This document shows, piece after piece, positions 1 through 64,000 of a stretch of 64,000 nucleotides of DNA (positions are counted from its first letter, which is position 1; the number at the start of each line of letters is the position of its first letter). Location of the stretch: assembly GCA_021295735.1 (NCBI GenBank), contig JAGWBU010000002.1, positions 5,094-69,093 on the forward strand. The letters run 5' to 3'. The notes below the pieces were generated by a model. That model was given only the letters and a program-made list of their open reading frames with translations. It was not told the origin of the DNA and did no database searches. Both the position numbers and the translations under genes were made by a program. The stretch is from Candidatus Poribacteria bacterium. GTDB lineage: Bacteria > Poribacteria > WGA-4E > WGA-3G.

Positions 1-133
1 GGATTTCCAGCTAATTCTTATGCTTTCTTTTCTAAATCGGGGTTAGAAACCCCTCCTACAAGAGCATTCGCGATATAGGCAGCAACTTGGGTTATCATAG
101 TCAGAATAGTGAACACTTATTTTAAAGAAAATT
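1..133. other. Intergenic stretch with a small dispersed hairpin
   Basis: No gene is seen. Around 38-62 there is a short hairpin (GGGGTT, AGAA, ACCCCT-like) followed by CCTACAAG. The same motif recurs in either orientation near 30053-30082, 36150-36172 and 50266-50292, so it belongs to a dispersed repeat family. No convincing promoter is visible for the gene that starts at 134. Confidence 0.5.
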
Positions 134-1015
134 ATGTCTAAAACCATCGGAATTTTAAGCCCTGGCGATATGGGACACACCGTCGGAGATGTCCTTCGTC
201 AAAATGGTTTACGCGTTATCAGCTGTCTTGAAGGGAGAAGCCAACGCACTCGTGACCTTGCACAAAAAGTAGGGATTGTGGATGTGCAGACGTATCCTGA
301 ATTTGTCAACGAAGCGGACCTAATTCTATCAATTATGGTGCCGGCACAAGCGATGAACGCCGCTGAGTTAGTCGCCGAAATACTACAACAGACTGAGACA
401 AACTTAACGTATGTAGATTGTAATGCTATCGCACCACAGACAGTTCGCAAATTAGGAGAGGTTATTACATCAGCAGGAGGAATTTTTGTTGATGCATCCA
501 TCATCGGACCGCCACCGCGAAGACCGGGGGCAACCCGCTTCTACGCTTCGGGACCGAACCTTGATGCTTTCTCTGAGTTGAGTCATTACGGATTAGATGT
601 ACGGACGCTCGGAGACGAGATCGGACTCGCTTCGGCGATTAAAATGTGCTACGCTTCTTTGACAAAAGGATTAACTGCACTTTGCACCGAATTGCTCACA
701 GCAGCAGAGGCGTTAGGCGTATCAGATGCACTTACAGAAGAATTTAAATTGAGTCAGGCAGCACTTTATGAACGGATGGAAAGAGGATTACCCAGCATGC
801 CGCCGAAAGCGAGACGCTGGATTGGCGAAATGGAAGAAATATCAGATACTTTTGCACATGTCGGGTTAACACCAAATATTTTGGCAGGTGCAGCAGATAT
901 GTACCGGCTTGTTAGTGAGACACACCTTGCAGACCTATCACCAGAGGCACGGGACCAGTTTCCTACGCTGGCAGAATTGATTGCAGTCTTGGCAGAACAA
1001 ATAGAGAAAAAATAG
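134..1015 (+). CDS. NAD(P)-binding 6-phosphogluconate dehydrogenase-like protein with DUF1932 domain
   Basis: A 293-residue soluble protein. The N-terminus (IGILSPGDMGHTVG) is a Rossmann nucleotide-binding loop as in the beta-hydroxyacid dehydrogenase/6-phosphogluconate dehydrogenase superfamily. The C-terminal half (about 185-265), with SAIKMCYASLTKG and a following helical bundle, resembles the DUF1932 domain found in this superfamily. The lysine in SAIKMCYAS sits where the catalytic Lys of beta-hydroxyacid dehydrogenases lies. Members reduce or oxidise small hydroxy acids; the substrate cannot be read from sequence. It is monocistronic and converges with the next gene. The ribosome site is weak (AAAGAAAA upstream of the ATG). 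Confidence 0.8.
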   Translation: MSKTIGILSPGDMGHTVGDVLRQNGLRVISCLEGRSQRTRDLAQKVGIVDVQTYPEFVNEADLILSIMVPAQAMNAAELVAEILQQTETNLTYVDCNAIAPQTVRKLGEVITSAGGIFVDASIIGPPPRRPGATRFYASGPNLDAFSELSHYGLDVRTLGDEIGLASAIKMCYASLTKGLTALCTELLTAAEALGVSDALTEEFKLSQAALYERMERGLPSMPPKARRWIGEMEEISDTFAHVGLTPNILAGAADMYRLVSETHLADLSPEARDQFPTLAELIAVLAEQIEKK

Positions 1016-1039
1016 TTTCGTGAATAGAAGGACATAGCG

Positions 1040-1858
1040 CTATTTATTTTCTTCTCCTTCAGTATCTTCCTCTACTCTAAACGGTTCTGTCATCCACGAT
1101 TCAAACGCGGCAGCATCCTCAAAAAATGAACGCATCAAGGCAAATTCAGTTGGCGTTGCTATTGCACATCGCAAATAACCTTCTTGTGTTCCGTAATTCA
1201 GCAAACGCCTACGCCATGCGTGGTGAAACACTTCGTTTTCCTCAATTATAAAAGTAGAAATAATTCCCATCTTTACAATTTTAGTGGGTAATTCAGCAGT
1301 TCCAGAACCTTGATTCATTAAAGGGTCCACCAAATGCTTTTGTAGAATTTCTTTAAACTCCTTTCCATTATTTGCGGCATCTTTCCCTGTTTTGCTCCAA
1401 TCACGTATTATGTAATAATAATCTATCCAGATTTCCTGTTCTGCTGGTTCTACTTCTGTTCCCAAAAAATTCTTAAGTCTATCCAGCACAACGTTTTTAT
1501 GCGCGAATGTAGGCATTGCGGCGACATAAGCCAGAAAATCCGTATAGTCTTCCGCTTCTTGCCTTTTCATGTAAGTTAGGTAAGGTTCAGTGGACAATAT
1601 AACTTCTAAATCCGCTGCACTTTGAGGTTCGGAAGTTTCTCCGCCATCTTCAAGCAGTTGGGACAGAAGTTTTTCTTGTTCCGCACTTAGCGGTTCGTTT
1701 GCAAATTGTCTTAACGCGCGCTTATACTCAGCATGTTGTGCACCGATCTGTTGCATCTCTTGAAACATATCAACAAAAATAGGGACCACAAAAACTAAAA
1801 CACCTACCAGAAGCAGCACTCCTATACCGACAAGAATTAGACAAGTTGGTTTTTTCAT
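1040..1858 (-). CDS. Membrane-anchored protein of unknown function
   Basis: Not recognised. It has 272 residues. Residues 5-30 form one strongly hydrophobic helix (ILVGIGVLLLVGVLVFVVPI), so the protein is probably anchored in the inner membrane with the rest in the periplasm, or carries an uncleaved signal. The remainder is charged and helical, with Glu-rich stretches and an acidic C-terminal tail. No cysteine pair, metal motif or known repeat is visible. It is the last of a series of minus-strand genes encoding exported proteins (2677-9666), but 818 bases of repeat-rich sequence separate it from them, so co-transcription is doubtful. Confidence 0.6.
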   Translation of the reverse strand: MKKPTCLILVGIGVLLLVGVLVFVVPIFVDMFQEMQQIGAQHAEYKRALRQFANEPLSAEQEKLLSQLLEDGGETSEPQSAADLEVILSTEPYLTYMKRQEAEDYTDFLAYVAAMPTFAHKNVVLDRLKNFLGTEVEPAEQEIWIDYYYIIRDWSKTGKDAANNGKEFKEILQKHLVDPLMNQGSGTAELPTKIVKMGIISTFIIEENEVFHHAWRRRLLNYGTQEGYLRCAIATPTEFALMRSFFEDAAAFESWMTEPFRVEEDTEGEENK

Positions 1859-1940
1859 TTGATACCCCTTACGAGTTTTATCCTATCGTAGCATTTTTCA
1901 AAACAGATTGCAATCTTTATTGTAACGTGAGCAGGGTTAT

Positions 1941-2060
1941 TTATAGTGAACTTTGAAATTATTGGGACACTTTGATAAACTTGTCTTGGAAAGATAATGG
2001 ACAATAGAGACGCAAACTAAAAGTTTTCGCTACAGAAGTGTCCCATTAATTATAGGTTTT
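1941..2060. mobile_element. MITE-like element with inverted ends, copy 1
   Basis: The left end TTATAGTGAA followed six bases later by AATTATTGGGACACTT is mirrored by AAGTGTCCCATTAATTATAG at 2035-2054. The same left end occurs at 32471 (TTATAGTGAA, then AATTATTTGGACATTTT). There is no coding capacity, which fits a small non-autonomous element. The outer limits and any target duplication are not certain. Confidence 0.45.
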
Positions 2061-2062
2061 AC

Positions 2063-2111
2063 TAGAGCGTATCTCATAAATCATTTGTAGGGCGAGGTCC
2101 CGGGGAATGCC
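2063..2111. repeat. 49-base dispersed repeat, copy A
   Basis: Identical over 49 bases to 13433-13481. It begins TAGAGCGTATCTCATAAATC and ends GGGGAATGCC, where a palindrome GAATGCC-NNNN-GGCATTC starts. The two copies differ in the palindrome loop (ATCA here, TTAA in the other) and after it. Confidence 0.8.
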
Positions 2112-2232
2112 ATCAGGCATTCGGACCGTTGATTTGGTGCCTCGCCATCTCTCTCATAAGTGGAAACAATGGGCGGGCACAGGGACCCGCCCCATAGGTG
2201 TCAATTTAAGGATATATCCTCTTGTGGGAGTG

Positions 2233-2271
2233 AATCAACGCAGCATGCGCGTATGGCATGCTGCGTTGATT
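2233..2271. repeat. Perfect 16-bp palindrome of the AAATCAACG repeat family
   Basis: AATCAACGCAGCATGC is followed by a 7-base loop (GCGTATG) and its exact reverse complement. Immediately after (about 2274-2296) is the reverse complement of the TGAATGC-GCGTGTA-GGCATTCA hairpin unit seen at 29951. This is the most extended symmetrical form of the family in the window. Confidence 0.8.
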
Positions 2272-2415
2272 TGGATGAATGCCTACACGCGCATTCAGGT
2301 TCCCCGGATATGAATGCCATTTAGGCATTCCCCGTCTACCACTTGTGCGTAAGTCCTGTTACATAATAGACATTCTAATGATTTAATCTGCGTTGTGTTG
2401 TCAGAATCGCGGATT

Positions 2416-2575
2416 ATCGCGGATTTATCGGATGACGCGGATTTTAAGAACTTTGTATCCGCACGTTCAACGGACGCATGGACGCCTTCTGTTATTGACC
2501 GGACATTATGAAAATGACTTGTTGTTATCAGTATCCAATAATCCGTGAAATCTGCGTCATCCGATAAATCCGCGA
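2416..2575. repeat. Inverted repeat pair, about 28 bp arms
   Basis: The left arm (2416-2443) begins ATCGCGGATTTATCGGATGA. The right arm (about 2547-2575) is its complement with one mismatch. About 100 bases lie between the arms. It could form a long hairpin or bound a small element. No gene lies inside. Confidence 0.65.
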
Positions 2576-2676
2576 TTCAGAAAGTTGCGCGCGATGCCTC
2601 ATCTACCCAACGGACAGACATAAGATTTTTCCGTAGATCGATAACTCACAATTAAAACGTTATAATGTCTAATATA

Positions 2677-4509
2677 TTACATCTGCCCTAATTCCAAAAA
2701 TACTCCGAACATTTGGATAAGCTGCTTGAAGTCCCCAAGGGCAAGAAATATGTTCGAATCAATTCCGTTATCCTGCACTTTTGCAGAAAAACCGAAGCTA
2801 TAATTATCTGGAAAATTTGCAAACGTGACCGCAAACATCTGTATTGATGATGCACTATTCGGCTCCATCTTTGCTAACAAAGGTACGAAATTTTTTACTG
2901 CGATAATTGGGGAAACCGCCAAGAAAATGTTGTTGTCTGTTCCCAAACTTTCAACAAGATTTTGAAAACTTGGATTGGCAGAAAACTTCTCCACCATTCC
3001 TGCTTGCCTATCCAGTGCCATTTTAATAGATTCTGCACTGGTGCCTGTTGTCCAAAAAAGTTTGCCCTCTGAAAACGCGTAATACCAGTGCCATTCTGAG
3101 GGAGTCAGCTCAGAGGCTTCAGGATACTTTTCTTGACCAGCTATTTTGAAATTGGGAAAAATGTAACTTTTAATCTCAACACCGTTGTACATTAATGGTT
3201 TACCAGCATAAGTATCATGATAGTGATGGAGTTTTTCCAGAAACAGACCATTCATTAAGTCTTTTGTGCTTTGTTCATCTTTTAATTCATAGATAAACAG
3301 AAAATCAGGTATAATGAAGTTCTCAAAATTCACAGAGACACTCCATTGGTCCGCCAGTGATTCATAAAAGCCTTCTACCTCTTGGAAAAGAGGATGCAAA
3401 TGTTTCTGTTGTTCTGGTGGATCTTTAGGCAAAACATCAAACCAAAAAGTGCTGATCTCAACTAATAGGTCTGGGGTGCCTTGAAAACTGCAGTTCAGTA
3501 TGTAACTATTTGGCAGTTTGTCAAGGTTAGTTAAATCAGTAGAAGCCATTTTGAACCTATCCAAGAATTTGCTGTCGTTTCTGAACTTGAAAAACGGTTT
3601 GAGGTGGATATCCATATCCTGTACCTGTAGGGAGGCACTGACAAACTGCAACTGTTCAATTAATTTTGCCCACCCGCTAAGTCCATTTCCAAGGAGTGAT
3701 GATGTTCCCATAGATAACGGATCATTTTCACCTTCAAGATTCTCTGTCATTGATTCCAGTTCCTCTTCCAGTGAACCATCAAGCTTGGTAGTGATAGTTT
3801 CAACGTCAAAGAGAACTCCCAACTGATCGATGCCTTTCAAAATATCGGTTATGAATATGTTGTAATCAGGGTTATGTGTGATCGCTTGTATCGTTCCGTT
3901 CTGAGTGTCAATGACGTTTTTACAGCCCTCCGAGTGTACTGAAAAGACGAGGATATTCTCCAATATAGCAAAATTTCCGCTACCTTCGTCAGAACTCCAG
4001 TAAGTCACACCTTTATATTCCATGGGAGCACTTCCTTCAGCTTCAGCAGCGATTACCTGTTTTATTGGATCAGGGTCTGTTAGATGCACAACCGCTGAAA
4101 CCTGCATCGGCGTCAAACTGGTGAAAAATACTGCAAAATCTTTGTTTAAATCAAGTCCAATCTCTTCCAAGTCCGCAAAACTTTGAAAGCCTAATCCAAA
4201 AGCATTTGCCAGAATTTTCGCGAGCAACTCTGCTTGCCCCAATTGCGGCAGCATTTCTGATGCCATTACATTAATCCTATGATTTAATTCGTTTAAGCTG
4301 GGACAGTAAATAAGTCCTAAGGAATTTTTTGGAATTAAATGGAGAACACTATCTTTAGGAACATTGAGCGGCATTGCATCAGATTTTTGTACAGATACGT
4401 CTTTGGGAGCACGTTCAGATTCTGCTACAGCATCTACCAAAAAAACGGTGAATAATATTGTGCCTAAGAATGCTAACGTGATGACTAAGGGAAAACATCT
4501 TTTTTTCAT
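2677..4509 (-). CDS. Large exported protein of unknown function, DUF3352-like
   Basis: A 610-residue protein with an N-terminal hydrophobic segment (about 5-28, VITLAFLGTILFTVFLVDAV), either a signal peptide or an anchor. The rest is built from repeated alpha/beta units, with phrases such as DFAVFFTSLTPMQVSAVVHL and NIFLAVSPIIAV. These recall the large DUF3352-type exported proteins of unknown role, but the match is impressionistic. No enzyme motif or cysteine pair is visible. The start ATG has AAGGAGAAATTAAAATG upstream. It lies downstream of the sigma-propeller gene in the same direction and may belong to its regulon. Confidence 0.65.
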   Translation of the reverse strand: MKKRCFPLVITLAFLGTILFTVFLVDAVAESERAPKDVSVQKSDAMPLNVPKDSVLHLIPKNSLGLIYCPSLNELNHRINVMASEMLPQLGQAELLAKILANAFGLGFQSFADLEEIGLDLNKDFAVFFTSLTPMQVSAVVHLTDPDPIKQVIAAEAEGSAPMEYKGVTYWSSDEGSGNFAILENILVFSVHSEGCKNVIDTQNGTIQAITHNPDYNIFITDILKGIDQLGVLFDVETITTKLDGSLEEELESMTENLEGENDPLSMGTSSLLGNGLSGWAKLIEQLQFVSASLQVQDMDIHLKPFFKFRNDSKFLDRFKMASTDLTNLDKLPNSYILNCSFQGTPDLLVEISTFWFDVLPKDPPEQQKHLHPLFQEVEGFYESLADQWSVSVNFENFIIPDFLFIYELKDEQSTKDLMNGLFLEKLHHYHDTYAGKPLMYNGVEIKSYIFPNFKIAGQEKYPEASELTPSEWHWYYAFSEGKLFWTTGTSAESIKMALDRQAGMVEKFSANPSFQNLVESLGTDNNIFLAVSPIIAVKNFVPLLAKMEPNSASSIQMFAVTFANFPDNYSFGFSAKVQDNGIDSNIFLALGDFKQLIQMFGVFLELGQM

Positions 4510-4666
4510 TTTAATTTCTCCTTATGAATGAATAGCATGGCGTATTCACTCTGGATTTTGGATTGATTTCTATTACATAACCTATAAAGCAACGAAGGCA
4601 TCAACAATTGCGAGACACAACGCTATATAGGAATAGTGTCTACCATAGAGACGACTCTCCATTTTC

Positions 4667-5410
4667 TCAAAACTTCGGTTCAAATCCATGGGCACGAAGC
4701 TTCTCTAAATGCCTTTTCGCTCCTGCTTCTGAAGCAAATTTCTGTATCTCTTGTTTAAAAAGTTCAAGGACTTTGTCTATTACTTCCTCTTTGTCTATTG
4801 CTTCCTCTGAATATTCATATTCTTTTGATAGCAGATGTGCCTTTGCTGATTCAAAAAAATTAGGTGGCATTTCTTCAAGTACTTTACCACTTCGGATGTT
4901 TTCAAAGTAAGCTTGCTGCTCTTCAGCAGAAAGAGAGTTTAAATGATTTGCAATTTCTTTATTTCGTATTTCTGAATGCTTCTTGAGTTCATTTATCCTA
5001 GCTTTAATTTCATTTAACTCGTTTCTGGCAGTCTCCAGATACTCTCTTTCCTTATCCATTTCCTCGGCACTTAAGTCTTTGTGATTAGAGTCATTAGACT
5101 TATCCGGATGATGTGTGTGTTGTTTTAGTTTTTCTGACACCAAAGGTAATGCTGTGTTTTTTGTGTCCTCACTGTCCGCATGTGTATCAGTAGTGTCATC
5201 TCGAGAGATTTTCTGCCCTTGAGATGTCTCTACTGACGCAGCGTCTGGTGTTTCGTCCACTATTTTTTCGGATTCAGTTTTGTACAGCACGATAGAATCA
5301 CCTGTGAGTTTAGGACGGACAGTGGTGAAATACCATGTTGACCACCCTATTATGACAATAAGAAACAGAAATCCTAAACTGAGAAAAAAGCGTTTCCATG
5401 TAAACATCAT
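4667..5410 (-). CDS. Single-pass membrane protein with long coiled coil
   Basis: 247 residues from the start preferred here. The frame is open 30 codons further upstream to 5500, but the ATGATG at 5410 is preceded by AAAGAGGGAC, a good ribosome site. From that start, residues 8-28 are a transmembrane helix (FFLSLGFLFLIVIIGWSTWY). A low-complexity acidic and threonine-rich linker follows, then a coiled coil (about 118-160, with MDKEREYLETARNELNEIKA) and a helical C-terminal domain. No family was recognised. It lies in line with 2677-4509 and 5560-6717 in the same direction. Confidence 0.6.
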   Translation of the reverse strand: MMFTWKRFFLSLGFLFLIVIIGWSTWYFTTVRPKLTGDSIVLYKTESEKIVDETPDAASVETSQGQKISRDDTTDTHADSEDTKNTALPLVSEKLKQHTHHPDKSNDSNHKDLSAEEMDKEREYLETARNELNEIKARINELKKHSEIRNKEIANHLNSLSAEEQQAYFENIRSGKVLEEMPPNFFESAKAHLLSKEYEYSEEAIDKEEVIDKVLELFKQEIQKFASEAGAKRHLEKLRAHGFEPKF

Positions 5411-5559
5411 GTCCCTCTTTGGTTTTGAGACAACACTGTATGGTGAAAAATCAATGCTTGCCTCATGTTCAATTATAGTAGATTTACAATTACGGTACAC
5501 TTTGACTGCGTGCCTATAAGTTCATGTCTACTTATTTTACATATTACTATAAGTGCTTC

Positions 5560-6717
5560 TTAGGGTTTTGTTTCAGGCGGCACTGGTGGCGTAGGAGCTT
5601 TCGTTCCCGGTTCAGATAACCATGCCTCTATTTTGGCAGGCGTTCCAAACTGTTTCAGTAACCAATTGGCTGCATCTTTGTCGTTTTCAAGCAGATGCAG
5701 CATACCCGCATTAGTGCCGTGAAGCGATAGAGTCTCCCTAATAGCAGCTATTCGTGCAGGAGGTAGCGATGGAGATGCCCCTTCAGCGGGCAACGCCTTC
5801 GCCTCTCTATTTTTGTTCAAGAGCGTAGATAGAACATCAACAAGCTCACGCTGTGATTTCGCGTCTTGGGGAGTTTCTGTAGGTATTTTAGATTCTTGTG
5901 TGCCTACTTTGGTAAGAGAGTTTGTAAAATTGGACATGTCTTCAGGGACAGTATACTCAACACCTTCCATCTGTCCTGCAGCAATGATTTCCCCTTTCAT
6001 CCACTCTATTTGCTGACCAATTTTGCCTTGAAATTGTCCCATCGTCCACGCAGTATATTCCTGGTCTGTCGCGAGTTCCATCACGGTAGCCATCATTACT
6101 GTTTCAAAGTCACCGGGTGTTGAAGCAACTAATTCGTGAATTCGTTGTGCCATTTGCGGTTCATAATCCGCAGGTTCACCTTCAGGAAATTGCCTTCGGA
6201 AAACATCCATTGATATTTTAGAGAAATCCACCGTTCCTCCGAATGCAGGACCGAGAATATCATAAAGTTCCTGCATATCCATATCTGGCATTTTGTCGCC
6301 AGGTCCTAAGCCCTCAGAGTTTTCTGAAAACCAATTTTTTGCTGCTTGTTGAGCTTCCTCAAATTTGGCTAATTCTTCTGGACTCATGGATGATTTTAGT
6401 TTGTCCAAGAGCTTCTGCGCGTTTTCAGCATTTTCAAAACCTTTAAAGTTTTCAAAGTCCTCCGAATTGAGGATTTCTTTGGCTTTCTCTATATCCATAC
6501 CGAATATGGACTTTTCTGATCCGGACGTTTGAGATGTTGTTTCAGCAGCAATCGCTACATCTTCGGTTTCAGACACTTCAGTCGGTTCGGTAATTTCCTG
6601 AACCGATTCCGTTTTGATTACCGACTCGGTTTGCGGTTCTGATGATAGTAAAAACGCTACTCCAACGATCAAGATAAAGCATATACCCATTACAATGGGA
6701 AACAAACGATTTTTCAT
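5560..6717 (-). CDS. Membrane-anchored acidic protein of unknown function
   Basis: 385 residues. An N-terminal hydrophobic helix (about 7-25) is followed by a Glu/Thr/Val-rich linker of about 45 residues and then helical segments (SPEELAKFEEAQQAAKNWF and similar). The C-terminus is proline-rich (APTPPVPPETKP). No family was recognised. The ATG at 6717 has AAAGGAGATTTCTC upstream. It begins 33 bases after the stop of the sigma-propeller gene, so the two are very probably co-transcribed. The shared layout (anchor, disordered linker, helical periplasmic part) with the next gene suggests related roles. Confidence 0.6.
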   Translation of the reverse strand: MKNRLFPIVMGICFILIVGVAFLLSSEPQTESVIKTESVQEITEPTEVSETEDVAIAAETTSQTSGSEKSIFGMDIEKAKEILNSEDFENFKGFENAENAQKLLDKLKSSMSPEELAKFEEAQQAAKNWFSENSEGLGPGDKMPDMDMQELYDILGPAFGGTVDFSKISMDVFRRQFPEGEPADYEPQMAQRIHELVASTPGDFETVMMATVMELATDQEYTAWTMGQFQGKIGQQIEWMKGEIIAAGQMEGVEYTVPEDMSNFTNSLTKVGTQESKIPTETPQDAKSQRELVDVLSTLLNKNREAKALPAEGASPSLPPARIAAIRETLSLHGTNAGMLHLLENDKDAANWLLKQFGTPAKIEAWLSEPGTKAPTPPVPPETKP

Positions 6718-6750
6718 GAGAAATCTCCTTTTTCAGTAAATAGTGTGAAA

Positions 6751-9666
6751 TTACCTATTTTGCTTTTCAATGGGGATATGGAACAAACCGCGATTTTGGG
6801 TGGCGATATAAAATCGCTTGTTATGGATAACAAGCTTGAGAACCTGATCCGGAATTGCTTGCGAGATGAGTTCCCATTCTCCAAGATCATCTAATTGGTA
6901 TATTCCCGTATCGCAAGCACCATAAAGCTTTGTTCCATCAACAGCAAGACTGTCCATGACAACATTTGCTCCTGCACTATCAATTATCACCTGCCACTGT
7001 CTTCCGGTTTGTGACGTTAGGACACCTTTGTCAGTTGCGACATAGACTGTTGCATCTGCAAAGACTATCTCTTCAAAATCCTCAAATACAAGGGGCAGGT
7101 CGGATGTAATGTCTTTCCAATTTTTTCCACCATCAAATGACTGGAATAGATGACCATCATTTTTTCCAACATAGACAGTTTGACCAGAAACAGCCAAACC
7201 GATTCTTTTGTAGGAAGCAAGTTCGCCTGTATCTAATCCTGTGTCTACCCATTTTAAGTCTTTAGGATTCCATTTGACAAGATGCCCATTAAATTCCACG
7301 TAAAATGTTTCGCCGCTAACAGCCAATCCACCGATTCTTAGAACACCAAACATATCCCAAATCTTGAGTGCATTATCTATTGACGTTTCAGCTTTTTCAA
7401 TAAGACTATCAGAGGTGTTAGTAGTTTCAACGTCTCCATTTTTTTGACCTAACTCGCTGGATAAGAGATTTGACTCAATGGCGGGTATTCCATGAATTGG
7501 AACGAAGGCGTCGCCGCTGTCAGATAAACGATAAAGACGGGTGTTACTCTCTAAACCATCGAAAACCCCGTAAAGTGAGTTTTCCGAAACCGTTAACATC
7601 GGTTGGAAGAATAAAGTTTCTTTCTCAGAACCGACGCGTACGTTTGACCATGTATCACCACCGTCAGTAGATTGGACAATCTCTCTATAAGTGTGCACGT
7701 AGAGTCGGTTTTTGAACGCTACGAAGTTATCCAATTTGCTGCCTACTATTCCTTTCATAAAAGGATGCCATGATTTACCAGCATCAATAGAACGTTCAAG
7801 TCTGTAAAAACTTTCCTTATAAAACGTATCCTCATTCACTGCCACAGCAAGGGAATCAAGGATTGCATCCGAACCCAAAGTTCTACGCAACTCTATCCAT
7901 GTTTCTCCTCTATCTCTGGAACGGTAGATATTGCTTCCCATCGCTAAAACCGTCTTGCCAGCAGCCAAAATTTTGACTCTGGATGGGAAGATCTCAATAA
8001 AAGTCTTATTTCTGGGTGTTATTTTTATCCATGAATCTCCTAAATCTTCTGAGCGGAATATCTCCCAACTATTAGAATTCTCTTTACGCATCAATTCTCT
8101 TACCAACTTTGTTTTTAATTCGGATGTAGTCAGTTCTGAATCGCCAGGTTTCATTCCGACATAGAGCGTGTTTTCAGATACAGCCAACGATTTGATTGTT
8201 CTGAATTTCCCCACCGATAACTGTTCCCAGGTATCTGTCTTGAGACGGTAGATACCTCGGTTTGTTCCGACGAATACTGTGTTTCCGATGACAGCCGCTG
8301 CAGTGACTTCCCTATCTTTCAATTCATCGTTAAATAATGCCCAATGTTTGCCAGCATCGGTGGATCTGAAAATTTCATCGTCCATTACAAGATAAAATGC
8401 TTCGTCAGTTGTCAAAAATTCAATAACAGATCCTGTTGGACGAGGTCCAACAGAATCCCAAGTTACGCCACCATCGTTTGAAGCAAAGGTTTGATCAGTA
8501 GAGACGATATAAAGGGTGCCCTCATGTTCTGCCATTGGCATTTCAAAGTAAGTTTCTGTTGGTACAGTGTTGTTGATTAGTACCCAACCGCTCTCATCTT
8601 CTGTCATTTTGTAGATACCTGTAGGCGACACAGCGTAGAGTGATTCTTCGGATGTTAGAAAAATTTCATGTACATTTCCACCTTGCGGACCTCTTGCCTG
8701 AGTCCACTGATGTGTTGTGGCAGAAAGCTTGGGTGAATCTTCTTGGTTATTTGCTGCTAAAACATCGTCAGATACTTGTTGACCCGCTCCATTGTTCTTA
8801 TTTGCCAGAACAGCATTCCCTATCCGGCGCCGTGTATCAGGTTCTGGCTGGATATTGAGGATAATAGAAGTATCAACGATTTCAATAGCAGTTTCTGATT
8901 GTGCCTCTAAACTGTAAGGTTTCTGAAAATGGTTGAGGAGTTGATTGCTGGCACCCAATAGTAAGATAAAGATAACAGCGGCTGATCCTAAAGCTGCCCA
9001 CGGCACCAGAGGTCGTCCACTTGAAGCTGGTGTCGGTGTAATGTGCGTAATCTGTTCCATGATGTTTTCGGTTAAGTTGGCAGGTAATTGGATGCTGCCA
9101 AGCGTTTCCCGAATCATCGATTCTTCTTTCTGCAAACGTTTGCGTGCGCGTCGCAACCGACTCCTAATCGTATTCACGGATACACCCATAAATTTACTTA
9201 TCGCTTCAGATGTCATTTCACCGAGATAGTGTAGCGTTACGACTGTGCGTTCGCTCTCCGGTAATTTTTCAAGAAGATTTTTAACAAGTTCACGACGGTG
9301 TTCCGCTGCAGCCTTCTCACGTTCTTCGGCTACAAAACGTTCATAAGCAGTTTTCTCTAAGGTCTTTGTTTTGGTGGCTTCTAATGATTGCATAGTTGGT
9401 TTCTTCCTTCTGTGCCAGTCTGTACACAGGTTCCTGGCGATTACATAAAGCCATCCGGCAAATTGATTCGGGTTCTTTAAAGTGGCAAGTTTCTTATATG
9501 CCTGCAGGAAGGTATCTTGGGTGATTTCTTCGGCTACCTGAAAATCACCTATTTGTCGCCAAGCAAGCGCATGAACACTCTTTTGGTATTTTTGGACTAA
9601 ATCACTGAAAGCTGAATCGTCACCCGACAAGATGTTGCGAATCAGTTCAACATCGTCTTTTTCCAT
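6751..9666 (-). CDS. ECF sigma factor fused to a membrane helix and BNR/Asp-box propeller
   Basis: 971 residues from ATG 9666, which has GGAGG seven bases upstream. A TTG five codons earlier is less likely. Residues 1-90 are sigma region 2 (FSDLVQKYQKSVHALAWRQI, AEEITQDTFLQAYKKL, WLYVIARNLCTDW). Residues 125-185 are region 4 with a helix-turn-helix (MTSEAISKFMGVSVNTIRSR). Residues 222-245 form a hydrophobic helix. From about 320 to the end the protein repeats blades with Asp-box motifs S-x-D-x-G-x-x-W (SNDGGVTW, STDAGKHW, SEDLGDSW, SRDRGETW, SIDAGKSW, STDGGDTW, SFDGGKNW). The layout suggests a cytoplasmic sigma factor tied to an extracytoplasmic sensor propeller in one chain. It heads a probable operon of exported proteins. 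No separate anti-sigma gene is nearby. Confidence 0.85.
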   Translation of the reverse strand: MEKDDVELIRNILSGDDSAFSDLVQKYQKSVHALAWRQIGDFQVAEEITQDTFLQAYKKLATLKNPNQFAGWLYVIARNLCTDWHRRKKPTMQSLEATKTKTLEKTAYERFVAEEREKAAAEHRRELVKNLLEKLPESERTVVTLHYLGEMTSEAISKFMGVSVNTIRSRLRRARKRLQKEESMIRETLGSIQLPANLTENIMEQITHITPTPASSGRPLVPWAALGSAAVIFILLLGASNQLLNHFQKPYSLEAQSETAIEIVDTSIILNIQPEPDTRRRIGNAVLANKNNGAGQQVSDDVLAANNQEDSPKLSATTHQWTQARGPQGGNVHEIFLTSEESLYAVSPTGIYKMTEDESGWVLINNTVPTETYFEMPMAEHEGTLYIVSTDQTFASNDGGVTWDSVGPRPTGSVIEFLTTDEAFYLVMDDEIFRSTDAGKHWALFNDELKDREVTAAAVIGNTVFVGTNRGIYRLKTDTWEQLSVGKFRTIKSLAVSENTLYVGMKPGDSELTTSELKTKLVRELMRKENSNSWEIFRSEDLGDSWIKITPRNKTFIEIFPSRVKILAAGKTVLAMGSNIYRSRDRGETWIELRRTLGSDAILDSLAVAVNEDTFYKESFYRLERSIDAGKSWHPFMKGIVGSKLDNFVAFKNRLYVHTYREIVQSTDGGDTWSNVRVGSEKETLFFQPMLTVSENSLYGVFDGLESNTRLYRLSDSGDAFVPIHGIPAIESNLLSSELGQKNGDVETTNTSDSLIEKAETSIDNALKIWDMFGVLRIGGLAVSGETFYVEFNGHLVKWNPKDLKWVDTGLDTGELASYKRIGLAVSGQTVYVGKNDGHLFQSFDGGKNWKDITSDLPLVFEDFEEIVFADATVYVATDKGVLTSQTGRQWQVIIDSAGANVVMDSLAVDGTKLYGACDTGIYQLDDLGEWELISQAIPDQVLKLVIHNKRFYIATQNRGLFHIPIEKQNR

Positions 9667-10003
9667 CGGAGTCCTCCACAAAAGATTGGTTTGTGATTAT
9701 TAGTGACGTAATTCTTTAGTAAAAAAGGTGCATAATTTGAAAAAAAATGTAAAATTCTGGATTTTATAGTAAATTATGTAAATAAGTTCACATATATTCT
9801 GTAGGAGCGCTCTCCGAATCGCGACGAAACCACTGTTAGTCGGGAATCGGAGTTCCCTCGGACAGCTCAGATGTCCAGTTAATTGTAGAAAAATACGAGA
9901 TTATAGCGTTTCCATTCCGTTCAATCGAACTTTCTAACCAATGCTCTTAATCAACAAAAATTTACCCTTGACACAGGTTAAAGAAACATATATATTAAAC
10001 CAC
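9667..10003. other. Divergent intergenic region with small palindromes
   Basis: About 337 bases between divergent genes. 9680-9790 is very AT-rich and probably holds the sigma-propeller promoter, though no clear box was chosen. 9801-9880 contains a GTAGGAGCG repeat and imperfect palindromes (GGAATCGGAGTTCC). The right end carries the promoter annotated at 9968. Confidence 0.5.
9968..9996 (+). promoter_or_regulatory. Sigma70-type promoter, probably leaderless
   Basis: TTGACA (9968-9973), a 17-base spacer, then TATATT (9991-9996). Transcription should begin near 10003-10004, which is the first base of the ATGATG that starts the MOSC gene. No Shine-Dalgarno precedes that ATG, so the message may be leaderless. 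Confidence 0.65.
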
Positions 10004-10660
10004 ATGATGAAACTCTTATCCATAAATGTTTCAAAGCCGAAACCTATTGAATATGGTGGTAAAACTATTCAAACGGGGATTTTTAAAGAGCCGGTATCGG
10101 GTACGGTGATGCTAAGAAAAAAAAACATTGACGGTGATGGTCAAGGCGACCTAAAGGTGCATGGCGGCACCTATAAAGCGATCTACGGCTATCCGATTGA
10201 ACATTATTCTCACTGGCAGCAGGAATTAAACAGAGATGATTTGTCGCATGGGCAATTCGGTGAAAATCTGACTGTTGAAGGCATGCTGGAGGAAGAGGTC
10301 CATATCGGGGATGTCTTTCAAATAGGCACAACAGTCCAACTACAAATTACACAACCGCGTGTCCCTTGTTTCAAATTAGCATATAAAATGGGATTACCAG
10401 AATTCCCAAAGCAATTTTTGGAGAGTCGACGCGTTGGTTTTTATTTTAGAGTGCTTGCAGAAGGTGAGATTACCGCTGGTGATGCAATTTCACGTATTGA
10501 GATCGCATCGGAACAGATGAGTGTCACAGAGATTCTTAACCTACGTTATTTTGAGACAAATAACCACGAAAAGATGGCAAAAGCGAGGAAACTATCTGCC
10601 CTCTCACCGAGTTGGAAAAAGGACTTTATCCGTATCTTACAAACGAAAAACCTGATTTAG
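10004..10660 (+). CDS. MOSC domain-containing protein (YiiM-like)
   Basis: 218 residues from ATG 10004. An upstream ATG at 9941 would lie before the promoter and is rejected. Members of the MOSC (MOCO sulfurase C-terminal) family bind or sulfurate the molybdenum cofactor; YiiM-type members of about 220 residues confer resistance to hydroxylated purine analogues. Hallmarks seen are [45 protein letters not shown] with the conserved cysteine, and the C-terminal helical '3-alpha' region ([12 protein letters not shown]). The next gene starts only 4 bases after its stop, so the two are probably translationally coupled. Confidence 0.88.
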
Positions 10661-10664
10661 AAAA

Positions 10665-11396
10665 ATGAATATATTCAAAGCAAATACTAAAAAGGAAACA
10701 AGTGAAGCAGCGGCAAACGCTGCAAGTACAAAACTGCGAGAAGCGATTACTATCAATGGACATGCTCGTTTTATCGTTGCAACGGGGGCATCACAATTCG
10801 ATTTTCTCAATACATTGACTGCTGACACTGCAATTGATTGGACGAAGACGACGATGTTTCATCTGGATGAGTACATCGGAATTTCAGATTCGCATCCCGC
10901 CAGTTTCCGCAAATATCTACAGGAGCGGTTAGTGGATATAGTGCAACCAGCAACAGTGCATTTTCTAAACGGTGAAACAGACAATCCGCAATCTGAATGT
11001 GACAGGCTCAATGAGATTATTTCACAACACCAAATTGATGTGGCATTTGTCGGTATCGGTGAAAATGGACATCTTGCGTTTAACGATCCACCCGCTGACT
11101 TTGAGACAGAATATCCTTATATTGTCGTTGAATTAGATGAGGCGTGTCGTCTTCAGCAGGTCGGCGAAGGATGGTTCAATGGGTTAGATGATGTGCCGAC
11201 TCATGCGATCTCAATGTCTATTTGCGAAATAATGAAGGCGAAAACGATTATTTGCACAGTGCCAGATGAACGAAAAGCGGAGGCGGTGCAGAATTGCTTA
11301 CAAGGTGAAATAACACCGATGCACCCCGCCTCTATTTTGCAAAAACATCCAGATTGCACAGTATATCTGGATTCAGGTTCAGCATCTCTGATTTGA
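10665..11396 (+). CDS. nagB: Glucosamine-6-phosphate deaminase family protein
   Basis: 243 residues of the NagB/RpiA/SOL sugar-isomerase fold. It should convert glucosamine-6-phosphate to fructose-6-phosphate and ammonia in amino-sugar catabolism. Landmarks are FIVATGASQ (phosphate loop), FHLDEYIGI with D68 in the place of the catalytic base D72 of E. coli, [15 protein letters not shown] with H136 matching H143, and [11 protein letters not shown]. coli D141 is replaced by N134 and E148 by D141, as far as alignment by eye shows. It follows the MOSC gene by 4 bases without its own ribosome site. The substrate could be another amino sugar. Confidence 0.85.
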
Positions 11397-11435
11397 TGAT
11401 GGATATTTGTTGATTTGTGGAAATGGAGAGTGTTA

Positions 11436-12494
11436 ATGAAAGATAAAGTCAAGGTTGGAATCATTGGTGTTGGCGGAACGATCAGCAGTACAACAGTGAT
11501 TCTCAACGGGGAACCAAATGTCCAACTCGTCGCCTTAGCAGATATGGACGTTAATCGTAGAAAAAGAGTCTTGGGTGATATCAAAGGTGTTCGCGTTTTC
11601 GACGATTATCGGCAGATGTTTGATGCATGCGATTTAGATGCTGTCTGCATTGGACTTCCGACATGGATGCACGCTCCTGTTTCACAGGAAGCGATAGAGC
11701 GTGGGATGCATGTACTCTGCGAAAAACCACCGTCAAATGATGCAGCAGAACTGATACCGGTCACACACCTTGCTGCAAGCAAGGGCTTAACCTATATGTT
11801 TGTTCGTCAATCGCGTTTTACGTCCCGGTTAATGGAAGGTCACAGGCTTGTGCAAGCGGGGGAACTTGGTGATGTATATTATGCTGAAACTCGGTGGATA
11901 CGGACACGATGGTGTTCCGCACGCGGGTGGCGGCATGATAAAGCAAAGGGCGGAGGCGTCCTACTTGATCTCGGTATCCACGCGATTGACAATGTCTGGT
12001 TTATGATGGGTTGTCCGCGTCCGACAGAAGTTATGGCAGGGTTATACTGTACATTTTCTCACCTCGCTCCTCCTGAGCAGACCTACACTGCAGATGATGC
12101 CGCGTGTGGGTTTGTCCGATTTGGGAACGGATGTACCTTACATTTTGCTGTTGCATTTTCACTGAATACGACGAACCGACACACGCCAGCAGCCGATAAC
12201 GACCTCGTCAAAAGTGAGATTCAGGAGTTTCACCTTTACGGTACAAAGGCAGGACTTGAAAATGGGAAATTACTAGTAGGGACTCCTGATGGTGTTAAGG
12301 TCAAACCGATGAAACCAACACCACAAAAAGCTGATGAGATAACACTTCAGGCGAGAGAGTTCATACGAGCAATCAGAGAAGAGGATGAGTCGCTCAATTC
12401 AGGTTCGCAAGCAGTGATGCTCATGCAGATGCTTGATGCTGCGATGAAATCCAGTGAGATTGGCAGTGCCGTTGCGATTCAGCCAATTGCATAA
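11436..12494 (+). CDS. Gfo/Idh/MocA family oxidoreductase
   Basis: 352 residues from ATG 11436, chosen because GGAGAG lies 5 bases upstream; an in-frame TTG at 11415 is less likely. The N-terminus has the Rossmann loop VGIIGVGGTISS. The family motif EKP is present in VLCEKPPSNDA (about 95-105). The C-terminal alpha/beta domain carries GGGVLLDLGIHAIDNVWFMMG, with the family's D-x-G-x-H pattern. Such enzymes oxidise or reduce sugars, inositols and related compounds with NAD(P). It is 20 bases upstream of the dioxygenase gene, and this pairing suggests a shared catabolic substrate. Confidence 0.88.
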   Translation: MKDKVKVGIIGVGGTISSTTVILNGEPNVQLVALADMDVNRRKRVLGDIKGVRVFDDYRQMFDACDLDAVCIGLPTWMHAPVSQEAIERGMHVLCEKPPSNDAAELIPVTHLAASKGLTYMFVRQSRFTSRLMEGHRLVQAGELGDVYYAETRWIRTRWCSARGWRHDKAKGGGVLLDLGIHAIDNVWFMMGCPRPTEVMAGLYCTFSHLAPPEQTYTADDAACGFVRFGNGCTLHFAVAFSLNTTNRHTPAADNDLVKSEIQEFHLYGTKAGLENGKLLVGTPDGVKVKPMKPTPQKADEITLQAREFIRAIREEDESLNSGSQAVMLMQMLDAAMKSSEIGSAVAIQPIA

Positions 12495-12514
12495 GTTCAA
12501 AAAGGAGAATGGCA

Positions 12515-13396
12515 ATGACTATACAGCACGATCAAAATGGACTCACAGCACAACAAAAACAACAATTTTATGACGATGGATTTTTGCATGTCCGAAATTT
12601 ACTGCCTAATGAGGCACTTCAACCTTTGAGAGATGAATTAGATAAAAAGGTTGATGAGGGCACGCAGGCAGCAGTAAAAGCGGGTATCCTTGATCCATCA
12701 AATACGTATGATGATGAACCATTTGAGACGCGATTAGGTTTGGTATCCAGTGCCTGTTCCGATCCGAATTGGATTTGGCGGAACAATTTCAGCAATCAGA
12801 AAATACGTACCGCTGGCATGTTTACGCTTAGAACAGCACCAGAATTGCTTGATGTTGTTGGTTCACTTATTAGTCAGGAAATTTTTGCCCATCCCCAGTT
12901 TAACTATCGTGCGAAACTGCCAAATCAGGATATAACTGTTATTCCGTGGCACCAAGATTTAGCGTATCTTATCCCTGAAGAAGCAGGAGAAACGTTGGTT
13001 GCGAACGTCTGGCTTCCGTTGGTTAGAGCATACAAAGAGAACGGATGTATGCAAGTTATCCGAGGTTCACATCGCTTCAATCTAATTAACCATAACTATC
13101 AAGATCCGACACCGGGTCATACAGGCGGTAAAGGTATTAGTGAAGCGGAATTACCACCCGGCGACATCGTTACTGCTGAACTTGATGTCGGTGACATTTT
13201 ACTAACAAGTGAGCGGGTGGTCCACCGCGGGCTACCGAACCGTGGGAAGACGGTCAGATGGAGTGTTGATACGCGCTATAGCCAAATTGGTTTGCCCACT
13301 GGGCGTGCAAATGTGCCAGGGTTTGTTGCTCGGAGTCAGAAAAATCCTGAGAGCGTTGCCAAATCTCATCATGACTGGAATCGGCAATTTGTATAG
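12515..13396 (+). CDS. Phytanoyl-CoA dioxygenase (PhyH) family protein
   Basis: 293 residues from ATG 12515, with AAGGAG 7 bases upstream; the ATG two codons earlier is too close to that site. It is a non-haem Fe(II)/2-oxoglutarate dioxygenase of the PhyH type. The iron ligands are visible as HQD in VIPWHQDLAYL and the distal H in ERVVHRGLPNRG, with an Arg in GKTVRWSVDTRY suited to bind 2-oxoglutarate. The N-terminal FYDDGFLHVRNLL is typical of the family. The substrate is unknown. It probably forms an operon with the preceding oxidoreductase. Confidence 0.9.
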   Translation: MTIQHDQNGLTAQQKQQFYDDGFLHVRNLLPNEALQPLRDELDKKVDEGTQAAVKAGILDPSNTYDDEPFETRLGLVSSACSDPNWIWRNNFSNQKIRTAGMFTLRTAPELLDVVGSLISQEIFAHPQFNYRAKLPNQDITVIPWHQDLAYLIPEEAGETLVANVWLPLVRAYKENGCMQVIRGSHRFNLINHNYQDPTPGHTGGKGISEAELPPGDIVTAELDVGDILLTSERVVHRGLPNRGKTVRWSVDTRYSQIGLPTGRANVPGFVARSQKNPESVAKSHHDWNRQFV

Positions 13397-13432
13397 GTCT
13401 GCTCGCAACAGAATAGCTGCACAAAATAATAT

Positions 13433-13481
13433 TAGAGCGTATCTCATAAATCATTTGTAGGGCGAGGTCCCGGGGAATGCC
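13433..13481. repeat. 49-base dispersed repeat, copy B
   Basis: Identical to 2063-2111. It is followed by the palindrome GGGGAATGCCTTAAGGCATTCCCC, so here the hairpin is longer than in copy A. It lies about 36 bases after the dioxygenase stop codon and could act as a 3' end stabiliser or terminator-like structure. Confidence 0.8.
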
Positions 13482-13557
13482 TTAAGGCATTCCCCGGGCA
13501 TTGCAAATTGAACCTATGTAACCAAATATTTACACACCTTTTCTCAAAAAAAAACAC

Positions 13558-13586
13558 TTGACACATTTTTACTTCTATGATATGTT
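13558..13586 (+). promoter_or_regulatory. Sigma70-type promoter of the LamG gene
   Basis: TTGACA (13558-13563), a 17-base spacer, TATGTT (13581-13586). It lies 40 bases before the ATG of the LamG gene, which has a strong AGGAGG ribosome site (13612-13617). Confidence 0.65.
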
Positions 13587-13625
13587 TAAAATTGCTAACA
13601 TACTATATTATAGGAGGCATTTTGA

Positions 13626-14375
13626 ATGTATCGTATTATATTTTTACTTCTCATTACCGGATTGCTGGTGATACCTTTCCACGCTGAAGCATTTAACTTA
13701 AAGGATAAGGAACTGCTACTTTACTTTTCCTTTGATGACAAAGGAGATGTAGTAGAGGATTTATCGCCACATGGAAACGATGGCGAAATCGTCGGAGGCG
13801 CCGAATTTGTTGATGGTAAAGTGGGACAGGCTTTAAAGTTCAGCCAAAATGCAGAGGTTAAGGCACCCCATATTCCACTGAACGACAAGAGTTTTACGGT
13901 GACATTATGGGCAAAGCCTGCATTGTCTGGTGGTGACCAACAGTGTGTCTTTTCACAGACACAAGTCAATGCTGGCAACACAAGTCTACACTACCGTATT
14001 TACAACAATGGCACTGTCCGCATGGGATTTTATGGCAATGACCTTGACGCTGCCGCTGCAGTTAAAGCAGACGAGTGGGCACATATCTGTTTCTGGTTAG
14101 ATGCAGATGAGAAAACCCGAAGGATCTATATTAACGGCGAGCAGAAGGCAGAAGATAAGGACAAATCTCTCTACAAGGGGACGGCTGGAGATACTATGGT
14201 AGGATCATGGGGGGCAACCGGTCAAAAGTTCAACGGTCTCATTGACGAAGTTATGGTATGGGAACGTGCTTTGACAGAAGCCGAAATTGAGCAGAGCATG
14301 GAACCTGGTGCAGCTGCTGTTGATCCCAACGATAAACTCGCAACCACATGGGGAAATGTGAAAGCCTCTCAGTAG
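13626..14375 (+). CDS. Secreted LamG/concanavalin A-like protein
   Basis: 249 residues. A signal peptide is clear (RIIFLLLITGLLVIPFHAEA, cleavage near residue 22). The rest is one LamG-type jelly roll: LYFSFDD near the start, DLSPHGNDGEI, SFTVTLWAKP, WAHICFWLDADEKTRRIYING and GLIDEVMVWERALTEAEI are all hallmarks of the fold. The C-terminus (KLATTWGNVKASQ) resembles a short tail used in a family of exported proteins. It probably binds carbohydrate or another ligand in the periplasm or at the surface. It has its own promoter and ends at a bidirectional terminator. Confidence 0.85.
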   Translation: MYRIIFLLLITGLLVIPFHAEAFNLKDKELLLYFSFDDKGDVVEDLSPHGNDGEIVGGAEFVDGKVGQALKFSQNAEVKAPHIPLNDKSFTVTLWAKPALSGGDQQCVFSQTQVNAGNTSLHYRIYNNGTVRMGFYGNDLDAAAAVKADEWAHICFWLDADEKTRRIYINGEQKAEDKDKSLYKGTAGDTMVGSWGATGQKFNGLIDEVMVWERALTEAEIEQSMEPGAAAVDPNDKLATTWGNVKASQ

Positions 14376-14400
14376 ATTTTACTTTTTTTTGATGAAATTA

Positions 14401-14429
14401 TATAGGCGCGGTTACAGACCGCGCCTATA
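14401..14429. terminator. Bidirectional hairpin terminator
   Basis: A perfect 12-bp stem (TATAGGCGCGGT / ACCGCGCCTATA) with a 5-base loop lies between two convergent genes. T-rich sequence is limited on the plus side (TTGCTTTTGG); on the minus side the complement gives TTTCATCAAAAAAAAG. It probably separates the two transcripts. Confidence 0.65.
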
Positions 14430-14468
14430 TTGCTTTTGGTTAGAGATTCGGGAAAACTTGCTGATTTC

Positions 14469-15521
14469 CTATATCGAACCGTCTCCAAACTTCTTCTGAA
14501 ACAGCGACACAGTATCGTGATCAGGATGATTCGGTAGTTCTGCGGGCGACTCCCAGTCTTCGGCAACATCAGTAAGTTTCACAGGTTTCCCATCGTTTTC
14601 TAAAATTGACTTCCAACCTGCAAGGAAGACGTTGGTCTTATGCATTATCTGCCCATAAGTCTGTGACATTTCGTTGTGCAGTGCCATGTTTTGGAATGCC
14701 CAAATTGTCGGCATCCAAATTTCCGTTTTATCAAACGGATAACCGGTACCGGTATGGATTCTAAAATTCTCGCCTCCGTAAGCTTCACGCGTGTGAATCT
14801 GCACTGTCCCCCATGAACCGCTCACCTGATGGAGCGTCCCATAGAATTGATGTCCCTCACCATTAACGTGCTCAAGTATAATGACGCCGGGAGGACTATG
14901 CCAACTATCCGCCTGATATGCAACTGACACAACAGGATTTCCTGCCTCTACGATTGCCTTGCACACCATATAAACACCGTGAATTCCGTGTGTAGGATAG
15001 TCATCAAACGAGTTGGTAGCCGTGTAACAGACGATTTGCTTGTCACTTGCCCATGCCTTCGCCCGTGAGATCGGATCGTTATGTTCGTGGCTTGATGGGA
15101 CGAGGATTGTGGCACCGTGTTTTTCTGCCAACTCTACCATTTTCCGTGCTTTCGCCAGGGAATTGGCAAACGGACGATTGATTAGGTTCGGCAAACCCGC
15201 TTCAAGATAGGGTTCATGCAGGATATGATTCCATGGGTGGTTATAGTATCCGCCAGAAATTATGCCATCCACTTTTCCTAACATGTCATCAAAATTCTTG
15301 ACGACTTCGCAACCGTAAGATTCTGCGATTGCTTTTGCTTTCTCATATTCTATATCCCAACAGTGTGTGATGTGCATTCCAGTAAAAGGCGTATCTTTCT
15401 GACCGACGCGCGGGTTAATGTGCGGTGCCCACAACGGCATGTGCGAATAAGAATCGACATTCAAAAATCCGACGCGGAAAGGTTCATAATCGTGGCGGCG
15501 AGTGTCACTTGATGCTTTCAT
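14469..15521 (-). CDS. Gfo/Idh/MocA-like oxidoreductase, divergent
   Basis: 350 residues from ATG 15521, which has AAGGAG at good distance; an in-frame start 14 codons earlier lacks one. The order of elements follows the Gfo/Idh/MocA family: HCWDIEYEKAKAIAESYG, VKNFDDMLGKVDGIISGG, then NLINRPFANSLAKARKMVELAEKH. The usual EKP motif is replaced by NRPF, and the N-terminal glycine-rich loop is not canonical (GFLNVDSYSHMPLWAPH). It may bind the cofactor differently or be a non-catalytic relative. It is divergent from the ABC exporter genes. Confidence 0.7.
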   Translation of the reverse strand: MKASSDTRRHDYEPFRVGFLNVDSYSHMPLWAPHINPRVGQKDTPFTGMHITHCWDIEYEKAKAIAESYGCEVVKNFDDMLGKVDGIISGGYYNHPWNHILHEPYLEAGLPNLINRPFANSLAKARKMVELAEKHGATILVPSSHEHNDPISRAKAWASDKQIVCYTATNSFDDYPTHGIHGVYMVCKAIVEAGNPVVSVAYQADSWHSPPGVIILEHVNGEGHQFYGTLHQVSGSWGTVQIHTREAYGGENFRIHTGTGYPFDKTEIWMPTIWAFQNMALHNEMSQTYGQIMHKTNVFLAGWKSILENDGKPVKLTDVAEDWESPAELPNHPDHDTVSLFQKKFGDGSI

Positions 15522-15626
15522 GTCAGTCTCCTTTTCAGGTCTTCCCAAAGTTATTCTCTGCAAAATAGGTTACCAAATGCCCACAAAAATTGGGTATAAT
15601 ATATAGGACTTTACCCGAAATGTCAA

Positions 15627-16514
15627 ATGTTTTACAAATCATTCCGTTTTATGAAAGGAAAACTGGTGGAAGCACCAATATATGGATTAACCGTCCGCGG
15701 TGTCACAAAACATTTTCACAAAACTAAAAAATCAGACGAAAAACTGCGTTTTCATCAGAAGATTCGCCAATTATTCAAACGCGAAAAAGAGACGATTCGG
15801 GCTGTTGATGGAATTTCACTGGATGTTAGTATCGGTGAAATATACGGCATTTTAGGCGCGAACGGCTCAGGAAAATCAACCCTTATCCGTCTTATCTCAA
15901 CGCTTCTCTTACCAGATGCGGGGAGTATTCACGTTTTTGGGGATGATGTCGTTACAAATAGTATGAAGGTAAGACGTGTGATGAACCGTGTTTCTGTTGA
16001 AGCTTCATTTTTTAAACGGCTTTCTTCAGCAGAAAACTTGATTTACGCCGCGCGCCTCTACGGTATCTCAGCGGCAGAAGCTTCCAAAAAAGCACGCAAT
16101 ATTTTAGAAAGACTCGGTTTTGAAGCGAAGCGGATGGACGAAGAGATGGAACAACTCTCGCGCGGGATGCAACAGAAAGTCGCGATTGCGCGTGCGCTTT
16201 TAACTACGCCTATGCTTCTGCTACTTGATGAACCAACAACTGGACTTGATCCGAAATCGAAACGGGATGTGCAAGCCTTCATTGAGGAGATTCGTGATGA
16301 TCGGAATGCTGTTATTGTACTAACAACACATGATATGGCAGAAGCAGAAAGGTTGTGTGATAGGATCGCTATCATTGACAACGGTAAGTTTATCGCCGAA
16401 GGTACTGTAAAAGAGCTCATCGCTAAGGTCCCACCGAAAGACAATACACCACTGACTTTAGAAGATGTCTTCATTGCATTGACAGGAAAAAATTTAGAAG
16501 AGGGAGAAGAATAA
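15627..16514 (+). CDS. ABC transporter ATP-binding protein (ABC-2 exporter type)
   Basis: 295 residues. Walker A is GANGSGKST (about 76-84), the signature is LSRGMQQKVA, Walker B is LLLLDEPTTGLD and the switch histidine is in VLTTHDMAEAERLCDR. This is the DrrA-like class that pairs with an ABC-2 permease and exports lipids, polysaccharides or drugs. The N-terminus (1-50) is longer than usual and basic; an alternative ATG at 15651 would shorten it by 8 residues. A TATAAT lies at 15595. The permease gene follows after 4 bases. Confidence 0.9.
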   Translation: MFYKSFRFMKGKLVEAPIYGLTVRGVTKHFHKTKKSDEKLRFHQKIRQLFKREKETIRAVDGISLDVSIGEIYGILGANGSGKSTLIRLISTLLLPDAGSIHVFGDDVVTNSMKVRRVMNRVSVEASFFKRLSSAENLIYAARLYGISAAEASKKARNILERLGFEAKRMDEEMEQLSRGMQQKVAIARALLTTPMLLLLDEPTTGLDPKSKRDVQAFIEEIRDDRNAVIVLTTHDMAEAERLCDRIAIIDNGKFIAEGTVKELIAKVPPKDNTPLTLEDVFIALTGKNLEEGEE

Positions 16515-16518
16515 ACCG

Positions 16519-17325
16519 ATGCTGAACCTCAGGCGAGAAACTATTATTTCCTACGCGTTCATTGAGCGAAATTTTAATCTGTTGAAGCGGTATCTGAATT
16601 GGGAAATCCTGTTTTTTAGCTACTCTATTGTCAACGCATTGACGATTGGGTTAATTATGGTTGGACGAGGGAGTAGTCAAGATGTGCTTTACCTCGTTAT
16701 TGGCGCATTGATATGGGGGTTTCTCTCAATTATGATGCGTGAAGTCAGCGATGCAATTACATGGGAGCGATGGGAAGGCACAATTGAATATACCTTCATG
16801 GCGCCGATTTACCGCATCACACATCTCGTAGGTTCTTGCCTCTTTGCAATTCTGTATGGACTATTACGAACAGGCTTAGTTTTGGCGATAATGCCGCTCT
16901 TTTTTGGAGATCACATTGATTTAGGGAGCGCGAATTGGTTGACAATGGCAGTGACCGTTGCGGTCTCAAGCCTATCGTTTATCGGTATCGGTTTGATGGC
17001 TGCTATTTTTCCATTGCTTTCACCAGAAAAGGGACAAGCGGCGACAGGGATTCTTCAATCTGTGCTGCTGTTAATTTCCGGTATCTATTATGATATTAGT
17101 GTTTTACCAGAGTGGCTACAGCCGTTCTCAAAAATTTCACCAGCGACTTATACGCTCCGATCCATCCGTGCAGCAATGTTAGAAAATGCATCGGTACAAA
17201 GTCAAGCAGGGAATCTGTTGCTACTGCTCGTCATCGGAATTGTGCTTATTCCGCTTGGATTTTGGGTTTTTCATCTTGCAGAAAAATATGCAAAACGCGT
17301 GGGTAGGCTAAAACGGAGTGGATAA
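16519..17325 (+). CDS. ABC-2 type transporter permease
   Basis: 268 residues with about six hydrophobic helices (for example IVNALTIGLIMV, VLYLVIGALIWGFLSIMM, MAVTVAVSSLSFIGIGLMAAI, LLLLVIGIVLIPLGFWVF). The layout and the SGIYYDISVLPEWLQPFSKISP segment before the last helix are typical of ABC-2 permeases. It pairs with the ATPase gene 4 bases upstream and forms an inner-membrane exporter. The exported substrate is unknown. Confidence 0.88.
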   Translation: MLNLRRETIISYAFIERNFNLLKRYLNWEILFFSYSIVNALTIGLIMVGRGSSQDVLYLVIGALIWGFLSIMMREVSDAITWERWEGTIEYTFMAPIYRITHLVGSCLFAILYGLLRTGLVLAIMPLFFGDHIDLGSANWLTMAVTVAVSSLSFIGIGLMAAIFPLLSPEKGQAATGILQSVLLLISGIYYDISVLPEWLQPFSKISPATYTLRSIRAAMLENASVQSQAGNLLLLLVIGIVLIPLGFWVFHLAEKYAKRVGRLKRSG

Positions 17326-17354
17326 CGATTTGTATTACCGTGAATTATCAACAT

Positions 17355-18134
17355 TTACCATGTATCCCGCACGCTCACACCTTCATCTTCAAGGTAAGTT
17401 TTGATGCTTTCAATCGTGAACTCACCATAGTGTGTGATAGAGGCAACAATTGCCGCATCAGCATTGCTTTCGACAAAAACATCGCGTAGATGTTGTGGAT
17501 TTCCCGCACCACCAGAAGCAATAACAGGTACTGGCACAAGATCAGCGATAGCACCTGTTAACTCCAATTCATACCCCGCCTTTGTGCCATCAGCATCAAT
17601 GCTATTGACGACAATTTCACCTGCACCCAAATCCACACCGCGAATCGACCATTCCAATGCATCCCATCCAACAGGTTTCCGTCCGCCATCAATATAGATT
17701 TCATAGCCGCTGGGAATCTGTTCGCTTTTTGGAACTTTTTTTACCTGCATGCTCAACACAACACACTGACTACCGAATGCACGCGCCCCTTCAGAAATAA
17801 TATCGGGGTTTCGCACTGCACCAGAATCTATACTGACCTTTTCTGCACCAGCGAGTAGGACACGCCGCATATCCTCAAGTGTGCGCAACCCGCCGCCAAC
17901 AGAAAACGGGATAAAGATTTCTGCAGCAACGGCAGAGACAACATCTATCATAATATCGCGCCGTTCATTGCTTGCCGTAATGTCGTAAAAGACGAGTTCG
18001 TCGGCACCACCTTCATAATAAAACCGCGCCATTTCAACTGGGTCGCCAACATCAACATTGCCTTTAAAAGCAATACCTTTGGTAACTTTTCCTGCGCGCA
18101 CGTCTAAACAAGGTATTATCCGTTTTGTTAACAT
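17355..18134 (-). CDS. hisF: Imidazole glycerol phosphate synthase cyclase subunit, altered catalytic site
   Basis: 259 residues from ATG 18134 (AGAGGG upstream; a 14-codon extension is rejected). It is a (beta/alpha)8 barrel that closes the imidazole ring in histidine synthesis using ammonia from HisH. D11 is kept ([15 protein letters not shown]) and both phosphate-binding regions are good ([15 protein letters not shown]). At position 130, where T. maritima HisF has its second catalytic Asp, this protein has Gln (VVLSMQVKK). At 103 it has Asp where Asn is usual (VSIDSGAV). HisH is not adjacent. It may be a working variant or a paralogue with another role. Confidence 0.85.
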
Positions 18135-18221
18135 ATTTCCCTCTTTTTCAAATTCTACTATGTGAGTAAGTCTCATGGAAAGTGTAAAGGTCTGGGAGTT
18201 AGGTATTACCCTTAAAATAAA

Positions 18222-19319
18222 TCATGGAGACGTATACTTTTCATTTTCGGCAGATGTCTCAATACCATATATTGCTTTCATTTCTCCCCATTGCGTAGGC
18301 AATTTTCCCTGCGGAGATACAGCCAACGCACCCTCTACCCAATGCGGTCGAATGTCGTGATACCGATGACGTGTCAAGCGTCTGAGTTTACCCGTTGTAA
18401 TCTCATACCGATAGATGTCATGATACTGCTTCTCACGAGGCACTTCAAGTAACCCAGCCGAAAAGAGAAATGCCTGCCCATGATCCATCCAACACAGTCC
18501 AGAGCCAACCCACTCTCCGCCCATCTTCTCATTCACATCAATTTCCTTTTTCGCACCGTTGGGACGCATCACCACAAACCGTTTTATCGGAAAATCTCCT
18601 TGTAGTCCGCCTATTGATTTAAGGAACAGTATCCGCTGCCCATCTGATGACCATCGAGGATAAACTCTGAACGATAGCTGCGGTCCAGGGTCTTGATCCG
18701 GCAGAAGAGGGCGCTGGTTTGTTCCATCTGCTGACATAACCCAGATGTTTGTATCGGCTATGCCGCCCCCTCTTAATATGTGTTTTTTATAAAGAATTTC
18801 TTTGCCATCAGGAGACCAATCGGGAGAGGTTGAACTACTCTCTTCTTCGATACCTGTCAACTGTTTTACGGCCCGACTTTCCAATTCCATCACAAAAATA
18901 TTGCTACGTTTACTATTGCGGTTGCTCTTAAACGCCAAGTAACGTCCATCCGGGGACCAGGTAGGATCTCCATTTCTATCACCATCACCGTTATGTGTGA
19001 GTTGTTGTTGATCGGTACCGTCTGCATTCATAATAAATAGTTGGTATTTTTGTATATCTTTCTCAAGGTTTCTTTCAAAAGCAATTTGGCTGCCATCTGG
19101 CGACCAATGTGGCCTCCCTTCCCAGAACTGACTGCCTGTCAATCTGCGGATACCACTACCGTTATCGTTCATCACATAAATACTGGCATTGTAGTCAAAG
19201 ACTATTTTAGCCCCAGCGATACTCTGAACAGATAACACAATGAGACAGCAAAGTATTAAACCAATTATCACTTGTAGATTAAGAGACGTGTTCACAGGTT
19301 TTAGATGATTATGCATCAT
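18222..19319 (-). CDS. Exported TolB-like (PD40) beta-propeller protein
   Basis: 365 residues. A signal segment (about 14-36) is followed by repeated PD40 units with the motif W-S-P-D-G: RPHWSPDGSQIAF, DPTWSPDGRYLAF, SPDWSPDGKEILY, YPRWSSDGQRILF. This matches the propeller of TolB. The N-terminal TolB domain and the tol-pal neighbours are absent, so it is not the Tol system protein. It probably acts in the periplasm as a binding scaffold. The ribosome site AAGGAG precedes the ATGATG start. Confidence 0.8.
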   Translation of the reverse strand: MMHNHLKPVNTSLNLQVIIGLILCCLIVLSVQSIAGAKIVFDYNASIYVMNDNGSGIRRLTGSQFWEGRPHWSPDGSQIAFERNLEKDIQKYQLFIMNADGTDQQQLTHNGDGDRNGDPTWSPDGRYLAFKSNRNSKRSNIFVMELESRAVKQLTGIEEESSSTSPDWSPDGKEILYKKHILRGGGIADTNIWVMSADGTNQRPLLPDQDPGPQLSFRVYPRWSSDGQRILFLKSIGGLQGDFPIKRFVVMRPNGAKKEIDVNEKMGGEWVGSGLCWMDHGQAFLFSAGLLEVPREKQYHDIYRYEITTGKLRRLTRHRYHDIRPHWVEGALAVSPQGKLPTQWGEMKAIYGIETSAENEKYTSP

Positions 19320-19453
19320 GGTTTACTCCTTAAATGTCGTGGTTAGAAACTGTTCCTATGGTCGTATATGGCAAGTGCATGGTATGCCGCACTTGCCACA
19401 GAAGGAATGCGGATGTTTGATGGCAAGGACATCCGCATTCAGCTTGAAAAGGT

Positions 19454-19999
19454 TTACCAATCATCTATACCCAAAGCCTCTTCTCTATGTTCGAAATTTT
19501 CACTTATATCTGCACTCCAGCTATCTGTTGCATCCCAAGCTCCATCTCCATTGTGATCGACTTTCACCGTTAGGTTGGACGCTGCATTAATCGTGATTTC
19601 TTGCCAAGGTTGATTTGAAAGGTCAAACTCAAAACTGCGACCATCTCCCCAAGTATCACTACCAGCAACCCATTGCTCATCACTCCAGTCTTGGTCAGGG
19701 TCAAATGGCTCATTAAATTCGCCAAGAAGCTCACTGGTAAAGTTAACGTAGCATTTTACAGGGATTAGTCCAGGCCAATCTGGGTGGATGCCAGAATCGT
19801 TAGCAATATATACACCATGAGAACTACTAACCACTGGAAATGCGTAAGAATATTCTACATAGACGTATCCGTATACAAACGTCAGCCAGGGATCTGTGCT
19901 CATTCCTGCATCCCTATCCCAGTAAGAATAGGCATCTGTTGTAACAAAACATGCCAGTCCTATGAGCCCGATAAAGGCTATCATTGCTAAATTTTTCAT
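19454..19999 (-). CDS. Secreted acidic protein of unknown function
   Basis: 181 residues. A signal peptide is clear (residues 1-23, MIAFIGLIGLACFVTTDAYS). The mature part is Trp-, Tyr- and Asp-rich, with a probable beta-sandwich character and an acidic Ca-binding-like loop (DHNGDGAWDATDSW, similar to the EF-hand or dockerin Dx(D/N)xDG pattern). No family was recognised. An 8-bp inverted repeat (20030-20057) lies just upstream of its ribosome site and may be a regulatory site. Confidence 0.6.
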   Translation of the reverse strand: MKNLAMIAFIGLIGLACFVTTDAYSYWDRDAGMSTDPWLTFVYGYVYVEYSYAFPVVSSSHGVYIANDSGIHPDWPGLIPVKCYVNFTSELLGEFNEPFDPDQDWSDEQWVAGSDTWGDGRSFEFDLSNQPWQEITINAASNLTVKVDHNGDGAWDATDSWSADISENFEHREEALGIDDW

Positions 20000-20029
20000 A
20001 ATTTCTCCTAATTTGGTTATTTATACCAA

Positions 20030-20057
20030 GGAGACGTATCTATTTTAGCACGTCTCC
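20030..20057 (-). promoter_or_regulatory. Inverted repeat upstream of the secreted-protein gene
   Basis: GGAGACGT, a 12-base loop, and ACGTCTCC lie 31 bases upstream of the ATG at 19999. It could be an operator or a 5' mRNA hairpin. There is no T-run on the coding strand, so a terminator is less likely. Confidence 0.35.
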
Positions 20058-20184
20058 GTATTTGTGTAAAAGATAATAAATCAACAACATTTTACGGGTT
20101 TCACCTATTCCATCTTTTTGCGCGTTACGTGCGGATGGAATAGGGATAACAAGCATTGCGGGTGTCCGCAATCCAACAACAAAA

Positions 20185-20228
20185 GCCCGCGACGCGACAC
20201 TTCATAGAAACGAAGTGGACGTGCGGGC
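20185..20228. repeat. Two-stem hairpin
   Basis: The outer stem GCCCGC/GCGGGC (20185-20190, 20223-20228) encloses an inner stem CACTTC/GAAGTG (20198-20203, 20212-20217) with an 8-base loop. It could be a structured RNA or a palindromic repeat; no tRNA features are present. Confidence 0.45.
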
Positions 20229-20290
20229 GCGAAAATATCGCAGCTGCTAACGTCTGCGATACGACCTTGTAAACTGAAAAAATTAACGAA

Positions 20291-20324
20291 TGTGGTGTGG
20301 TGTGGTGTGGTGTGGTGTGGTGTG
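20291..20324. repeat. TGTGG pentanucleotide tandem repeat
   Basis: Six perfect TGTGG units plus TGTG, 34 bases, in a non-coding region. It is the only simple-sequence array of this length noticed in the window and is a candidate for copy-number variation between strains. Confidence 0.85.
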
Positions 20325-20577
20325 AGACAGTAAACTAACAGTTAAAACGAAACCACAAGTGATTGTGTAAGAACAGCTGTGCTTAAATAGCAAACATCTA
20401 ATGCGTTCATTTTTGTATGGTGATTTCACTTTTAGATTCTTTATTGTTAGGTTCCCCATGTGTGAGGGTAAAATTCGCTTATATTGTAATTATACCAGCG
20501 AATATTACATTTGTCAAATTTTTTTTATCAAATGAACGAAAAGTTCTCTTTTATCCATTCTGACTTGATACAAGGCA

Positions 20578-22224
20578 TCAATTGCGGAATCTCCGTTTGA
20601 ATATGTTCAAAATATCGTCAAACTCCGCTACCTTCAACATTTTATACATGCCCGCGAGTGCCAAAACACTTAATATGATAGGTGCAAATACATTGGCAAC
20701 GCGCGGTCCAATGCCCTCAGTTCCGAGCCAATCTTGTTCAATAAAGCCGTTTGTTACCCAACACACAACACCCATCACCGCTGAAGCAATCAAGATTTTG
20801 AATGCTAACGGAACAACTGACCGAAGTCCTAATCGTCCTACTTTGCGGCGGAGCAGCAATAATAAAACGGCACTATTCAGTGTCACAGTTAGCACGGTTG
20901 ACAACACCACTGCACGTGGGTCTAAAAATAGTTCGCGGAAAATGAACAGGTAATTGAGACAGATGTTTAGCACAACCGCACAGATGCTGACGATGACAGG
21001 GGCGCGAATGTCTTTGTATGCGTAAAACCCATCTGTGATGATCTTGAGAGCAGAGAATCCACACAAACCGAATGCGTAGACGAACAGAAGCCCTCCTGTT
21101 TGGACAGTGTCCTGGTCAATAGTGACTCCCCATTCGAAAAGCAGCCGACATATAGGTTCGGCTAACATCATGAGCCCGATTGCAGCAGGAATTGTCACGG
21201 TAAGTAGAAGACGGAGTGCGTAAGAGAGCGCGTTGCGGAAATTCTGGGTATCGCCTGCAGTTGCAAATTTTGCGAGTTGTGGGAGTGCCACCGTTGAAAT
21301 GGCAACGCCGAATATCCCAATAGGAAGATGCACAACGCGGTATGCTCTACTAATCCATGTCAACCATCCGGAATCCGAAGTAATAAAGAACGTATTGGTA
21401 AATTGATTTACCTGTACTACAGCCACACCTAACACGGCAGGCCCAATCAGATGAAGAACTTGAAGCACCCTCGGATTTCGCAGACTCAAGAGCGGACGAT
21501 ACCGAAAGCCTATGCGATACATCGACGGCACCTGAATTAGAAATTGGGCAACCCCTCCGACAATTACGCCGACAGCCATCCCTGTTACCGGATGAATTCC
21601 TGCTAATGGAAATAAATAGTAGCCACCTATCCCAATGATCAGTGAACTGAGATTAAAGAAAGAGGAAGCGCATGCAGGGATACCGAACTTTCCCTTGCTG
21701 TTCAATAACCCCATGGCGATTGCAGCAAGTGAAACAAATAGCAGATAAGGAAACATCAACTGGGTGAGATAAATTGCCAGTTCTATTTTGCTGGCAAATC
21801 CGTGATGGTCACCAATATCTAAATCTTTGTCAAAATTGTGTTGAGCCAACACATCAACAATGGCAGGCGCAAAAATAATACCCAATCCTGTAATCCCAAT
21901 TAAGACGAGAAACGTCAAATTAAAAATGCGGTTTGCCAAATTCCATGCGGCTTCTTCTCCATCTTCCGCTTCTGTCGCAACAAAGGTGGTGATAAACGCT
22001 TTGCTTAAAATGCCTTCGCCAAACATATCGCGTAAAAAGTTCGGAATACGGAAAGCAAGATAGAAGGCATCCGCGCTTGTCGTGGAGCGAAAATAGTAGC
22101 CAATTGCTGTTTCACGGGCAAGTCCCAGTATGCGCGATCCCATCACAGCTAAGCTGACAATTCCTGCAGCACGGGTGACGTTTTGATTCTGTTTCTCAGT
22201 AGATTGTGTTACATTTTCTTCCAT
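20578..22224 (-). CDS. murJ: Lipid II flippase MurJ
   Basis: 548 residues with about fourteen hydrophobic helices. MurJ (MviN) moves lipid-linked peptidoglycan precursors across the inner membrane. Typical phrases are SLAVMGSRILGLARETAIGY at the start, AFRIPNFLRDMFGEG, LMFPYLLFVSLAAIAMGLLN, HLPIGIFGVAISTVALPQLA and the late RLLFEWG. Length fits the family (about 510-550). It is a single gene, convergent with nothing close. The ribosome site is weak. Confidence 0.92.
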   Translation of the reverse strand: MEENVTQSTEKQNQNVTRAAGIVSLAVMGSRILGLARETAIGYYFRSTTSADAFYLAFRIPNFLRDMFGEGILSKAFITTFVATEAEDGEEAAWNLANRIFNLTFLVLIGITGLGIIFAPAIVDVLAQHNFDKDLDIGDHHGFASKIELAIYLTQLMFPYLLFVSLAAIAMGLLNSKGKFGIPACASSFFNLSSLIIGIGGYYLFPLAGIHPVTGMAVGVIVGGVAQFLIQVPSMYRIGFRYRPLLSLRNPRVLQVLHLIGPAVLGVAVVQVNQFTNTFFITSDSGWLTWISRAYRVVHLPIGIFGVAISTVALPQLAKFATAGDTQNFRNALSYALRLLLTVTIPAAIGLMMLAEPICRLLFEWGVTIDQDTVQTGGLLFVYAFGLCGFSALKIITDGFYAYKDIRAPVIVSICAVVLNICLNYLFIFRELFLDPRAVVLSTVLTVTLNSAVLLLLLRRKVGRLGLRSVVPLAFKILIASAVMGVVCWVTNGFIEQDWLGTEGIGPRVANVFAPIILSVLALAGMYKMLKVAEFDDILNIFKRRFRN

Positions 22225-22339
22225 AGTTAGTTTTCAGTTATCAGTTGTCGGTCATCGGTAACAAATCAAGATTAAAAGGTAAATAACTATTTTCAGTAAG
22301 TGTTGACAGGTATCAAATTTCTCTTAATTGATTTGATGC

Positions 22340-22366
22340 TTGACATCTTCTCTGAATTCGTATAAT
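22340..22366 (+). promoter_or_regulatory. Possible promoter of the DUF2203 gene
   Basis: TTGACA (22340-22345) and TATAAT (22361-22366) are both perfect boxes, but the spacer is 15 bases, shorter than the usual 17. The gene starts 29 bases after the -10 box with AAGGAG upstream. Confidence 0.45.
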
Positions 22367-22394
22367 TTAAAGCAAATAACAAGGAGAACTCCTA

Positions 22395-22775
22395 ATGCAG
22401 GAAAAGAGATATTTTACAGTTGAAGAAGCAAACGAATGCATTCCAGAATTGATTACAGACATCTCGGCACTACTTGAACTGAAAGAGGAATTGGAAAAAC
22501 TACACGTTGAACTTACACCGTTCTTAGAGGTCATTCCATCTAACGGAGGCAGTAAAAATGCACTTTTGCTCATGCAAACCGGTGATCAATTCAGAGAGAT
22601 TGTCGAACGTATCCAACGTCGTGGCTGCCATCTCAAAGGACTTGATCCAGCCTTAATAGATTTTCCACACATGCGCGATGGAAAGGAGGTTTATCTCTGC
22701 TGGCGGTTTGGTGAAAGGGAGATCCGCTATTGGCATGAAATTGAGAGCGGTTTTGCGGGACGAAAGCCTTTGTAA
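22395..22775 (+). CDS. DUF2203 family protein
   Basis: 126 residues. The family signature is clear: RYFTVEEANECIPEL at the start, then a long helical pair (LLELKEELEKLHVEL), RRGCHLKGLDPALIDFPHMR and VYLCWRFGEREIRYWHEIE near the end. DUF2203 proteins are small, soluble and of unknown function. Its stop codon abuts the stop codon of convergent thiD with no bases between them, so the two transcripts must overlap. Confidence 0.85.
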   Translation: MQEKRYFTVEEANECIPELITDISALLELKEELEKLHVELTPFLEVIPSNGGSKNALLLMQTGDQFREIVERIQRRGCHLKGLDPALIDFPHMRDGKEVYLCWRFGEREIRYWHEIESGFAGRKPL

Positions 22776-23561
22776 TTAGGTCAAAAAATAGAAATGATTC
22801 GTTGGTCCGTGTCCTTTGCCGATATCCAACGCGTGTTGAATGGCATTCGTAATATATGTTTTCGCATCACGGATTGCTTCAATTAATTCCTTTCCAAGTG
22901 CCAGATGTGTAGCGATTGCGGCGGAGTAGGTACATCCTGTACCGTGCGTGTTTTTTGTCTCAATCCGATTAGCCTCAAAAAATGACCAATCGTTATGGTA
23001 ATAAAGCACATCTGTCGCTTTTTCATCGTCAAGATGCCCCCCTTTGACAAGTACTGCCTGACAACCGAGGTTCGCAATTGTTTTTGCCGCTGTTTTTGCG
23101 TCATCAATGTTTCGGATTTCCTGTTCTGAAAGCAATTCCGCTTCATAGACGTTCGGTGTAATTACCGTTGCAATCGGAATTAATACATGTCTTAGACTAT
23201 TGATAGCTTCTGCTTTCAACAGTGAAAACTTACTTTTAGAAATCATTACAGGGTCTACGACAATTGCCTGTGGCATGTATTCGCGTAACTTTTGTGCTAC
23301 GGTTTCTACAATCGTTGACGATGAGAGCATACCTGTTTTGACACTTGCCACTTCAAAATCTGTAAAAACAGCATCCAGCTGCGCTTCAATCAACGGAATT
23401 GGCAGGTCAAACGCGTTTGTGACAGCAACGGTATTCTGTGCGGTTACGGAGGTTATCGCGGACATTGCGAAGCCTCCATTTGCCGAGATCGCCTTAATAT
23501 CCGCTTGTATCCCTGCACCCCCACCTGAATCTGAACCTGCAATTGTTAAAATCTGTTTCAT
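22776..23561 (-). CDS. thiD: Hydroxymethylpyrimidine/phosphomethylpyrimidine kinase
   Basis: 261 residues. ThiD phosphorylates HMP and HMP-phosphate in thiamine synthesis. The N-terminal [20 protein letters not shown] is diagnostic, with [21 protein letters not shown] and [10 protein letters not shown] in order. The ribokinase-type C-terminal motif [13 protein letters not shown] contains the catalytic Cys typical of this family. GGGGAGAAC precedes the ATG. No TPP riboswitch is seen in the 130 bases upstream and no other thi gene is adjacent. Confidence 0.93.
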
Positions 23562-23753
23562 GTTCTCCCCTTTTTCTGTTTTGTGGACTCTAAACAGAAT
23601 TCCCGTAATCTACTGTTCATTGATTCTCCAATAATTACAAATTATATCATTGTTTATTGACTTTGTGCAAGTCCTCAAGTTAAATTCCACTTGATATATG
23701 GCAATGTATCTGTTAAAATGACTCACAATTCTTTTGAAAACAGGGAGACCCTA

Positions 23754-24614
23754 ATGATTTTTGGACAAGGAACGCATCAGTATACGGTAAAGGAAAATTG
23801 GTGGACACTACCGGATGGCTGGGAATTTGGATGGATTCCTGCTGTCGCTGTTGATTCTCAGGACCGTGTCTATGTTTATAGTCGAAGCGAGCATCCGATG
23901 GTGGTTTTTGATCGTGATGGTAATTTCCTAACTTCTTGGGGTGATGACATTCTCAAGGATGCACACGGAATTTTTATTGATGCTGAAGATAACATCTACT
24001 GCGTTGAACGTGAAACGCATGTTATGCACAAATTCACTACTGCTGGAGAATTACTCATGACTCTTGGCACAATGGACGAGCCGGGTGCAGAGGGCGAACC
24101 CTTCAATCTACCAACAGACTTCGCACTCGGTCCTGACGGTGAGATGTATATTAGTGATGGTTATGGTAATGCTCGTATTCACAAATATTCACCTGATGGA
24201 GAATTGATCAAATCTTGGGGAAAACCGGGAACGGGTCCAGGCGAGTTTGATCTGCCCCACTGTGTCAGAGTTGACCCTCGCAATCGGGTGATGGTGGCAG
24301 ATAGAAGCAACAATCGGATACAGTTTTTCACCTTGGATGGAGAATACATTGAAGAATGGGGCGATCTTCTGCAACCAGACACTATTTTTATAGACGAAGA
24401 CGACTTGGTGTATATTGCAGAACTGGATCAACGGGTAACAATCATGACATTGGATGGAGAGGTCGTATCTCAGTGGGGAAGTGAGCGCGGTAGTACCGTC
24501 CCCGGAGAATTTTTTGCTTGTCCACACGGTATTTGGGTAGATTCACAAGGCGACATTTACGTTGGAGAAGTTCAAGCGGACGCAAGGTTACAAAAATACA
24601 TTAGGCAGCGGTAA
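23754..24614 (+). CDS. NHL-repeat six-bladed beta-propeller protein
   Basis: 286 residues from ATG 23754 (GGGAGA upstream; a 21-codon extension starting with TTG is rejected). It consists of NHL blades: AVDSQDRVYVYSRS, DAHGIFIDAEDNIYCVE, LPTDFALGPDGEMYISDGYG, LPHCVRVDPRNRVMVADRSN and CPHGIWVDSQGDIYVGE. The spacing matches the lyase-like propellers related to peptidyl-alpha-hydroxyglycine alpha-amidating lyase. No signal peptide is visible, so it is probably cytoplasmic. The catalytic role, if any, is unknown. Confidence 0.82.
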   Translation: MIFGQGTHQYTVKENWWTLPDGWEFGWIPAVAVDSQDRVYVYSRSEHPMVVFDRDGNFLTSWGDDILKDAHGIFIDAEDNIYCVERETHVMHKFTTAGELLMTLGTMDEPGAEGEPFNLPTDFALGPDGEMYISDGYGNARIHKYSPDGELIKSWGKPGTGPGEFDLPHCVRVDPRNRVMVADRSNNRIQFFTLDGEYIEEWGDLLQPDTIFIDEDDLVYIAELDQRVTIMTLDGEVVSQWGSERGSTVPGEFFACPHGIWVDSQGDIYVGEVQADARLQKYIRQR

Positions 24615-24679
24615 GTTATTTTACTGCTATTGATACATTTTGGTTCTGTGGCGACTTAAAATAACTACTGTGAATGTAA

Positions 24680-24709
24680 GAGGCGCAATGAATTGCGCGA
24701 CTACAAACG
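24680..24709. repeat. GCGCAAT-AATTGCGC repeat, copy 1
   Basis: The unit runs GAGGCGCAATGAATTGCGCG followed by ACTACAAACG. The core is a palindrome (CGCAAT/ATTGCG). Further copies lie at 24755-24780 and 26302-26330, all in the same orientation and all flanking the dehydrogenase gene. Confidence 0.8.
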
Positions 24710-24754
24710 CGTTATTTGTTGATGAAAAGGATAATTCAGAAATAGTAAAAGAAA

Positions 24755-24780
24755 CGCGATGAATTGCGCGACTACAAACG
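24755..24780. repeat. GCGCAAT-AATTGCGC repeat, copy 2
   Basis: A shortened copy (CGCGATGAATTGCGCG then ACTACAAACG) 75 bases after copy 1. An open frame for the dehydrogenase extends into it, but the repeat origin of that DNA argues that translation starts downstream at 24810. Confidence 0.75.
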
Positions 24781-24809
24781 CCGTAAAGTTTTCTGAAAGG
24801 TTGATAGAA

Positions 24810-26225
24810 ATGGCGGAAAACCTCTCGTTTTTTCAAAAAGTGAACGATAATTTTGATAAAGCTGCACAGTTCACAGAATATCCGCAGGGGCTTTTGGATC
24901 AGATAAAGATTTGCAACAACTCCTGTCATTTCACCTTTCCGATTAAACGTGACGATGGTACAATTCAAACGATTCACGGATGGCGTGCTGAACATAGCCA
25001 CCACAAACTTCCAACTAAGGGAGGCATCCGCTACAGTACACTCGTTAATGAAGATGAGATAATGGCACTTGCTGCGTTGATGACTTATAAATGCGCGCTG
25101 GTAGACCTGCCCTTTGGCGGCGCAAAAGGAGGTATCCAGCTTGATAGAAATAAGTATTCTGAGAGTGAATTGGAGCGGATTACCCGACGTTATACTTATG
25201 AACTGATCCAGAAGAATTATATCGGTCCTGGGGTAGATGTGCCTGCCCCGGACTTCGGGACAAGTGAAAACGAGATGGCGTGGATTCTTGATACATATCT
25301 CACAATGTCCCCAGACAAGCTTGATGCCATAGCGTGTGTGACGGGAAAACCGATTGATCAAAACGGGATACATGGACGAAAAGAGGCTACTGGGCGCGGT
25401 GTTGTGTTCGGGTTGGAAGAGGTCTGTAGCCACGAAGATGATATGAAACAAGTCGGACTTGACACCGGTCTTCGGGGAAAAACCGTTGTTCTTCAAGGCT
25501 TTGGCAAGGTCGGGTATCCTGCTGCAAAATGCTTAACTGACGCTGAGGCGATAGTTATTGGCATTGCTGAGGCAGATGGTGCTATCTATAACCCGAAAGG
25601 ACTTGATATTGAAAAGGTATCCACGTTTCGTGCTGAAACCGGTTCAATTTGTCATTTTCCGGGCGCAACATTCTTTGAGAACCCGAACAAGAGTTTGGAG
25701 TTAGAATGTGATATCCTTATTCCAGCCGCACTTGAAAACCAGTTAACTGCTGAAAACGCGCCGCGTATCAAAGCACATATAATTGCCGAAGCTGCAAATG
25801 GTCCCACGACAACCAAAGCCGATGAGATACTCCAAAAACGTGGCGCACTGATTATTCCTGATACTTATCTAAATGCTGGTGGTGTAACCGTTTCCTATTT
25901 TGAATGGCTTCGTAATCTCTCACACGTCGGATTCGGAAGGCTTGCCAGACGATTTGAAGAAAGCACATACAATGCGATGTTCCGTGCTGTTGAAAAAGCA
26001 ACTGGCTACCAATTTTCGGACGATGAACGGCAAGCGGTGCACGGTGCTGACGAAACAGATTTGGTCAACTCAGGACTCCAAGATACAATGATAAAAGCGT
26101 ATCAGGAGATTCGCGAAATTCGACTGAAACACGGAAAAGATATTGTAGATAGCAGGACAGCGGCGTTTATCAATGCTATCCATAAAATTGCGCAATCTTA
26201 TATGCAGCTTGGCATTTTTCCATAG
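24810..26225 (+). CDS. Glu/Leu/Phe/Val dehydrogenase (glutamate dehydrogenase type)
   Basis: 471 residues from ATG 24810; an ATG 17 codons upstream lies inside a dispersed repeat and is rejected. It should catalyse NAD(P)-dependent oxidative deamination of glutamate or a related amino acid. Active-site phrases are LPTKGGIRYST, MTYKCALVDLPFGGAKGGIQ with the catalytic Lys, and VDVPAPDFGTSENEMAWI. The Rossmann domain has VVLQGFGKVGYPAAK. LIPAALENQLTAENA and the late NAGGVTVSYFEWLRN are also typical. It is flanked on both sides by the same 26-30 base repeat. Confidence 0.92.
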   Translation: MAENLSFFQKVNDNFDKAAQFTEYPQGLLDQIKICNNSCHFTFPIKRDDGTIQTIHGWRAEHSHHKLPTKGGIRYSTLVNEDEIMALAALMTYKCALVDLPFGGAKGGIQLDRNKYSESELERITRRYTYELIQKNYIGPGVDVPAPDFGTSENEMAWILDTYLTMSPDKLDAIACVTGKPIDQNGIHGRKEATGRGVVFGLEEVCSHEDDMKQVGLDTGLRGKTVVLQGFGKVGYPAAKCLTDAEAIVIGIAEADGAIYNPKGLDIEKVSTFRAETGSICHFPGATFFENPNKSLELECDILIPAALENQLTAENAPRIKAHIIAEAANGPTTTKADEILQKRGALIIPDTYLNAGGVTVSYFEWLRNLSHVGFGRLARRFEESTYNAMFRAVEKATGYQFSDDERQAVHGADETDLVNSGLQDTMIKAYQEIREIRLKHGKDIVDSRTAAFINAIHKIAQSYMQLGIFP

Positions 26226-26301
26226 TTTAATTTGATAGAAACCGATAATTTTGCGCAATTTGACCTCTGGATGATTTCAAGCATACTGTTGTGAAATGTC
26301 C

Positions 26302-26330
26302 GAGGCGCAATAAATTGCGCGACTACAAAC
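26302..26330. repeat. GCGCAAT-AATTGCGC repeat, copy 3
   Basis: GAGGCGCAATAAATTGCGCG then ACTACAAAC, differing from copy 1 by one base in the centre. It lies between the dehydrogenase gene and pdxJ. Confidence 0.8.
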
Positions 26331-26400
26331 ATATCAAATCCGAAGAAAAATATATAAATTTTGTTTATAATATTTCTGAAAACACAGAAAAGGAGAAAAG

Positions 26401-27153
26401 ATGATCTGTCTGAGCGTCAATGTAAACAAAGTCGCAACATTACGAAATTCGAGAGGAGGTGACATTCCAGATGTCCTTACTGCTGTTGACACCTGTATTG
26501 ATGCGGGTGCGCAAGGCATTACGGTGCATCCACGCGAAGACCAACGTCACATCAGACCGACGGATGTATATGAAATTGCTCAACGGTTAAAAGAAATAAA
26601 CTCGAAAAAAAATGATAAAATAGAATACAACATTGAAGGTGATCCACGTCCAGAACTTCTTGAAATGGTGCTGGATGTGCGACCAACACAATGCACGCTT
26701 GTTCCTGTTGTCAGTGGCGAGATCACCAGCCACACCGTTTGGGATATTCAAAAAGATGGCGATATGTTAAAACCTGTGATAACCTCTCTGAAGGACGCTG
26801 GTATCCGTGTGAGCCTTTTTAGCGGCACTGATCTTGAACAGATAGAGAGAACCGTTGACGTTGGTGCAGATAGAATTGAACTCTATACTGAACCTTATGC
26901 GATGGCACAGACAGAGTCGGAAATTGCGCGCGAATTTTCGCGCATGAAAAACGCTGCTGAGAAGGCGCTTGATGTAGGTCTTGGGACTAACGCTGGGCAT
27001 GATCTTAATCTTGATAATCTTACTCTCATGCAACAATTGCCTGGGTTACTTGAAGTTTCTATTGGACACCATTTGATGGCTGATGCTCTCTATATCGGAC
27101 TGGAAGCTGCAGTCAAAGCATACCGGACTGCGTTAGGACAAAATATACAATGA
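26401..27153 (+). CDS. pdxJ: Pyridoxine 5'-phosphate synthase
   Basis: 250 residues. PdxJ condenses 3-amino-2-oxopropyl phosphate with deoxyxylulose phosphate in the DXP-dependent vitamin B6 pathway. Landmarks are LSVNVNKVATLRNSRGG, GITVHPREDQRHI, YNIEGDPRPELLEMV, VSLFSGTD, GADRIELYTEPYA and the phosphate-binding SIGHHLMADAL. AAAGGAG precedes the ATG. Its last codon overlaps the next gene's start (ATGA), so the HAD phosphatase is translationally coupled to it. Confidence 0.95.
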   Translation: MICLSVNVNKVATLRNSRGGDIPDVLTAVDTCIDAGAQGITVHPREDQRHIRPTDVYEIAQRLKEINSKKNDKIEYNIEGDPRPELLEMVLDVRPTQCTLVPVVSGEITSHTVWDIQKDGDMLKPVITSLKDAGIRVSLFSGTDLEQIERTVDVGADRIELYTEPYAMAQTESEIAREFSRMKNAAEKALDVGLGTNAGHDLNLDNLTLMQQLPGLLEVSIGHHLMADALYIGLEAAVKAYRTALGQNIQ

Positions 27154-27785
27154 AAAAAACATGTGCAATCTTCGATCTTGATGGGACACTTATCCGTCAA
27201 TCTTCAGAGAAAGTTTTTCTCAAACACTTGCTGAAACATGGCGAAATTCCGATGTCAAATCTGTTTGCATGGACATCCCATTTTTTGAAGGTCAGATCAT
27301 ATACTCAAGCAAAATCTAACAAGATTCATCTTTGTGGTTTAGAGCAGCGTCACCTTTGTGAACTTGCACGTAATTGTTTTGTTGATTCACTCCGTGATAG
27401 TATAGCGCCTCACATTTCAACACTAATCCAGACCCATCGAAATGAGGGGCGAACGGTAATTTTGATGTCTGGTTCGTTATCATTTTTAGTTGAACTCTTC
27501 CATCAACATTTTCAGACTGACATTATGGTCGCAGACGAATTAGAGGTGACAAACGGCAAATTTACTGGTGAGCGCGTTGGGTTACGTCCTTATGCACAGA
27601 ACAAAGCTGCCCTTGCCAGAGAACTCGCAACGACACATGGGTTTGACCTAAACGCTTCTTATGCGTATGGTAACCACCATTCGGATGTTTATAAACTGGA
27701 ATTGTTTGGAAATCCTGTGGCGGTAAATCCTAATCGAGAACTCCGCCGAATAGCAACAGAGCGGAATTGGCAAATAGAATTGTAG
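27150..27785 (+). CDS. HAD superfamily phosphatase (SerB-like, subclass IB)
   Basis: 211 residues. HAD motifs are clear: IFDLDGTLI (nucleophile and acid Asp), VILMSGSLS (motif II), NKAALARELA with the Lys of motif III, and YGNHHSDVYKLEL as motif IV. The helical cap between residues 20 and 100 fits subclass IB. It hydrolyses a small phosphate ester, possibly phosphoserine or a phospholipid. Coupling to pdxJ by a 4-base overlap raises a possible role with pyridoxal or its precursors; that is inference only. Confidence 0.85.
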   Translation: MKKTCAIFDLDGTLIRQSSEKVFLKHLLKHGEIPMSNLFAWTSHFLKVRSYTQAKSNKIHLCGLEQRHLCELARNCFVDSLRDSIAPHISTLIQTHRNEGRTVILMSGSLSFLVELFHQHFQTDIMVADELEVTNGKFTGERVGLRPYAQNKAALARELATTHGFDLNASYAYGNHHSDVYKLELFGNPVAVNPNRELRRIATERNWQIEL

Positions 27786-27802
27786 TCATGGTAGGATAAA
27801 CA

Positions 27803-28549
27803 GTGCGGCTTGAAAAATATATTGCTACTTCAGGTATTGCCTCTCGGCGCGCAGTAAAGCGAGCCATTCGTGAGGGGCACATCACTGTGAATGGAGCAAA
27901 AATTCTCATCCCCGGACATCCGATTGATGTGGAAAAAGACATTATTGAGTTTGAAGGGAAACAGGTTCAACCACTAACAGAACATATCTATCTGATATTG
28001 AATAAGCCTGCAGGTTATTTAACGACTCGTCGTGATGAACGTGGTCGTCCTACCGTGATGGATCTTTTAACAGACCTACCGAAATCTATTTATCCAGTGG
28101 GACGTTTAGATTTAGAAACAGAAGGGCTTCTGCTATTCACAAACGATGGAAATTTCGCTAATCGGTTGATGCATCCAAGTCATGAGATTGAAAAGACCTA
28201 TCTTGCATGGGTAAATGGCATTCCAAGTAAACGTGCACTTGAACGCTTACGTAACGGTATTGCCATCCCCGGTGGGAAAACTGCCCCAGCGAAGATCAAA
28301 CAACTAAATGTAAAAACTGTCCCTCCGTCATCTGCTAATAGCAAAACACATAAAAATGAGGTAGTTGCAAAATTTAGGGTGATAATCCACGAAGGGAAAA
28401 AACGGCAGGTACGTCTGATGTTTAAAGCGGTGGGACATCGCGTTATCCGCTTGAAGCGGACACGTATAGGGGCGTTAGGGTTAGGCAATCTCCCGCAGGG
28501 GCAATATCGATTTCTGACCCCTACGGAAGTTGCTCAATTGCAAGCTTAA
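27803..28549 (+). CDS. RsuA/RluB-family pseudouridine synthase
   Basis: 248 residues with a GTG start (AGGATAAACA upstream). The N-terminal S4 domain is RLEKYIATSGIASRRAVKRA, followed by GHITVNGAKI. The catalytic domain has YLILNKPAGYLTT and GRLDLETEGLLLFTNDG, whose Asp attacks the uracil ring. RVIIHEGKKRQVRLMFKAVG is the late family motif. It isomerises a uridine in rRNA (RluB-like in 23S or RsuA-like in 16S). It overlaps the convergent thioredoxin-TPR gene by 4 bases at the 3' end. Confidence 0.92.
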   Translation: MRLEKYIATSGIASRRAVKRAIREGHITVNGAKILIPGHPIDVEKDIIEFEGKQVQPLTEHIYLILNKPAGYLTTRRDERGRPTVMDLLTDLPKSIYPVGRLDLETEGLLLFTNDGNFANRLMHPSHEIEKTYLAWVNGIPSKRALERLRNGIAIPGGKTAPAKIKQLNVKTVPPSSANSKTHKNEVVAKFRVIIHEGKKRQVRLMFKAVGHRVIRLKRTRIGALGLGNLPQGQYRFLTPTEVAQLQA

Positions 28550-29574
28550 TTATCGGTTTTATTTTCTGCTTCCGCAGCCAATTCCTTGACGCGTTTTAGG
28601 TTCGCTTCAGCGTTAAGTTTCATCCGTTCATCGGTTGTGTGATTCGCTAATTTCTCAAGCACTTCAATTGATTTGTCGTACTGTTTTGAAATTGAATAGA
28701 TTACACCGAGATAAAGTTGAGCCTGTTCATTTTCATCTGTTTTTGGATACGTGTCAATGATTTTTTGGAAGTGCATCTCAGCTATTTTTGCTTTTTCAGC
28801 CGCTACATCTTCCGCTTTGCCTTGAATTTGATTGCCATAAGCGACTCCGAGTTGTATGTGTAAAGCAGGAAGAAGTCCCGAAGTGTTTTTAGTATCATTT
28901 TTAATGACCTTTTTGCTGAACGGGAGCGCTTTTTCTAATTGTTTCTGTCCCAAATAGGCTAAAGCGATTCCATTGTTCAACTTGACATCATCAGGTATTT
29001 TTTTGCTAATCAAAAGCGCCTTTTCCAATTGTTCCCGTTTTATATAAAGAATAGCGATTTCGCGGTTTAGGGTGACATCATCAGGCATCTTCTTCAATTT
29101 TGCCAACGTTTCTTGGAATTTCGTCTCTTTTTTTAGTGCTTCTTCCATCACAGGTGTAAATTGAGCAGGTGGAGCATATCCCACCTTCTTAGTGATGACA
29201 CCACCATCCGGACCGATGAACAAAATTGTCGGAACACCTGTAATTCCATATTTCCTACGGGTTTCCTCGTTTATGGGCCGTTCCGTATCATTTGGATTTA
29301 CCTTGACAGTAATGAACTTCTCAGAGAGGGCAACGACGTTTGCGTCAGTGAATGTGTCGGCATCCAGCCGATCGCAAGCAGGTCATGTGTTTGTATAGAA
29401 ATCCATCATAATTGGTTTGCCGGTATCAACGGCTTGTTTCGTAGCTTCCTCAATAGACATTCCCCATTGGACTTTTTCGCCTTCTGCAAGGACAGGAATA
29501 GATACTGTCATTAGCAGAAGGACGGTGAGTCCTGCTACATAGGGAGAGTAGCGGTAAAAAACAGAATTAAACAT
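28546..29574 (-). CDS. Exported thioredoxin-fold/TPR protein, probable selenoprotein (UxxC)
   Basis: 342 residues if the TGA at 29383-29385 is read through. Residues 1-30 are a signal peptide or anchor (VAGLTVLLLMTVSIPVLAEG). The next domain reads KPIMMDFYTNT, then TGA, then PACDRLDADTF. In thioredoxin_7/DUF255-like proteins this spot is the first Cys of CxxC, so TGA sits exactly there with the second Cys kept (C67). The frame stays open for the 53 codons to the thioredoxin cis-Pro segment YGITGVPTILFIGPDGG and on to the end. Residues about 135-340 form TPR-like helical repeats. A hairpin with its loop 17-21 bases after TGA could be a bacterial SECIS. The alternative is a pseudogene split by a nonsense mutation or error. 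Confidence 0.72.
29357..29371 (-). promoter_or_regulatory. SECIS-like hairpin downstream of in-frame TGA
   Basis: On the coding (minus) strand TCGGC, loop TGGAT, GCCGA begins 12 bases after the TGA, with the loop at +17 to +21. Bacterial SECIS elements lie in the coding region with the apical loop roughly 16-37 bases after UGA, and G and U bases in the loop are usual. An outer TTGCG/CGCAA pairing is possible but leaves a large bulge. Confidence 0.5.
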
Positions 29575-30282
29575 TAATTCTCTCCTTTAGGTAAACGATA
29601 AATTAGGTGTTTCCTATATTGTCATGTTGAGCAGATAACCCGCACAACCGTTTATCCTTTTAGTGATTGTAAAATAATACCACATTCCACGAAGTATGTC
29701 CAGTTAAAACAGATTCTTGAAGGTGTGTAACCAATTCTGCATAGTTTAGTTCATGTCGGGCTTCGCTCTACCCATAGGCGTCAATTTAGCGATGAGTTTC
29801 TTGTGGGAGGGAAACCTTGAAAGCCCGATTGAACGAGATTTAAGCAGAAAATCCAAATCAACGCTGAATGCGCCAAATCAAGAAATCAACGGTATGAATC
29901 ATGGCGAATGCCAAAAGCGCATTCGTCTTTAGTCATTCACCGGGTTGCTGCCAAATCAACGCTGAATGCGCGTGTAGGCATTCATCCAAATCAACGCTGA
30001 ATGCGCGTGTAAGCATTCATCCAAATCAACGCAGCATGCGCGTATGGCATGCTGCGGGGTTGAAAACCCCTCCCACAAGAGGATATATCCTTAAGTTTAC
30101 ACCCGTCAAATGCCAAAAGCGCATTTGACGTTGATTTGGCTGAATGCCCGCTAAATGCCACAGGCGCATTTGGCGTTGATTCAGGCGTTCATAGCGTTGA
30201 TTTATGGGTTTCGCTGCGCTCTACCCGACCTACAATACTACCGCGCTATTGGCATGACAAACGTGACACTAAGAAGTTTTGT
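29575..30282. repeat. Repeat-filled intergenic region with tandem 35-base hairpin units
   Basis: This 708-base gap has no gene. 29883-29912 is the reverse complement of 32634-32663. Three tandem units follow at 29951-29985, 29986-30020 and 30021-30057, each starting CCAAATCAACG and carrying a hairpin. Further hairpins occur at 30107-30140 and 30150-30185 (AAATGCC-GGCATTT type). 30197-30228 (GCGTTGATTTATGGG then TTTCGCTGCGCTCTACCC) matches 52552-52589 with the last part inverted. Open frames here are repeat-derived. Confidence 0.75.
29951..30057. repeat. Three tandem hairpin units with compensated stem changes
   Basis: Units 1 and 2 (35 bases each) share CCAAATCAACGC then TGAATGC, GCGTGTA and GGCATTCA (AGCATTCA in unit 2). 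Unit 3 has GCAGCATGC, GCGTATG and GCATGCTGC: both arms changed together so the stem is kept, now 9 bp. This is not a CRISPR array, because there are no unique spacers. Confidence 0.75.
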
Positions 30283-31674
30283 TTACTTGCCTACGCAGAA
30301 CTGTGAAAAAATCAGATCCAGAATATCTTCAGTCGTTGTTTTACCAACGATATCGCCGAGTGCATCAAGACTAATACGTAGATCAACAGAAACGAGATCA
30401 GGTGGCATCTCATTTTCTAAACTCGTTATCACATCATCAAGTGCTTCTTGGGCACGACGTAACGCATCTTGATGGCGAGCATTGGTAACAATCGGAGATT
30501 CACCTATAACGAATTCAGCGCCAAGCATTTCTTCTCGAATAGCAGTTTTTAGTACATCAATACCTTTGCCTTCGGTAATTGCTGTCTGAACAACGCGCGC
30601 CTTTGGGCAACGGTCTGTTAACGCTTGTGGCTGGACGATAGTAGGGAGATCAATTTTATTTAGGATCAGAATGGCACGGTGCGAATTCGCTATCTGTAAA
30701 AGCTCAATATCTGCTTCATTTAAGGGTTCGGATGCGTCAAACATTAGGAGTAGAAATTCCGCTTTGTTGAGGACATCTCTACTCCGTTGAACACCTTGCA
30801 GTTCAACAATGTCCTCCGTTTGCCTGAGTCCAGCAGTATCAACGAGATTTACAGGGATGCCGTCAAAATTGATAGTTTCATCAATTGTGTCGCGCGTAGT
30901 GCCAGGGATATCTGTGACAATGGCACGCGCCGTGCGGACAAGGGTGTTGAATAGACTTGATTTTCCGACATTCGGTTTGCCTAAAATGGCAACATTGATA
31001 CCTTCCTTGATAAGACGTCCTTCCGAAGCAGTTTGGAGCAGACACATCAAGTCTGCTTGAACGGCAAGCGCAGTTTGGAGCTGCATCTCCACCTTCATAA
31101 AATCAAGGTCTTCATCGGGAAAATCGATAGAGGCTTCAATTTCTGCCAGCAATGCTGCAAGTCTATCGCTAAGTTGATTCACACTTTCAGACAATTTACC
31201 TTCAAGTGCCTGAATTGCGATTTTCCGACTAAGTTCTGTTTTTGAACTGATGAGTTCTGCTACTGCTTCAGCTTGTGCAAGGTCGAGCCTGCCGTTGAGA
31301 AATGCGCGTTTCGTAAACTCTCCCGGTTCAGCGAGTCTTGCCCCTGCTTTTACGACTAAATCTAATACAGCTGTTACCGGAACAGTCCCACCGTGGCAGT
31401 TAAATTCCACGATGTCTTCGGTGGTATACGTTTTCGGGGAGCGCATAATGCCAAGCATTACTTCGTCAACGATTTCCGCATCGGAGTTTGATGTATCTAT
31501 GACGTAGCCGTGTGTAAGTGTATGTGAAGGGAGTTCAGCAGGGGAGACAGCGCGTGAAGGACGAAACAATTGACTGGCGATCGGAATTGCAAGCGGTCCG
31601 CTGACACGCACTATTCCGATACCTCCTTCGCCGCGCGGTGTTGCGATGGCGGCGATAGTATCGTCAAATTTCAT
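30283..31674 (-). CDS. mnmE: tRNA modification GTPase MnmE (TrmE)
   Basis: 463 residues. With MnmG it forms the cmnm5 group on the wobble uridine of certain tRNAs. The N-terminal TIAAIATPRGEGGIGIVRVS is the folate-binding domain. The G domain has GKPNVGKSSL (P-loop), IPGTTRDT, DTAGLRQT and NKID. The chain ends FCVGK, the conserved C-x-G-K terminus with the catalytic Cys. Length fits the family. It lies downstream of jag in the classic rnpA-yidD-yidC-jag-mnmE cluster; GGGAG precedes the ATG. Confidence 0.96.
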   Translation of the reverse strand: MKFDDTIAAIATPRGEGGIGIVRVSGPLAIPIASQLFRPSRAVSPAELPSHTLTHGYVIDTSNSDAEIVDEVMLGIMRSPKTYTTEDIVEFNCHGGTVPVTAVLDLVVKAGARLAEPGEFTKRAFLNGRLDLAQAEAVAELISSKTELSRKIAIQALEGKLSESVNQLSDRLAALLAEIEASIDFPDEDLDFMKVEMQLQTALAVQADLMCLLQTASEGRLIKEGINVAILGKPNVGKSSLFNTLVRTARAIVTDIPGTTRDTIDETINFDGIPVNLVDTAGLRQTEDIVELQGVQRSRDVLNKAEFLLLMFDASEPLNEADIELLQIANSHRAILILNKIDLPTIVQPQALTDRCPKARVVQTAITEGKGIDVLKTAIREEMLGAEFVIGESPIVTNARHQDALRRAQEALDDVITSLENEMPPDLVSVDLRISLDALGDIVGKTTTEDILDLIFSQFCVGK

Positions 31675-31761
31675 ATCGTAACTCCCGTTCTACAAGCGCA
31701 GCACGAGATTACCGAGGGAATCGGTGTTTTGTGTTATCAAATTTGGTTGTATATTTCTGGC

Positions 31762-32388
31762 TCAATAGTTATCTTGCCGTGCAATAACAACGCGACGCAT
31801 ATCACCTTCTCCTTGGCTAAACGTTGAGACGGTATCGTCCGATTGTAAGGCGAGATGAATCATGCGCCGGTCCTTGGCAGACATTGGGGCAAGAACGACA
31901 TCTTGACGCGTCCGTTTGACTTTTGCAGCAACTTGATGGGCAAGGTCAACGAGCGTCTGCTCTCTGCGTTCACGGTAACCTTCGGTATTAACAAATACCT
32001 TTTTTTTAGCGAGTGCATTTTTATTGACGATACAATTGAGGATCCGTTCAATAGCATCAAGAGTCTGTCCATGTTTTCCGATCAGAAGTGCTGGTGAATC
32101 AGAAACCATGTTGAGGTGCAGACTTCCTTCAATGAAGTTAGATTCAACTTCACCATCAATACCTATCCGCGTGAGCATTTCCTTCAAAACGGTTTCTGGA
32201 GCAGTAGAAATATCTTCTTTAAGAGTGGCACGAATTTTTGCGGGTTTCGCGCCAAAACTCAAAATACCTTTAGTAGGTTCATTAATAATTATGAGGTTAA
32301 TCTGTTCGCGCGTTGCTTCAAGCTGCGTGAGTGCAATTTCAATTGCCTCTTCAACAGTTTCAGCTTCAGTTTCAATATAGTTTTGCAA
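31762..32388 (-). CDS. jag: RNA-binding protein Jag/KhpB
   Basis: 208 residues with a TTG start (GGAG nine bases upstream; no nearby ATG). Residues 1-55 form the Jag N-domain (ETVEEAIEIALTQLEATREQ, ILSFGAKPAKI). Residues about 85-150 form a KH domain with LLIGKHGQTLDAIERIL, whose G-x-x-G loop is GKHG. The end is an R3H domain (VVLAPMSAKDRRMIHLALQ). KhpB-type proteins bind RNA and affect cell-division timing in other bacteria. It lies between yidC and mnmE, as in many bacteria. Confidence 0.92.
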   Translation of the reverse strand: MQNYIETEAETVEEAIEIALTQLEATREQINLIIINEPTKGILSFGAKPAKIRATLKEDISTAPETVLKEMLTRIGIDGEVESNFIEGSLHLNMVSDSPALLIGKHGQTLDAIERILNCIVNKNALAKKKVFVNTEGYRERREQTLVDLAHQVAAKVKRTRQDVVLAPMSAKDRRMIHLALQSDDTVSTFSQGEGDMRRVVIARQDNY

Positions 32389-32766
32389 TTGGCAGTACTC
32401 CTTTTATGCTGTAGAAGATTCACGCATGTATGTAAAAAATTTGTATTATAATTTGATAGAGGCCTTCTTATTATAGTGAAACCCATAATTATTTGGACAT
32501 TTTGTTCTTATGCGGATTTCAAACACACCATAAATCTCCGAGGCGACAAGTCATGGCGAATACCATACGGGGAATGCCTAAAGACGCATGCGCCAAATCA
32601 ACGGTCCGAATGCCCTTTGGCATTCCCCGTATGGCATTCGCCATGATTCATACCGTTGATTTGGCGTATTCGCCCAAGTGCGCTTGGCGTTGATTTGGCA
32701 ATGACTTAAGAAAATGTCCAGGTATTTTTAGATTTTTCTATAAGATTTATACGATGAGGTCAAACA
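32389..32766. repeat. MITE-like and palindromic region between jag and yidC
   Basis: The 378-base gap interrupts the yidC-jag cluster. 32471-32503 matches the left end of the MITE-like element at 1941. The right end AAAATGTCC near 32711-32719 mirrors GGACATTTT at 32495-32503. Inside are two interleaved inverted repeats: 32551-32578 with 32619-32646 (28 bp, one mismatch) and 32591-32605 with 32652-32666 (15 bp). No gene is seen. Confidence 0.7.
32471..32735. mobile_element. MITE-like element with inverted ends, copy 2
   Basis: The left end TTATAGTGAA, six bases, AATTATTTGGACATTTT resembles the left end at 1941 (identical first 10 bases and 15 of the last 17). The right side carries AAAATGTCC and TTTTTCTATA. 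The middle is made of AAATCAACG-family palindromes, so palindromes may have inserted into the element or been carried by it. Confidence 0.45.
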
Positions 32767-34620
32767 TTAATTCGATTTGCGCTTCGGTGTGGTTTCCTGT
32801 TTTTCGGATTCGCCATCATGGAAAAATCTTGTTTGTATTTGTTGTTGTGCTACAGTAAAGACGTTATTACATAACCAGTATAACACAAACCCTGATGCCC
32901 AGTTATAAAAAAGGAAGACAAAGATAAGCGGCATAAACTGCATGATTTTCGCCTGCGTATTACTGGTAGTTGGTGTAGCAGACATTCCGCCGACAAATTT
33001 TTGTTGAAGCCAAGTCGTGAGTCCATTTAGAATCGGTAAAAACCGGATAGCATCTATCTGTGTAACAATAAGCGGAATAGAAAATGGAAGTTTATACAAT
33101 GTATCTGGTGCTGATAGGTCATCAATCCAAAAGAAGAAAGGCGCACCCCGAAATTCGACAGCACTCCCAAGTAGTGCAAAGAGTGCCCAAAAAATGGGGA
33201 GTTGTGGTAGCCAAGGAATACAGCCACCTAAGGGATTCACTCCGTTTTCTTTGTAAATGCGCATTGTGGCTTTATTCAGTTTTTGCGGGTCATCCCGATG
33301 TTTTTCTCGTAATTCCGTCAATTGCGGTTGCAGTTCCTGCATCTTTTTCATAGAGATATGTGCTTTGCGGGTAAGCGGGAAGGAAATTATCTTTACTAAT
33401 GCTGTCATCAGGATAATCGCTACGCCATAGTTTTGAAAGATGTTGTACAATCCGTTGACTACCCACAGCATGCCCCATGCTAAAAGACCGAAAATTCCGA
33501 AATCTATGATTTTTGGGAGATGAATCGGTACATCTGGTGCATTCGGTGCTGTAATAGGTTTCAGTAGCGCGTTATCCTTCGGTCCAACGTAGAGTCGAAA
33601 AACATGAGTTTGCTTTTGCTGAGACGGAAGTTTAAAACGAGGAATTGTCAAAACAGCAGTCTCAGTTGGTGCAGTAACCAAGATATTTTCCCTCTTATTT
33701 GCCTTTGCATTATCCAACGTATAGGTAGCCTTAAGTTCCGGATCTGGAATCATTATGGCACTAAAATATTGACTATTAATACCCGCCCAGAGTACTGTTT
33801 CTAACGCAAGTTCTTGTTTGAGTTCGCGTGTAGGTTTTCCGGTGCCGATATAGGTTTTTGCACCTTCAGCACTACGGCGCCCGGGTTTACCGGTTTCTTT
33901 TTCGTGTACGAGCAAGTCAGCATTAATCCCCGGCCCCCAACGCATTTCGTAGCCACTCCATTGTTCATTTCCACCGATTACTAAAGGTTCAGCAGCATCG
34001 GAAACATTTTCGAACGTTAAGGCTAAATCAACGGTATACCTGTCATTGTAAAAGGTAAACTGTTTGGCAACCTTCAATTGCTCATCAATCGTAGTTGTGA
34101 AGGTAAGTGTTCCCTCATTTTGTGTATCTGATAGTTGAATGCCCTGTGGCTTGTCTGCCTTCCAGGTAGCGCGACGTAAATTAAGTTCATTCTGCAGATA
34201 TGAATTTCCGAATTGGAGTTCAAGACAGTCAAGTGCTGTTTCAGGAATAAGGTTCAACGGCACGTCTTTAGCGATATCCGATCTGTCGGGAAATCGCAAA
34301 TTGCTGTTTTCTTTTTTTTCTACCAATTCCCATTGCTTGGCTATTGCCAATTTCTCGTTAAAAGTGATGTTGTAAATAGAAGTTCTGATATGGACCTTAG
34401 GATCGTCAGGGCTGTCTTGAACCATCATCAGTGGGTCCGAATCAACAGAATCTTCTTCTTTTACTCCAAGTTCTGATTCTTTAGATGTCTCGTCTTGCGA
34501 GGTCTGTTCAGATGTTGCGGGGTTGTTCTGTTCTGGCACGAAACGATTGCCAAATATCAGACTCCATGCAATCATTACACCGACCATTAGAACAAGTGCG
34601 AGAATATAGCGTGCGCCCAT
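32767..34620 (-). CDS. yidC: Membrane protein insertase YidC
   Basis: 617 residues. YidC inserts and folds inner-membrane proteins with or without SecYEG. An N-terminal helix (about 5-24) is followed by a large periplasmic domain (about 60-345), which is the Gram-negative arrangement. The conserved core runs from about 365: NYGVAIILMTALVKIISFPL, TELREKHRDDPQKLNKATMR, CIPWLPQLPIFWALFALL, and two final helices (MPLIFVFLFYNWASGFVLYW). The tail is basic. It lies downstream of rnpA and yidD. The periplasmic domain is good evidence for a diderm host. Confidence 0.96.
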   Translation of the reverse strand: MGARYILALVLMVGVMIAWSLIFGNRFVPEQNNPATSEQTSQDETSKESELGVKEEDSVDSDPLMMVQDSPDDPKVHIRTSIYNITFNEKLAIAKQWELVEKKENSNLRFPDRSDIAKDVPLNLIPETALDCLELQFGNSYLQNELNLRRATWKADKPQGIQLSDTQNEGTLTFTTTIDEQLKVAKQFTFYNDRYTVDLALTFENVSDAAEPLVIGGNEQWSGYEMRWGPGINADLLVHEKETGKPGRRSAEGAKTYIGTGKPTRELKQELALETVLWAGINSQYFSAIMIPDPELKATYTLDNAKANKRENILVTAPTETAVLTIPRFKLPSQQKQTHVFRLYVGPKDNALLKPITAPNAPDVPIHLPKIIDFGIFGLLAWGMLWVVNGLYNIFQNYGVAIILMTALVKIISFPLTRKAHISMKKMQELQPQLTELREKHRDDPQKLNKATMRIYKENGVNPLGGCIPWLPQLPIFWALFALLGSAVEFRGAPFFFWIDDLSAPDTLYKLPFSIPLIVTQIDAIRFLPILNGLTTWLQQKFVGGMSATPTTSNTQAKIMQFMPLIFVFLFYNWASGFVLYWLCNNVFTVAQQQIQTRFFHDGESEKQETTPKRKSN

Positions 34621-34711
34621 TTAAATTTTAGATGCTCCTCTTTCTATTTATAGCGCGAGGTTTTGTGACTCGCCATCCACCGTATGTCAATGGAAATTCG
34701 ACGTTTATTTG

Positions 34712-34921
34712 CTACTGAAGTGGGTCAAAGCCTCCTGGATGATAAGGATGGCATTTTACCAATCGTTTTAAAGTTAACCAGCTGCCTTTGAAAGTACCAT
34801 ATTGCTCAAAGGCTTGCTGTGCGTAGTGTGAACAAGTTGGATGGAAACGGCACGTTGGAGGAAAAAGTGGGGAGATGAAGCGACGATATCCACGGATAAC
34901 GTAAAGAATTAATCGGCTCAT
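34712..34921 (-). CDS. yidD: Membrane protein insertion efficiency factor YidD
   Basis: 69 residues, the usual length for this family. YidD lies at the inner face of the membrane and assists YidC. The hallmark is [21 protein letters not shown], with its paired Cys, followed by [13 protein letters not shown]. It sits between rnpA and yidC in the standard order. The ribosome site is weak (GAAAGAAA). Confidence 0.95.
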
Positions 34922-35035
34922 TTTCTTTCAAATAATCGCGCATTTGCTGAAGATGTTTTTTATATCCAACGATATATTTATCGGTATTGATTGGACTATG
35001 TCTCAATTTTACAAAATTCACTTTCCCAAGTGCTT

Positions 35036-35398
35036 CTATAAACCTGTTTTATCGGTTATCGTAATTGATGCTCTACAGAACAATTGGTGTAAACTTTCTG
35101 TAGCTTGCTGTCCTGAAAGCCTACAAGCAGCTTTTCTACCTACAACCACAATGTCGTACTGGGGCAAAAGCTCAAGTTTAAGCATGCGAAACGCTTCACG
35201 AATGAGGCGTTTGACACGGTTCCGCTGAACACTTTTACCTACTTTTTTGCTAACTGTTATTCCTAACCGAGGTTGGCTGAATTGTGTACGGAAGACGTAG
35301 ATAACGAAGTAGGTATCCCAGCACTTTTTCCCTTTTTTATATGCTCTCTGAAATTCCCAAGACTTCTTCAGTCTTTCTGGATGTGGTTGATACGGCAT
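35036..35398 (-). CDS. rnpA: Ribonuclease P protein component
   Basis: 120 residues. RnpA is the protein cofactor of RNase P, which matures tRNA 5' ends. Landmarks are RLKKSWEFQRAYKKGKK, the RNR-like motif in GKSVQRNRVKRLIREAFR, and YDIVVVGRKAA. The ATG has only GAGG two bases upstream, so initiation may depend on translation of the small frame just ahead of it. Normally rpmH precedes rnpA; here it is absent and an HNH nuclease gene lies upstream. Confidence 0.95.
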   Translation of the reverse strand: MPYQPHPERLKKSWEFQRAYKKGKKCWDTYFVIYVFRTQFSQPRLGITVSKKVGKSVQRNRVKRLIREAFRMLKLELLPQYDIVVVGRKAACRLSGQQATESLHQLFCRASITITDKTGL

Positions 35399-35405
35399 AA
35401 CCTCA

Positions 35406-35489
35406 GGATTGATTCAGAATAGTAGCGACTTCTTCACGCAATTCTGTAAGATGCCCTTTTATTTCCGTACATAATCGGATACGCATGGG
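35406..35489 (-). CDS. Possible 27-residue leader ORF upstream of rnpA
   Basis: A short frame (MRIRLCTEIKGHLTELREEV, then ATILNQS) lies between the HNH gene and rnpA, ending 7 bases before the rnpA ATG. The amphipathic sequence looks protein-like, and the frame is also open upstream through the end of the HNH gene. No clear ribosome site precedes it. It could couple translation into rnpA. It is not rpmH, which has a different basic sequence. Confidence 0.25.
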
Positions 35490-35508
35490 CAAACAACTGT
35501 CTTCAGTT

Positions 35509-36021
35509 TCAATTAATATAAAGATACTTTTTCCAAGACGGATGGTAACCCCGAAAATGACGGTTGAGTTGCAAATATGTCAAGATTGATGGCGTTTTTG
35601 GTATTCGTTTCAACTTGAAATGCGTATCATGAAGCATCTGGCTGCCTTTTTTGTTGTTGCAGCGTTTACATGCGGTCACAACATTTTCCCAAGTTGTCTT
35701 TCCACCTTTTGAAATTGGGATAACGTGGTCAAGCGTTAGCAAAGAAGCAGCAAACTCTCGATGGCAATACTGACATACATGTTGGTCGCGCGCAAGTACA
35801 TTCTTACGGGAAAACTTGACAACACTGCGCGGAACATGCACGTATTTTACCAAACGAATAACGTGCGGCACTTTGACAATAGCCGACGGTGACCGAATTT
35901 CCGATTCAGACACTTCCTCTGTTTGAGCAGTTCCTTTGAAAACCATCTTCAAGGCGCGTCTGAGATTGCAAACGTTGATCGCTTCATAACTGGCATTTAG
36001 CACTAAAACAGGTACTTCCAC
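35509..36021 (-). CDS. HNH endonuclease family protein
   Basis: 170 residues. The C-terminal half is an HNH domain: CQYCHREF (first Cys pair), LTLDHVIPISKGGKTTWENV (the D-H core) and CKRCNNKKG (second Cys pair). The N-terminal PVLVLNASYEAINVCNLRRA is shared by a widespread set of stand-alone chromosomal HNH proteins of about 170 residues, often housekeeping-like and of unknown role. It occupies the place of rpmH upstream of rnpA. Confidence 0.88.
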   Translation of the reverse strand: MEVPVLVLNASYEAINVCNLRRALKMVFKGTAQTEEVSESEIRSPSAIVKVPHVIRLVKYVHVPRSVVKFSRKNVLARDQHVCQYCHREFAASLLTLDHVIPISKGGKTTWENVVTACKRCNNKKGSQMLHDTHFKLKRIPKTPSILTYLQLNRHFRGYHPSWKKYLYIN

Positions 36022-36379
36022 TCGCCTGTCCTCCTACAAGCAAGTATTCTGATTTTAGTCATACACTATTTTAACACATCTACGCGGCAATTGCAACTAA
36101 AATCTATTTCTTGGGTGTGTAAATACTTTGGCATTAACTATGTCATTTTCTTGTAGGAGGGCTTTGTCCGCCCGATAAATCCAGATCAACGCCAAATGTG
36201 CTTTTGGGCATTCAGCCAAATCAACGTCGAATACACCTATAGCATTCAGCTTTGATTCACAGTAAAGAGTCTTGAACCGAAGATCAAAATTGTAGGAAAA
36301 ACTAAATAACCCTGTGAGAAATACTCGTATTTGATCAAGGGAAGGGATTTTAAGGTATTTGTTCTATATTGGGATGTGT
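36022..36379. repeat. Intergenic region with AAATCAACG-family repeats
   Basis: 358 bases. 36150-36172 is a CTTGTAGGAGGGCTTTGTCCGCCC-type hairpin, also seen near 50266. 36184-36255 has two degenerate AAATCAACG units with GCATTCAG ends. The rest is AT-rich and empty. No gene is seen. Confidence 0.6.
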
Positions 36380-37270
36380 CTATTTGCGTCTGGAAAGATA
36401 CGCCGACAACGCATGGTCAAACGGGGTAGTAGTATCCATTTGCACATAATCAATCTGGCTCGCGCCGCATCCGCGACGGTAATTCTGAATAAACTGATTC
36501 AGATTTTCAAGATATGCGGTTTTAAGTGAGTTGGCTTGTGTTGAAAGTGTCTGCCCAGTTTCCATATCTCGAAAAATTACAGAGCCGTTATATGGGAAGG
36601 TGAGTTCAGCATGATCAAGTAGGTGAAAAACGATCACCTCATGTTTCTGATGGCGGAGATGTTTCAGTGCTGATATGACGTTCGAGGGTTCATCAAGTAG
36701 GTCGGAGATAACAATAACCAATCCGCGCCTAACAATCCTTTTAGCGAGTTCGTGAAAGAGACCGCTCAACTCGGTTTCCTGCCCAGGCGTAGCATTTTCA
36801 AGCGCAGACATAATTGCACGCAGATGTGTTGCTGCGCCTCTCGGTGGAATATATTGCGTAATATCTGTATCAAAAAGAGCTAATCCAACAGAGTCGCGTT
36901 GCTTCAGCATGAGGTAGGTAAGCGTGGCAGCAAGATAACACCCATATTCAAACTTCGTCAAAGTGTCATCTTTATGTTTGTAGTTCATTGACGCGCTTGT
37001 ATCAAGTAGAATATATGCGCGTAGGTTCGTCTCCTCTTCAAACTTCTTAACATAATACCGATCAGATTTCCCGTAGACCTTCCAGTCGATATATCGGATT
37101 TCATCGCCGGGCATATATTGCCGATGCTCAGCGAACTCTACGCTAAACCCCTGATACGGACTTTTGTGCAACCCGGTAACGAACCCTTCAACCACAAGTC
37201 GGGCGACAAGTTCCATACCTCCGATACGAGAGAGTGCTACTGGATCAAGATATTTGTGAGATGTTTGCAT
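36380..37270 (-). CDS. DUF58 family protein
   Basis: 296 residues from ATG 37270; an in-frame GTG at 37285 is possible. The DUF58 core is clear: YLDPVALSRIGGMELVARLV, RQYMPGDEIRYIDWKVYGKS and a von Willebrand A-like region with AYILLDTSASM (a MIDAS-type D-x-S-x-S). Members often pair with MoxR AAA ATPases in envelope-stress or metal-insertion systems. No MoxR gene is adjacent. It follows the SPFH-like and small membrane proteins in the same direction and may work with them. Confidence 0.88.
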   Translation of the reverse strand: MQTSHKYLDPVALSRIGGMELVARLVVEGFVTGLHKSPYQGFSVEFAEHRQYMPGDEIRYIDWKVYGKSDRYYVKKFEEETNLRAYILLDTSASMNYKHKDDTLTKFEYGCYLAATLTYLMLKQRDSVGLALFDTDITQYIPPRGAATHLRAIMSALENATPGQETELSGLFHELAKRIVRRGLVIVISDLLDEPSNVISALKHLRHQKHEVIVFHLLDHAELTFPYNGSVIFRDMETGQTLSTQANSLKTAYLENLNQFIQNYRRGCGASQIDYVQMDTTTPFDHALSAYLSRRK

Positions 37271-37311
37271 ATTTGCTTTCACCACTGTGTGAAGTGGTAT
37301 AATGGTAGTAG

Positions 37312-37497
37312 TTAATTGATTTTACTTTTTTCACTAACTTGTTCAAAATGTTTTTCAATCTTGGACAAACTTTCGTCTATGTTTTTGAACGTTTGAGTTC
37401 TTTCGGTTGACTGACGTTCTACCTTACGGATTTCGGAAATGATCCCAGCACGTCCACAAAAAATAGCACCAAGCATCAAAAAAACCCAAAATTCCAT
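37312..37497 (-). CDS. Small membrane protein with coiled coil
   Basis: 61 residues. Residues 2-20 are hydrophobic (FWVFLMLGAIFCGRAGII) and the rest is a charged helix (SKIEKHFEQVSEK) likely to form a coiled coil. GAAGGTGATTAG lies just upstream of the ATG, inside the end of the SPFH-like gene. It lies 10 bases after that gene and 41 before DUF58, so the three are probably one operon. Function unknown. Confidence 0.65.
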   Translation of the reverse strand: MEFWVFLMLGAIFCGRAGIISEIRKVERQSTERTQTFKNIDESLSKIEKHFEQVSEKSKIN

Positions 37498-37507
37498 CTA
37501 ATCACCT

Positions 37508-38167
37508 TCAATCATCAGGATTCTGGTTAACCTTGTTAATATCAATATATTCCAATATTATGCCATACTGAGATTTCAATTCGTCTTTACAAGCGTCATG
37601 CACTTTATCTGTAAACTTTTGCCGTTTCTGAGTGATGTCAGTGGTGTCACACTCAGCAACAACCCTTCTCAGAATACTTTCGAATTTCGACTCAAAAAAC
37701 ATTTGCATGGTCTCAGAGGTAATTAGTTTATCGTCAAAAGATTGCGCTGCTTTGTATATATCATCTTCATCAGGAATAATTCTAAGATAGAAGGCAACTT
37801 CAACATCACAACGTCTGAAATCATGGGTAAGAACATCTTCTCCAATAATGTCAATTCGGATCGTATTAAGAGGAATCTCGCTAATCATATCAATAATGGT
37901 GTTGACCCAAAGACCACCGGCAAATGCAATGTTATTTTTTGTTTTATTCGCTATAAAGAGTGCTGTATTTGGTTTAGGTATTTGGTACCGAACTGTTACG
38001 CCTATGAAGATCACAACATTTCCCGAAAGAAATAAACCTATCACCACAGTCCAGAAGAGGATTCTATTCTCGACAAGCAGCGTGATATCAGATAAAACTG
38101 TGTATCCAAGGTAACCAGTAACAAATGAGTAGGCAATTATCAATAAGACAACAATAGCAAATCGCAT
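37508..38167 (-). CDS. Short SPFH/Band 7-like membrane protein
   Basis: 219 residues from ATG 38167 (AGGAAAAATT upstream; the TTG just before it is less likely). Two N-terminal hydrophobic helices (about 3-22 and 36-56) are followed by a domain that reads like SPFH/flotillin: YQIPKPNTALFIANKTKNN, FAGGLWVNTIIDMISEIPL, TIRIDIIGEDVLTHDFRRCD and VEVAFYLRI. The long C-terminal coiled coil of flotillins is absent; the chain stops soon after the SPFH domain. It may scaffold a membrane complex with the 61-residue protein and DUF58. Confidence 0.65.
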   Translation of the reverse strand: MRFAIVVLLIIAYSFVTGYLGYTVLSDITLLVENRILFWTVVIGLFLSGNVVIFIGVTVRYQIPKPNTALFIANKTKNNIAFAGGLWVNTIIDMISEIPLNTIRIDIIGEDVLTHDFRRCDVEVAFYLRIIPDEDDIYKAAQSFDDKLITSETMQMFFESKFESILRRVVAECDTTDITQKRQKFTDKVHDACKDELKSQYGIILEYIDINKVNQNPDD

Positions 38168-38233
38168 CAATTTTTCCTAAGCGTTCAAGGTACAGATGTT
38201 TGCCTGATATTCCTTCGTTATCTTTGAATTGTA

Positions 38234-38480
38234 TTAACGATCCTCATGGACAAAATCATTGATGAAATCTAAGCGTTCTTCTTCGTCCATAGCATCCCAA
38301 TCCAGACCCCGTGCGGTGCATACCTTTCGTGCCTTTGATTCAGCATATTTCATCCTTTCCTCACGTTCAACCGGAGTCTCCTTATGCAAGCGCGCGAACG
38401 ACCGATAATTTTTCTTCGGGCGGCATTTGCTGAATTAAATCAATAATCTGTTTAGTTGTTAATTCAATAGTTAAATTCAT
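38234..38480 (-). pseudogene. Frameshifted antitoxin-like small gene
   Basis: ATG 38480 with a strong GGAGG encodes MNLTIELTTKQIIDLIQQMP and stops at 38382 after 32 residues. In another frame the coding runs on as HKETPVEREERMKYAESKAR to a stop at 38234. Removing one base near 38385 would give one protein of about 81 residues. It resembles small antitoxins with an N-terminal helix (QIIDLIQQMPPEEK) and a D/E-rich tail. The second half could also start alone at ATG 38353. A pseudogene, programmed frameshift or sequencing error are all possible. Confidence 0.5.
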
Positions 38481-38587
38481 GCTAATCACCTCCTAAGCCA
38501 TGTTTCACAATTATAACAAAAACCCACCTCAATATCAACAGAAATCTAAGAAATGAAGAGAGAAATATCTTGGAAGAAAACTCATCA

Positions 38588-38678
38588 TGAATTTCAATAT
38601 TGCAGGTAAAATGATGCAACGATCAGCAAATTATATCGTTTTATATTTTGTTGGGAAAACAGATAAAACCCGCATGGA
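38588..38678 (+). pseudogene. Decayed VOC gene fragment
   Basis: The DNA here aligns by eye with the 5' end of the VOC genes that follow, most closely the second: TTCAATATTGCAGGTAAAA matches its TTTGAAATAGCAGGTAGAAA, and TTTTGTTGGGAAAACAGATA matches its TTTGGTTGGAAAACGGATAA. Frames are broken. It is most likely the relic of a further copy at the left edge of the array. Confidence 0.55.
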
Positions 38679-38775
38679 TTTTTTCTGCATACACTATTAC
38701 CTTAGCCCATTTCCATGGGCATGCAATCAATCACAAAGTCATTGATGTTAAGATTGAAAATACGGAGCATATTCA

Positions 38776-39162
38776 ATGGGTAATCCTGTTACATACTTTG
38801 AAATAGCAGCTAAAAACGGTAAAGAGTTATGTGGTTTTTACAGTTCCGTATTTGGCTGGAAAATAGAACAATTACCTGGCGGCGATTACGGCATTTACTC
38901 TTACGGTATTGACTCACAGTCAGAAGAGGGAATAGCCGGGCACATTTTTGTGTTGCCTGAGTTTTTTGACTTCACAAACCAAGTCACTTTTTACGTTAAG
39001 GTAGACAATCTACAAACCTATCTTCAGAAGGTGGAAAGTCTTGGTGGTCATACCCTTATACCACCTCAGCAAATTCCTGGTAACAGAGGGTCATTCGCAT
39101 GGTTCGTTGACCCGAGTGGTAACTGCTTAGGATTGTACAGACAACCAGAATCGAATGAGTGA
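38776..39162 (+). CDS. VOC superfamily protein, array member 1
   Basis: 128 residues, one glyoxalase/bleomycin-resistance (VOC) unit with two beta-alpha-beta-beta-beta modules. N-terminal module: NPVTYFEIAAKNGKELCGFY. GIAGHIF leads into the second module, with VTFYVKVDNLQTYLQKVE and FVDPSGNCLGLY at the end. The invariant array residues are the E of FEI and the H of GHI, likely ligands. The residue before FEI is Tyr rather than His. It is the first of nine same-strand genes and has GGAGC before its ATG. Substrate unknown. Confidence 0.88.
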   Translation: MGNPVTYFEIAAKNGKELCGFYSSVFGWKIEQLPGGDYGIYSYGIDSQSEEGIAGHIFVLPEFFDFTNQVTFYVKVDNLQTYLQKVESLGGHTLIPPQQIPGNRGSFAWFVDPSGNCLGLYRQPESNE

Positions 39163-39228
39163 AGCCCTCAATTTTTACGTTCAATTTGTGATTAAAGAAT
39201 TTAATATGATAGGAGAAACTAAATTTAA

Positions 39229-39603
39229 ATGGGAAATCCAGTTGTGTATTTTGAAATAGCAGGTAGAAACGGCGAAAAGTTAAACGATTTTTATTGTTCC
39301 ATATTTGGTTGGAAAACGGATAAAAACCCTTATGGTGGGGCATATATGGTTGACTCGCAGCCGGATGATGCGGGCATCCCCGGACACATTTTTCCGGTTA
39401 CAGAAGATATGGACTTTGATAAGCACGTCACCTTTTATGTTGAGGTGGACGATCTTCAAGCGTATCTTGACAAGGCAGAAAGTCTTGGAGGAAAGATCCT
39501 AATTCCACCACAAGAGATTCCTGGGAACATGGGAGCGTTTGCACTTTTCCTTGACCCAAGCGATAATTGCATTGGATTGTATCGACTCCCAGATTCAAAT
39601 TAA
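39229..39603 (+). CDS. VOC superfamily protein, array member 2
   Basis: 124 residues: NPVVYFEIAGRNGEKLNDFY, GIPGHIFPVTEDM, HVTFYVEVDDLQAYLDKAE, LIPPQEIPGNMGAFALFLDP then SDN in place of SGN. Tyr precedes FEI. It is 66 bases after member 1, with GGAGAAACTAAATTTAA before the ATG. A terminator-like hairpin follows its stop, so it may end a transcript shared with member 1. Closest by eye to member 1 and to the decayed fragment. Confidence 0.88.
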   Translation: MGNPVVYFEIAGRNGEKLNDFYCSIFGWKTDKNPYGGAYMVDSQPDDAGIPGHIFPVTEDMDFDKHVTFYVEVDDLQAYLDKAESLGGKILIPPQEIPGNMGAFALFLDPSDNCIGLYRLPDSN

Positions 39604-39653
39604 CCATATCCATGCTTCCTTGAGCGTGAATCGTAAGAAACTTTGAGACTTAC

Positions 39654-39695
39654 AAAAAGAGGGTGGCGAACTAAGGTTTACCACTCTATTTTTTT
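39654..39695 (+). terminator. Terminator between VOC members 2 and 3
   Basis: AAAAAGAGGGTGG (39654-39666) pairs with CCACTCTATTTTT through one G-U pair and one mismatch, ending in a T-run (TTTTTTT). It resembles the terminator at 42382 in sequence, which suggests both were copied with the VOC genes. Confidence 0.6.
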
Positions 39696-39732
39696 CGCAA
39701 TAATACATTCAAATTATAAAGGAGTAACTTCA

Positions 39733-40095
39733 ATGGGAAATCCAGTTGTGCATTTTGAAATAGCAGGCAAAAACACTGAAAATTTAAGCAATTTTTACGG
39801 TTCGTTATTTGGTTGGGATATACAAAAGGACAATGACGGATTTTACAACATAATGCCAGTTCCAGATTTAGAACAGGGTATATGTGGGCACATATTACCC
39901 ACTACTGAAGAAATGTCTGTATCTAACTTTGTCTCTGTTTATATTCAGGTAGATGATCTTGAAGCATCACTTGAACAAGTAGAAAATCACGGTGGCAAAA
40001 CCCTTGTCCCGCCACAAACTATTCCTGGAAGCGGGAGCTCTTTTGCTATGTTCCTTGACCCAAGTGGCAACTGCATCGGTTTGTACAAAGCATAA
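39733..40095 (+). CDS. VOC superfamily protein, array member 3
   Basis: 120 residues from ATG 39733, chosen for AAAGGAGTAACTTCA upstream; a 30-codon extension overlaps the terminator and is rejected. NPVVHFEIAGKN has the His expected at the first metal-ligand position. GICGHIL, VSVYIQVDDLEASLEQVE and LVPPQTIPGSGSSFAMFLDP then SGNCIGLYKA complete the pattern. Of the nine it is one of three with His before FEI. Confidence 0.88.
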   Translation: MGNPVVHFEIAGKNTENLSNFYGSLFGWDIQKDNDGFYNIMPVPDLEQGICGHILPTTEEMSVSNFVSVYIQVDDLEASLEQVENHGGKTLVPPQTIPGSGSSFAMFLDPSGNCIGLYKA

Positions 40096-40176
40096 AATGT
40101 ATAAAGTCAAGAAATGATGAACAGCGGCAATCACGCAGTTTTCATCATAAAACGATTTAAATAAGGAGAAATTCTA

Positions 40177-40533
40177 ATGGCAAATCCTGTCACGATTTTT
40201 GAAATAGCAGGTAAAAAAGAAGATTCGTTATGCGATTTTTACAGTTCTTTGTTCGGTTGGGACATAAATCAAGACGATGATTGTGGGAATACTGTAAAAA
40301 CAGGATCCGATGAGGGCATTCAAGGACACATTGTCCAGACAACCGAACAGATGCCGATCACAAACCATGTTACTGTTTACATTGAAGTAGATGACATTGA
40401 AGCGTCTGCGAAGAAGGTAGAGAGTAATGGAGGAAAGGTAATTATGGGACCCATGCCTATTCCAGATGGCGAAAGTTTATTCGCAATGTTCCTTGACCCA
40501 AGTGGTAATTGTCTCGGTCTGTTCCAGTCTTAA
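40177..40533 (+). CDS. VOC superfamily protein, array member 4
   Basis: 118 residues beginning MANPVTIFEIAGKKEDSLCD, then GIQGHIVQTTEQM, VTVYIEVDDIEASAKKVE and FAMFLDPSGNCLGLFQS. Ile precedes FEI. The PPQEIP segment of other members is replaced by GPMPIP, which sits near the predicted pocket, so substrate choice may differ. AAGGAGAAATTCTA precedes the ATG; it lies 81 bases after member 3. Confidence 0.88.
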   Translation: MANPVTIFEIAGKKEDSLCDFYSSLFGWDINQDDDCGNTVKTGSDEGIQGHIVQTTEQMPITNHVTVYIEVDDIEASAKKVESNGGKVIMGPMPIPDGESLFAMFLDPSGNCLGLFQS

Positions 40534-40670
40534 GCAGCAATTGGTAGATAGTCGCTTCATTATCCACAAGGTTCGTCTGAAAATGGGGTGACACCTTTTT
40601 AGTGATTGTAAAGCAAAAGTCATTTTACCATTCGTTATGATAAAGAACCAATTTTAGATGGAGAAATATC

Positions 40671-41036
40671 ATGAGTAGTCCCGTCGTGCATTTCGAAATC
40701 GCTGGAAAAGATGTCCAAAAGTTGATTGATTTCTACAGCACCGTGTTTGAGTGGAAAATTTTTCCGTTAAACGATGAGTTATACATTGCGGACCCAGCGT
40801 CATCTCAAGGGATAGAGGGACATCTATTTGAGACAACCGAAGAAATGGGTTTCATAAACCTCGTCATCATCTATGTTCAAGTCTATGATATCTGGGGTTG
40901 TCTGGAACAGGCGGAGAGTCTTGGTGGAAAAATCCTGATACAACCACAAGAAATTCCGGGGAATGCAAGCCACTACGCGCTGTTCCGAGATCCAAGTGGA
41001 AACTCCATCGGTTTGTTGCAACGAAGATTATCATAG
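40671..41036 (+). CDS. VOC superfamily protein, array member 5
   Basis: 121 residues: SSPVVHFEIAGKDVQKLIDF with His before FEI, GIEGHLFETTEEM, VIIYVQVYDIWGCLEQAE and YALFRDPSGNSIGLLQ. It differs from the consensus at the second module (VYDIWGC instead of VDDLxA). It lies 137 bases after member 4; that gap contains CTTTTTAGTGATTGTAAAG, a short sequence also found near 29659. Confidence 0.87.
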   Translation: MSSPVVHFEIAGKDVQKLIDFYSTVFEWKIFPLNDELYIADPASSQGIEGHLFETTEEMGFINLVIIYVQVYDIWGCLEQAESLGGKILIQPQEIPGNASHYALFRDPSGNSIGLLQRRLS

Positions 41037-41075
41037 TGGAAAATCCATTCCAAACCAGTTTAAGGAGTAATCTTA

Positions 41076-41462
41076 ATGGAAAATCCAGTGACGAAATTTG
41101 AAATTGTCGGTGAGGATAGTAAAACATTAGGTGATTTTTATCGTTCCGTATTTGATTGGGAGTGGACAGAGTACGCTGAGGGATATTACGGCTTTGAGAC
41201 AGGTTCTGAATCTGATAACGGGATTGAAGGGCATATATATCCGCCAAACGATGAAATACCTTTAGTAGACAATGTTCCTTTTGCAAACACTGTTACCATT
41301 TATGTAACAGTGGAAGATATTCATGCTACGGTTGAGAAACTTGAGAGTCTTGACGGGACGATTCTTATGCCGCCTACAGTTGTATCCGATAAAGGTGAGT
41401 TATTAGCGATGTTTCTTGACCCAATCGGTAACCGAATTGGTTTATATCAACTAAAGGAGTAA
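41076..41462 (+). CDS. VOC superfamily protein, array member 6
   Basis: 128 residues: ENPVTKFEIVGEDSKTLGDF with Lys before FEI, GIEGHIYPPNDEIPLVDNVP with an inserted loop of about ten residues, VTIYVTVEDIHATVEKLE and LAMFLDPIGNRIGLYQL. PPTVVSD replaces PPQEIP. It is the most divergent copy. Member 7 follows after 5 bases, with its ribosome site inside the end of this gene. Confidence 0.87.
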   Translation: MENPVTKFEIVGEDSKTLGDFYRSVFDWEWTEYAEGYYGFETGSESDNGIEGHIYPPNDEIPLVDNVPFANTVTIYVTVEDIHATVEKLESLDGTILMPPTVVSDKGELLAMFLDPIGNRIGLYQLKE

Positions 41463-41467
41463 TATCA

Positions 41468-41857
41468 ATGGGTAATCCTGTGATGTTTTTTGAAATAGCA
41501 AGCAAACAAGGTGAATTGTTGCGTGATTTTTATTGCGACCTGTTTGATTGGACTATTCTACCATTTGGTTGGAGTATACCACACTTTCCAAATGATATTT
41601 TTGCTATTGATCCGACGCCGCCTCCATTACCGGACAAAGGTATAAAAGGACATATATATCCACTATCCGATGAAATAGATTTTTCTAATCGTGTTTCAAT
41701 TTTTATACAAGTTGACGATCTGCAAGAAACACTCGAAAAGATTGAGAGTCAGGGTGGAAAAACGCTCGTGCCGCCGCAGATGCTTCCTGATAGCATGGGA
41801 TCAATCGCTATGTTCCTGGATCCAAGCGGAAATGTTGTTGGTTTACATCAAATATAG
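41468..41857 (+). CDS. VOC superfamily protein, array member 7
   Basis: 129 residues: NPVMFFEIASKQGELLRDFY with Phe before FEI, an insertion in the first module (LPFGWSIPHFPNDIFAID), GIKGHIYPLSDEI, VSIFIQVDDLQETLEKIE and IAMFLDPSGNVVGLHQI. It starts 5 bases after member 6, the tightest spacing in the array, so these two are very likely co-translated. Confidence 0.87.
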   Translation: MGNPVMFFEIASKQGELLRDFYCDLFDWTILPFGWSIPHFPNDIFAIDPTPPPLPDKGIKGHIYPLSDEIDFSNRVSIFIQVDDLQETLEKIESQGGKTLVPPQMLPDSMGSIAMFLDPSGNVVGLHQI

Positions 41858-41982
41858 GTGTTATTGTATCACGAAACTTGAATTAACTTTTTAACCCTAA
41901 ACAATGCAATGATATAAAACATATCAGAAGCGAATCAAATATTTTGAATCAATTTCATTTTTAATTTAAAGGAGTAATACCA

Positions 41983-42339
41983 ATGGGCAATCCAGTCATG
42001 TGGTTTGAAATAGCAGGCAAAAACGGTGCGGAATTATCTGAGTTTTACCGTTCACTTTTTGGGTGGGAAATTTCACCGGAGACCAACGGTGTTCATCTGT
42101 GTGATCCATCTCCGGATCAGGGGATAAAAGGGCATATTTTTCAAACAACCGATGAGATGCCATATACAAACCACGTAACCGTTTATATTTCTGTGGACGA
42201 TCTTGAGGCAGCAGTTGCGAAGGTAGAGAGTAATGGCGGGAAGATTTTAATACCACCACAAGAAATTCCAGATTTCGGGGGTTCTTTTGCGATGTTTCTC
42301 GATCCAAGCGGCAATGTTATCGGTTTACACAAACAATAG
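41983..42339 (+). CDS. VOC superfamily protein, array member 8
   Basis: 118 residues: NPVMWFEIAGKNGAELSEFY with Trp before FEI, GIKGHIFQTTDEM, VTVYISVDDLEAAVAKVE and LIPPQEIPDFGGSFAMFLDP, then SGNVIGLHKQ. It is close to the array consensus. AAAGGAGTAATACCA precedes the ATG. A strong terminator lies 43 bases after its stop. Confidence 0.88.
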   Translation: MGNPVMWFEIAGKNGAELSEFYRSLFGWEISPETNGVHLCDPSPDQGIKGHIFQTTDEMPYTNHVTVYISVDDLEAAVAKVESNGGKILIPPQEIPDFGGSFAMFLDPSGNVIGLHKQ

Positions 42340-42381
42340 AAAATATAAATAGTGTAAATTCCGAACTTTTAGAATAATAAG

Positions 42382-42422
42382 AACAGAGTGGTGAAAAGAT
42401 TTCGCTACTCTGTTTTATTTTT
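42382..42422 (+). terminator. Intrinsic terminator between VOC members 8 and 9
   Basis: AACAGAGTGGTGAAA (42382-42396), loop AGA, and TTTCGCTACTCTGTT (42400-42414) form a 15-bp stem with two G-U pairs, followed by a T-rich tail (TTTATTTTT). The same tail leads straight into the ribosome site of member 9. Confidence 0.75.
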
Positions 42423-42436
42423 AGGAGTAGATTTCA

Positions 42437-42814
42437 ATGGGTAATCCAGTTACGCATTTTGAAATAGCCGGCAAAGACGGTGAGGCGTTAGCTGAGTTTT
42501 ATCGTTCCCTTTTTGATTGGGAGATTCATCGATTTGATTGGGAGATGATCCCGTTTTCCACCGGCATTTATGGAGTGATTGCGTCACCGGCTCAAGGGTT
42601 AAAAGGACACATTTTCCCAACGACTGACGATATGGATTTCTCAAATCATGTCACGATTTATATCCTCGTCGATGATCTTCATGCGACACTTGAGAAAATA
42701 GAAAATCATGGCGGCAAGATTGTTATCCCGCCTCAGGAAATTCCTGATAACAGAGGAATACTTGCTATGTTTCAGGATCCGGGCGGAAACGTTATCGGAA
42801 TTCATGAAGCATAA
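42437..42814 (+). CDS. VOC superfamily protein, array member 9
   Basis: 125 residues: NPVTHFEIAGKDGEALAEFY with His before FEI, a short first-module insertion (HRFDWEMIPFSTG) similar to that of member 7, GLKGHIFPTTDDM, VTIYILVDDLHATLEKIE and LAMFQDPGGNVIGIHEA, where LDPSGN becomes QDPGGN. It ends the array; metH converges from the right with 46 bases between the stops. Confidence 0.87.
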   Translation: MGNPVTHFEIAGKDGEALAEFYRSLFDWEIHRFDWEMIPFSTGIYGVIASPAQGLKGHIFPTTDDMDFSNHVTIYILVDDLHATLEKIENHGGKIVIPPQEIPDNRGILAMFQDPGGNVIGIHEA

Positions 42815-42860
42815 TTATGATTAAGTGACACATTTTGTTATACAAATTTCTTGAGACTAT

Positions 42861-45800
42861 TTATGTAAGCACTGGTTTTAGCCATCGTCTTGTCGTTTCA
42901 ATGTCCATTCCAGTGCGTTTAGCGTAATCCGCAACCTGATCCTCTCCTATTCTGGCAATGCTAAAATACCGCGCATCCGGGTGTGAAAAATACCACCCGC
43001 TAACAGATGCTGCAGGAAACATCGCGAGATTCTCTGTAAGAGAAATACCTGTATTTTCAGTTGCATTCAGTAGATCAAACAAAACCCGTTTCTGGTTATG
43101 ATCGGGACACGCAGGGTAACCCGGGGCAGGACGAATCCCCCGATATTTTTCTGCTATCAAAGCATTGTTATCCAATGACTCATCAGTTGCGTAACTCCAA
43201 AGGACTGTGCGGACGTGCTGATGCATACACTCAGCAAAAGCTTCGGCTAACCGATCTGCTAATGCTTTTGCCATAATGCTGTTGTAGTCATCTTGATTTT
43301 GCTCAAACTCAGCACAGAGTTCAGGAACACCGATTCCAGTTGTTACAGCAAACGCGCCAATATAGTCCGGAAGAGATGTCACTTTCGGAGCAATGAAATC
43401 GCTAAGGCTTAGGTTCGGTCTGGAGAAAGGTTGCTCGGTCTGTTGACGCAAATGATGTAGCGTGCCAATAATCTCAGTTCTATCTTCGTCAGCATATATC
43501 TGCGTGTCATCACCAACACCGTTCGCAGGAAAGATTCCCACAACAGCAGATGCACAAAGTTTTTTCGCTTCAACGATTTGATTTAGAAGCGTTTTGCCAT
43601 CTTCAAGAAGTTTCCGCGCTTCTGCTCCCATATCTGGTTTTTCCAGAATATTTGGATATTTTCCTGTGAGTCCCCATGTTGTAAAGAAAGGAGTCCAATC
43701 AATATAGTCAACAAGTTGTGCTAATGGATAATTGTCAAAGACCTTAATACTTGTCATCTGTGGTTTGGGAGGGAGATAATTTTTCCAGTCAGGAATAAAT
43801 TTGCGTTGTTGTGCGGTAGCAAATGGCAAAAGCCTTGTCTGTTTCCTGTTTTTTGCGCGACGTTCCCGAATATCAGCATATTCTTCTCGTGTCTGATCAA
43901 CCAACTTTTGTTGGTTTTCACTGCTCATCAAATTACTGACAACACCAACACTTCGAGAAGCATCCTTGACGTGAATCGTGGCACCGCTGTACGCAGGTTC
44001 AATTTGGACAGCGGTATGAATCTTTGAAGTAGTGGCACCGCCAATAAGTAGTGGGATACGGAAACCTTCACGTTCCATCTCCTCAGCGACATGAACCATC
44101 TCATCTAACGATGGCGTAATGAGTCCGCTCAATCCAATTATATCAGCGTTCTCTTTCCGTGTTGTTTCCAAAATATCTTCCGCTGCCACCATCACACCGA
44201 GGTCAACGATATCATAATTATTACATCCTAACACCACGCCCACGATGTTTTTGCCGATGTCATGAACATCACCTTTCACCGTAGCCATTACAATCTTTCC
44301 TCTGGATTGAATACCGCCTTCAGTTTGTTCCATTTCAATATACGGAATGAGATGTGCAACAGCTTTTTTCATCACGCGTGCACTTTTGACGACTTGCGGT
44401 AGAAACATCTTGCCATCACCAAAAAGTTCACCTACGCGATCCATACCATCCATCAACGGACCCTCAATCACTTGTATAGGACGTTCATGCTTTAAGCGCG
44501 CTTCTTCTGTATCTGCTTCAACGAATTCGATAATACCTTCAACGAGGGCATGACTTAGCCGTTGCTCAACGGATAATTTTCGCCATTCCTTGTTAACGCG
44601 CTTCTTTTTTCCTTTGGCTTGCAGCGTACTTGCGAGATTAACGAGTCTATCCGTAGCATCTTCTCGGCGATTAAACAGAACATCTTCTACTGCTTCTAAC
44701 AATGGTTTAGGTAGATCGTCATAGACAGCAAGTTGACCTGCGTTTACAATACCCATGTCCATGCCTGCATTGATTGCATGGTAGAGAAACGCCGCGTGCA
44801 TCGCTTCACGCACTGTGTCGTTGCCACGGAAGGCGAATGAGATATTGCTTACACCACCACTCACTAATGCGGATGGACAAGTCTCTTTTATCTTTTGGCA
44901 CGCCTTTATAAATGCTTGCGCGTATTCATTGTGTTCTTCAATTCCTGTTGCAACAGCAAAAATGTTTGGATCAAAAATAATATCTTCTGGTGGAAAGTTT
45001 ACCTTTTCTGTCAATAATTTATACGCCCTTTGACATATCTCCACTTTACGTTCAAAAGTGTCTGCTTGACCTTTTTCGTCAAAAGCCATCACGATAACCG
45101 CCGCACCGTATTTTCTGATAAGCCGTGCCTTATCTAAAAAATCGTTCTCACCCTCTTTTAAACTAATTGAATTGACGACACCTTTCCCTTGAATGCATGC
45201 TAAACCTACCTCGATTACTTCCCATTTGCTGGAATCAAGCATAATAGGCACGCGACTAATATCTGGTTCTGCTGCGATTAGGTTTAAGAATTTGGCAATT
45301 GCGGTTTGTGCATCTAACATGCCAGCGTCCATATTGATGTCAATAAGTTGGGCGCCATTTTCTACCTGATCGCGAGCAACCTCTAATCCTGTTTCGTAAT
45401 CCTCGTTTTTGATAAGCGTTGCGAAGCGCCGTGATCCTGTTACATTTGTCCGTTCACCTACGTTAACAAAGAGAGAGTCGGGTGTGATGTTGAATGCTTC
45501 TAAGCCGCTCAATCGGCAAGCGCTTTCTTGAGGTTTGGGTTGTCTGGGAGGATATTCTGCGGCGACTTTGGTAATGGTTTCAATATGTTCAGGTTGGCTG
45601 CCACAGCATCCGCCGACGATATTGACGAATCCGTTTTGTGCGAATTCATGCATCCAATTTCCCATTTCCTCTGGTGTTTGTGTATAGTGCCCAAGTTCGT
45701 TTGGGAGTCCAGCGTTCGGATAACAAATAACAGGAATATCCGCGAGTTTTGCCATTTCTGCTAAATATGGGCGAATCTGTTGTGCACCAAAACCACAATT

Positions 45801-46535
45801 TAAACCTACAGCGAGTAGGTTTGCATGACGAACGGAGTTCCAGAAAGCTTCAACTGTTTGCCCTGATAGGTTGCGTCCACCGCCGCCACTTCTGTCGGAT
45901 GAGACGATGAGAGGGATGTCAATACCTCGTGTTTCAGCAAGGGTTTGTATTGCAAAGAGCGCTGCTTTACAGTTCAGTGTGTCCATGACAGTTTCAACGA
46001 GTAAGAGATCCGCACCGCCATCAATTAATCCCTCTGCTTGCGTGGTATAGGCAGATACAAGTTGTGCGAAAGTAATATTTCGGTATCCGGGGTCGTTCAC
46101 GTTCGGAGAGATGGAGCAGCTGCGATTTGTAGGTCCCATACTTCCCGCGACAAAGCGAGGTTTGTCTGGCGATGACCATTTGTCTACCACTTCACGAGCG
46201 ATTTGGGCTGCGGCGTAGTTTACCTGATACGCTTGATCCTGAAGTTGATAGTCTGCCATTGAAACGGATGTGCTGGTAAAGGTATTTGTCTCGATGATGT
46301 CCGCGCCTGCTTGGCAGTAATTTGTGTGGATTTCACGCACAATATCGGGTTGGGTGATAGAGAGCAGGTCATTATATCCTTTGAGTTCGGAGGGGTGATT
46401 TGCAAACTGGTCGCCTCGGAAATCTTCTTCCATGAGTCGATAGGTCTGCAAAAGTGAACCCATTGCACCGTCAAGGACCAATATCCGTTTCTTTAGTTCA
46501 TTTTTTAGATGTATTATCCGTTCAGAATCTGCCAT
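42861..46535 (-). CDS. metH: Cobalamin-dependent methionine synthase
   Basis: 1224 residues, full length (E. coli MetH has 1227). It transfers methyl from methyltetrahydrofolate to homocysteine through B12. Domains in order: homocysteine binding ([27 protein letters not shown] and GGCCG supply the zinc cysteines), pterin binding ([20 protein letters not shown]), B12 cap and binding ([20 protein letters not shown] with the axial His), and reactivation ([20 protein letters not shown]). AAGGAAAAAT precedes the ATG. The 88 bases upstream are too short for a cobalamin riboswitch. Confidence 0.97.
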
Positions 46536-46623
46536 ATTTTTCCTTGTTTGTTAGGTAATTATGCCATATATATTATACCATGTGCAGAGCATTATGTCCA
46601 TTTCATTTCAAATTTAATCAACG

Positions 46624-47121
46624 ATGGAAACGTTGAAAACACGCATTAAGGAGACAGATCTTTTGCAGAACACAAAAGAAGATTTTACGCAGAATCAAGA
46701 TACGGCGAAGATGCTTGAAGCCCACAAATATGCGATTCATTTTGATATTTTGCCCGAAATTTCCTATCTTAATCAGGAGTTACCTATTATAATTGCAGAC
46801 CTATTACAACTTTTTCACCAATTTCCCAAAGATGTATGGATTTCGCAGCAATCGGTTGACGAAGGGCTTGATTTTTGTAGAGTGGTGTTTTGGGTATTTT
46901 CGGAGTCGTCCGATGCGCTCAAGACATTTAGCATCTGGTTTCAGGCACTATTTCGTGAATCACAAGTTGCAAACGTTTTAGAATGTCTCGTCGCTTGTGC
47001 CTTAGATGAACCAGATGCTGCATCGGTAGAACTGACTGATTGGACGCGTTTACATGCTTTAGAAGCAGATGTTGAGAAAGTAATCCAGACTGAAAAAGAA
47101 AAAAATAAGATTGACATGTAA
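46624..47121 (+). CDS. Protein of unknown function
   Basis: 165 residues, soluble, not recognised. The predicted structure is mostly helical: EAHKYAIHFDILPEISYLNQ, LPIIIADLLQLFHQFPKDVW and TLHALEADVEKVI-like segments. It is divergent from metH. Its end overlaps a longer open frame of lolA, but the likely lolA start is 68 bases downstream of its stop. No ribosome site stands out before the ATG. The protein-like composition and length suggest a real gene. Confidence 0.5.
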   Translation: METLKTRIKETDLLQNTKEDFTQNQDTAKMLEAHKYAIHFDILPEISYLNQELPIIIADLLQLFHQFPKDVWISQQSVDEGLDFCRVVFWVFSESSDALKTFSIWFQALFRESQVANVLECLVACALDEPDAASVELTDWTRLHALEADVEKVIQTEKEKNKIDM

Positions 47122-47188
47122 AATAGGCTATGCTATACTACTTAATCAAAATAAATTTCCCTCATTTCCGGAAAATAGGAGAATCGTC

Positions 47189-47893
47189 GTGAACCGCCTA
47201 TATTGGAGTTTTGTTCTGCTATGCTTTTCACTCTGTTTTATCAACAGTGGGTATACTTATACATCTGATGAAGTTTACAAGAATTTTAAAGAGGCTTATG
47301 AAAAATCGAAAAACTTTAGTGCAGAATTTGAGGAGACCACACTATTTGGAACGAAAAAAAGGGTTACTCACGGGCGATTTACTTTTGGCAAACCAAACCT
47401 ACTCCGCAAGGAATATGTTTCACGAAAAGATCCGAACCAAGTTACAAAAACCATCCTTTTAGATGGTACGTTCGTATGGTCCTATGCCCGATTGCTCAAT
47501 CAAGTCAATAAGAAAAAGTTGAGTAATGACCAGCAGCGTGAACTCTTACCCGGAATGGGACCTTCTCTTGAAGGATTATCAGAAAATTGGAATATAAATT
47601 TAGTTCCTGATGAAGCAGCGAACGCAAAGGGTGTACATCAAATTCAGTTAACCCGAAAAGACCGTTCGGTGAATAGAACTGAAGGCAATGAAAAAGAGAT
47701 ACTCGAAATTTGGGTCAAAGAAGGTGAGTGGCTTCCCGTTCAATTTGGTCATGTGATTGAGTATGAAGATGGAAGTCGTCGAAACGTAATCGTGAAGTTA
47801 TCTAAGATACAACGAGACAAAGAGTTACCCCCAAACGTGTTCAAGTTTGTTATTCCCAAAGATGCTGAGGTGATTGATTTTACTGAGAATTAG
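47189..47893 (+). CDS. lolA: Outer-membrane lipoprotein carrier protein LolA family
   Basis: 234 residues from GTG 47189, chosen for TAGGAGAATC upstream; the frame is open 26 codons earlier without a ribosome site. A signal peptide (SFVLLCFSLCFINSGYTYT) is followed by a LolA-like domain: KNFSAEFEETTLFGTKKRVT, GRFTFGKPNLLRKEY, KTILLDGTFVWSYARLLNQV and PPNVFKFVIPKDAEVIDF at the end. LolA shuttles lipoproteins across the periplasm to the outer membrane, which again indicates a diderm. PgsA follows after 6 bases. Confidence 0.85.
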   Translation: MNRLYWSFVLLCFSLCFINSGYTYTSDEVYKNFKEAYEKSKNFSAEFEETTLFGTKKRVTHGRFTFGKPNLLRKEYVSRKDPNQVTKTILLDGTFVWSYARLLNQVNKKKLSNDQQRELLPGMGPSLEGLSENWNINLVPDEAANAKGVHQIQLTRKDRSVNRTEGNEKEILEIWVKEGEWLPVQFGHVIEYEDGSRRNVIVKLSKIQRDKELPPNVFKFVIPKDAEVIDFTEN

Positions 47894-47899
47894 GAATTT

Positions 47900-48487
47900 A
47901 TGAATTTTCGTCTCTATTTACGGTTGGCAAATCTCCTTACGTTTTCACGGTTGTTGCTGACACTGCCTTTCTTTCTCTTTTTTCGTGCAAAATTGATGGT
48001 ACCTGCAGCAATCATTTTCGGATTGGCAGCTTTGACAGATTATTTTGATGGCAGAATTGCCCGAAAGCAAGGTATTACCAGTTTCGGTAGTTTCATGGAT
48101 TCGATCGTTGACAAAATTTTGGTAGGTACTGCACTAATAAGTTTCTATCTTTTTCAGCATGAACACTTAGACAATGGGATAGGATTAATTCCAATATGGA
48201 TGGTGTTAGTTATCATAGGACGTGAAATTATTGTCACAGCGCTGCGAATCCTGTGTGTGGCGAAAAATGGTGAGGTAATATCTGCAAATCGCTGGGGCAA
48301 ATACAAGACTACTGTCCAAGTCATCGTGATATTCATAAGTTTGGTTTTACTCATCTTTTTTAAAGATTCTCAATATGTTATTCAACTCCACGGACCGATT
48401 TATTTTATGATGTACCTCCCCTTGGTGTTGACTGTTGCCTCAGGTATAGAATTTCTTTATGGCAACCGGAAAGCGTTTACTGTTTAG
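47900..48487 (+). CDS. pgsA: CDP-diacylglycerol-glycerol-3-phosphate 3-phosphatidyltransferase
   Basis: 195 residues with about five membrane helices. PgsA makes phosphatidylglycerol phosphate. The CDP-alcohol phosphotransferase motif D-x2-D-G-x2-A-R-x8-G-x3-D-x3-D is complete in LTDYFDGRIARKQGITSFGS followed by FMDSIVDKI. It starts 6 bases after lolA with TAGGA upstream, so the two form an operon with thpR and recA likely following. Confidence 0.94.
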   Translation: MNFRLYLRLANLLTFSRLLLTLPFFLFFRAKLMVPAAIIFGLAALTDYFDGRIARKQGITSFGSFMDSIVDKILVGTALISFYLFQHEHLDNGIGLIPIWMVLVIIGREIIVTALRILCVAKNGEVISANRWGKYKTTVQVIVIFISLVLLIFFKDSQYVIQLHGPIYFMMYLPLVLTVASGIEFLYGNRKAFTV

Positions 48488-48522
48488 AGCATGCGTGAAA
48501 TTTGTGGTTTTGGGGAATAATA

Positions 48523-49116
48523 ATGAAACCTGATTCAATCCGGTGTTTTGCTGCAATTGAGATACCAGAAAGGATTCAGGCTTTATTGGCAGAAGTTCAG
48601 GATGCGTTTCGTCCGAAGATTGAAAAAGCATCGTGGACGAAGCAAGGAAATTTCCATCTGACTTTGAAGTTCCTTGGAGACGTAAAGAGTCGGACTATCA
48701 ATGAGATAAGTGCAGCATTACAAAAGATAGTGGAAAGTCAAACACCATTTTCAATCGAAATTGGTGGGATAGGAGCATTTCCAAATTTAGAACGTCCTCG
48801 TGTTTTATGGGTAGGTTTAAAACAAGGAATACCACTAACAGTAAAGTTGGCTCGTGCGATAAATCATGAACTTGTTAAGTTTGGTTTTGAGAAAGATACG
48901 CGTTTTCACCCACATTTAACGCTCGCGCGACTAAGAGACCAAGTGAATTTGAATACTTTTATCAGTTTATTTAAGAAATTTGAAACCCTTGACGGGACTT
49001 TGTTGACAGTAGATAAAATTACGCTTGTCAAAAGTGAGTTGCATCCGAGTGGTGCAGTCTATACCCCGTTAAAACTCTGTGAATTGGGCAAGGAGAAAGT
49101 TGCTAATGGCAAATGA
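48523..49116 (+). CDS. thpR: RNA 2',3'-cyclic phosphodiesterase (2'-5' RNA ligase family)
   Basis: 197 residues from ATG 48523; a TTG seven codons earlier is rejected. The two H-x-T/S-L catalytic motifs of the 2H phosphoesterase superfamily are present: FHLTLKFLG near residue 45 and [11 protein letters not shown] near residue 130. [13 protein letters not shown] at the start is typical. It opens 2',3'-cyclic phosphates on RNA. Its 3' end overlaps the recA start by 11 bases, so recA is translationally coupled to it. Confidence 0.92.
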
Positions 49117-50248
49117 CGATCAAAAAAAACCTGAAAATGAAGGAAGTCCGGGAGAGAAAAAAGCTGCTGAAGAGAAAAAAAAGGCTGTTGATCAAGCTAT
49201 TTCTCAAGTAGAACGCGCCTATGGAAAAGGTGCGATTATGCGTTTTACTGATAACGAAGTGGTACCGGTAGAAGTAATCCCAACGGGTGCACTTGCACTT
49301 GATATGGCATTAGGCGTTGGCGGTGTCCCGCGGGGCAGAATTATAGAAATTTTTGGGCATGAGGGTACAGGAAAAACAACTTTGGCACTACACATCGTTG
49401 CTGAAGCACAAAAAATGGGTGGAATCGCAGCGTTTATTGACGTTGAGCATGCTTTGGATACAACTTACGCCCGCAATATCGGTGTTAATCTCGAAAACGT
49501 ATTAATTTCGCAACCGGATGCCGGTGAACAAGCATTAGAGATTGTGGAAACACTCATCCGAAGTGGAGCGATTGACGTTGTCATCGTCGATTCGGTGGCT
49601 GCTTTAACACCACAAGCCGAAGTTGAAGGTGAAATGGGTGATGCGCATGTCGGGTTGCTTCCACGCTTGATGTCTAAAGCGTTAAGAAAACTATCGGGTG
49701 TGACGAACAAGTCGAAAACATGTGTTATTTTTACCAACCAGATTCGCCAAAAGATCGGTATCATGTTTGGTAACCCAGATACAACACCTGGTGGACTCGC
49801 ACTGAAGTTTCATGCTTCTGTGCGTTTAGAAATCCGCCGTGCTACGCAGATCAAAGAAGGTACTGAAGTGCTTGGGAACAGAGTCCTTGTCAAGGTAGTA
49901 AAAAACAAAGTAGCACCGCCCTTCAGAGAAGCAGAATTTGATGTGACTTTTGGTAAAGGTATATCAAAAGAGGGTAACCTTTTAGATATCGCTATTGATG
50001 CCAAGTTGATTGATAAAAGAGGTTCATGGTTCTCATATAACAATGAACGGATAGGTCAAGGACGTAATAATGCGAAAACTTATTTAGAGCAAAATCCTGA
50101 AATTGCAGCTGAACTTGATAAAAAGATTAGAGAAAATCTTGGCTCAATTTCTCAATCTGGAATAGGTGAAATCCCGGGTGTTGATGTTATTGATGAACAG
50201 GTGGATACCGAATTTGATGATACATCTGATGACGGCGATGAAAATTAG
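49106..50248 (+). CDS. recA: Recombinase RecA
   Basis: 380 residues from ATG 49106 (AAGGAG upstream). RecA drives homologous recombination and SOS induction. Walker A is GHEGTGKTT. Other landmarks are [71 protein letters not shown] and [16 protein letters not shown]. The N-terminal 30 residues are Lys/Glu-rich and longer than usual. The tail is acidic ([14 protein letters not shown]), as in many RecA proteins. No LexA-type box was recognised upstream. Confidence 0.97.
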
Positions 50249-50336
50249 ATTTTGATTAGATGCCTCTTGTAGGAGGGGTTTGTAACCCTGATTTATAATG
50301 GGACTATATAAAAACTGAATGGTTCTTTGTTTTTTC

Positions 50337-50365
50337 TTGATGTAAATTTTTCAACATGCTATACT
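50337..50365 (+). promoter_or_regulatory. Promoter of the Pup-proteasome locus
   Basis: TTGATG (50337-50342), a 17-base spacer, TATACT (50360-50365). Transcription would start near 50372, four bases before a strong hairpin. Confidence 0.6.
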
Positions 50366-50375
50366 TTTATGCACT

Positions 50376-50409
50376 AAGGTTGGTATTGATAAGATCCAAC
50401 CTTTTTTTT
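50376..50409 (+). terminator. Terminator-like hairpin at the 5' end of the proteasome transcript
   Basis: AAGGTTGG (50376-50383), a 12-base loop, CCAACCTT (50396-50403) and eight T (50402-50409). It has the form of an intrinsic terminator. It lies 127 bases after recA, and also immediately downstream of the predicted proteasome promoter. It may end recA transcription, stabilise the 5' end of the arc message, or attenuate it. Confidence 0.65.
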
Positions 50410-50437
50410 ACCATACCATCAATCTTTTCAATGGAAA

Positions 50438-52252
50438 GTGAGAACATCTCGTATGGCTGGCAAAAGAGAGACTTCATCTGAATTATTGAAAGGTTCTGAT
50501 ATTGAAGGGATCGAATCAGATAATACGGTTGACTATCCACAGCGGATTCGTGAGTTAAACTGGCAGATAGAGATGCTTGAAAACGAAGTTTCGGATCTGA
50601 GAAGACAGTTGAGCACTGCCCCAGATGAAGATGTGGACGCGCGCCTGTATGAAATGACACGTGAACTTATGCAGGCACATAGACGCAATCGCAAACTTAC
50701 AACTACGCTCCATGAAGCAAAGGAAAAACTTGAACTCCTAAAAGAAAAGGTCAAACAACTGAGCGCGCCACCGAACAATTACGGTATTTTTCTTGGTGCG
50801 AATGATGATAACACGATTGATGTTGACATCAGTGGAAAAAAATGGCGTGTGAATCTTGATCCTGCCATCAAAGCTGATCAAATACAGATAGGGCAAGAGG
50901 TCATTGTTAATAGTGGCTTAAATGTCGTTGCGATCAAACCGCCTGAGAAACATGGAGATGTCGTTAAGATAAAAGAATTACTTGAATCTGATCGCGCTAT
51001 TGTGAATCTTCGGACAGATGAAGAACAAGTTGTACGGGTTTCCGCCGCTTTGAAGGATGAACCTTTGAAGACAGGAGATAGCGTCTTGCTGAATCATACC
51101 AGTGGGATGCTCCTTGAAAAACTTCCAAAGCGCGAACTTGACGATTTACTGCTTGAAGAAGTCCCTGATATAAGTTATGCGGACATCGGTGGACTTGATA
51201 CGCAGATAGAGTCAATTCGAGATGCCATTGAAATGCCTTACCTTTACCCTGATGAGTACCGCGAATTTGATCTGACTCCACCGAAAGGTGTGTTGCTGTA
51301 TGGGCCTCCAGGATGTGGAAAAACATTGATAGCACGAGCGGTGGCGAATAACCTCGCTGAAAGTATCCGACAAAAGACCGGTAGAGATGACGTCAGAGGC
51401 TATTTTATAAATATCAAGGGCCCCGAGCTGCTTAATAAGTATGTTGGTGAAACTGAACGAAAGATACGAGAAGTCTTCCAAAAGGCACGTGACAAGTCTA
51501 AAGAGGGGTATCCTGTTGTTATCTTCTTTGACGAAATGGATTCTTTGTTCCGATCGCGCGGCATGGGAATTTCATCAGACATGGAGTCCACCCTTGTGCC
51601 ACAGTTTCTCGCCGAAATTGACGGTGTAGAAAATTTACGCGATGTTATTGTTATCGGTGCAAGTAATCGGCAAGACCTCCTTGACCCCGCTGTTTTGAGA
51701 CCGGGTAGACTTGACATAAAGATAAAGATTGATCGTCCCAACATTGATGGTGCCAAGGATATTTTTGCTATCTATTTAACACCGGACCTTCCGTTCGCAA
51801 AAAAAGAAATAGATGAATTTGATGGTGATACTGATAGTATTTCAGAACATTTCATAGCCGCTGCTGTGGACGAGATGTACGCGACTACAGATGAAAATAG
51901 GTTTATTGAGGTAACATACACCCGTGGCGAACGCGAAACCCTCTTTTTTAAGGATTTTGTTAGCGGAGCAATGATTAGGAACATTGTTTCACGCGCGAAA
52001 AAGACAGCAATTAAACGCTTAATAGATTCTGAAGGGAAGGAAAAAGGAATTTCGCTTGACGATTTGAAGTCCGCTATTCGAGAGGAGTATCGTGAAAACG
52101 AGGACCTACCGAATACCACGAATCCAGATGATTGGGCAAAGATTTCTGGTAGGAAGGGCGAAAAGATTGTCAACATTCGAGCACTGATTAATGAGCCAGA
52201 GGTGCGTAGAAAGCCAGAGGTAAGAGTTAGCAAAGGTGGAACATACCTATAG
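50438..52252 (+). CDS. arc: Proteasome-activating AAA ATPase (ARC/Mpa)
   Basis: 604 residues from GTG 50438; ATG 50453 is an alternative and no good ribosome site decides. Mpa/ARC hexamers capture the coiled Pup tag and thread substrates into the 20S core. An N-terminal coiled coil (about 28-100, RELNWQIEMLENEVSDLRRQ) is followed by two OB-type domains (about 105-235) and a AAA module: Walker A GPPGCGKT near 290, Walker B VIFFDEMDS, and ASNRQDLLDPAVLRPGRLD. The chain ends GTYL, close to the GQYL end that docks Mpa onto the alpha ring, with the penultimate Tyr kept. Confidence 0.95.
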   Translation: MRTSRMAGKRETSSELLKGSDIEGIESDNTVDYPQRIRELNWQIEMLENEVSDLRRQLSTAPDEDVDARLYEMTRELMQAHRRNRKLTTTLHEAKEKLELLKEKVKQLSAPPNNYGIFLGANDDNTIDVDISGKKWRVNLDPAIKADQIQIGQEVIVNSGLNVVAIKPPEKHGDVVKIKELLESDRAIVNLRTDEEQVVRVSAALKDEPLKTGDSVLLNHTSGMLLEKLPKRELDDLLLEEVPDISYADIGGLDTQIESIRDAIEMPYLYPDEYREFDLTPPKGVLLYGPPGCGKTLIARAVANNLAESIRQKTGRDDVRGYFINIKGPELLNKYVGETERKIREVFQKARDKSKEGYPVVIFFDEMDSLFRSRGMGISSDMESTLVPQFLAEIDGVENLRDVIVIGASNRQDLLDPAVLRPGRLDIKIKIDRPNIDGAKDIFAIYLTPDLPFAKKEIDEFDGDTDSISEHFIAAAVDEMYATTDENRFIEVTYTRGERETLFFKDFVSGAMIRNIVSRAKKTAIKRLIDSEGKEKGISLDDLKSAIREEYRENEDLPNTTNPDDWAKISGRKGEKIVNIRALINEPEVRRKPEVRVSKGGTYL

Positions 52253-52660
52253 TATTAGTTTATGGAAAAGTTGTGCATTGCATAGTAGTAGGCACACGCC
52301 GTGTGCCGTAATCTCATCACTTGTGTACGGCACGCGGAGCGTGCCTACTACCATGTTCCAAATCAACGCTGAATGCGCTTTTGGCATTCAGCGGGTGTTA
52401 ATATGTGATTGGATCAAGCCTCAGAGAGGCGAAAGGTGTATAGCAGCATCATATTTTACATTGCACAGAGTTTCAGAGGAGCGAAAGGTGATAAGAAGGA
52501 CAGAATACCACACTAAATTGACACCCGCTGAATGCCATAAAGGCATTCATAGCGTTGATTTATGGGTAGAGCGTAGCGAAACCCAACATTTAGATTTAGC
52601 ATGCATGTGGTCTAATATTGCTTTTATAACTGTAGTATCTATTTGACTACGAAAGAGAAT
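52253..52660. repeat. Repeat-filled gap between arc and dop
   Basis: 408 bases with no gene. 52285-52310 and 52326-52351 form a 26-bp imperfect inverted repeat (GTAGTAGGCAC ends), each arm itself partly palindromic, so a cruciform is possible. 52357-52392 is an AAATCAACGCTGAATGCG hairpin unit with a GGCATTCAGCG right arm. 52530-52590 has GAATGCCATAAAGGCATTC, GCGTTGATTTATGGG and GTAGAGCGTAGCGAAACCC. Open frames here are repeat-derived. Confidence 0.7.
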
Positions 52661-54148
52661 ATGTCAGTACCAACAATTATCGGAACCGAAACTGAGTTCG
52701 GTATTTCCGTCAAAAATGCGCGAGAACAAGACCCGATAGCGGCTTCAACGTTAGTTGTAAACGCCTATAAAAGCCGTAACATCCCAACGATTTCATGGGA
52801 TTATGCGCAAGAAAGCCCATTGATGGATGCCCGCGGATTTATGGAAGAGAGTCAAAATCCATCGGTGGAAGACGAGAACAACAATGTTATTAATGATATT
52901 TTGATAAACGGTGGTAGATATTATGTTGACCACGCACACCCGGAATACTGCACACCTGAATGTTCAAATGCCCGCGACCTCGTTAAATATGAAAAAGCAG
53001 GCGAACTCATTTTAGATTTAAGCCGGCTCGCTGCAGAGCAGTTGCTGCTGGATAATCAAGAAATTATTATCTATAAAAACAATACTGATTACAAAGGACA
53101 TAGTTACGGAGCACATGAAAATTACTTGATGTCGCGTAAGGTGTCATTTTCGGATATTGTAGATGGATTAACACCTTTCCTCGTAACACGACAGATTATT
53201 ACCGGTAGTGGTAAGGTAGGAGCAGAAAACGGGGCAGACGATACGGATTTCCAAATCTCACAACGAGCAGATTTCTTTGAAAAAGAGGTCGGTCTCAGCA
53301 CAATGGTTGAACGTCCGTTGATAAACACCCGTGATGAACCACACGCAGATTCAAAACTTTATCGTAGGTTGCATGTGATTGTGGGCGATTCGAACATGTC
53401 CGAATTTGCTATCTACCTGAAAGTCGGGATTACGGCTATCGTCTTACAATTAATTGAGAAAGGGGTTATCGGTAAGCAATTTGCTTTACAAGAACCTGTT
53501 GCAGTGATAAAATCGGTATCGCGTGATCTATCGTGCAAAAACAAGATTGAACTTAAAGATAACCGCAAGTGGACAGCAATAGAGGTTCAACGGGCGTATC
53601 TTGAGCTTGCGCATCAACATCTTTCGGGTGAAGAACGAACGCCTATAGTTGAGGATGTTTTAGAAAAGTGGGATTTTGTTTTAAAAGGTTTAGAAGTTGA
53701 TCCGATGTCTTTAGGGCAGCATTTAGATTGGATCATCAAGAAACGGCTAATTGATGCTTATGTCGCACGTCACGATTTCAAATGGACTGACCCGCGTGTT
53801 CGGATGATGGATCTTCAGTATCATGACCTGCGACCCGATAAAGGACTTTATGCACGATTGCTGAAAAATGGGCATGTTGAACGTATATTAACGCATGAAG
53901 AAATCGTTCATGCAATTCAGCATCCTCCATTAGATACCCGCGCATATTTTCGAGGCACATGTTTACGAAAATTTCCTAATGAAATTCATAGTGTGAGTTG
54001 GAATTCAATAATTTTTAATGGTCCAACAGGTTTTGATAAAATTATGATGGAACGTCCACACTTTGGCACACAAGAAATTGTTGGTGAACTATTAAACACC
54101 TGTACGGTCGTTGATCTCGTGAACCAAATCCGAGCTGACTGCAAATAA
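52661..54148 (+). CDS. dop: Pup deamidase/depupylase
   Basis: 495 residues from ATG 52661 (GAAAGAGAAT upstream; TTG 52643 is rejected). Dop turns the C-terminal Gln of Pup into Glu and also removes Pup from substrates. It shares the carboxylate-amine ligase fold with PafA. The N-terminal IIGTETEFGISV is the Dop form of the ATP-site strand. YYVDHAHPEYCTPECSNARD contains the Asp thought to act in catalysis. The Dop-specific loop (SPLMDARGFMEESQ region) follows the first strand, and INTRDEPHADSKLYRRLHVI is shared with PafA. A Pup ending in Gln nearby fits a need for deamidation. Confidence 0.95.
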   Translation: MSVPTIIGTETEFGISVKNAREQDPIAASTLVVNAYKSRNIPTISWDYAQESPLMDARGFMEESQNPSVEDENNNVINDILINGGRYYVDHAHPEYCTPECSNARDLVKYEKAGELILDLSRLAAEQLLLDNQEIIIYKNNTDYKGHSYGAHENYLMSRKVSFSDIVDGLTPFLVTRQIITGSGKVGAENGADDTDFQISQRADFFEKEVGLSTMVERPLINTRDEPHADSKLYRRLHVIVGDSNMSEFAIYLKVGITAIVLQLIEKGVIGKQFALQEPVAVIKSVSRDLSCKNKIELKDNRKWTAIEVQRAYLELAHQHLSGEERTPIVEDVLEKWDFVLKGLEVDPMSLGQHLDWIIKKRLIDAYVARHDFKWTDPRVRMMDLQYHDLRPDKGLYARLLKNGHVERILTHEEIVHAIQHPPLDTRAYFRGTCLRKFPNEIHSVSWNSIIFNGPTGFDKIMMERPHFGTQEIVGELLNTCTVVDLVNQIRADCK

Positions 54149-54233
54149 TTTAGTTGATAAGATTTTATCCCTAATGCTGAAAATGTAAGGTATACGGAAT
54201 TTCCGTTGCCCGTAATTATAAAAGGAGTCCAAG

Positions 54234-54431
54234 ATGCCAAGCGAAAAACAGCAAGAATACAGAGATCATCCCGCGAATGAAACTGCGGAGATACAGCCCA
54301 ATTCTGAATTCAATGAAAACGTAGATGAGTTGACTGAAGATTTAGATGCGCTCCTTGATGAAATCGACGAAATTCTGGAAGAAGACTCCGAGGAATTCGT
54401 CGAGAACTACATCCAGCGGGGAGGGCAGTAG
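54234..54431 (+). CDS. pup: Prokaryotic ubiquitin-like protein Pup (Gln form)
   Basis: 65 residues, highly acidic and largely disordered, with a coiled-coil half (ELTEDLDALLDEIDEILEED) that binds ARC. It ends QRGGQ: Gly-Gly-Gln, the form that Dop must deamidate before PafA can attach it to lysines. AAAAGGAG precedes the ATG. It is 85 bases after dop and 2 bases before the prcB start. Confidence 0.95.
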   Translation: MPSEKQQEYRDHPANETAEIQPNSEFNENVDELTEDLDALLDEIDEILEEDSEEFVENYIQRGGQ

Positions 54432-54433
54432 GA

Positions 54434-55225
54434 TTGCTCAAACTCCATGATTATGGAACTACCGATTTTTTGCAAATTCTGAAGAACCGATACCCCGATC
54501 AGGTTGGTAACTGGAACCAACCTAACGGATTACAAGATGCGCTTCCACAAAATGTTTTGGAAGGCACTACGGTCCTCGCGCTTGTGTATAATGACGGTGT
54601 TATTATTGCCGGTGATCGTCAAGCAACAGAAGGTTACCAAGTTGGAGAACGTCGAATTCAGAAGGTTTATAAAATTGATAGACACTCTGCAATAGCGGTT
54701 GCTGGTGTTGCGGGGCCCTGTATTGAAACAGCAAAACTTTTCCAAGTTCAAGTTGAATTTTATGAAAAGATAGAAGGGGCACCCTTAAGTTTGGATGGGC
54801 AAGCGAATTATTTGTCCAGTCTTGTCAGAGCGAATTTAAGTTTAGCGATGCAAGGGTTAATTGTTTTGCCGCTTTTTGCTGGGTATGACTTAAAACGTGA
54901 AACAGGACGGATTTTTAAGTACGATGCGCTCGGTGGACGTTACGAGGAAGACGCCTATTATGCTATCGGTTCCGGTGGGAAGGATGCGCGTTCAACTTTA
55001 AAAAAGTTGTATCAACCGAATATGTCCAAAGAATCGGCACTCAACGCTGTTGCAGAAGCACTCTGGGATGCAGCAGATGAGGATATTGCGACTGGCGGTC
55101 CTGATTTGATTCGGAAAATCTTTCCGACCTTGACATTAATTACAGAAGCAGGTGTATCAGAGGTGCCAGACGATACCGTTGCAGCGTTGTACCGAGAGTT
55201 AGTCGCTCGCTTAGAACAGTCGTAG
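54434..55225 (+). CDS. prcB: 20S proteasome beta subunit
   Basis: 263 residues with a TTG start; GGGAGGG lies upstream within pup, and no ATG occurs near. PrcB carries the proteolytic site. Residues 1-44 are a propeptide ending LEG. The mature chain starts at T45 (TTVLALVYNDGVIIAGDRQA). Counting from that Thr, D17 and K33 fall exactly at the catalytic positions (AGDRQATEG and RRIQKVYK). YAIGSGGKDARSTL contains the conserved Ser/Gly region. It overlaps nothing and precedes prcA by 42 bases. Confidence 0.95.
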   Translation: MLKLHDYGTTDFLQILKNRYPDQVGNWNQPNGLQDALPQNVLEGTTVLALVYNDGVIIAGDRQATEGYQVGERRIQKVYKIDRHSAIAVAGVAGPCIETAKLFQVQVEFYEKIEGAPLSLDGQANYLSSLVRANLSLAMQGLIVLPLFAGYDLKRETGRIFKYDALGGRYEEDAYYAIGSGGKDARSTLKKLYQPNMSKESALNAVAEALWDAADEDIATGGPDLIRKIFPTLTLITEAGVSEVPDDTVAALYRELVARLEQS

Positions 55226-55267
55226 GCGGGTTTTTCTACGTACTCGGTAAATCTTGAGGAGTTGTGA

Positions 55268-55978
55268 ATGTCGACGCCTTATTATGTGTCGCCCGAACAG
55301 ATTTGGGAAGATAAAAAGGATTTTGTCCGTCGCGGAATTGAGCAAGCGAAAGAGGTGGTTGCCTTAGAATATAAGGACGGACTGCTGATGGTTGCCGAAA
55401 ACCCGCGCAGAACGACCTTTAAAATTTCTGAAATTTATGACAGAATAGCACTCGCCTCAACAGGTCGTGTTGCAGAATATGAGGCGCTTCGTGTAGCAGG
55501 TATTCGTGAATCTGAAATGAAAGGTTATACTTACTACCGTGAAGATGTCACTGGAAAATGGTTGACAAACCTATATTCACAACACATGGGGGCGATCGCT
55601 CAGGCATGGGATGCAAAACCGTTAGAGATTGAACTACTTGTATGTGAAGTAGATGGAAATCCAGCTGTCGGTAGTCAGATTTACTATGTAGACTTTGACG
55701 GGACCTATCACGAAGAGGAAAAATTTGCAGTTATAGGCGGCAGGGCAGAATCTATAACTAATATCCTAAAAGAAACTTACACAGAAGGTTTAGAATTAGC
55801 CGCAGCATTACAACTTGCTTCACAGACTCTTGAACGTATTGAAGCAGAAGAGTCGGAACCGTATGAGATATCGCCACAAACCATAGAAGTTGCGTGTCTT
55901 GACGTAACCGCTGGACGCCGTAAATTTCGTCGGTTTTCCATTGAAGATATAGCTGAGATTTTTAACCATGCATCGTAG
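55268..55978 (+). CDS. prcA: 20S proteasome alpha subunit
   Basis: 236 residues. PrcA forms the outer rings that gate the core and dock ARC. The N-terminus (STPYYVSPEQIWEDKKDFVR) contains the alpha-type helix with RRGIEQAKEVVALEYKDGLL after it, and no N-terminal Thr follows a propeptide. KISEIYDRIALASTGRVAEY is the conserved core. GAGGAG precedes the ATG. Its end overlaps pafA by 11 bases, so the two are translationally coupled. Confidence 0.94.
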   Translation: MSTPYYVSPEQIWEDKKDFVRRGIEQAKEVVALEYKDGLLMVAENPRRTTFKISEIYDRIALASTGRVAEYEALRVAGIRESEMKGYTYYREDVTGKWLTNLYSQHMGAIAQAWDAKPLEIELLVCEVDGNPAVGSQIYYVDFDGTYHEEEKFAVIGGRAESITNILKETYTEGLELAAALQLASQTLERIEAEESEPYEISPQTIEVACLDVTAGRRKFRRFSIEDIAEIFNHAS

Positions 55979-57329
55979 AATATACGGATTGGAAACCGAG
56001 TACGGGATAATCTGTACCCCAGAGAAGAACAGAGGCAAAAAACTAACGGTTCAGAATGTAGTTATGTATCTGTTTCGTGAAATTATATCTGGGCGGATGT
56101 ATCCTGATGTATTTTTAGAAAACGGTGCTCGGTTTTATCAAGACATTGGGTGTCACCCTGAATATGCCACTCCAGAATGTGACGATATTATAGAGTTGGT
56201 GGCGCATGATAAAGCAGGAGAGCGAATCGTAACACGACTTGCCACAACTGCTGAGCGCAGGATGCGCGCCGACGGTTTTCGCGGCAAGATCTCCATTTTT
56301 AAGAATAATTTAGATACGGTAGGAAATACTTATGGCTGTCATGAAAACTATCTCATGGAGCGAGAAAAGGTTAGTTTTCGGCAGTTAGCATCACAACTCA
56401 TTCCTTTTTTTGTCACCCGACAAATATATTCAGGCGCAGGTAAAGTCAAGCGAAGCGATCAAGGTTTCTATGAGATTTCGCAGCGCGCCCAGCACATCCG
56501 AGAAGAAATTTCCATTGCTACAACGACCGCACGCGGTATCATAAATACGCGCGATGAACCCCACGCTGACCGAGAAAAATATAGGCGATTGCATGTCATC
56601 GTTGGTGATTCCAATATGTCCGAATTTTCAACCTTTTTGAAAGTCGGCACAACCGGAATCGTTCTCCGCATGATTGAAGATCATTTTATCAATGAACGTT
56701 TTGCCCTGCGTAATTCTGTGCAAGCGATACACGAAATTTCTGAAGACATTACCTGCAAACGACTTATTGAACTTGAGAACGGGAAGAGGCTTTCTGCTGT
56801 TGAACTTCAATGGCAATACTTTGAATGTGCAAAACGGTACCTTGAACAGGCTGAATCTGATCCGACCACTGACGAGGTTATGGCACGTTGGGAATATGTG
56901 ATGACCTGCCTTGAAGATGATCCGATGCAACTGGAACGTGAACTTGATTGGGTCATTAAGCGGAAGTGGATTGAAACTTACGTCCAACACCGCTCCTTAA
57001 ACTGGGATTCCGCAGAAGTGAGACGTTTAGATTTAGAATACCACAACATTCGGCAAGATGCCGGGGTTTATTATAAAGCAGAAAAACGAGGATTGACAGA
57101 AAGGATTTTAGATGATGCCCAGATTCGGCATGCGATGCACGCGCCACCTGAACGTACCCGCGCAAAGTTTCGAGGAAGATTTATCAAACTCGTCAATAAT
57201 GGAAAAGTTCTATGTGGTGTAAATTGGAGTTATATCCAACTGTATGAACCCTATCAAAAATTGTACTTGTCTACGGACCCGCTTGAACCCGAATTTGAAG
57301 AAGCGAGTAGAATGATTTATTCAATTTAA
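55968..57329 (+). CDS. pafA: Pup-protein ligase
   Basis: 453 residues. PafA activates the C-terminal Glu of Pup with ATP and joins it to substrate lysines. The N-terminal RRIYGLETEYGIICTPEKN is diagnostic. FYQDIGCHPEYATPECDDI carries the catalytic Asp and the Mg site. DTVGNTYGCHENYLMER, INTRDEPHADREKYRRLHVI and the C-terminal FRGRFIKLVNN are shared with known ligases. It lacks the Dop loop near the N-terminus. It is the last gene of the locus in the order arc-dop-pup-prcB-prcA-pafA known from Actinobacteria. Confidence 0.95.
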   Translation: MHRRIYGLETEYGIICTPEKNRGKKLTVQNVVMYLFREIISGRMYPDVFLENGARFYQDIGCHPEYATPECDDIIELVAHDKAGERIVTRLATTAERRMRADGFRGKISIFKNNLDTVGNTYGCHENYLMEREKVSFRQLASQLIPFFVTRQIYSGAGKVKRSDQGFYEISQRAQHIREEISIATTTARGIINTRDEPHADREKYRRLHVIVGDSNMSEFSTFLKVGTTGIVLRMIEDHFINERFALRNSVQAIHEISEDITCKRLIELENGKRLSAVELQWQYFECAKRYLEQAESDPTTDEVMARWEYVMTCLEDDPMQLERELDWVIKRKWIETYVQHRSLNWDSAEVRRLDLEYHNIRQDAGVYYKAEKRGLTERILDDAQIRHAMHAPPERTRAKFRGRFIKLVNNGKVLCGVNWSYIQLYEPYQKLYLSTDPLEPEFEEASRMIYSI

Positions 57330-57403
57330 TCCTAAAACATCTGAATATAAAATAACTCTGAGTTATTATGCCTTGCCTCAACACAATCTAATTAATTCCA
57401 ACC

Positions 57404-57432
57404 TTGACACGCACTTCCGGTTACGCTATAAT
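57404..57432 (+). promoter_or_regulatory. Consensus sigma70 promoter of the Uma2 gene
   Basis: TTGACA (57404-57409), a 17-base spacer, TATAAT (57427-57432). Both boxes are perfect. GGAGG lies before the ATG at 57462. It may drive the whole Uma2-mod transcript. Confidence 0.8.
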
Positions 57433-57461
57433 GAATTATCAGTGAATTACCGGAGGAACCC

Positions 57462-58052
57462 ATGGCAACTTCTGCAGCACAAACATACCTCACACCCGAA
57501 GAATATATCACTTTAGAACGCAAGGCGATACCTGACGCAGAAACAGTTAGAAGTGAGTACGTTAAGGGGAAAATAATCGCAATGTCTGGAGCAAGTTTCG
57601 CACATAATTTGATTACAGCAAACATATCTGCTGGATTGCATGCTCGCTTGAGAGACAGTGGATGTGTCGCGATCGCTAACGAAATGCGGGTAAGCACACC
57701 CAGTACTTCATCCTATTTCTACCCTGATGTTGTTGTCGTTTGTGAAGAACCACGTTTTGAAGATGATGTCTTTGATATACTCCTCAACCCAATTATTCTC
57801 GTAGAAGTTTTGTCACCTTCAACAGAGGCTTATGATCGCGGTGAAAAATTTATCCATTACCGACAGATTGAATCTTTACAGGAATACATCCTTGTTGCAC
57901 AAGACAAGATTTGTGTTGAGATCTTCCGTCGACAAGAGAACAATTGGATTCTCACCGATTTTCAAAACCTTGAAGAACTCCTCCCACTTAATTCAGTCCA
58001 ATCCGAACTCCCTTTACGTGAGATTTATGATCGCGTAACATTTCCTGAGTAA
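57462..58052 (+). CDS. Uma2 family putative restriction endonuclease
   Basis: 196 residues of the Uma2 (DUF820) family, a PD-(D/E)xK-like nuclease fold. Seen are TYLTPEEYITLERKAIPDAE, VRSEYVKGKIIAMSGASFAH, SYFYPDVVVVCEEPRFEDDV and IILVEVLSPSTEAYDRGEKF, which carry the family Asp and Glu, followed by HYRQIESLQEYILV. Uma2 proteins are abundant in cyanobacteria and some other phyla; their targets are not known. It has a consensus promoter and is 13 bases upstream of the Type III methylase gene. Confidence 0.88.
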   Translation: MATSAAQTYLTPEEYITLERKAIPDAETVRSEYVKGKIIAMSGASFAHNLITANISAGLHARLRDSGCVAIANEMRVSTPSTSSYFYPDVVVVCEEPRFEDDVFDILLNPIILVEVLSPSTEAYDRGEKFIHYRQIESLQEYILVAQDKICVEIFRRQENNWILTDFQNLEELLPLNSVQSELPLREIYDRVTFPE

Positions 58053-58065
58053 AAACAGGCGGACT

Positions 58066-59751
58066 GTGAAAGATACCACATCTATGTCAAAACAGAACTT
58101 CAACGAAAAACTGATCGCACTCCTCAAAACCAACCCAGACTTTACTGACGAATCAGACGAACTCCTCCCCGCCGCAGTCAAAGACCATGCATGGAAACTT
58201 GACCATAACCTCATCAGATTATTGCTGTCCGACCCACAAATAAAATCTACCTTCTTTGACAAAATTGATGGACATTGGGTTTTCAATCACAACACCTTTA
58301 TTGACTATATCAGTGCCAAAAACTTCCTTGCCAATTCTTACACCCAATTCCGCAACAAAATCGGCTTGAACATTGATGGCAAGTTTCTGCGTGAACGTGG
58401 TGAAGTTTCGCTCGTGTGGCCCTACAAAGATTGTGTGCTTGAAGGCGGACAGACAAAGGAGGAGGAAAAACGTAAAGAGATTTTCTTCAATGAAATCCTT
58501 GCGCAAGACGAAATCAATCGGATGTTTGATCCGAAGGTGCTTACCAACTGGAAACGCCACACTGCTGCAGGTGAACAGGACGTAACCGAGATAAAGCGCG
58601 ATGACAGCGGCACGATACGTGAAAACCTTATCATCAAAGGCAATAACCTCATCGCACTCCATACCCTCAAACAGCAGTTCCGCGGGCAGGTCAAACTGAT
58701 TTATATTGATCCCCCTTTTAACACTGGAAACGATTCATTTGGTTATAACGACTCATTTAACCATTCCACTTGGCTAACGTTTATGAAGAATAGACTGGAA
58801 GTGGCTAAAGAATTGTTAAAAGATGATGGTTCAATCTATGTTCATCTTGATGCCAATGAAGTCCATTATTGTAAAGTATTGATGGATGAAATTTTTGGTC
58901 GAGGCAATTTTCAGCGCGAAATTATTTGGCGGATTGGTTGGGTATCAGGTTTCAAAACAGCAGTGAAGAATTGGGTCAGAAATCATGATACAATTCTGTT
59001 TTATACAAATAAAAAATTGTTTTTTAATAAGGAGTATATCCCATATCCAGAGAATTATGTGCGTAGGGATGGAAGTACTCCAGATGGAGTAGGACAAGCC
59101 ATAGAAGATACTTGGAATTGCAGTGAGTTGGACAAACTTGATTCAATTCAAATTAAGAGTTTTGGTAAAGAAAAAACTGGTTTTCTTACTCAAAAAAATG
59201 AAGAATTGTTAAAACGTATAATATTTTCTGCGACAAATGAAGGTGATATTGTCCTTGATTTTACTGCGGGAAGTGGCACAACAAATGCAGTTGCTCACAA
59301 AATGAACAGACAATACATTGGCATTGAACAGTTAGGGAAAGGCGTAGTTTATACAATTGAACGCTTAAAAAAAGTAATTGCTGGTGATCAATTTGGTATC
59401 TCTAAATCGGTTAATTGGCAGGGTGGTGGTGATTTCATTTATTGCGAACTGATGCAATACAACCAAGCCTATATGGATAAAATCCAAGCCGCACAATCCT
59501 CCGATGAGCTTATCGCACTCTGGAAAGACATCGCCGAAAACTCCTTCTTGAACTGGTATGTCAACGCAGAAACGCCCTATGAAGCAATAGAAGATTTCAT
59601 TGCCATTGATGACCTTGAAGCACAGAAACATCTATTGGTAGAACTGCTGGATAAAAATCAACTCTATGTCAACCTCTCCGAAATAGAGGATGCGGATTTT
59701 GCGGTGAGTGCGGAAGATAAGGCGTTGAATAAGATGTTTTATGGAGAATAA
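58066..59751 (+). CDS. mod: Type III restriction-modification methyltransferase (Mod)
   Basis: 561 residues from GTG 58066; ATG 58084 is an alternative. It methylates adenine (N6) in an asymmetric site and supplies specificity for Res. Motif IV is IDPPFNTGND (D215), with the usual Tyr replaced by Phe. Motif I is VLDFTAGSGTTNAVAHKMN (about 397-415), downstream of IV as in the beta class. The region between is the target-recognition part. Codon style differs within the gene: the ends are C-rich at third positions and 58735-59450 is AT-rich, which suggests a swapped central part. Confidence 0.9.
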   Translation: MKDTTSMSKQNFNEKLIALLKTNPDFTDESDELLPAAVKDHAWKLDHNLIRLLLSDPQIKSTFFDKIDGHWVFNHNTFIDYISAKNFLANSYTQFRNKIGLNIDGKFLRERGEVSLVWPYKDCVLEGGQTKEEEKRKEIFFNEILAQDEINRMFDPKVLTNWKRHTAAGEQDVTEIKRDDSGTIRENLIIKGNNLIALHTLKQQFRGQVKLIYIDPPFNTGNDSFGYNDSFNHSTWLTFMKNRLEVAKELLKDDGSIYVHLDANEVHYCKVLMDEIFGRGNFQREIIWRIGWVSGFKTAVKNWVRNHDTILFYTNKKLFFNKEYIPYPENYVRRDGSTPDGVGQAIEDTWNCSELDKLDSIQIKSFGKEKTGFLTQKNEELLKRIIFSATNEGDIVLDFTAGSGTTNAVAHKMNRQYIGIEQLGKGVVYTIERLKKVIAGDQFGISKSVNWQGGGDFIYCELMQYNQAYMDKIQAAQSSDELIALWKDIAENSFLNWYVNAETPYEAIEDFIAIDDLEAQKHLLVELLDKNQLYVNLSEIEDADFAVSAEDKALNKMFYGE

Positions 59752-60004
59752 AAAACCAGGGATATAGGATTGTGCAAACCGCAGCCCGACAATCACCAGG
59801 CATGGAGCCGTTTTCGTCCCTGACAATTGATAATATTACACCACAAAGATTGGTAAATATCAATAATGAATCATATCTTTTTTGGAGAATCGTATCTTGA
59901 CATTTTGTTTCTTTTGTGATATACTTTAATTCACAACATGTATTATGTGTTAATTTTATATTTACTATTGATTTATTATTATCAAGTTTTGCAGGGTGTA
60001 TACC
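59752..60004. other. Gap before the XRE-M78 gene
   Basis: 253 bases. The first 70 bases are unremarkable, the rest is very AT-rich and holds the promoter annotated at 59897. No gene is seen. Confidence 0.5.
59897..59925 (+). promoter_or_regulatory. Promoter of the XRE-M78/DUF4411 pair
   Basis: TTGACA (59897-59902), a 17-base spacer, TATACT (59920-59925). Transcription would start near 59932, giving a leader of about 73 bases. A promoter here lets the pair be expressed apart from mod. Confidence 0.7.
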
Positions 60005-61177
60005 ATGGCTAAATCTGTCAAAGCACTCATCACACCAGAAGTCCTAAAGTGGGCGCGGGAAAGACGGATTAGATTAGACCTTGACTTTGCAGCAGATAAA
60101 TTAAAAATAGATCCTGAACGTCTTGCTGCATGGGAAAACGGTAACGATCAACCCACATTCGCGCAATTAAAGAAGATTGCCAAACTCTATAAAACGCATG
60201 TTTCTATTTTCTACTTGCCGAAACCACCTACCGATTTCAAACCGCTTACAGATTACCGGGTATTGCCAAAGTCTAAGGCACCAGATGAAGAACAGACGTA
60301 TAGATTAAAGGCAAATATCGTTGAAGCTATTGATAGACGGCAAACAATCATTGGTCTTTATGAAATGCTGGAGGAAGCTCCACCTAAAGTATCTCTAAAA
60401 ATTAATATTAACGAGGAATCTGGACATGCAGCGGAAAAAATTAGACGATTTCTTGATTTCAATACACAAAAACTACCACGAACCAAAGATCGTTACAAAG
60501 TTTTGAAGTTTTGGAAAAGGACCGTTGAGGCGAAAGGCATTCTTGTCTGTCAAACTTCTGTAAACACACACCTTTCTGTTGAACTGCAAACAGCACGTGG
60601 GTTTTGCATAGCACAGAGACCTTTCCCTGTGATTGTTGTAAATCCTAAAGACAGTCCTTACGGTCGTATATTTACAATCATTCACGAATTAGTTCACATC
60701 GCTCTGGGGGTAAGTATCATTCAGAATATGAACTTTGAAGAAGTTAGTTTTCCGAATTTTGATTCTATTGAAGTCTTTTGCAATCAAGTAGCGGCAGAGG
60801 TATTAGTACCACAAAATGAATTGTTAAAAATGGTAAAGTTAAAGGTAAGTAATAAAATATTATCCGAAGCCTGTGCATATTTTCGTGTGAGTCCTGAAGT
60901 TATCATGCGGAGATTATTAACTCTCAACAAAATCTCTCAACGAGAATATCAAACATTCAGAAATGATCAGCAGAAAAAGTATAAAGATAACATACAAGAA
61001 CCTAAAGGATTTCCACATTACCATACCCGATTACTTAATACTTACGGTGAGTTTTTTGCCCGTACCGCTTTCAAGGCATATTATGAGGATAAAATAACAC
61101 TCTCGAAATTGGCCGCTGTTTTTTCTTATTGTGATACAAAACATCTTTCTAAAATTGAAAGTAGCATTTTTGCATGA
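60005..61177 (+). CDS. XRE helix-turn-helix/ImmA-IrrE (M78) metallopeptidase, likely antitoxin
   Basis: 390 residues from ATG 60005. Residues about 10-72 are a XRE-type helix-turn-helix (FAADKLKIDPERLAAWENGN, TFAQLKKIAKLYKTHVSIFY). The middle holds the zinc motif H227-E-L-V-H231 in FTIIHELVHIAL, with a candidate third ligand in EVFCNQVAAEVLVP. This is the XRE-COG2856 class. Such proteins pair with DUF4411 PIN-like proteins as predicted toxin-antitoxin modules. It overlaps the next gene by ATGA. The gene is AT-rich compared with res. Confidence 0.88.
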   Translation: MAKSVKALITPEVLKWARERRIRLDLDFAADKLKIDPERLAAWENGNDQPTFAQLKKIAKLYKTHVSIFYLPKPPTDFKPLTDYRVLPKSKAPDEEQTYRLKANIVEAIDRRQTIIGLYEMLEEAPPKVSLKININEESGHAAEKIRRFLDFNTQKLPRTKDRYKVLKFWKRTVEAKGILVCQTSVNTHLSVELQTARGFCIAQRPFPVIVVNPKDSPYGRIFTIIHELVHIALGVSIIQNMNFEEVSFPNFDSIEVFCNQVAAEVLVPQNELLKMVKLKVSNKILSEACAYFRVSPEVIMRRLLTLNKISQREYQTFRNDQQKKYKDNIQEPKGFPHYHTRLLNTYGEFFARTAFKAYYEDKITLSKLAAVFSYCDTKHLSKIESSIFA

Positions 61178-61671
61178 ATTCACTTTTTAACGAAAACCAC
61201 ATAATTTATAGTTTGGATACAAGTGCATTATTTGCAGCATATAATGAACGATATCCAATCGCAAACTTTCCAGCATTGTGGTGTAAAATGGTAGAACTGA
61301 TAAGAAAAGACAGGCTAAAAATGTCACAAGTTGTCTTTGATGAAGCGATGGAAGACTCAGGTATAAAACTATGGTGTAATCAGAACAACCTCAAACAATA
61401 CTTTCAAGTACCAGTTGACGAATTCGTCCAGGAAAAGGTTAGTGAGATACTGACCGTATTCCCTAAACTGTTAGATGATAGAAGAGATAAATCAGGTGCT
61501 GATCCGTGGTGTATCGCGTTTGCACAAGTCACTGATAATTGTATTGTAGTAACGGAAGAAAACCCTACAGATAGTGTAAATAGACCGAAAATTCCCGATG
61601 TCTGCAAGCATTATAAGGTTGAGTGTATTAAAGTAGTGGACTTGATAAAAAGAGAAGATTGGATTTTCTAA
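61174..61671 (+). CDS. DUF4411 PIN-like protein, likely toxin
   Basis: 165 residues. IYSLDTSALFAAYNERYP carries the first PIN Asp, RLKMSQVVFDEAMEDSG a Glu, DKSGADPWCIAFAQ an Asp pair, and CIVVTEENPTDSVNRPKIPD the last acidic group. These are the DUF4411 signatures and fit a metal-dependent ribonuclease. Its ATG overlaps the stop of the XRE-M78 gene (ATGA), so the pair is translationally coupled. AT-rich like its partner. Together they sit between mod and res. Confidence 0.88.
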   Translation: MNSLFNENHIIYSLDTSALFAAYNERYPIANFPALWCKMVELIRKDRLKMSQVVFDEAMEDSGIKLWCNQNNLKQYFQVPVDEFVQEKVSEILTVFPKLLDDRRDKSGADPWCIAFAQVTDNCIVVTEENPTDSVNRPKIPDVCKHYKVECIKVVDLIKREDWIF

Positions 61672-61698
61672 TTCCAATCTTCAGACAAAGGTATAGAA

Positions 61699-64000
61699 AT
61701 GCCTGCAAAATTTTTATACGATCTCATATTAGAGGAATTCGGAAAACGCACAATACAAAACACCGAAATTCCAAAATACCTAACCGATAATCTTAATCCC
61801 ACTTTTGAGATCCGTGAATATCAGAAAGAAGCGTTTGCACGGTTCCTCCTCTGTTTTGAAAATAACTTCCCTGGTGAAGGTGCGCCGCTGCATTTTCTAT
61901 TCAACATGGCAACCGGCAGCGGTAAGACGCTCATCATGGCAGGTTTGATTCTCTATCTCTATGAACAGGGATATCGTAACTTCCTTTTCTTTGTCAATTC
62001 CACCAATATCATCGAAAAAACAAGAGACAACTTCCTCAACCCACGCACGACAAAATATCTTTTTAGCGAAAACATCTACATCGGAAACAAAAAAATATCA
62101 GTCACACAGGTAGACAATTTTGATGGAGTCAGCGAGAACGACATCAATATCTGCTTTACGACCATTCAGCAACTTCACACCGATATGAATTCGGAAAAGG
62201 AAAACGCCTTAACTTATGAAAATTTCGCGGAGCAGCAAATTGTGTTATTGGCAGATGAAGCGCATCACATGAACGTCAGCACAAAGACTCAGCAAGAACT
62301 TTTTGAAAGTTGGGAGAAAACGGTAGAAGAAATCTTCAAGTCAAATCACGCCAACTTATTATTGGAATTCACTGCCACACACGATTACGAAAACGATGCA
62401 ATGGTAGAAAAGTATCGGAATAAGGTTATCAATCGTTATGACCTAATAGATTTTCGGAAAGATAAATACTCTAAAGAGATAGAACTTGTGTACTTTGATA
62501 TGGACACGCAGGCGCGCATGTTGCAAGCACTCATACTCAGTCAATACAAGCTGAATGTCGCTGCGAAATATAAGATTCCACTTCATAAACCCGTTATCTT
62601 GTTTAAAGAAAAATCGATCGAGCGTTCAAAAGATAGCAAGAAAAACTTTCATGCCCTAATTGATGAATTGACAGCAGATAAGATTGACAGTATTCGAAAA
62701 TCAGATGTCCCAGCAGTTCAACGAGCATTTCGTTATTTTGATGAAAATAACACCAGTTCGGAGTTGTTGTGCCAACAACTGAAACACGATTTTGATGAGG
62801 ACTTCTGTCTCACAGTTAACAGTAAAGAGGAAAGAAAAAACTACCAGATTTTGATCAACACGCTTGAAGACAAAGATAATCCGATCCGCGCCATCTTTGC
62901 CGTGCAACAACTGAATGAAGGGTGGGATGTGCTGAATCTATTTGACATAGTTCGTTGTTACGAAACCCGAGACTCAGGGAAAACGACAACCTCTGAAGCA
63001 CAACTTATCGGGCGCGGTGCGCGCTATTTTCCTTTTATTCTGCCAGATCACCCAGACCGATTCCGCAGAAAGTTTGACGAGGACCTTGACCAGGAACTCC
63101 GCGTATTAGAAGAACTCCATTACCACAGCATGCACAACCCACGTTACATTTCCGAAATCCGCTCCGCATTAATTGATGAAGGTATGATGGATAATGATCG
63201 TGTTCCCCGCGAAATCAAACTAAAAGACTCGTTCAAAGAAACCGATTTTTACAAAAAAGGTGTTGTCTGGCTCAACAGACGCGTAAAGAAAAACTATCAA
63301 CACATTGAATCCTTTGAGGATTTAGGCGTTAAAAAGAAGGACTATGCACATCAGATTGCTACGGGTCAGGGAGGCACAATTACAGCACTCAAGAATGAAA
63401 ACGTTCCTGTTGTTTCTGACGAAGACCCGCAGGATTTGCCAGTAAAAGATGTTGAGATGAATATCGTTAAAGCTGCGATTGCGCGCAACCCATTTTTTAC
63501 TTATGCATCAGTCAAAAGATATTTCCCACAGTTGACATCTATCAGCGAATTTATCACCTCTGAGGACTATCTTGGAGGGCTGACAATCAACCTTCAAGGA
63601 AACGTCGATGAGTTAGGAATCAATCGTTCTGAAAAACTGGCTGCATGTTGCGGTTTGTTAGGTCAAATTGAATCCGATATCCGCGAACAGATTACCGAAT
63701 ACGAAGGCACTACACAGTTCCATGAAGAATTCGTCAACGCTATTTTCACAGATAAACGTTTGGAATTCAGTCCCGATACCCTAAAGTCTAAGGAGGACCC
63801 GCAGTTCACGCATTTTGTTTCGGTTAAAGACTGGTTTGCCTTTGATACCCTCTACGGCACGAGTGAAGAAAGGGCATTTGTGCGTTTGTTAGATAGATGG
63901 ATTAAGGAAACAGAAAAAGACTACGAGACCATTTATCTGCTACGCAATGAGGGACATTTCTCACTCTATAACTTCTCTGATGGACAAGGTTTTCAACCCG
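61699..64000 (+). CDS. res: Type III restriction enzyme Res subunit, partial at the window end
   Basis: 767 codons are open from ATG 61699 (AAAGG upstream) to the last base with no stop. It is an SF2 helicase-nuclease that cleaves DNA after Mod recognition. Helicase motifs: Q-like EIREYQKEAFARFL, Walker A NMATGSGKTLIMA (about 69), DEAH in VLLADEAHHMN (about 186), FTATHDYENDAM, and motif VI QLIGRGARYFPF (about 435). The final codons read FSDGQGFQP; the PD-(D/E)xK nuclease should start right after. It lies 27 bases after the DUF4411 gene. Confidence 0.93.
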   Translation, partial: MPAKFLYDLILEEFGKRTIQNTEIPKYLTDNLNPTFEIREYQKEAFARFLLCFENNFPGEGAPLHFLFNMATGSGKTLIMAGLILYLYEQGYRNFLFFVNSTNIIEKTRDNFLNPRTTKYLFSENIYIGNKKISVTQVDNFDGVSENDINICFTTIQQLHTDMNSEKENALTYENFAEQQIVLLADEAHHMNVSTKTQQELFESWEKTVEEIFKSNHANLLLEFTATHDYENDAMVEKYRNKVINRYDLIDFRKDKYSKEIELVYFDMDTQARMLQALILSQYKLNVAAKYKIPLHKPVILFKEKSIERSKDSKKNFHALIDELTADKIDSIRKSDVPAVQRAFRYFDENNTSSELLCQQLKHDFDEDFCLTVNSKEERKNYQILINTLEDKDNPIRAIFAVQQLNEGWDVLNLFDIVRCYETRDSGKTTTSEAQLIGRGARYFPFILPDHPDRFRRKFDEDLDQELRVLEELHYHSMHNPRYISEIRSALIDEGMMDNDRVPREIKLKDSFKETDFYKKGVVWLNRRVKKNYQHIESFEDLGVKKKDYAHQIATGQGGTITALKNENVPVVSDEDPQDLPVKDVEMNIVKAAIARNPFFTYASVKRYFPQLTSISEFITSEDYLGGLTINLQGNVDELGINRSEKLAACCGLLGQIESDIREQITEYEGTTQFHEEFVNAIFTDKRLEFSPDTLKSKEDPQFTHFVSVKDWFAFDTLYGTSEERAFVRLLDRWIKETEKDYETIYLLRNEGHFSLYNFSDGQGFQP

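Follow-up and report, generated by a model that had tools for sequence, protein, structure and literature searches.

A predicted one-piece transmembrane ECF sigma factor with a beta-propeller sensor from Candidatus Poribacteria, and the promoter shared by its paralogue family

The locus considered here raises the question of whether a sigma factor built into the same polypeptide as a membrane helix and a sensor domain can be a working regulator and, if so, how it would reach its promoters. The gene lies in the window, by which we mean the entire 64-kb stretch of DNA analysed, from the genome of a sponge-associated Candidatus Poribacteria. A sequence-only reading had placed one 971-residue protein at positions 6751-9666, with intact sigma regions 2 and 4 followed by a hydrophobic helix and at least seven Asp-box blades, and had given no strand. 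The protein is indeed encoded there, on the minus strand, by a single uninterrupted 971-aa ORF running from an ATG at 9666 to a stop at 6751-6753; a plus-strand reading of the same interval was rejected, as it contains stops throughout. The mechanically called ORF starts at a TTG five codons upstream of this ATG. The ATG is our preferred candidate for the start, because it is preceded by a GGAGG ribosome-binding site (9673-9677, minus strand) and because the orthologue starts agree with it. A frame error joining two genes, named earlier as a potential flaw, was also checked for and can be excluded, since intact full-length orthologues of 949-975 aa occur in other genomes and many paralogues have the identical order of parts.

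Pfam matches to Sigma70_r2 (residues 23-89) and Sigma70_r4_2 (residues 126-178) bear out the two intact sigma regions, and the protein has the arrangement typical of an ECF sigma factor, with regions 2 and 4 only and a short linker between them (Pfam, NCBIfam). Its sigma part also matched the SigW and RpoE structures. Region 2 spans residues 1-95 (9382-9666; all coordinates for this gene and its neighbours refer to the minus strand) and carries the sequence D83-W-H-R86, a DXXR motif of which D83 and R86 are the putative -10 readers, while region 4 spans residues 125-185 (9112-9294) with residues 165, 168, and 172 as the putative -35 readers; both assignments draw upon the covariation described below. 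These are followed by a juxtamembrane segment (residues 186-217, 9016-9111), recognized from alignment and models as a short amphipathic helix, QLPANLTENIMEQI, and a Pro-rich linker; a transmembrane helix (residues 220-243, 8938-9009), supported by hydropathy, AlphaFold2, and family comparison; a stalk of low predicted order (residues 244-319, 8710-8937), delimited by pLDDT and conservation, with an FQ.PY motif at its start; and a BNR/Asp-box beta-propeller sensor (residues 320-971, 6754-8709), assigned by Pfam and models.

The C-terminal part of the protein has BNR, PSII_BNR, and Sortilin-Vps10 matches in Pfam and contains seven strict Asp boxes, at residues 396, 435, 539, 583, 626, 666, and 843. 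In agreement with the earlier minimum of seven blades, approximately 14 four-stranded blades can be counted in the strands predicted by AlphaFold2, although the full-length model is itself modest (pLDDT 72, pTM 0.53) and its pLDDT falls below 50 at residues 213-319. In structure comparison the outside part came closest to GH74 xyloglucanases, enzymes built of two seven-bladed Asp-box propellers (Z ~23 over 555 aligned residues, rmsd 6.3, with a modest model as query); the likeness applies to the predicted domain fold only. Structural matches also included hybrid two-component sensors of Bacteroides whose propellers are periplasmic, and the sensor of the Bacteroides proteins BT4673 and BT4663 is presumably also made of two seven-bladed propellers. 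The models therefore suggest that the sensor is probably a double propeller of two seven-bladed units, 14 blades in all.

Full-length orthologues with the same order of parts were present in at least 14 other Candidatus Poribacteria genomes (949-975 aa), with a further copy, L246, ending early at 755 residues. Identity among the orthologues was 79-97% in sigma region 2, 70-97% in region 4, 38-92% in the transmembrane helix, and 39-60% in the propeller; judged by sequence comparison, the output is conserved and the sensor is fast-changing. A gene for a 385-aa protein with an N-terminal hydrophobic segment (5560-6717) begins 33 nt downstream, in an order kept in close orthologue loci, and likely belongs to the same operon, as does a gene for a 277-aa membrane-anchored protein (4667-5500), which was identified from its ORF and the orthologue loci. 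Orthologue loci also identify two co-conserved neighbours, encoding a 610-aa secreted-type protein (2677-4509) and a 272-aa membrane-anchored protein (1040-1858). The closest orthologue loci keep a divergent MOSC-domain-like gene upstream together with the 385-, 277-, 610-, and 272-aa genes downstream, while mainly the 610- and 272-aa genes remain in more distant ones.

The earlier proposal that the protein works without a separate anti-sigma protein is supported by the genome: there is no separate anti-sigma gene near the window gene, and all eight zf-HC2 matches in its genome are found at other ECF genes. Within the 971-aa protein itself, Pfam returned neither a zf-HC2 nor a FecR match. The region between sigma region 4 and the transmembrane helix lacks the zinc-finger anti-sigma domain of ECF52/53 proteins, the only cysteines being at residues 81 and 918 with none in residues 186-217, and the C-terminal part is a predicted beta-propeller rather than the FecR-type periplasmic anti-sigma domain of the IutY type (ECF243). 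The juxtamembrane segment 186-217 is a candidate in-cis anti-sigma element. Its helix at residues 198-206 was present in both structure models, and in the zf-HC2 anti-sigmas a stretch such as HPAPASIQDAVMATIRQQ between zinc finger and transmembrane helix resembles the QLPANLTENIMEQI of the fusion. From this short motif, we infer that the fusion may have lost the zinc finger of an anti-sigma factor while retaining the part next to and in the membrane.

Upstream of the gene lies a putative ECF-type promoter (9698-9739, minus strand), ATTATGCACCTTTTTTACTAAAGAATTACGTCACTA, found by both profile and pattern, with a -35 element TGCACC (9727-9732), an 18-nt spacer, and a -10 element CGTC (9705-9708), in keeping with the -35 containing AAC or ACC and the CGTC -10 that are expected upstream of the gene of an ECF sigma factor. 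The site scored 31.2 bits with profile R1, which was built from 57 promoters, and elsewhere in the 64-kb window neither pattern nor profile gave a match above chance or a convincing one. Among the family of paralogues described below, TGCA[AC]C-N17-19-CGTC occurred in 56 of 149 upstream regions vs 0.2 in shuffles, and 24 of the 28 upstream regions in the window's own genome exceeded the 99% null with a two-box matrix that was partly trained on them. It should be noted that the training set of the promoter scanner is part of the same family. In the same genome, 17 of the 26 best profile R1 matches were located upstream of family genes; the remaining matches include sites ahead of a MoxR/BatA-type operon, ABC transporter genes, a CotH-like gene, and small membrane proteins. 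With profile R1 (E 0.01), 15-70 promoters were found per family-bearing genome and zero in G023 and G009, two relatives without a family match at E 1e-40. Nearly all family genes thus appear to have an ECF-type promoter, TGCAMC-N18-CGTC, which is new here. As a separate observation, a family promoter at L233:8299-8340 (minus strand) precedes a MoxR ATPase/BatA-type operon, which is a candidate non-family target.

Our main reading of these features, to which we assign a probability of roughly 0.6, is a one-piece transmembrane ECF sigma factor with a propeller sensor that is released by stalk and site-2 cleavage and acts by positive feedback. The sigma domain would be cytoplasmic and tied to the inner membrane by one helix, with the 36-residue juxtamembrane stretch taking over the role of a separate anti-sigma protein by keeping it inactive, and the double beta-propeller outside serving as the sensor. 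A signal would expose the disordered stalk for trimming by a periplasmic protease, after which a site-2 protease would cut within the membrane and free the sigma factor. Together with RNA polymerase, the freed sigma factor would then drive transcription of its own gene and of the operon that follows, as well as of further genes that have TGCAMC-N18-CGTC promoters. The single chain, intact sigma factor, transmembrane helix, predicted propeller fold, conserved promoter, and sigma-promoter match are read from sequence, while we infer the cellular topology, the inactive state, the proteolytic steps, and the signal. An RseP-like site-2 protease is encoded in the genome; such proteases are nearly universal, and its presence says little. 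That so short a segment can bind an ECF sigma factor follows from Tt-TolB, an anti-sigma factor consisting of 39 cytoplasmic residues, a transmembrane helix, and a TolB domain (PMC3397946).

The main rival to release by cleavage is that the sigma factor acts while still tethered, in the manner of the membrane transcription factors of the ToxR/CadC type: the signal would alter the juxtamembrane segment, and RNA polymerase and promoter would come to the membrane. The Pro-rich, low-confidence stretch of ~36 residues between sigma region 4 and the transmembrane helix would give slack enough for a holoenzyme, and no cleavage motif was identified in the window protein. However, autoregulation combined with several scattered target loci would better suit a diffusible sigma factor, and the studied precedents point the same way, as the sigma-transmembrane fusion IutY is released by Prc and RseP (PMC5411451) and the data on SCO4117 (ECF52) have been interpreted as favouring proteolytic activation (PMC8999054). 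We therefore regard tethered action as unlikely, though well ahead of the other alternatives, and by analogy with IutY and ECF52, on which it is modelled, release by cleavage as the most likely route.

A second alternative is that the hydrophobic segment is no anchor at all and that the protein is wholly cytoplasmic, with its propeller serving as a protein-interaction scaffold comparable to the TPR domains of ECF42. A minority of paralogues do have no such segment, and in them TPR-like or other domains follow the sigma domain directly. In the window protein, however, residues 220-238 are the sole and strong hydropathy segment (KD 2.23), as expected from the earlier claim of a hydrophobic helix after the sigma domain, and AlphaFold2 predicts a helix at 225-243. 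All 17 aligned paralogues with a transmembrane segment have it at one fixed site (KD 1.8-2.6), with no comparable segment elsewhere in them, and among family members of at least 280 aa the segment is found at the same place in 137 of 144, with K/R at 3.0 before vs 1.7 after it, a positive-inside bias. The ends of the segment are marked by invariant P219, P222, and G238, and the FQ.PY motif directly after it is nearly invariant, whichever sensor is attached. A wholly cytoplasmic protein is thus very improbable. The prediction of a transmembrane helix followed by an extracytoplasmic domain, as in ECF52/53-type proteins, supports the one-chain transmembrane sensor with its own sigma factor that had been proposed.

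The window protein is one of approximately 28 family members in its own genome, 18 of which combine sigma, juxtamembrane segment, transmembrane helix, and an outside domain, while two are split and eight lack the transmembrane helix. The outside domains of the family include BNR propellers, WD40 propellers, and others, and the members without a transmembrane helix carry TPR-like or M61 peptidase domains. At E 1e-40, 69 of 84 genomes from the phylum had family matches; every genome of the genus carried between 18 and at least 28 of them, against 0-2 in sister families; one relative's genome has 74 members. A scan of genomic contigs found only Poribacteria among the best 80 loci. The strand, the very large family, its shared promoter, and the probable 14-blade double propeller all go beyond what the sequence-only reading had described.

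Several unusual family members and related genes were also encountered. In two copies on C192 of the window's own genome (L038:9600-10271 with 7363-9603, and 6409-7068 with 4046-6412, minus strand), a deletion and frameshift at the transmembrane helix yield a free 219-223 aa sigma factor, which might be constitutively active, and a truncated transmembrane-propeller frame. An ancestral two-gene form was considered and rejected for them, as the DNA has an internal deletion with frameshift at the transmembrane helix, and they are best read as damaged copies. At L049:4505-7483 (minus strand), a family sigma domain lacking the transmembrane helix is fused to an M61 glycyl aminopeptidase, and at L046:9079-9795 (plus strand) a family sigma domain is followed at the contig end by the apparent start of a Gfo/Idh-type oxidoreductase. 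A family promoter at L238:7488-7518 (minus strand) stands ahead of a gene for a WD40 protein with an apparent remnant of a sigma N-terminus, MKKSDTELNHKI, just upstream of a full family gene. Lastly, fusions of an ECF-like sigma domain to an FtsZ/tubulin GTPase were seen at L061:4904-9211 (plus strand, on C68 of the window's own genome), L047:9032-10252 (plus strand), and L059:1669-2865 (minus strand). In the first of these, the same 1435-aa ORF runs on into DNA polymerase III alpha (Pfam Tubulin, FtsZ_C, PHP, and DNA_pol3_alpha). Sigma-FtsZ fusions occur in most of the 18 genus genomes, several in frames of 1359-1450 aa, which is as long as the sigma-FtsZ-DnaE form; ftsZ also occurs as a separate gene.

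The sequence-only reading left open how a tethered sigma factor reaches promoters, and this can now be answered in part, as the promoter-reading residues of the family covary with each member's own promoter. Across 105 members, all 72 CGTC promoters belonged to members with R86; Q86 or E86 combined with R83 or K83 went mostly with TATC, and N83 mostly with TGTC, while residues 168, 172, and 165 tracked the -35 element. The columns best separating -10 from -35 were 86 and 83 vs 168, 172, and 165, i.e. regions 2.4 and 4.2. For Tt-RpoE1, the Asp of the DXXR motif has been shown by mutation to read -12G of CGTC (PMC3397946). In two further, held-out genomes, where the scanner did not see the bases under test, all 24 promoters with C as the first -10 base belonged to R86 members, whereas none of the 9 members with another residue had C there (Fisher 6e-6). 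Among distance-matched pairs, residue 86 came out on top of all 186 for the first -10 base (change rate 0.79 vs 0.14) and again led for the second -10 base, where residue 83 came next; residues 172 and 168 ranked first for the two -35 bases. In a stricter tree count (Fitch co-change, ~14-16 changes per base), residue 168 ranked first, 83 third or fourth, and 86 outside the top six. The covariation is therefore partly phylogenetic, with a weaker signal by Fitch co-change than by the pair test. Because the residues reading -10 and -35 covary with the protein's own promoter, held-out genomes included, the tethered protein very probably functions as a sigma factor and is autoregulated, and selection seems to act on the membrane-linked sigma factors of the family for reading their own promoters. 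That the sigma domain is instead a relic of an expanded and perhaps decaying family, as its very high copy numbers and damaged copies (the two split on C192, those without a transmembrane helix) could suggest, is likewise very improbable, since this domain is the most conserved part, with core residues near invariant, and its promoter-reading residues follow the promoter.

The design of a sigma factor joined to a sensor was known before, from IutY, ECF52, Gemmataceae ECF-WD40 proteins, and the RpoE1/TolB pair of Thermoanaerobacter tengcongensis. IutY of Pseudomonas putida (ECF243; PMC5411451, PMC8999054) likewise joins an ECF sigma factor, one transmembrane helix, and a periplasmic sensor in one chain with no separate anti-sigma, but its periplasmic part is an anti-sigma domain of the cell-surface-signalling type with an outer-membrane receptor partner, whereas that of the window protein is a predicted double propeller. 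The actinobacterial ECF48/ECF52/ECF53 fusions, such as SCO4117 (PMC8999054), share the C-terminal transmembrane helix and extracytoplasmic domain, but their extensions hold a zinc-finger anti-sigma where the window protein has 36 Cys-free residues from sigma region 4 to the transmembrane helix. By its domains and promoter, the window protein thus classes as an ECF sigma factor of neither the IutY nor the ECF52/53 type. The Gemmataceae ECF-WD40 proteins (PMC8567305, PMC11032199) are a lineage-specific ECF-beta-propeller expansion like that of Poribacteria; they belong to another phylum and carry WD40 repeats, where the window protein has an Asp-box, GH74-like propeller, and the likeness is one of architecture. 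Tt-RpoE1/Tt-TolB (PMC3397946) likewise comprises an ECF sigma factor, a short cytoplasmic tail, and a transmembrane helix followed by a TolB domain, and Tt-RpoE1 shares both the CGTC -10 element and autoregulation with the window family, but the pair is encoded by two adjacent genes rather than as one chain. Bacteroides BT4673/BT4663 (PDB 3ott, 4a2l) also unite a large periplasmic beta-propeller sensor and a DNA-acting output in one membrane protein, their output being a phosphorelay and HTH rather than a sigma factor. No prior description of the Poribacteria family was found in the literature searched, which was chiefly open access and did not include the ECF classification paper.

At somewhat less than even odds, we tentatively propose that sponge Poribacteria possess a modular family of ~20-74 one-chain sigma receptors per genome that largely replaces separate anti-sigmas, with swappable sensors that converge on one promoter class, self-activate, and may cross-activate. 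If true, many different signals would feed one envelope programme. Only a handful of sigma factors fused to membrane sensors (IutY, SCO4117) have been studied, whereas here they would form a main signalling family, with dozens per genome, and their natural variation may provide a code by which promoter bases can be read from sigma residues. Two questions become testable in this family, namely whether a tethered sigma factor needs to be released by cleavage and whether a single regulon is common to many one-chain receptors. The family also offers a first guess at how these uncultured sponge symbionts may sense their surroundings.

Follow-up and report, generated by a model that had tools for sequence, protein, structure and literature searches.

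A 2026 inventory lists about 119 families of prokaryotic selenoproteins, among them a family of thiol:disulfide interchange proteins that belongs to PF13098 and carries a UxxC motif (PMC13188914). For the bacterial SECIS (bSECIS) elements that accompany such genes, the same work gives an upper stem of 4-16 bp, a loop of 3-9 nt with a G in the first two loop positions, a distance of 16-37 nt from the UGA and an MFE of -7.5 or lower (PMC13188914). CnoX acts together with GroEL and DnaK, and it carries Cys or Ser instead of selenocysteine (Sec) (PMC6282202). In this work, we describe a gene from the Poribacteria whose product combines a UxxC thioredoxin domain with TPR repeats and compare it with these systems.

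The gene lies in a window of 64,000 nucleotides that comes from a metagenome-assembled genome (MAG) of 5.07 Mb that is 93.5% complete and 5.6% contaminated. We estimate the probability that the gene encodes a selenoprotein, with its in-frame TGA decoded as Sec, at about 80%. This reading is based on the conserved position of the TGA, the frozen codons of the SECIS element and the purifying selection past the TGA. A preliminary description had placed the frame at 28546-29574 without giving a strand; the coordinates hold, and the strand is minus, as the plus frame is full of stops. Read from 29574 to 28546 with TGA as U, the frame gives 342 residues followed by TAA and contains exactly one TGA. 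This TGA does stand, as had been proposed, at the first Cys position of a thioredoxin CxxC motif, and the second Cys (residue 67) is retained (DFYTNT-U-PACDRLDADTF). The features of the locus are as follows.

28546..29574, minus strand: complete gene of the putative selenoprotein, ATG at 29574 to TAA at 28548-28546 (translation, dN/dS)
29582..29586, minus strand: Shine-Dalgarno sequence AGGAG, 7 nt 5' of the ATG (sequence)
29482..29574, minus strand: probable signal peptide, residues 1-31, hydrophobic, ...SIPVLA/EGE (sequence inspection)
29149..29460, minus strand: thioredoxin-like domain, residues 39-142 (Pfam, AlphaFold2, Foldseek)
29383..29385, minus strand: TGA read as selenocysteine, residue 64, position one of UxxC (translation, relatives, model)
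29374..29376, minus strand: codon of the resolving Cys, residue 67, in UPAC here and UGWC in the family consensus (alignments)
29357..29371, minus strand: SECIS hairpin UCGGC-UGGAU-GCCGA (geometry, synonymous-site conservation)
28558..29097, minus strand: TPR region, residues about 160-339 (Pfam TPR_19, model)

The Shine-Dalgarno sequence ahead of the ATG places the start of translation upstream of the TGA. The neighbouring genes (rnpA, yidC, jag, mnmE and an rluB-like gene) are housekeeping genes and are silent on function. The rluB-like gene is convergent, its stop codon overlapping that of the selenoprotein gene in TTAA (28546-28549), and this order is kept in relatives. One further frame in the window can be read through a TGA (17358-19322), and it looks like two adjacent genes.

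Homologues were recovered with an alignment-based search of contigs, a single-sequence search of contigs having given none. Of the 85 Poribacteria genomes, 73 contain a relative, and almost all matches that extend over the site show a single TGA at this position. The exceptions are fragments that begin only beyond it, together with a Cys paralogue from one genome (G047); a few distant members also show their terminal stop. Beyond the phylum, the same motif with TGA is found in MAGs that carry the labels Neomarinimicrobiota, FCB group and Gammaproteobacteria, and several of these members share the plan of a signal, a thioredoxin domain and TPR repeats. Homologues from the Omnitrophota, Acidobacteria, Planctomycetota and others have TGC or TGT at the Sec column, and a Planctomycetota Cys homologue (L156) appears to keep the thioredoxin-TPR plan. 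Counted over the retrieved stretches, which form a redundant set, the codon at this column is TGA in 122 and TGC or TGT in 16; the column holds TGA or Cys, and random stops are not seen there. The column of Cys67 is invariant in two family alignments. Computed against relatives where this was possible, dN/dS was 0.09-0.27, with values of about 0.2 for the part ahead of the TGA, for the later part of the thioredoxin domain and for the TPR part. Purifying selection acts on both sides of the TGA.

These comparisons bear on whether the locus is a pseudogene, a sequencing error or a pair of genes, the first for a short peptide that is exported and the second for a TPR protein. A plain ORF caller does list the downstream 225-aa piece alone, beginning at the TTG at 29223. 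The comparative data nevertheless refute such a reading, to which we give practically no weight: the same TGA is present in dozens of separate assemblies, the thioredoxin domain spans it with selection on both sides, and the upstream ATG has a strong Shine-Dalgarno sequence.

Two further observations concern paralogues. A second TGA-containing thioredoxin-TPR gene is present elsewhere in several genomes of genus g1 (L100, L112, L176 and others). A 799-aa frame in another genome (L189, G047:C6:51500-57000) joins a sigma-70-like domain, a Cys-type thioredoxin-TPR relative and TolB/WD40-like repeats in that order, an odd fusion of sigma, thioredoxin, TPR and propeller parts whose domains were judged by eye.

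The hairpin TCGGC-TGGAT-GCCGA, reported earlier with its loop 17-21 nt past the TGA, is present. Its geometry agrees with that published for bSECIS elements, with a 5 bp stem, a 5-nt loop (UGGAU, G in position 2) and a spacing of 16 nt from the UGA to the loop. The MFE is -7.4 when the 15-nt hairpin core is folded by itself and -10.3 when 40 nt are folded with the core held in place. When the peptide is re-coded synonymously, 1.9% of the versions contain a hairpin as good as this one. The stretch CGGCTGGATGCC arises in 0.18% of re-codings with the codon usage of the window, a probability of 0.0018 per gene that must not be multiplied as though the 65 distinct TGA sequences were independent, as they share ancestry. 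This single-gene test is modest, and it is the comparative codon evidence that is decisive. The codons for R-L-D-A in the SECIS are CGG-CTG-GAY-GCC in 65/65 distinct TGA sequences. Synonymous entropy is zero at the R, L and A codons, and the D codon is GAT in 62 sequences and GAC in 3. At other well-conserved positions the mean is 1.6 bits for 4-fold codons and 2.1 bits for 6-fold codons, and the surrounding synonymous sites of the same genes have had time to vary; one Val codon near the start of the N-terminus is also invariant among the 65. The Cys homologues, which are without the SECIS hairpin, have other codons and mostly other residues at this place.

Folding of the whole downstream stretch with RNAalifold gave no consensus fold for a set that included non-TGA stretches of the second domain, and unconstrained folding of single sequences often favours other structures. 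The hairpin stem hardly varies among relatives, which leaves covariation uninformative. The case for the SECIS therefore rests on geometry and synonymous-site conservation. The SECIS pattern without mismatch occurs once only in the genome. In the selD gene (L021), the TGA is followed by a hairpin (GCTC-CGGGC-GAGC, loop at 17-21) that matches the SECIS of the window gene in its spacing (16 nt) and loop size (5 nt).

The conserved open frame beyond the TGA would also be expected if the UGA were read through or recoded as another amino acid, such as Trp or Cys, with no selenium involved. TGA was held in the preliminary description to be a normal stop elsewhere in the window (pdxJ) and not generally recoded, and the genus bears this out, as TGA terminates a member of the family (L025). 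Non-selenium recoding is made very improbable by this ordinary use of TGA, by the Cys that homologues substitute within a CxxC motif, by the hairpin frozen at synonymous sites in the place of a SECIS and by the presence of the Sec machinery.

The Sec genes were sought in the same genome. The genes selA, selB and selD are present (608, 344 and 372 bits, all over curated cut-offs), and selC is there in part, its 5' end missing. The frames of selA, selB and selD are open, and selD carries an in-frame TGA of its own, which is common for SelD. The only tRNA-Sec candidate in the assembly has the anticodon UCA and is located on contig C204, about 110 bases beyond the end of selB, a placement shared with relatives. 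It scores 38.2 bits, below Rfam's 47, and ARAGORN makes no call; the low score is due to the replacement of the first ~17 nt by unrelated sequence. The missing part comprises the 5' acceptor strand and the start of the D arm (L017:4020-4205, G000:C204). The ~95 nt of unrelated sequence replace these ~17 nt together with adjacent intergenic bases, and part of them resembles a dispersed short repeat. Neither an intact selC nor a second copy of its 5' end was found in the assembly, and a stretch of contig C35 that resembles the missing end lies in no tRNA and matches by chance. In the relatives, intact tRNA-Sec copies over the cut-off are present in 54/60 genomes. Within the window, 35-nt repeats in direct and inverted orientation (CCAAATCAACGCTGAATGCGC...) are clustered at 29853-30202 between the selenoprotein gene and mnmE, and the short repeats at the selC break are perhaps of the same kind.

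The selC break is either a misassembly at a repeat or recent damage in the strain, and an intact copy may be missing or misassembled. If the damage is real, selC would have been truncated by a repeat-associated insertion or deletion and Sec decoding recently lost in this organism, with the TGA now terminating here and read as Sec in all relatives. The repeat-like replacement at selC with no intact copy found speaks for such a loss, as do the active-site flanks of the window gene, which depart from the family consensus (TNTUPACDRL vs DWUGWCKRL). We consider it quite unlikely, given that selA, selB and selD remain open with the TGA of selD retained, that the window gene is still under purifying selection, and that most relatives have the tRNA; assembly errors at repeats are, moreover, common in MAGs. 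The conclusion that the family consists of selenoproteins is independent of the state of selC, while decoding in the organism of the window depends on it. The sequence itself shows a TGA at the catalytic position, a constrained SECIS, purifying selection that continues beyond the TGA, the greater part of the Sec machinery and the domain architecture.

The thioredoxin domain matches PF13098 at 58.7 bits (Pfam gathering cut-off 27 bits) and PF13899 at 49.2 bits, and TPR_19 matches above its cut-off at 32.6 bits. Both the thioredoxin and TPR domains are found in 22/22 aligned relatives, with TPR_19 itself in 22/22. The AlphaFold2 model has a mean pLDDT of 90.6 and an all-helical TPR part; at the N-terminus it predicts a helix at residues 10-24 followed by a low-confidence linker. 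The nucleophile of thioredoxin folds sits just ahead of the active-site helix, and in the model residue 64 directly precedes helix 65-74, at the start of the active-site helix. The protein is probably exported, judging by inspection of its signal-peptide-like N-terminus; the relatives outside the Poribacteria have lipoprotein-like signals there. In Foldseek searches, the thioredoxin domain matches DsbD-gamma with TM (target) values of 0.70-0.78 and 20-25% identity. DsbD-gamma and DsbH are reductants. One DsbD is encoded in the genome of the window.

Taken together, the protein would consist of a signal peptide, a DsbD-gamma-like thioredoxin domain with UxxC and then TPR repeats. SelB would deliver the Sec-tRNA at the UGA, guided by the hairpin, whose first bases lie about a dozen nucleotides 3' of the codon, and this delivery would allow translation to go on past the UGA with no stop. 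The Sec/Cys pair would then most likely serve in the cell envelope as a thiol-disulfide (selenenylsulfide) reductase, in which Sec attacks a client disulfide or an oxidised cysteine and Cys67 resolves the mixed bond. A membrane reductant, e.g., the DsbD of the same genome, could re-reduce the pair, and the TPR part may bind clients or partners. We infer the Sec insertion, export, reducing direction, partner and client binding in this scheme.

The step of a DsbD-fed envelope reductase is favoured, at somewhat better than even odds, because the closest structures of the domain are DsbD-gamma and DsbH, the genome has a DsbD, and the likeness to YbbN is one of plan only. It is possible, if rather doubtful, that the selenoprotein functions instead as an oxidase or isomerase or as a holdase of the chaperedoxin type. 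The first Foldseek match is E. coli YbbN/CnoX (3qou), a thioredoxin-TPR chaperedoxin (PMC6282202), and isomerase-like thioredoxin folds are also among the structural matches. The match to YbbN is architectural only, however, with an rmsd of 19.8 over 300 columns and a TM of 0.26-0.31, and the DsbD-gamma/DsbH-like fold of the thioredoxin domain belongs to families of reductants. One form of this idea, an exported Sec chaperedoxin whose TPR part holds damaged envelope proteins while the Sec/Cys pair repairs oxidised cysteines, is an unlikely one in our judgement; if true, such a protein would have been retained across most of the Poribacteria, a phylum with many sponge symbionts.

The family is conserved phylum-wide in the Poribacteria and is uncatalogued in the 2026 inventory. 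A paper on Poribacteria selenoproteins was not found in the open-access literature, and unindexed or subscription work may exist. Standard gene calling splits these genes at the TGA, so that the redox centre is lost, and throughout the Poribacteria the annotation would be that of a plain TPR protein. The family supplies a strongly constrained SECIS that is common to several phyla. An enrichment of SelA and SelB has been reported for sponge symbionts (PMC5649159), and the family is a concrete candidate reason for it.

With respect to known systems, no NCBIfam model passed its cut-off. The best match is to TsoB (NF045694, rhodanese/DsbD fusion-like), whose C-terminal DsbD-like part aligns with residues 15-145 (E 1.1e-21); the match scores 76.6 bits where the cut-off is 805, it is confined to the last quarter of the model, and a TPR region follows here. 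The Trx7/PDZ (seleno)protein (NF041199) shares the Thioredoxin_7-like N-terminal part and differs in its score (29 bits against 300), in its PDZ domain, for which there is no match here and TPR in its place, and in its motif, which is CxxU there and UxxC here. CnoX/YbbN likewise begins with a thioredoxin fold and continues with TPR repeats, which is a likeness of plan and not membership; it is cytosolic with no signal peptide, whereas the window protein has a signal-peptide-like N-terminus (by inspection), Sec and a DsbD-gamma-like domain. DsbD-gamma and DsbH have the same domain fold and active-site position but are Cys-based, and DsbD-gamma belongs to a membrane protein that has no TPR. The catalogued PF13098 UxxC selenoprotein family shares the Pfam family (the best Pfam match of the window protein) and the motif; no TPR fusion is listed for it, and the inventory mentions neither TPR nor Poribacteria (PMC13188914). 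The earlier proposal of a new and unusual selenoprotein architecture therefore stands for the exported thioredoxin-TPR family, which is unlisted, and not for the UxxC active-site chemistry, which was already catalogued under PF13098. With its exported thioredoxin-TPR architecture, the putative selenoprotein family described here extends the catalogue of about 119 such families in prokaryotes.

Follow-up and report, generated by a model that had tools for sequence, protein, structure and literature searches.

A conserved tandem array of up to nine single-unit VOC genes in a genus of Poribacteria

Layout of the array

The window analysed here, a 64,000-nucleotide stretch from the genome (5.07 Mb in 230 contigs) of a Candidatus Poribacteria bacterium living as a sponge symbiont, holds a row of short, similar genes with the fold of the VOC (glyoxalase) superfamily. 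This locus raises the question of how so many related genes came to stand side by side, and what their products might do. An earlier note made from the sequence alone had proposed repeated duplication with divergence of the binding pockets. The features referred to below are as follows, where "both genera" means the window's genus (g1) and its sister genus (g2).

36380..37285, minus strand: DUF58 gene (PF01882), conserved left anchor outside the array, beside the array in both genera
38588..38733, plus strand: decayed tenth copy, 5' half of a VOC gene upstream of gene 1, recognised by alignment to gene 2
38776..39162, plus strand: VOC gene 1, type A, Tyr before FEI
39229..39603, plus strand: VOC gene 2, type B, Tyr before FEI
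39660..39692, plus strand: terminator-like hairpin between genes 2 and 3, found by pattern and at the same place in relatives
39733..40095, plus strand: VOC gene 3, type C, His before FEI; structure predicted
40177..40533, plus strand: VOC gene 4, type D, Ile before FEI
40671..41036, plus strand: VOC gene 5, type E, His before FEI; orthologues in the sister genus
41076..41462, plus strand: VOC gene 6, type F, Lys before FEI (Asn or Ser in orthologues)
41468..41857, plus strand: VOC gene 7, type G, Phe before FEI
41983..42339, plus strand: VOC gene 8, type H, Trp before FEI
42380..42416, plus strand: terminator-like hairpin directly before the gene 9 ribosome site, found by pattern and in relatives
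42437..42814, plus strand: VOC gene 9, type I, His before FEI
42861..46535, minus strand: metH (cobalamin-dependent methionine synthase, by Pfam), conserved right anchor, convergent, outside the array, beside the array in both genera

Inspection of the ORF list of the window and of the upstream sequences bore out the place, strand and size of the nine intact genes (38776-42814, plus strand, 118-129 aa each), and a GGAG-type ribosome site precedes the ATG of every one of them. For gene 3 the start was taken as the ATG at 39733 (120 aa); the mechanical ORF list has a longer TTG start. The residues before FEI read Y,Y,H,I,H,K,F,W,H from gene 1 to gene 9, exactly as previously listed. The NPVxxFEIA start ascribed to all copies is found in most of them, the exceptions being gene 5, which begins MSSPV, and gene 6, which reads FEIV. 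Gene 1 is 43-63% identical to the other copies, so these are not assembly duplicates, and since the array also recurs in independent assemblies, an assembly artefact was ruled out. Unrelated insertions were ruled out by the tree and by synteny. Neither of the two objections that the earlier note had raised against its own proposal, near-identical copies and unrelated insertions, therefore applies to this array.

The suspected decayed tenth gene was also confirmed. Region 38560-38775 aligned to gene 2 with a score of 77, whereas 300 dinucleotide shuffles reached at most 52. Other species of the genus have this remnant too, at the homologous place upstream of the first array gene; in one of them (L116:5052-5201) its frame stays open for a length of 50 codons, as far as GHVI. 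We take it to be an old VOC fossil. Its conserved block TGCAAC...TATCGTTTTATATTT (window ~38640-38680) is kept in nearly all of thirteen aligned upstream regions, even in species whose synonymous sites are saturated relative to the window, and what remains of the fossil may now serve as a leader or promoter. Within the genus, 12 other genomes have counterparts of the block at the corresponding place.

Two hairpins interrupt the row of genes. The pattern AGRGTGGNGAN...YACTCTNTTTT has only two matches in the whole window genome, both in the array, before genes 3 and 9. A less strict pattern has 14 matches in g1, of which 13 fall inside the array or immediately behind it. The distances to the genes on either side are near-constant, and the hairpin stands at a near-constant distance before VOC genes of types C, D and I (loci L115, L116, L117, L118, L125 and L130 besides the window). 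A generic terminator scan found the array region no richer in terminators than shuffled sequence, so the case for the hairpin rests on its confinement and conserved position. Rfam families gave no hit above the gathering threshold anywhere in the window, and around the first hairpin none appeared even with E values up to 1 allowed; a T-box or other known RNA was rejected on this basis. The hairpin looks like an intrinsic terminator placed before a ribosome site, that is, a candidate internal terminator or attenuator; it may also just have been copied along with the genes.

Old paralogue types at a mostly fixed site

In a maximum-likelihood tree of 125 proteins, array copies clustered by type rather than by genome. 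Support (bootstrap/SH-aLRT) was 100/100 for type A, nested in an A+B clade with 100/99, and 100/97 for C, 100/100 for D, 100/99 for F, 100/100 for G, 82/99 for H and 100/98 for I; type E together with its g2 orthologues had 100/99. The tree is carried by few columns, and its deeper joins are therefore not relied on. The order A-B-C-D-E-F-G-H-I is kept across species of the genus, with losses; in one genome (G002), a C-like copy of only 63% identity stands at a different place. For each window gene against its g1 orthologues, dN/dS was 0.03-0.23, taken only where dS was not saturated, which indicates that all nine genes are maintained by purifying selection. The proposal of repeated duplication with divergence thus stands as far as old types, a type-fixed residue before FEI and purifying selection are concerned, with the correction that the duplications are old and genus-wide.

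In both genera, the array is flanked by the DUF58 gene and metH wherever the contig extends far enough. The stretches examined from G004 and G005 do not contain metH; in G005 its place is taken by two adjacent large genes (L118:10033-14832), convergent to the array and, judged by eye, TPR-thioredoxin-like. The 18 genomes of g1 contain 1 to 10 family matches each, with up to nine intact; in G005 a frameshift splits one of the genes behind its count of 10, and some of the low counts are due to cut contigs. Four copies are present in G010, a single-contig genome. The sister-genus genomes searched have 0-3 copies, and G058, a distant member of the class, gave four weak matches. A family search of the window genome found no further copy of this VOC family outside the array. 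Taken together, the shared DUF58-metH site and the varying copy counts indicate that the site is old and mostly fixed, while copies come and go.

Array genes are still being lost: type F has a frameshift in G005 (L118:7817-8193), and G012 carries broken copies of types G and X (L123:4860-5563). Remnants are present in G024 and G027. In relatives, some intergenic gaps of the array hold long palindromes that resemble REP or MITE elements (L119, L121, L124, L127).

Among the best 80 of 199 matches of a genome-wide scan with one start motif, the relatives scanned showed no other site with a tandem array in which up to nine intact single-unit VOC genes, old and individually conserved, stand together; such a search would overlook arrays formed by more distantly related VOC families.

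Fold, metal positions and the residue before FEI

All nine array proteins matched PF00903 of the VOC superfamily by hmmscan (best E 1.3e-12), and in the genome search the array copies exceeded its curated cut-off. The NCBIfam family KbpA (NF053614) was matched by five of the nine (best E 1.9e-10), the other four giving no match. An AlphaFold2 model of the gene 3 monomer, built on 134 aligned sequences (mean pLDDT 91.7), has the paired beta-alpha-beta-beta-beta architecture with strands and helices in order, and VOC structures fill its fold lists: the best solved match is 2r6u (Z 15.3), followed by 1kmz (Z 12.2) and then by many VOC enzymes at Z 10-12. A profile search of the array family also reached Rv0577 (E 4.6e-18) and AbxF (E ~1e-6).

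The known proteins closest to the array products differ from them in various respects. RHA04853 of Rhodococcus (2r6u), a single-unit VOC protein of unknown function, resembles them in length, architecture and its VHFEI start at 29-30% identity, but it aligns with GGMM at the GHI position and so lacks the His there. KbpA of Streptomyces and Rv0577 (PDB 3oxh) match at family level in sequence; Rv0577 is a fused two-unit protein, whereas the array proteins are single units. The mitomycin-binding MRD (1kmz), the second-best structural match, and TnmS1 (PDB 5umq) share the single-unit VOC fold, but are only ~15% identical to the array proteins and bind known antibiotics. E. coli glyoxalase I (GloA, PDB 1f9z) has the VOC fold, and its His5 aligns with the variable residue before FEI, yet its metal ligands at other positions are absent from the array proteins.

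To compare the metal site, GloA was aligned with gene 3 at 17% identity, with GloA letters confirmed against 1f9z. His5, Glu56, His74 and Glu122, the established metal ligands of GloA, fall on gene 3 residues 7, 52 (beside His53), 68 and 116. The second assignment is ambiguous by one residue, as Glu56 falls on Gly52 adjoining His53. Position 68 is mostly Thr/Ser, also Ile/Leu, among the copies, and position 116 is Gly in nearly every copy; at the first ligand position, six of the nine window copies have a residue other than His. The array proteins thus lack the glyoxalase I-type ligand set and have a single-unit VOC fold without a canonical metal site, a trait of the MRD/bleomycin-binding type. 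With Thr/Ser and Gly at two canonical ligand positions, a standard VOC metalloenzyme is unlikely, and the earlier framing of the residue before FEI as a metal His does not hold in its usual sense. His7 and His53 could form a two-His metal site in types C, E and I.

All 31 sister-genus sequences, and 50 of 53 from other phyla, have His before FEI. In g1 this residue is Y in type A, Y/F in B, H in C, I/L in D, H in E, N/K/S in F, F/Y in G, W/F in H and H in I. A 111-row tree, built with this residue masked, requires 11 changes at it, only three of them between His and non-His. Within g1, the residue has been exchanged and has since become largely fixed in each type, with essentially one residue class per type. 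Type-specific change at cup-facing positions showed a weak excess (permutation p 0.049), which is not relied on because it hinges on an assumed facing of strand 51-56.

The Glu of FEI (Glu9) is present in 82 of 83 g1 sequences and 53 of 53 from other phyla. The GHI His (His53) is found in 75/83, 31/31 and 20/53 sequences of g1, g2 and other phyla, respectively, Gly being commonest in the last; it is thus general in the genomes of the two genera, yet not invariant. The statement that this Glu and His never change accordingly holds within the window and fails across the genus.

Possible roles of the array proteins

We consider it about an even chance that the array is a lineage-specific birth-and-death set of metal-free, probably dimeric VOC pocket proteins for different small molecules. 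The tandem array would have grown through gene birth and death at its one mostly fixed chromosomal site in one Poribacteria genus, each gene encoding a single-unit VOC protein (two beta-alpha-beta-beta-beta modules) of the KbpA/RHA04853/Rv0577 branch. By analogy with such VOC proteins, the products would be dimers with pockets at the interface. Their canonical metal site is lost at sequence level; the Glu, and in most copies the His, would persist inside the pocket or close to it, and the position of the former first metal ligand has taken on other residues that became fixed type by type. The copies would most likely bind different small molecules and then sequester them or convert them without metal, and plausible ligands are hydrophobic natural products of the sponge holobiont. 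The gene context gives no pointer to the substrate. MRD-like folds occur in enzymes as well as in binders, a point against this reading. A rather unlikely elaboration is that putative mixed and pure dimers would yield a combinatorial pocket repertoire against changing sponge chemistry, with internal attenuator hairpins setting how far transcription reaches along the array.

A doubtful but possible alternative is that the copies are metal-free tailoring or detoxifying enzymes, in which the Glu, usually with the His, would act as acid/base and the variable residue would set substrate choice, in analogy to AbxF, a natural-product cyclase. After RHA04853 and Rv0577, AbxF chains belong to the closest relatives by both sequence and fold (profile E ~1e-6, Foldseek E 9e-8), and the conservation of Glu9 (82/83 in the genus, 53/53 in other phyla) would suit such a role. 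However, AbxF consists of two fused domains and is only 22-23% identical, His53 is lost in several copies, and no biosynthetic cluster was recognised adjoining the array. The KbpA matches of five of the nine copies (best E 1.9e-10) and the deposition of 3oxh as a kinase-inhibitor homologue would fit kinase-binding regulators with a different partner for each copy, by analogy with Streptomyces KbpA, an AfsK inhibitor reported to block AfsK autophosphorylation (PMC7464533). We regard this as unlikely, since the relation to KbpA is one of broad family only and the type-specific change at the old ligand position speaks for a pocket that takes small molecules.

Canonical metal-dependent VOC enzymes (glyoxalase I, epimerase or dioxygenase) would agree with the superfamily fold, the GHI His and the His before FEI in types C, E and I, but are very unlikely given that the third and fourth ligand positions are Thr/Ser/Ile/Leu and Gly in essentially all copies and that the first His is missing in six of nine. 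Amplification for dosage, with redundant copies and no specialisation, could be read from the turnover of copies and the types lost or frameshifted in some species; it is hardly credible for types that are old, conserved in order and keep their own residues under purifying selection.

The fold and the family are already known, and an array with type-fixed residues is undescribed as far as the collections and open papers show. A search restricted to the open literature found no paper linking Poribacteria with glyoxalase or bleomycin resistance, and nothing on AbxF or VOC drug sequestration. The array looks like a putative toolkit of related binding or enzyme pockets. As the same types recur across species, each with its own residue at the old metal-ligand position, they provide a ready-made series on ligand change in a VOC pocket, and the array is a lead to the chemistry that Poribacteria face in sponges.
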